Shown here: positions 1 to 14,277 of the stretch, piece after piece
Position numbering within the stretch: the stretch's first letter is position 1
How the letters are laid out: the number at the start of each line of letters is the position of its first letter
NCBI GenBank assembly: GCA_025453925.1
Contig: JALOPK010000048.1
Span: 1 to 14,277 of the forward strand
DNA: 14,277 nt
Direction: 5' to 3'
Source of the DNA: Candidatus Eiseniibacteriota bacterium
Lineage (GTDB): Bacteria; JAFGKV01
The notes under the pieces: generated by a model
What the model was told of the DNA's origin: nothing
Seen by the model: the letters and a program-made list of their open reading frames with translations, nothing else
Database searches by the model: none
Program-made: the position numbers and the translations under genes

Positions 1-1
1 G

Positions 2-61
2 CTCCGAAATCTTCCAGTCGAAGCCGTTCAGTCTGTCTTCATACGACCCGATATTGCTCAC
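2..61 (-). CDS. N-terminal fragment of a probable AMP-forming acyl-CoA (acetyl-CoA-like) ligase, cut by window edge
   Basis: Twenty codons are visible, starting with GTG at 61 and running off the left edge. The GTG is preceded by a perfect AGGAGG (minus strand, positions 73-68) at 6-nt spacing, so an independent start is likely. The residues YEDRLNGFDWKISE resemble the extreme N terminus of acetyl-CoA synthetase-like AMP ligases, where a Tyr-Glu...Phe-Asp-Trp stretch precedes the main domain. No catalytic motif lies inside the window, so the family call rests on this short match and on an acyl-carrier-related neighbour. The reading frame is continuous with the upstream phosphopantetheinyl transferase: no stop codon separates them. 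It could therefore be the C-terminal half of a fusion rather than a separate gene. Confidence 0.5.
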   Translation of the reverse strand, partial: MSNIGSYEDRLNGFDWKISE

Positions 62-439
62 TGTCTTCCTCCTTGAGGGGCTATCCCCCTCGATGATCGC
101 CCACGCCATGGCGTACCCGTGCGCGCATGCGCCCGCGCTGCGAATTCCGGCGATGCCTTCCTGAGCCGCCAGCGACTGTAGGTCTCCCGCAAGCTCAACT
201 CTGCCGCCAGCCCGGAGCTCGATGTCATGCCACCGCCAGCCGAGGGAAAGACCGCAGCCCAGAGCTTTGAGGACCGCCTCCTTGGTGGCGAGGGCCACGG
301 CGCATTGGGAAACCGGCGGAAGGTCAGGCAGGGCCGAACGCTCACTTCGGGTGAGTATCTCGGCCAGGAAACCCTCGCGGTCTTTCAGTGCGCCGAACCG
401 CTCCAGCGACACAATGTCAAACCCCACGCCCAGAATCAC
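62..439 (-). CDS. AcpS-type 4'-phosphopantetheinyl transferase (holo-ACP synthase-like)
   Basis: Enzymes of this family move the phosphopantetheine arm of CoA onto a serine of acyl or peptidyl carrier proteins in the cytoplasm. The predicted protein starts MILGVGFDIVSLERF, the AcpS N-terminal signature with the Mg-binding Asp at residue 8. It continues with FLAEILTRSER (24-34) and ALATKEAVLKALG (49-61), which holds the second conserved acidic residue (E54) and a conserved Lys (K58). About 117 residues cover the normal AcpS length. I chose GTG 439 because it places the family's usual N terminus first; there is no clear Shine-Dalgarno sequence, and an in-frame TTG at 514 would add 25 unconserved residues. 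No stop codon occurs before the GTG of the next gene at 61, in the same frame, so the product either extends into that gene or the two are translated as a fusion. It lies 82 nt after the dehydrogenase stop and is probably co-transcribed with it. A sequencing frameshift at the end is an alternative. The family call is firm; the carrier-protein partner is unknown. Confidence 0.8.
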
Positions 440-521
440 GACACGCCAGCGGCGCCCGTCATCGCTCCCGGGCTGGCGTGGCGCCCTGCGTGATCCGGCG
501 GCGTGCCGAGGCAACGCTCAG

Positions 522-1637
522 TCATACCATTCCCATGCGCCGCCGGGCGTCGGAAAGCTCGGCCGCATCAGGGAACAGAACGACCTTGCCGCACTGCCGG
601 GGGTTTCCCATCGCGATGTCAAATCCTTCGGCGAACCGGTCCAGCGGCAGAAGGTGGGTGACGATGGGGCGGATGTCCACCCTGCCGGAGGCCAGCAGAT
701 TGCGCACGCGGTACCACGTGTCGAAAATGCGACGGCCCGAGATCCCGTGAATCTGGATGCCCTTGAATACGATGCCGTTGTTGTAGTCTATGGGGACCGA
801 GGCGCTCCCCGACACGCCGAACGCGCTGAACCTTCCCCCTTTGCGGATGATCTCCAGGCCTTCCTTGATCGCCTGGGGGGCTCCCACCATGTCCAGCACG
901 ATGTCGGCGCCATAGCCGCCCGTGTGGTCTCTGACGAATTGCACCCGGTCGACCGTGGTATCCGAGATGCTCAGCGTGTGGTCTGCGCCCATACGCCGAG
1001 CGATCTCCAAGGCATACGGTGAGGCGCCGATCACGAAGATACTGGTCAGCCCCGCGGCCCGGGCGATTCCGGTGGCGAACAGCGCGGTCGGACCATCGCC
1101 GAAGATGGCGACCGTCTTGCCTGTCACGTCGCAGTCCTCGCCGAGCAGCGCGTAGCACGCGTTGCCCATGGGCTCCTGCACGGTTGCCAATTCGGGAGGG
1201 ATGGCGGGATCGTTGACCCAGCAAACCGACTCGGGAACGGCGAAGTACTCGGCGAAACATCCGTCATGGTCAACGCCGACGATCTTCATGCGCTCACCGA
1301 TGTGGCGCTGTCCCAGCATGGCCTGGAGGTCTCCCGGATGATAGATATGCGTCTCGGCCGAGATGTAGTCGCCCACGCTGATTCGGGAACACTGGGCGCC
1401 GGTCTCCACCACTTCTCCCGCGACCTCATGCCCCAGAATCTGAGGGAGCCGGTCGCGGCCGATCCGGCTCTCGGCCCACCGATTCCAGCCGAAGATATGC
1501 ACGTCAGTCCCGCACACGGAGGTGGCACGCACCCTGACGAGCACCCAGTCGGGCCGCGGAATCGGCACAGGGACCTCCCGCCATTCGGCGCCCGGTTCGG
1601 GCCGCGTCTTGACGACGGCCTTCATTGTTCGCGACAT
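522..1637 (-). CDS. Zinc-dependent medium-chain dehydrogenase, L-threonine 3-dehydrogenase-like, lacking the structural zinc site
   Basis: The 371-residue protein is collinear with L-threonine 3-dehydrogenase, which oxidises threonine to 2-amino-3-ketobutyrate. CGTDVHIF (42-49) carries the catalytic zinc Cys42 and the Thr44/His47 positions of the proton relay. GHE (69-71) gives the next zinc residues, EPMGNA matches the family's acidic zinc-proximal segment, and the C-terminal FKGIQIHGISGRRIFDTWY block is typical. Two things are odd. The lobe that normally carries four structural-zinc cysteines (residues about 98-118) has His100, Asp103, Ala106 and Gly114 in their places. The nucleotide-binding site reads GDGPTA instead of GxGPxG, and the Asp that usually ends the second strand is replaced by Gly-Ala-Ser. 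The fold and catalytic metal site look intact, so I expect an active dehydrogenase, but substrate and cofactor may have shifted. ATG 1637 is preceded by GAGGAGG at 4 nt. It lies 64 nt after the HD-GYP gene on the same strand. Confidence 0.88.
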   Translation of the reverse strand: MSRTMKAVVKTRPEPGAEWREVPVPIPRPDWVLVRVRATSVCGTDVHIFGWNRWAESRIGRDRLPQILGHEVAGEVVETGAQCSRISVGDYISAETHIYHPGDLQAMLGQRHIGERMKIVGVDHDGCFAEYFAVPESVCWVNDPAIPPELATVQEPMGNACYALLGEDCDVTGKTVAIFGDGPTALFATGIARAAGLTSIFVIGASPYALEIARRMGADHTLSISDTTVDRVQFVRDHTGGYGADIVLDMVGAPQAIKEGLEIIRKGGRFSAFGVSGSASVPIDYNNGIVFKGIQIHGISGRRIFDTWYRVRNLLASGRVDIRPIVTHLLPLDRFAEGFDIAMGNPRQCGKVVLFPDAAELSDARRRMGMV

Positions 1638-1701
1638 ACGTCCTCCTCAAGGCTATTGGCGAAATGAACGCACGTGGGCAGTGATCATGGAAGGCGCGAA
1701 T

Positions 1702-3312
1702 CTACATGCCGGCCCTCCCGCCGCCATCTGCTGACCCTCCGCCGGGGCCTCTCCGCAACACGACGGCTTCCAACGCCTGGGCAACCAGGGGAACGAACTG
1801 ACGGCCCGCCGCGGCGCGAACCTCGCTCACCGCGTTCTTCGGCCGCATGGGCAGACGGTAGCGACGGGAAGGTGAAGTCATGGCTTCATACGCATCGGCG
1901 ACCGCGACGATGGCACCATCCAGGCTGAGTTCGGTGATCCCGCGAGGGTACCCCGAGCCATCGGGCCGCTCGTGGTGCTCCCCGGCGATGCGGGCAAGCT
2001 CCGGCACGCCGATATCCGTGAGCACGGCTTCCCCCACGGCGGCGTGCTGATGGAGGCGGTCGATCTCCGCGGGCGTGAGTGGTCTCAACCGGTTCAGGAG
2101 GCTCCACGGGATCATGAGCTTTCCGATGTCGTGGAGGAGACCGCCGAACTCCACCATCTTGAGATGACGTTCATCGGCCCCCGTCCGCGGACTCAAGTGG
2201 GAGGCCAGTCTGCGGGAGAGCCCGGCGACCCGCCGGGAATGGTCGCCGCCGGTGTACTGGTCCTTGCTCTCCAGAAGATCGACGAGTTCGTCGAGCACCC
2301 GGGCACCGGAACGCTCCAGGCCGGCCATGCGGTCTCGCTCTCCCGCCAGAAGGTCGCGGAGCAAGTCGAAACAGACCTCGATCACCCGTATCTCCTGTCG
2401 CGGGCTCGTGAAGGTCAGGCTGCTCTGCAGGGCTTTGCGCGTCCAGAACAACGCAGGTTCCACCTCTCCCCGGACGGCGCAGAGCTGGGCGCGGCGGCGG
2501 AACACCTCGGGAAGGAGCCGCTCAAGCCGCAGTTCAACACACTCAGGCTCAAGGGGCAGCAAAAGGCGTTCGGCGACCTGCACATCTCCCCGCAGCAGGC
2601 ATGCCTCCGCCAGATTCCCCGTTGCGATGATCCTGGTGCGGGGTCGGAGAGGGCCCTGAAGCACGTCACGGAACGTCCTGATGGCCTGGTTGAGCATCTC
2701 GGGATCCCGCCCGGATTCCCTCGCCTGGCGCGCCAGCGACCATCCCACATTGTTCAGTATCGTGCCGCGCACCATTTCCGGGTCGTCTCCCCTGGCGGCG
2801 ACGAACGGGGCCCTGGGCACCTCCTCCAGGTGCTTCATCGCGCGCTGATACGCGGCGACCGCCTCGTCGTGACGGGCCATCTCGGTGAGAGTGTTCCCCA
2901 GATTATTGAGCACCGCGACAGTGTCGAACTGAGGATCTCCGCCGGCCAACTCCGCCAGCGCACGCTCGAAGCACGTCAGGGCGGGGACGAAGAGACCCTG
3001 ATCCGCGCTAGCCAGGCCGGCGATCTTCAAGAGTTGGGCTGCCTCGACGCGTCGGCCTCCCGACAAGGCCATGTCCGCCAAGCGAAGCGCCACGATTTCG
3101 GCGGCCGCGGGATCCCCGACTCGTCGCAAATCTTTGACCAGGGAAGTCAAGGTCGCACTGTCGGCGATCACACCATTCTCCGCCGCTGAAACCTCCTCCA
3201 CCAGGTGGCCGATCAGATCGGACGCCTCGCGGAACGCTTCCGGGGCCAGAGTCGGAAGTGATGGCAGCGACGCGATGTGCTGGGAGAGGCCGGGCAGGCG
3301 CGTCAGACTCAT
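1702..3312 (-). CDS. TPR-repeat protein with C-terminal HD-GYP cyclic-di-GMP phosphodiesterase domain
   Basis: The protein has 536 residues. Residues about 85-330 are helical and TPR-like, with clear units such as LNNLGNTLTEMARHDEAVAAY and a second LNNVGWSLARQ repeat. Residues about 345-520 form an HD-GYP domain: His358 in GDHSRRV, the HDIGK motif (394-398), HHERPDGSGYP (446-456) with the full GYP signature, and VADAYEAMTS with Asp473. HD-GYP proteins hydrolyse the second messenger c-di-GMP, some to GMP; all metal-binding motifs I look for are present, so activity is expected. There is no receiver, PAS or membrane segment, so input probably comes through protein binding to the TPR array. ATG 3312 has no good Shine-Dalgarno sequence nearby; the closest, GAGGAGG, is about 24 nt upstream and out of reach. 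The gene diverges from nrdJ across about 300 bp and could lead an operon with the dehydrogenase and AcpS genes. Confidence 0.93.
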   Translation of the reverse strand: MSLTRLPGLSQHIASLPSLPTLAPEAFREASDLIGHLVEEVSAAENGVIADSATLTSLVKDLRRVGDPAAAEIVALRLADMALSGGRRVEAAQLLKIAGLASADQGLFVPALTCFERALAELAGGDPQFDTVAVLNNLGNTLTEMARHDEAVAAYQRAMKHLEEVPRAPFVAARGDDPEMVRGTILNNVGWSLARQARESGRDPEMLNQAIRTFRDVLQGPLRPRTRIIATGNLAEACLLRGDVQVAERLLLPLEPECVELRLERLLPEVFRRRAQLCAVRGEVEPALFWTRKALQSSLTFTSPRQEIRVIEVCFDLLRDLLAGERDRMAGLERSGARVLDELVDLLESKDQYTGGDHSRRVAGLSRRLASHLSPRTGADERHLKMVEFGGLLHDIGKLMIPWSLLNRLRPLTPAEIDRLHQHAAVGEAVLTDIGVPELARIAGEHHERPDGSGYPRGITELSLDGAIVAVADAYEAMTSPSRRYRLPMRPKNAVSEVRAAAGRQFVPLVAQALEAVVLRRGPGGGSADGGGRAGM

Positions 3313-3465
3313 TGTTGGACTCTCGGCGTCACACGGCCTCCTCAGGGCGGTATCGGCTGGTTCTCTTCGATCGCGAAGACCATCACTGATAGGTCGGAAA
3401 ACCCAAGGTGTTCCCCCCGGCCCCCGCCGTCAAGATGCGAGTGATGCGGGGTGGGTGGAGCCCAC

Positions 3466-3494
3466 TTGACAGCCCAACGTATTGGGGTCATGTT
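3466..3494 (+). promoter_or_regulatory. Probable sigma-70-type promoter of nrdJ
   Basis: A perfect TTGACA (3466-3471) is followed at 17-nt spacing by CATGTT (3489-3494), which matches three of six -10 consensus positions. The -35 is convincing and the -10 is weak. The two NrdR-like palindromes lie across the spacer and just after the -10, where a repressor would block polymerase. About 120 nt of leader would precede the nrdJ ATG. Confidence 0.5.
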
Positions 3495-3518
3495 GCGGCC
3501 CACAACAACATGTTGTGT
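3472..3518 (+). promoter_or_regulatory. Tandem NrdR-box-like operator upstream of nrdJ
   Basis: Two 16-bp imperfect palindromes are seen: GCCCAACGTATTGGGG (3472-3487) and CAACAACATGTTGTGT (3503-3518), the latter with a perfect 12-bp core. Their centres (3479.5 and 3510.5) are exactly 31 bp apart, about three helical turns. NrdR, the ATP-cone repressor of ribonucleotide reductase genes, is known to bind pairs of 16-bp boxes spaced about 31-32 bp. The half-sites CCCCAATA and ACACAACA resemble its ACACWATA half-site. Position next to a promoter and in front of a ribonucleotide reductase gene supports the call. The regulator gene is not in the window. Confidence 0.75.
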
Positions 3519-3569
3519 TTCTGTCGTAGGAGTGAAAGCAAAGCAGGACATGGGAAAACGGCCCAAATA

Positions 3570-3598
3570 GTGACGTACCGGGCCGGCCGGGACGTCAC
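3570..3598 (+). promoter_or_regulatory. Stable GC-rich hairpin in the nrdJ 5' leader
   Basis: GTGACGT (3570-3576) pairs perfectly with ACGTCAC (3592-3598). After one mismatch an inner CCGG/CCGG stem closes a 5-nt loop. The G-rich stretch that probably serves as Shine-Dalgarno sequence (about 3599-3606) begins at the foot of the stem, and ATG follows at 3617. No U-tract follows, so it is not an ordinary terminator. It may stabilise the mRNA or tune ribosome access; this is inference. Confidence 0.45.
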
Positions 3599-3616
3599 GG
3601 GGGGAGACGGCGGAGC

Positions 3617-6358
3617 ATGAAGCAGGCAGTCAGCCAAGAGGGCGCAACGGTGGATGAACGGCAACTCATTTTCTGGCCCCAGAAGGGCTCATCGTGGCGC
3701 CCGCCGCGAATCGGATCCGTAGACTCCAAGGGAATGGTCTTCCGCCGTCATTTCACCCGGGTGGGGGTCCGTCCCTTCGATGCCGTGACATGGGAGACCC
3801 GTTCGGCGACGATCAACGCGGCTGACGGCACCACGGTATTCGCCCAGGAGAAGGTGGAGGTCCCTTCTTTCTGGTCTGCCACGGCGACGAATGTGGTGGC
3901 GTCGAAGTACTTCAAGGGATCTCCCGACATCGGGGAGCGCGAGCACAGCGTGAAGCAGTTGGTCTCCCGCATCGTGGACATGATCACCTCGTGGGGTATC
4001 AAAGACGGATACTTCACGGGCGACGACCAGGCGCGTATCTACGCGGATGAACTGACGCATCTCCTCGTGCACCAGCACGCGTCCTTCAATAGTCCGGTGT
4101 GGTTCAATGTCGGCATCGAGGAGCGTCCTCAGTGCTCGGCCTGTTTTATCAACTCAGTCGAGGACACCATGGATTCCATCCTCGACCTGGCCAAGATCGA
4201 GGGCACCCTCTTCAAGCACGGCAGCGGCACCGGTTCCAACCTCTCCTCGCTCCGCTCGAGCAAGGAGCGTCTGTCGTCGGGAGGGAAGGCGTCGGGTCCC
4301 GTCTCCTTCATGAAGGGCTACGACGCCTTCGCGGGGGTGATCAAATCCGGCGGCAAGACACGACGTGCGGCCAAGATGGTCATCCTCGATGCATCCCACC
4401 CCGACATTGTCGAGTTCGTGGAATGCAAGGCGCGAGAGGAGCGCAAGGCCAAGGCCTTGGTTGCCGCAGGCTACGACGGTGGTCTTAACGGCGAGGCGTA
4501 CGCTTCGGTGTTCTTTCAGAACTCGAACAACTCCGTCCGCGTCACCGACGACTTCATGGAGCGAGCGCTCCGGGGCGGCGAATGGGGCCTTCGTGCGGTC
4601 ACCAATGGCGACGTGATCGAGCGTTGCAGCGCCAGGCAGTTGCTCCGCCTTATGGCCGAATGCGCCCACGAATGCGGAGATCCGGGCATCCAGTTCGACT
4701 CGACGATCAACAAATGGCATACTTGTTCGGACACCACGCAGATCCGGGCCAGCAATCCCTGCAGCGAGTACATGTTCGTCGACAACTCCGCCTGCAACCT
4801 CGCCTCGCTGAACCTGATGAGGTTCCTCGACGACGAGGGTGTGTTCGACGCCGAGTCATTCCGCTACGCGGTGGACATCATGATCACGGCCCAGGACATC
4901 ATCGTGGACAACTCCCAGTATCCGACATCCCAGATCGGCGTGAACAGCCACCGCTATCGGCCCCTGGGCCTCGGGTATGCCAATCTGGGATCCCTGCTCA
5001 TGACCCTCGGCATCGCCTACGACAGCGACCGTGGGAGATCGATGGCGGCCGCCATCACGGCCTTGATGACGGGAGAGGCCTACCGGTTCTCCGGCGAACT
5101 CGCCTCCCTGCTCGGCTCATTCGAAGCGTATCCCGCGAACAGGTCATCGGTGCTGGGGGTGCTGGGCATGCACCGTGCCAAGGTCGAAGAGATCAACAGC
5201 GATCTGGTGCCGTCCCTTCTGCTCGACACGGTGCGCAAGGTCTGGCAGATGGCGGAGGAAGGCGCCCGCATCAACGGGGTCAGGAACGCCCAGGTGACGG
5301 TGCTGGCGCCGACGGGGACGATCTCGTTCATGATGGACTGCGACACCACGGGGATCGAGCCCGACATCGCGTTGGTCAAGTTCAAGAAGATGGTCGATGG
5401 CGGCACGATCAGGATCGTGAATCGGTCTCTTGGGCGAGCGCTGACCACGATGGGTTACGCTCCCCACGAGACCGACAAGATTCTCGACCACATCGAGCGT
5501 ACGGGCACCATCGAGGGGGCGCCCGGTGTCGCGGAGGATCATCTCCCGGTATTCGACTGCGCACTGGCCCCCGAGCAGGGGGTGCGGTGCATCGGGCCTC
5601 TGGGACATCTCAACATGATGGCGGCCGTGCAACCGTTCGTCTCGGGCGCGATTTCGAAGACCGTCAATGTCGGGCACGAGACCACGGTCGACGAGATCTA
5701 CGACATCTTCGTGGAGGCCTGGAAGCGGGGGCTCAAGGCCGTGTGCATCTACCGCGACGGATGCAAGAGCGATCAGCCGCTCTCCATCAGGAAGGAGAAC
5801 AAGCCATCGGCCAAGAAGCCCATGCGCCGGCGCCTCCCTCCCGAGCGGCAGGCAGTGACCCACAAGTTCTCCATCGGCGGCCACGAAGGGTACATCACCG
5901 TGGGGAAGTACGAAGACGGGACGCCCGGCGAGATCTTCGTTCGCATGGCCAAGGAGGGGTCGGTGGTCTCGGGCCTCATGGATTCTTTCGCCACCGCGAC
6001 GTCCATCATGCTCCAGTACGGCGTACCCCTGAATGTCCTGATCGACAAGTTCAGCCACCTCAGATTCGAACCGTCGGGAGCAACCACCAATGCCCAGATT
6101 CCAACGGCGAAGTCGGTGCTGGACTATATCTTCCGCTGGCTGGCCCTGAAGTTTTTCGCGCCGGAAGATGCGGAGACGCTGGTCAACCAACCACAACTCG
6201 AGCTGGCGCTGCTCCCGGTGGCCCAGTCAGACCCCACCGGAGAAGGCGCCAGGAACCAGGTGGGGAGCCCCCCATGCCCGTCGTGCGGAAGCATCACGGT
6301 CACCAGCGGCAAGTGCTACGTCTGCCCGAACTGCGGCACAACCACGGGGTGTTCATAG
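3617..6358 (+). CDS. nrdJ: Class II (adenosylcobalamin-dependent) ribonucleoside-diphosphate reductase
   Basis: This enzyme makes deoxyribonucleotides from ribonucleotides using a radical generated from vitamin B12, so it needs neither oxygen nor a small subunit. The 913-residue protein has NSPVWFNVG, then CSACF with Cys173/Cys176, FKHGSGTGSNLSSLR, the active-site loop NPCSE (380-384, radical Cys382), NSACNL with Cys393, and APTGTISFMMDCDTTGIEPD. Cys176 and Cys393 are the likely redox pair reducing the substrate. The C-terminal part has the FSIGGHEGYITVGKYEDG block typical of long NrdJ proteins. It ends in a cysteine-rich tail with Cys887, 890, 900, 903, 906 and 912, which suits a zinc ribbon plus a dithiol that re-reduces the active site. 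ATG 3617 gives an N terminus about 35 residues longer than the conserved core; an in-frame GTG at 3650 is an alternative start. No ATP-cone is obvious at the N terminus. Probable control is by NrdR through the upstream box pair. The full length is present with no frameshift. Confidence 0.97.
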   Translation: MKQAVSQEGATVDERQLIFWPQKGSSWRPPRIGSVDSKGMVFRRHFTRVGVRPFDAVTWETRSATINAADGTTVFAQEKVEVPSFWSATATNVVASKYFKGSPDIGEREHSVKQLVSRIVDMITSWGIKDGYFTGDDQARIYADELTHLLVHQHASFNSPVWFNVGIEERPQCSACFINSVEDTMDSILDLAKIEGTLFKHGSGTGSNLSSLRSSKERLSSGGKASGPVSFMKGYDAFAGVIKSGGKTRRAAKMVILDASHPDIVEFVECKAREERKAKALVAAGYDGGLNGEAYASVFFQNSNNSVRVTDDFMERALRGGEWGLRAVTNGDVIERCSARQLLRLMAECAHECGDPGIQFDSTINKWHTCSDTTQIRASNPCSEYMFVDNSACNLASLNLMRFLDDEGVFDAESFRYAVDIMITAQDIIVDNSQYPTSQIGVNSHRYRPLGLGYANLGSLLMTLGIAYDSDRGRSMAAAITALMTGEAYRFSGELASLLGSFEAYPANRSSVLGVLGMHRAKVEEINSDLVPSLLLDTVRKVWQMAEEGARINGVRNAQVTVLAPTGTISFMMDCDTTGIEPDIALVKFKKMVDGGTIRIVNRSLGRALTTMGYAPHETDKILDHIERTGTIEGAPGVAEDHLPVFDCALAPEQGVRCIGPLGHLNMMAAVQPFVSGAISKTVNVGHETTVDEIYDIFVEAWKRGLKAVCIYRDGCKSDQPLSIRKENKPSAKKPMRRRLPPERQAVTHKFSIGGHEGYITVGKYEDGTPGEIFVRMAKEGSVVSGLMDSFATATSIMLQYGVPLNVLIDKFSHLRFEPSGATTNAQIPTAKSVLDYIFRWLALKFFAPEDAETLVNQPQLELALLPVAQSDPTGEGARNQVGSPPCPSCGSITVTSGKCYVCPNCGTTTGCS

Positions 6359-6507
6359 TACGCTCGCCGGCCGTCAGGTTTCGCTGAGCGGTGCAGTGCC
6401 TCTGTGCGGGGCCTTGCGCGAGCCTTATCGGCGACGATAGTTGACCACGACTTGCGCGCAGGCCTCTCTTGCCGTGCTGCCACGATCGAAGTCCCACGGG
6501 AGCCGTG

Positions 6508-6978
6508 ATGGCCAACCGGATTCAGCAGAACATGGTCGCATTCGTCCTGAACGGGCGCCCGTTTTCCGTGGCTCCCGACCCGGATGAAACCCTGCTGGAG
6601 ACCCTCCGTCAGCGGTGCGGGTGCGCGGATGTCAAGAAGGGGTGCGACGAGGGCGCCTGCGGCGCCTGTACGGTGGCCATTGATGACGTCGCCGTTCCAA
6701 GCTGTCTCGTGCTGACCGTCGCATGCGCCGGCAGCCGAATCGTGACGTCGGCAGGTCTCGCCACCGACCCCCTGGCACGCCGCATCGGCGCCGCCCTGGC
6801 CGAGGCCGGCGCCGTGCAGTGCGGCTTCTGTACGGCCGGCGTGCTGATCACCGCATGGAGCATGTTCCGACGGATTCCCTCCCCCGATCGTGACACCATC
6901 AGTCGCGAACTGACCGGGAATCTGTGCCGGTGCGGAGGCTACGACCTCATGGTGGAGGCCCTCGCGGGGCTCGGATGA
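6508..6978 (+). CDS. 2Fe-2S subunit of a xanthine-dehydrogenase-family molybdenum hydroxylase (HcrC/CoxS-like)
   Basis: The 156-residue protein carries two [2Fe-2S] clusters that pass electrons between the molybdenum centre and FAD. The plant-ferredoxin-type cluster is bound by Cys46, Cys51, Cys54 and Cys66 (GCDEGACGACT...SC). The second is bound by Cys105, Cys108, Cys140 and Cys142 (QCGFC...LCRC). Length and spacing are standard. I chose ATG 6508 because CGGGAG lies 5 nt upstream; GTG 6505 is immediately adjacent and also possible. An in-frame ATG 39 nt earlier would only add unconserved residues. The 149 nt after nrdJ hold no clear terminator or strong promoter. It is the first gene of a translationally coupled set: its stop overlaps the next ATG by 4 bp. 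Confidence 0.95.
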   Translation: MANRIQQNMVAFVLNGRPFSVAPDPDETLLETLRQRCGCADVKKGCDEGACGACTVAIDDVAVPSCLVLTVACAGSRIVTSAGLATDPLARRIGAALAEAGAVQCGFCTAGVLITAWSMFRRIPSPDRDTISRELTGNLCRCGGYDLMVEALAGLG

Positions 6979-9224
6979 GTTCGCCGCCTCCCCCGTGGCC
7001 GTGGACTGATCCCTACGTGGCGGATCTGTCGCTACCGGGCATGGTGTTCGCTGCAATGGCCCGTTCCACCCACGCTCACGCCGCGCTGCGCTCGATCGAT
7101 CTTGCGCCGGCGCTCGCCACGCCGGGCGTGCTTGCCGCGGTGGACGGCCGGGCCTTCCCTCTGATGGGAGGCGTCATTCACTCATCCCGGGATGAGCCGG
7201 TCCTCGCCGTTGACAGGGTCCGCTATGTCGGTGAACCCTTGGCGGCCGTCGCGGCGGTCTCTCCCGAGGCGGCAAAGGCGGGGGCGGCCAGCGTGGCGGC
7301 CGCGTTCGATCCTCTGCCGCCGGTGCTCACCATGAGGTCTGTCGGACTTGATGTTCCTCTCCACGAGGAGCACCCCGACAATGTGCTCCGGGATGTGGCG
7401 TTGGAGTTCGGCCCGGTCGATGAGAGTTTCGCCAGTGCCCGGGCTGTGTTCGCCGGCACCTACCACTACGGGGCGAGCACGCATGCGGCGCTGGAGCCCC
7501 ACGGCGTCGTGGCATGGTGGCGGCCTGAGGGTCGTCTCTGGGTGTGGACGTCCACGCAGTGTCCCCACCTGGTGCAACACGGGGTCGCGCGGCTGATGGG
7601 GCTCGAACCCTCTGCGGTGCGGGTCATCACCCCACGGGTCGGAGGCGGGTTCGGCGGGAAGAGTGAGGTATTCAGTCACGAGGTCGTGGCAGCCCGGCTC
7701 TCCATGCTGTTGGGTCGCCCCGTGCGCTTGATCCTCTCCCGGGAGGAGGTCTTCTATACCCATCGAGGACGCCACGAAGCCCTCATCGACCTGCGGCTCG
7801 CGGTCGGTGCGCACGATGAGATTCTCGGCCTCGATGCGGACATCATCCTCAACGGAGGCGCCTACGCGGGCATGGGCCTGGTGACCACGTACTACGCGGG
7901 CCAATTCCTGGGGATTCCCTATCGAGTCGGAGCGTTCAGATTTCGCAGCCGGCGCGTGTTCACCAACGCTCCTCCGGCCGGCCCCAAGCGGGGGCATGGA
8001 TCGGTGCAGATCAGGTTCGCCGTAGAGCGGCTGTTGGATCGGGCCGCCCTGAGTCTCGGGCTCAATCCTCTGGCCTGGCGCATGTCGCTGGCGCTGAAGT
8101 CGGACGAGACCACCCTGAACGGCCTGAAGATTGGATCCTCCGGTTTCACGCGATGCCTGGAGGAGATCGCCCGCATGACGGCTCCTCTACAATGCGGCGA
8201 GGGCGAGGCAATCGGGGTCGCGGGATCCGCCTACATCTCCGGAGCGGCTTTCCCGATCATCCCCAACCGCCTGCCCCATTCGCAGGCGATTCTGCGGGCG
8301 GATCGCTCGGGGCTCTTCGTGCTCACGGTGGGCGTCGCGGAGATCGGGCAGGGCGCGCTGGAGACCCTCCGAACGCTTGTTGCACAGACCCTGGGCCAGC
8401 CCACCGATCGCGTGCTCGCGGTTGCGGGCGACACCGACGCCTGCCCGGTGGACCTTGGATCGTATTCCAGCCGGGTCACCCTCATGGCGGGCAACGCTGT
8501 GATTGCCGCCGCCGCCGCGGTAAGGAGGCAGCTTCTCGAAGCCGCCGGAGATCGGCTCGCAGTCGCACCGGAGAGCCTGGATCTGGTGCCCAACCGGGTG
8601 GTGGTGCGCGAGGATCCCGGCGGCAAAGGCATGAGCCTGACCCGGGCCATCGCCCGGGCGGAGGAGCGCATTGGCACCGTGATCGGCAGCGGCAGCTATG
8701 CCCCGGCGGTGGAACCAGGGCCCTACCCTGGAGGCGCCTTGGGGCCTTCACCCGCCTTTAGTTTCACGGCGGCGGCAGCGAAGGTCCGCTTCGACCCGGA
8801 TCTGGGCGCCGTGGAGGTGACGGACATCTGGATTGCCCATGACTGCGGCCGAGCAGTCAATCTCGCCCGAGTCAACGCCCAGCTTCACGGCTGCGCCCTC
8901 ATGGGGTTGGGTGAGGCCCTGATGGAGCAGGCGGGGCTCCATCGAGGAATCATGGATCCCGTGGGCATGCTGGACTACGGTGTGCCCACCGCACGGGACC
9001 TTCCCCGCATTCATGCCGTGGTAGTCAGTGCCGCAGATCCGGCAGGGCCCTTGGGTGCCAAGGAGGCGGGCGAGGGTCCCCTGCTGCCCGTTGTGCCGGC
9101 CATCGCCAATGCCGTCGCGCGGGCTGCGGGGCTGGACATCTGCGCGATTCCGCTGAGTTCCGAAGACCTCGTGCGGCCGTCAGCGCGCGAAACACCGCTT
9201 TCCGGGGAGGCGGCACTCCGTTGA
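6975..9224 (+). CDS. Molybdopterin-binding large subunit of a 4-hydroxybenzoyl-CoA-reductase-like hydroxylase
   Basis: This is the catalytic subunit of the xanthine dehydrogenase superfamily, 749 residues. Motifs in order: YVGEPLAAV near residue 85; STHAALEPHGVVAWW; GGGFGGK (223-229), a Mo-cofactor loop; a Gly-Pro-Lys-Arg-Gly-His-Gly loop (336-342), the position of the active-site loop that in CO dehydrogenase reads AYRCSFR; IGQG (457-460); and GAKEAGEGP ending in Glu700, the likely catalytic base. The loop lacks the selenium-copper cysteine of CO dehydrogenase, so that function is excluded. GAKEAGEG and the C-terminal IPLSSEDL resemble the 4-hydroxybenzoyl-CoA reductase alpha subunit, and the associated FAD subunit agrees with this. 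The true substrate is not readable; another aromatic or N-heterocyclic compound is possible. ATG 6975 overlaps the previous stop as ATGA; a GTG at 6924 would only add a segment read out of frame in the upstream gene. Confidence 0.92.
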   Translation: MSSPPPPWPWTDPYVADLSLPGMVFAAMARSTHAHAALRSIDLAPALATPGVLAAVDGRAFPLMGGVIHSSRDEPVLAVDRVRYVGEPLAAVAAVSPEAAKAGAASVAAAFDPLPPVLTMRSVGLDVPLHEEHPDNVLRDVALEFGPVDESFASARAVFAGTYHYGASTHAALEPHGVVAWWRPEGRLWVWTSTQCPHLVQHGVARLMGLEPSAVRVITPRVGGGFGGKSEVFSHEVVAARLSMLLGRPVRLILSREEVFYTHRGRHEALIDLRLAVGAHDEILGLDADIILNGGAYAGMGLVTTYYAGQFLGIPYRVGAFRFRSRRVFTNAPPAGPKRGHGSVQIRFAVERLLDRAALSLGLNPLAWRMSLALKSDETTLNGLKIGSSGFTRCLEEIARMTAPLQCGEGEAIGVAGSAYISGAAFPIIPNRLPHSQAILRADRSGLFVLTVGVAEIGQGALETLRTLVAQTLGQPTDRVLAVAGDTDACPVDLGSYSSRVTLMAGNAVIAAAAAVRRQLLEAAGDRLAVAPESLDLVPNRVVVREDPGGKGMSLTRAIARAEERIGTVIGSGSYAPAVEPGPYPGGALGPSPAFSFTAAAAKVRFDPDLGAVEVTDIWIAHDCGRAVNLARVNAQLHGCALMGLGEALMEQAGLHRGIMDPVGMLDYGVPTARDLPRIHAVVVSAADPAGPLGAKEAGEGPLLPVVPAIANAVARAAGLDICAIPLSSEDLVRPSARETPLSGEAALR

Positions 9225-10126
9225 GCATCTGCGACGTCAGGACCGCCCGCTCCCTTGAGGAAGCCCTCGTCCTGACGGCTGAGGGGTGGCTTCCGCTGGC
9301 GGGAGGCACCGATCTGGTTCCCCGCATGAAACACGGCCTCCTGACCGGAGCCAGAGTGGTGATCGTCCGCGGCCTCAAAGAACTGCACGGCGTGCACACG
9401 ACCGACACGGGTCTCGTGGTGGGCGCCTGCACCACCATCGCGGATCTCTGCCGGTCGTCAGCCTGTCCGCCGTGGCTGGGAGGGGCGTGCGCGCAGATTG
9501 CCGGTCCCCGGGTGAGGGAACTGGCCACCGTCGGCGGCGCCCTGCTTCAGGAGCGGCGCTGCCGGTACTACAACCGGCCAGTCCTTTGGCGCACGGCCTC
9601 CGGCGCCTGCCTCCGCACCGGAGGCGACCGGTGCCTGGCCGGTGGCGACCGATGCTGCGCCACGCAGCGTTCCCTGCTCAGCACGGTTCTGGTGGCGGTC
9701 TCCGCCTCGGTGGTGATCTCCCGTGGCGCGGAGGAACGAAGCGTGCTGCTCGAGGATTTGTACGGGCCGGAAGCCGGCGCGTGGCGCGCGGGCGGCATCA
9801 TTCGCAGCGTTTCCATCTCTCGGATGGCGGAGGCTGAGGGGAAGGTCGCCGTGGAATGGATTCGCCGCCGGGCAAGCATCGACTATCACGATCTGGTGGT
9901 GGCGGGGGCGTCGCGGGCAGGCAGCCCCCACGAGGTTTCGGTCACGGTCGGCGCGGCGGTCCCCTATCCCCGGCGGATCGTGCTTCCCTCCCCCGCTCCC
10001 GGGGGGGCCATCCGGTCGGCGGCAACTCTGATCCCCTCGGCGCAGTCGGGCAGGCTCAGCCCGGCATACCTGCGCCATGCCGCCGTGGTGCTGGCAGGGC
10101 GCGTGATTGCGAGGGTCGCCCCATGA
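9221..10126 (+). CDS. FAD-binding medium subunit with a [4Fe-4S]-type cysteine insert (HcrB-like)
   Basis: This 301-residue subunit binds FAD and exchanges electrons with the iron-sulfur subunit. The FAD pyrophosphate loop LAGGTDLVP lies at 26-34, and the second FAD motif ATVGGALLQ at 102-110. It is followed by RRCRYYNRPVLW, which begins an insert with Cys114, Cys130, Cys138 and Cys145/146. Ordinary CoxM/XdhB subunits lack this insert. The beta subunit of 4-hydroxybenzoyl-CoA reductase has it, binds an extra [4Fe-4S] cluster there, and shares the RCxYYxxxxxW start. The start is TTG 9221, overlapping the previous stop as TTGA, with GGGGAGG 10 nt upstream. The protein is somewhat shorter than HcrB, mainly at the C terminus. 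The call of FAD subunit is firm; the cluster is inferred from the cysteines. Confidence 0.93.
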   Translation: MSICDVRTARSLEEALVLTAEGWLPLAGGTDLVPRMKHGLLTGARVVIVRGLKELHGVHTTDTGLVVGACTTIADLCRSSACPPWLGGACAQIAGPRVRELATVGGALLQERRCRYYNRPVLWRTASGACLRTGGDRCLAGGDRCCATQRSLLSTVLVAVSASVVISRGAEERSVLLEDLYGPEAGAWRAGGIIRSVSISRMAEAEGKVAVEWIRRRASIDYHDLVVAGASRAGSPHEVSVTVGAAVPYPRRIVLPSPAPGGAIRSAATLIPSAQSGRLSPAYLRHAAVVLAGRVIARVAP

Positions 10127-10707
10127 GGATCTCCGCCGTGATCCTGGCGGCCGGCGCATCCTCCCGAATGGGAAGCCCCAAGGCGCTGATGATCCGGCAT
10201 GACCTCACGTTGCTCGAGGAGACCATCGCGCCGTTCGCGGCGGTGGGCGCCCGGCTGATGGTGGTAACGGGGTTCCACGCGAAGCGTGTGGAGCCCGCGT
10301 CGCGGGTGCTGGGAGCAACGGTGATCCGCAATGTCGCGCCCCATCGGGGCATGGCGAGTTCCGTGCGCACGGGACTGAGAAACGCGGGCGAGGATGACCT
10401 GGTGTTTGTCCATCCGGTTGACTGTCCTGGCGTACGGCCGGAGACTCTCCGGATGCTCGTGGGGGCCCTGCAGGCATTCGACGGCGCGCATGCCGCCACA
10501 CCTCTCTTTCGAGGACGCGGCGGCCATCCGGTGATCCTCGACCGGACCGCCCGGGCCGTGATGTTGGGGACCAAGCACCACTTCACCCTTCGAGACCTTC
10601 TCGCCCGACTCGGGCCCGCGGTAATCCGCGTGGAGACCGGAGACCCTGCCGTGCTTCGGGATATCGACACCCGCGAGGATGCGGCGGCCTGGCTCGCGGA
10701 ATCCTGA
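10123..10707 (+). CDS. mocA: MocA-like molybdenum cofactor cytidylyltransferase
   Basis: This is a 194-residue nucleotidyltransferase of the COG2068 type. LAAGASSRMGSPKAL (8-22) is the nucleotide-binding signature. VHPVDCPGV supplies the metal-binding Asp, and GRGGHPVIL follows the family pattern. MocA adds CMP to molybdopterin, giving the Mo-molybdopterin cytosine dinucleotide used by xanthine-dehydrogenase-family enzymes. Its place directly behind the three hydroxylase subunits, overlapping by ATGA, makes it the likely cofactor-maturation enzyme of that complex. MobA (GMP transfer) is less likely because MobA serves the DMSO-reductase family and starts with LAGG. A longer in-frame upstream start exists but would read across the FAD subunit gene and lacks conserved sequence. 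I see no XdhC-type chaperone gene nearby. Confidence 0.87.
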   Translation: MRISAVILAAGASSRMGSPKALMIRHDLTLLEETIAPFAAVGARLMVVTGFHAKRVEPASRVLGATVIRNVAPHRGMASSVRTGLRNAGEDDLVFVHPVDCPGVRPETLRMLVGALQAFDGAHAATPLFRGRGGHPVILDRTARAVMLGTKHHFTLRDLLARLGPAVIRVETGDPAVLRDIDTREDAAAWLAES

Positions 10708-10719
10708 TTCTCTCGTCCC

Positions 10720-12156
10720 GTGCACGTCCTTTCCGCAACCGCCCTGGCGCGGTCCTATGACCTGCAGTGTCCCCGGCATATCGTGTGGATGACGGATGAG
10801 ATCGAACGACCGAGAGTCCGCTGGGAGGAAACCCCGGCGGGGAGAGTTCTTGCCGAGCTGGGCCAGGAACACGAGCGTCAGGTGGTGGCGCGGCTGGTCC
10901 CCGCTGAACAGCTAGCGACGCCGCAGTATCCGCCCGGCGATCTTGACGCGGGAGCCGCGGCGACCGCCGAACTCGTACGGGCCCGCGCCCCGTTCATCTC
11001 CCAGGGGGTCCTGAAAGGCGAGGTGGCGCCTGGCGTGGCGGTACGGGGGCTCGCCGACCTTCTGGAGCGACGCGATGACGTGTATCGGGTCATCGAGATC
11101 AAGGCCTCGCGGCGGCTCAAGACCTCTCAGGTGCTCCAGGCCGCCGCCTATACCGAACTCCTGAGCCGGCTGGCCGGCGTCGCCGATCCCGTCATGGTGG
11201 ACGGGATGTACCGGCAGTACGTGCCGCCGTACGACGCGGCCCGCGGCATTCTCCTCGAACTGGTGACCCTGTCGATTCCTCGCTGGCTCCGCGCCGGCAG
11301 CGATGCCTTCCACCGCACGCCGCGCTGCGCGGGGTGTCCTTTCGACCCGCTCTGCCGCGAGGACGCCCGTAGTCGTCTCCACCTCAGCGCGGTGCCCGGC
11401 TGCACGCCCGCGCTGGCGACACGCCTGGCGGCCATTGGCGTGCATGACATCCCGGGGTTGCTCACTCTCGGTCAGGTGGATCTTCATCAGGTGGCCATCG
11501 ACGGTCACCTGCTCCAGCGGCTCAAGGGCCAGGCCCTGGCATGCGTTGATGGGAGGATCGTGCCGACAGGCGATGCGGCGGCCCCGCCGGCGGCCCCGGT
11601 GGAGTTGTTCCTCGAGGTCGAACCCGATCCGACGGCCCGGCTCCCCTGCCGTCTCGGGCTGCTCAAACGGGACAGAACAAAGGGCCTCTCGGCGTACCGG
11701 AGCCTGGTCATGCCCACCGATCCTGCCGAGGCTGCCCGGAAGGTTCGAAGCTTTCTCGAGCTGGCGGTTCACCAGGCGACCAAGGCCGCAAGGGACGGTG
11801 TCGCTTGGACCTTCCTGTACTACGGATCCGGCACGATCGAGGCCTGGGCGGATCTGGTGACCTGGATGGGATGGGGCGACGAACTGCTGGAGGAGATGCT
11901 GCTGCATGCCACCGACATCCTGGCGGTAGTTCGAAGGGGTTGGCATGTGCCGGTGGAGGGGTACACCCTGGCTCAAGTACTGGGAGCGACGGGCTGCGCG
12001 CCCGTGCCCGGCGACACGCCCGGCTTCGCCATGCACGTGTCCTGGCGGCGGAATCGAGACGAAGCCCTGATACGCGCGTTGCACGAGCACGGCGAGGCCA
12101 CGGCCAGAGCGCTGATGGAACTGTGGGACTGGGTGGAGAGTGCCCGTGCGGGATGA
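10720..12156 (+). CDS. RecB-family Fe-S nuclease, TM0106-like, with HhH and decayed RNase-H-like domain
   Basis: The 478-residue protein has PD-(D/E)XK nuclease motifs of the RecB family: GxxxH with His51, Asp113 in GLADLL, EIK at 126-128, and QAAAY (140-144). Four cysteines surround this domain: Cys17 in LQCPRHIVW near the N terminus and Cys203, Cys206 and Cys212 in CAGCPFDPLC. This is the arrangement that binds a [4Fe-4S] cluster in Cas4, AddB and Dna2. Residues about 221-250 look like a helix-hairpin-helix DNA-binding element (VPGCTPALATRLAAIGV). Residues about 290-460 resemble the YprB-type RNase-H-like domain (LFLEVEPDP, then VEGYTLAQVLGATG), but the usual first catalytic DxE reads EVE. 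It probably cleaves single-stranded or flapped DNA together with the helicase encoded next. GTG 10720 lies 12 nt after mocA, with no good Shine-Dalgarno sequence. It is not a CRISPR Cas4: no cas gene or array is present. Confidence 0.87.
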   Translation: MHVLSATALARSYDLQCPRHIVWMTDEIERPRVRWEETPAGRVLAELGQEHERQVVARLVPAEQLATPQYPPGDLDAGAAATAELVRARAPFISQGVLKGEVAPGVAVRGLADLLERRDDVYRVIEIKASRRLKTSQVLQAAAYTELLSRLAGVADPVMVDGMYRQYVPPYDAARGILLELVTLSIPRWLRAGSDAFHRTPRCAGCPFDPLCREDARSRLHLSAVPGCTPALATRLAAIGVHDIPGLLTLGQVDLHQVAIDGHLLQRLKGQALACVDGRIVPTGDAAAPPAAPVELFLEVEPDPTARLPCRLGLLKRDRTKGLSAYRSLVMPTDPAEAARKVRSFLELAVHQATKAARDGVAWTFLYYGSGTIEAWADLVTWMGWGDELLEEMLLHATDILAVVRRGWHVPVEGYTLAQVLGATGCAPVPGDTPGFAMHVSWRRNRDEALIRALHEHGEATARALMELWDWVESARAG

Positions 12157-13930
12157 CCGACCCTTGACCTCCGACGACATCGAGGAACGGCTCGTTCGTT
12201 TTCTGCTCACCGAGCATCGAACCTCCCGACGATCCACGTTGCTGCTCCATGAGCTGCCCGTAGAAGAGCGGGTGGCGAGGGGCATGTGCCTGACTGACCT
12301 GGTCCCGTTGGATACCCACGGCTCGACCCTGCGGTTCAGGTTCCCCCCTCAGCCGTGCAAACTGCGCGACGGCGACTGGATGGTGCTCGGCCGTGGCAGG
12401 CCGGTCGGCCCGGAGATCGGTGCCGGCGTTCAGGTGGTGGTGGAGCGAGTCGACCCGCTCTCGCGAACACTGACTCTGGAGGCACTTGATCGCGGTGAGC
12501 ATGAGCTGGTGGACGGGGTGTGGACACTGGACTATGTCTCCTCCGACACGACGACCCCACGGCTCGCCGCCGCCGTGCGCGATGCGTTCCGAAGCCGTCC
12601 GGCGGTTGGAGCTCTTCTCCTGGGGCAGACGGAGGGAGGGGAAGCCCCGCGGGGAACTCTTCCCGGAGGGCTGGATCCGTCGCAAGCGCGGGCCGCGCGG
12701 GAGGCGTTGTCCGGCAGGCTGACGCTCATCCATGGACCGCCGGGCACCGGCAAGACCAAGGTCGTCGCCTCCGTGGTGGACATCCTTGCGGCCCGGGGTA
12801 GAGCCGTCTTGGTGACCGCGTTCACCCACCGCGCCATCGACAATGTTCTCCACGCGCTGATCGCGGCCAACCCCGAGGCAGGCGTGCTGAAGTTGGGCCG
12901 CCGATCTCCGGATCTGAACCCGGCCATTCCGTGCGCCCCCCCCAACCGGCTGGGGTTCTCCCGGCGTGTGTCTGTGGTCGGCGCCACCGTGTACGCGCTC
13001 GCCCGCCTCCCCCGAGAAAGGACCTTCGACGCCGTAGTCATAGACGAAGCGGGCCAGCTTCCGCTGGCCCATGCCGCCGTGGCACTGGCCAGAAGTAGAG
13101 AAGCGTGCATCCTCGCGGGAGATCATCGCCAGCTTCCGCCGGTGCTGAGCGCCACGCATACCGATGCCGCCGCGTCGTCGTCGGTCTTCGCCCGTCTCGT
13201 CTCCCTGTACCCCGGCCGGACCTTCTTGCTGGATACCAGCTACCGGCTGCCGCCGGGACTCTGCAGCTTCCCTTCGGGGGCATTCTACGAGGGCATGCTC
13301 ACCAGCCACCATGCCACCGACCCTGGTCTTGGTCCCCTTCCTCCCGCGCTCCATCATCCCGAACTGCAGCCACTGTGGGACGTGGCCGGTCCGCTGCGGG
13401 CGGTATGGGTAGACCACCGGGGGTATGGCGGGTTCAGCCCGCCCGAGGCAGAAGCGGTGGCCCGGCTCGTCACGGCGTTGGTGCGGGATCGAGGCATCCT
13501 TCCGGAAGAGATCGCCGTGGTGGCGCCTCACCGCGCGCAGGTACGGGAGATCACCGACAGGCTATGGCGGCGGCTCGGTCCGGACACCGCTGCCTCAATC
13601 GTGGTGGATACGGTGGAGCGCATGCAAGGACAGGAGCGGGACGTGATCGTGCTCTCGCTCACCGTCTCGGATCCATGGTTCATGGCCGACGAGATTGATT
13701 TCATCCTCAGTCCCAACCGTCTCAACGTGTCTATCACTCGGGCGCGCAGACTCCTGGTGGTCGTCGGCAGCCGTGAATTCTTCAGGATCTACCCCTCTTC
13801 ACCCGAGCATCTGGAGGCCGCCTGGCTGTTCAGAAAGCTGGAGGAAGTCTTGATCCCCGTGGGCGTCGACCTGACCGCCGAGGCCCACGGCTGGGTGGGG
13901 TTGCCGCCGCCGAAAGAGCCTGGCGGATGA
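12146..13930 (+). CDS. UPF1/DNA2-like superfamily 1B helicase
   Basis: This 594-residue helicase shows the full SF1 motif set. Walker A GPPGTGKT is at 197-204, with AFTHRAIDNVL as motif Ia. VVIDEAGQ contains the Walker B pair Asp300/Glu301, and GDHRQLPP is at 325-332. Next come DTSYRLPPGLCSFPSGAFYEG, the UPF1-family motif, then QGQE (494-497) and NVSITRAR (527-534) with the arginine finger. Residues about 40-120 form a beta-rich region like the 1B barrel of UPF1 and Dna2 helicases, which move 5' to 3' on single strands. The gene overlaps the nuclease gene, so the two are probably made together and act as one nuclease-helicase. I prefer GTG 12146 because GGAGA lies 6 nt upstream; GTG 12140, two codons earlier, is also in frame. 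Confidence 0.92.
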   Translation: MRDDRPLTSDDIEERLVRFLLTEHRTSRRSTLLLHELPVEERVARGMCLTDLVPLDTHGSTLRFRFPPQPCKLRDGDWMVLGRGRPVGPEIGAGVQVVVERVDPLSRTLTLEALDRGEHELVDGVWTLDYVSSDTTTPRLAAAVRDAFRSRPAVGALLLGQTEGGEAPRGTLPGGLDPSQARAAREALSGRLTLIHGPPGTGKTKVVASVVDILAARGRAVLVTAFTHRAIDNVLHALIAANPEAGVLKLGRRSPDLNPAIPCAPPNRLGFSRRVSVVGATVYALARLPRERTFDAVVIDEAGQLPLAHAAVALARSREACILAGDHRQLPPVLSATHTDAAASSSVFARLVSLYPGRTFLLDTSYRLPPGLCSFPSGAFYEGMLTSHHATDPGLGPLPPALHHPELQPLWDVAGPLRAVWVDHRGYGGFSPPEAEAVARLVTALVRDRGILPEEIAVVAPHRAQVREITDRLWRRLGPDTAASIVVDTVERMQGQERDVIVLSLTVSDPWFMADEIDFILSPNRLNVSITRARRLLVVVGSREFFRIYPSSPEHLEAAWLFRKLEEVLIPVGVDLTAEAHGWVGLPPPKEPGG

Positions 13931-13942
13931 GTCATCGCTGCT

Positions 13943-13970
13943 TTGCGAGGAGGCCTGAGCGAACTATCAT
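13943..13970 (+). promoter_or_regulatory. Promoter-like element reading rightwards
   Basis: TTGCGA (13943-13948, four of six -35 matches) and TATCAT (13965-13970, five of six -10 matches) are separated by 16 nt. The stretch after it is markedly A+T-rich compared with the rest of the window. The predicted start of transcription falls inside the tandem palindrome that follows. No gene is visible downstream within the window. Confidence 0.4.
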
Positions 13971-14005
13971 ATAGGACATGTCCAATATAGGACACGTCCC
14001 ATATG
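13971..14005. repeat. Tandem palindrome, operator-like (two 16-bp units)
   Basis: Two direct repeats of a unit reading TATAGGACAYGTCC follow each other with a 16-bp period. Each contains a palindrome: GGACATGTCC (13974-13983) is perfect and GGACACGTCC (13990-13999) has a single central mismatch. They sit directly after a promoter-like -10. Two palindromes about 1.5 helical turns apart next to a promoter look like a binding site for a dimeric repressor or activator. I do not recognise the regulator. Confidence 0.55.
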
Positions 14006-14210
14006 TATGACCGAAGTGCATGCGGCGACGCCATGAGGCCCCCTCCTCGTGGCCCTCGTTGTGTGTACCAAACACCTCGATCGCACTCCCCGATCTCCGG
14101 CTGAAATCGAGCAGTGGCGATTGCCGGCATCTCGAAGGGGCCGATTCGGACCGGCCGTTGACGGTCATCCCGAACGGTCCACTTTCCATCCTCGTGGCAC
14201 CCGCCTCCCC

Positions 14211-14234
14211 GTCATTCCCGCGGAGGCGGGCATC
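14211..14234. repeat. Short REP-like intergenic palindrome
   Basis: The stem CCCGC (14217-14221) and GCGGG (14226-14230) encloses the loop GGAG and is flanked by GTCATT and CATCC. The overall form GTCATTCCCGC...GCGGGxATCC is the pattern of widely dispersed intergenic palindromes found in many GC-rich bacteria. Only one copy is seen in this window, so the repeat nature is inferred from resemblance. Confidence 0.4.
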
Positions 14235-14277
14235 CGGCAGGGGGTTGGAGCAGCGAAGCGTGACCTGACGGATTCGG

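Follow-up and report, generated by a model that had tools for sequence, protein, structure and literature searches.

A candidate two-subunit helicase–nuclease of the DNA2/Bad kind encoded by neighboring genes in a Candidatus Eiseniibacteriota bacterium

Introduction

The window analyzed here is a stretch of 14,277 nt from a Candidatus Eiseniibacteriota bacterium (assembly GCA_025453925.1, contig JALOPK010000048.1, forward strand) in which two genes, referred to as NUC and HEL, encode an Fe–S nuclease and a UPF1-family helicase in the module order of eukaryotic DNA2. However, DNA2 carries both modules in one chain and lacks an RNase-H-like domain. The locus thus raises the question of whether NUC and HEL work as one machine, on which substrate, and whether such a machine would be new or a divided form of something already known.

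Fused proteins of this type have been described in bacteria. Bad, from Geobacillus stearothermophilus, is a fused bacterial DNA2-like helicase–nuclease (Wilkinson et al. 2020, PMC7430649) that acts as a 5'-3' translocase and ssDNA endonuclease with a preference for 5' overhangs; its unwinding activity is masked by its own nuclease and its function is unknown (PMC7430649). The gene has a Type III-like methyltransferase as neighbor in Geobacillus, and a second class of bacterial DNA2-like proteins has been reported in Mycobacteria and Rhodococcus (PMC7430649), which is probably the mainstream fused TM0106 group of our trees (L146 and L156). Moreover, a phylogenomic study of the Cas4 family found other helicase–nuclease fusions in defense contexts (PMC5704561).

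Domain architecture of NUC and HEL

NUC and HEL are two open reading frames in different frames, and their features are as follows:

10720..12156, plus strand: NUC gene, 478 aa, GTG start; TM0106-family Fe–S RecB-type nuclease with a C-terminal RNase-H-like pseudo-exonuclease domain
10720..11379, plus strand: Fe–S PD-(D/E)XK nuclease domain, aa 1-220; C17, E52, D113, E126, K128, Q140, C203, C206, C212
11380..11589, plus strand: helical linker, putatively HhH-like, aa 221-290; helices 230-277 in the model
11590..12153, plus strand: RNase-H/DnaQ-like domain, aa 291-478, without the DEDDy catalytic residues
12140..13930, plus strand: HEL gene, 596 aa; UPF1/IGHMBP2-type SF1B helicase, start GTG 12140 or 12146
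12140..12156, plus strand: NUC/HEL overlap, 17 nt, or 11 nt with the HEL start at 12146

GTG 12146 is preceded by a better-spaced GGAGAG than GTG 12140. Comparison with the congener G001 gives dN/dS values of 0.19 (NUC) and 0.145 (HEL), so that both genes are under selection at the protein level. The open reading frames, the profile matches, and the motifs bear out the first-pass annotation in its claim of overlapping nuclease and helicase genes in the Dna2 order.

In profile searches, NUC matches PDDEXK_1 (PF12705, E 1e-6) and TIGR03491, the "TM0106 RecB-like nuclease" family (E 7e-27), with 94.4 bits against a curated cut-off of 97.45, which is exceeded by its nearest relatives in G001 (101.0 bits) and G002 (124.3 bits). 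The features of the TM0106 family are found in NUC: the PD-(D/E)XK site, with E52, D113, E126, K128, and Q140 intact, the four cluster cysteines (C17 and C203-x2-C206-x5-C212), and an RNase-H-like C-terminal domain. Fe–S and nuclease residues are kept in all five split pairs detected in our survey, with conservative D/E swaps at positions 113 and 126, as in the nuclease of G002, which has E for D at 113. The AF2 model of NUC has a pLDDT of 85.7 and a pTM of 0.84. PD-(D/E)XK folds are absent from the match list of the whole model, where the fold comparison returned only the RNase-H-like part, and thus the N-terminal nuclease domain is assigned from sequence and motifs; Foldseek with the same model gave no match at E <= 0.001. 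The linker at residues 220-290 is likely HhH-like, judging from its helical character and from the TM0106 family.

HEL matches AAA_11 and AAA_12 (PF13086/PF13087, E 9e-27/8e-33), contains all of helicase motifs I-VI, and finds its best PDB sequence matches in SMUBP2/IGHMBP2 (SMUBP2, E 7e-33), UPF1, and DNA2. Its AF2 model (pLDDT 89, pTM 0.88) ranks IGHMBP2 first among fold matches (Z 33.9, 536 residues, rmsd 3.1), followed by UPF1 (Z 29.7) and DNA2 (Z 26.1). Motifs, profiles, and fold together place HEL among the UPF1-like SF1B helicases. The likeness to Dna2 proposed at first thus holds for the order of the modules, whereas HEL, as a UPF1/IGHMBP2-type enzyme, lies nearer in fold to IGHMBP2 than to DNA2.

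An exonuclease-like domain without its active site

The model of NUC from about residue 292 to 478 is of the RNase-H/DnaQ type, matching polymerase proofreading domains with Z up to 14.7 over 169 residues (rmsd 2.8). The RNase-H-like addition noted in the first reading is therefore supported as a fold, whereas its catalytic residues are missing, a point on which that reading was silent, since the DEDDy site is degenerate (D299 replaced by E, and the Y-x3-D motif lost). The domain nevertheless remains under purifying selection (dN/dS 0.215 against the congener), and it is for this reason that a scaffold role is proposed for it below.

In the family alignment, all 26 scorable solo nucleases and most fused ones keep the DEDDy residues (D-x-E and Y-x3-D). 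An intact motif is common to most TM0106 (TIGR03491) members without strictly defining them. The site is lost in all seven members of the group formed by the window NUC, the nucleases of the four other split pairs, and the fused proteins of G100 and G366, all seven of which keep their Fe–S and PD-(D/E)XK residues; besides the window NUC, 11 helicase-linked members have lost it. Conversely, 6 of 25 solo nucleases, but none of 50 helicase-linked ones, have lost the PD-(D/E)XK site. Fisher tests against helicase linkage, in which ancestry is ignored, give p 0.006 for DEDDy loss and p 0.0009 for PD-(D/E)XK loss. Linkage changes just three times on the nuclease tree, leaving two to three independent comparisons, too few for a pairwise sign test, and thus the two distributions of loss are a pattern rather than a proven rule.

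Proposed function of the pair

On balance, the reading that we favor, with some confidence, is that the pair is a two-subunit DNA2/Bad-like helicase–nuclease acting on 5'-tailed DNA intermediates. The domains, the state of the motifs, the conserved adjacency, the purifying selection, and the positions in the trees are shown by the data, whereas a physical complex, its polarity, its substrate, and its role are inferred. NUC and HEL would be the subunits of a heteromer working like Bad and eukaryotic DNA2, in which HEL would translocate 5'-3' along a single-stranded tail, a direction expected from its family, while the Fe–S PD-(D/E)XK domain of NUC would cut the tracked strand near junctions of single- and double-stranded DNA, so that trimming would affect 5' flaps or repair and replication intermediates with 5' tails. 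In NUC, the HhH-like domain and the dead RNase-H-like one may be retained as a DNA-binding or docking scaffold. The two genes have been kept as neighbors, probably often with translational coupling. Several points speak against this reading: the overlap is absent in G001 and G002, the active-site pattern derives from few independent events, helicases of the IGHMBP2/UPF1 type also act on RNA, and Add-type genes are present in the same genus.

A further, more tentative proposal is that the pair could represent a distinct two-subunit class, in which a TM0106 Fe–S nuclease would have been independently recruited to a UPF1/IGHMBP2-type helicase, giving up its exonuclease site, with the inactive domain turned into a scaffold for docking or DNA binding, and which would have been kept in several candidate phyla.

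Linkage of the two genes across genomes

In a sample of 386 genomes across Bacteria, TM0106 nucleases occur in three forms: joined to a helicase in a single chain of about 1120-1250 aa, solo without a nearby helicase, or as adjacent pairs. Adjacent pairs are present in three of three genomes examined of the window's candidate phylum (the window genome, G001, and G002) and also in G059 and G120, amounting to three candidate phyla with the same gene order, whereas in G257, from the phylum of G120, NUC is cut off after its first part by the end of the contig. With at most three candidates scored per genome, the five best helicase matches of the survey are exactly those of the five split pairs, and the two ranking next, from G366 and G100, share a chain with a nuclease of this type. 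The survey of split and fused forms suggested at the outset thus finds pairs adjacent in three candidate phyla and fused TM0106–helicase proteins to be common, and the unlinked relatives that would have spoken against a common system do not appear within this group, other TM0106 subfamilies being commonly solo. No close relative was found among the matches listed in a scan of named genomes.

The spacing of the genes varies. The pairs of G059 and G120 have 4-nt ATGA overlaps, while spacers of about 220 nt in G001 and about 450 nt in G002, the latter with repeat-like DNA, separate NUC from HEL in the nearest relatives, and the overlap is therefore rejected as a conserved feature; adjacency persists even when the gap is occupied by repeat-like DNA. 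Another pair, with a 4-nt overlap, occurs in the planctomycete Mariniblastus (L084), where the Fe–S cysteines are lost and the DEDDy residues are kept; since it branches apart, it is probably an independent case.

These data bear on the possibility that NUC and HEL are adjacent but biochemically independent enzymes, sharing an operon or a pathway without forming a complex. Such independence would agree with the spacers of G001 and G002, with the many solo TM0106 nucleases that have no helicase neighbor, and with the solo helicases of Chloroflexi and Massilia on the same side of the helicase tree. However, we regard it as unlikely, as adjacency and gene order are constant in three candidate phyla, a fused version exists in G100 and G366, a separate overlapping pair has appeared in Mariniblastus, and the exonuclease site is lost throughout the linked group.

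Genomic context and the question of defense

The pair lies downstream of RNR and of a molybdo-hydroxylase cluster in the window and in G001, and sits elsewhere in G002, with non-defense neighbors. No methyltransferase was recognized in the window or in L011 and L012, and no CRISPR gene was recognized adjoining the pair. A prophage, plasmid, or viral origin was rejected, as searches matched no phage, plasmid, or viral relatives. A defense island was likewise rejected for the window's pair, none being seen around it, and the enrichment in such islands that had been suggested as a check shows no sign here, among metabolic neighbors.

G001 and G120 carry AddB–AddA-like genes apart from NUC–HEL, and G000 has an AddB-like gene at a contig end; in G002 (98% complete), no AddA-like match was found beyond a UvrD-type helicase. 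Given the AddB of the window's own genus and the AddB–AddA-like pair of G001, resection is no obvious vacancy there.

A defense or restriction module, in which the motor would unwind or translocate on foreign DNA for the nuclease to cut, has a low probability in our judgment. It draws on the methyltransferase adjoining Bad genes in Geobacillus (PMC7430649), on the related Cas4-like/helicase fusions in defense contexts (PMC5704561), and on the WYL and DnaQ-like genes beside the pair of Mariniblastus, which were seen at that locus only. HEL also matches PADLOC helicases of defense systems, though these matches reflect the shared SF1B core. Against it stand the metabolic or non-defense surroundings in all three genomes of the phylum, the presence of the pair in each of them rather than in a patchy pattern, and the absence of matches to a methyltransferase or to mobile elements in the searches described above. 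Housekeeping DNA repair seems a more likely role for the pair than defense.

DNA or RNA as substrate

IGHMBP2/UPF1-type helicases have RNA as well as DNA substrates. HEL could accordingly be imagined to act on RNA, like IGHMBP2, UPF1, or Sen1, with NUC degrading the displaced strand in RNA or R-loop processing, and the rank of IGHMBP2 and UPF1 above DNA2 in the fold comparison is in line with this. We find it quite improbable, however, because substrate cannot be read from fold rank, and because, to our knowledge, the Fe–S PD-(D/E)XK nucleases characterized to date (Cas4, AddB, DNA2, and Bad) cut DNA.

Origin of the pair

The helicase tree sets the mainstream fused proteins apart (48 rows, support 100) from the split helicases, which group with those of G100 and G366, with the solo helicases of Chloroflexi and Massilia, and with Dna2-like proteins of haloarchaea and Ktedonobacteria. 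The nuclease tree, too, has a clade of mainstream fused proteins (100/99), and this clade excludes the split nucleases. A single clade of all TM0106-linked helicases is disfavored in a reduced helicase set (AU p 0.027, for a group chosen post hoc), and the AU test does not reject one common origin for the five split pairs (p 0.464 for the nuclease and 0.45 for the helicase). Moreover, a mainstream fused protein (C85) and a split pair (C478) coexist in G059. The window's pair has an origin of its own and did not come about by simple fission of the common fused TM0106–helicase protein, since both trees place the pair outside the fused clade and both forms occur together in G059; descent by fission, which the identical domain order and the wide occurrence of fused forms might suggest, is on these grounds, and given the AU result, very improbable.

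Relation to known helicase–nucleases

By published description, Bad shares with the pair an Fe–S "iron-staple" RecB-type nuclease ahead of an SF1B helicase, but it is one chain of 1245 aa, including a central domain whose relationship is unknown, instead of two genes; in the window's pair, the nuclease carries an HhH-like part and a dead RNase-H-like one. The fused TM0106 proteins (TIGR03491 with AAA_11/12, about 1140 aa) have the homologous three-domain nuclease followed by an SF1B helicase, yet both parts fall into separate clades, the helicase belongs to another subfamily, and the DEDDy site is usually intact. The fused protein of G100 and G366 (1243 aa; L017 and L199) shares the side of the helicase tree, the nuclease type, and the loss of the exonuclease site, and differs in being a single chain. 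As for DNA2, its helicase is not the nearest fold of HEL. AddAB resembles the pair as a two-gene helicase–nuclease with an Fe–S RecB-type nuclease in one subunit, whereas the helicases of AddAB and RecBCD are of the UvrD type (SF1A) and HEL is an AAA_11/AAA_12 SF1B helicase.

The functional kind is, thus, already known from Bad and DNA2. The first-pass annotation had put the pair forward as a little-described system, which does not apply to the fused "bacterial DNA2-like" proteins, known (PMC7430649) and common, and does apply to the two-gene form, for which, as for the dead scaffold domain, no description was found in the literature searched.

Implications for the TM0106 family

Other microbes usually make the nuclease and the helicase as one protein, and the pair of the window looks like a two-part version of this known machine. 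Should NUC and HEL truly form a heteromer, each activity could be purified, mutated, and mixed separately, unlike in single-chain DNA2 and Bad, where the nuclease masks the helicase, and the coupling between nuclease and motor would become directly testable. The TM0106 family is widespread and barely studied, and the distribution of losses in this sample, with the DEDDy site lost only in helicase-linked members and the PD-(D/E)XK site only in solo ones, offers a clue to its role.

Variation among the surveyed loci

In six solo TM0106-family nucleases (L065, L066, L015, L057, L070 and L073), which lack a nearby helicase, the PD-(D/E)XK residues have been lost and the DEDDy site and the four cysteines are retained, a pattern that looks as if these proteins relied on the DEDDy site instead of the PD-(D/E)XK site. 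The nuclease gene of L058 (G111:C15), of the actinobacterial fused type, seems to be frameshifted, as suggested by a reading frame that becomes low-complexity beyond the nuclease domain.

In genome G002, the nuclease (NUC) and helicase (HEL) genes of L012 flank a spacer in which a motif recurs (ATTGCTTCGTCG ... CTCGCARTGACA); it looks like an interspersed repeat lying between the genes. The overlapping pair of the planctomycete Mariniblastus is probably a separate case from the window group; its nuclease retains the DEDDy exonuclease motif and has lost the Fe–S cysteines, and the pair is bordered by genes of the WYL-domain and DnaQ-like exonuclease kinds.

1715-2166, NUC-HEL spacer of L012 (G002)
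2102-9049, L084 (Mariniblastus), overlapping nuclease-helicase pair
2467-7197, L200 (G119:C125), ORF of 1576 aa

The L200 ORF combines, in a single polypeptide, an SF2 DEAD-box helicase, a Cas4-like Fe–S nuclease region and an SF1B helicase of the UPF1 type; the cysteine pattern of the nuclease region, C...CxxCx5C, was spotted by eye.

Genes upstream of the pair

Window 9221-10126, molybdo-hydroxylase FAD-binding subunit
Window 10120-10720, MobA-like nucleotidyltransferase gene

The FAD-binding subunit carries a cysteine-rich insert (CRYYNRP...CLRTGG..CLAGG..CC), which we take to be reminiscent of the extra Fe–S cluster of 4-hydroxybenzoyl-CoA reductase beta. Since 12 nt separate the end of the MobA-like gene from NUC, NUC and HEL may share a transcript with the molybdo-hydroxylase genes in the window's genus.
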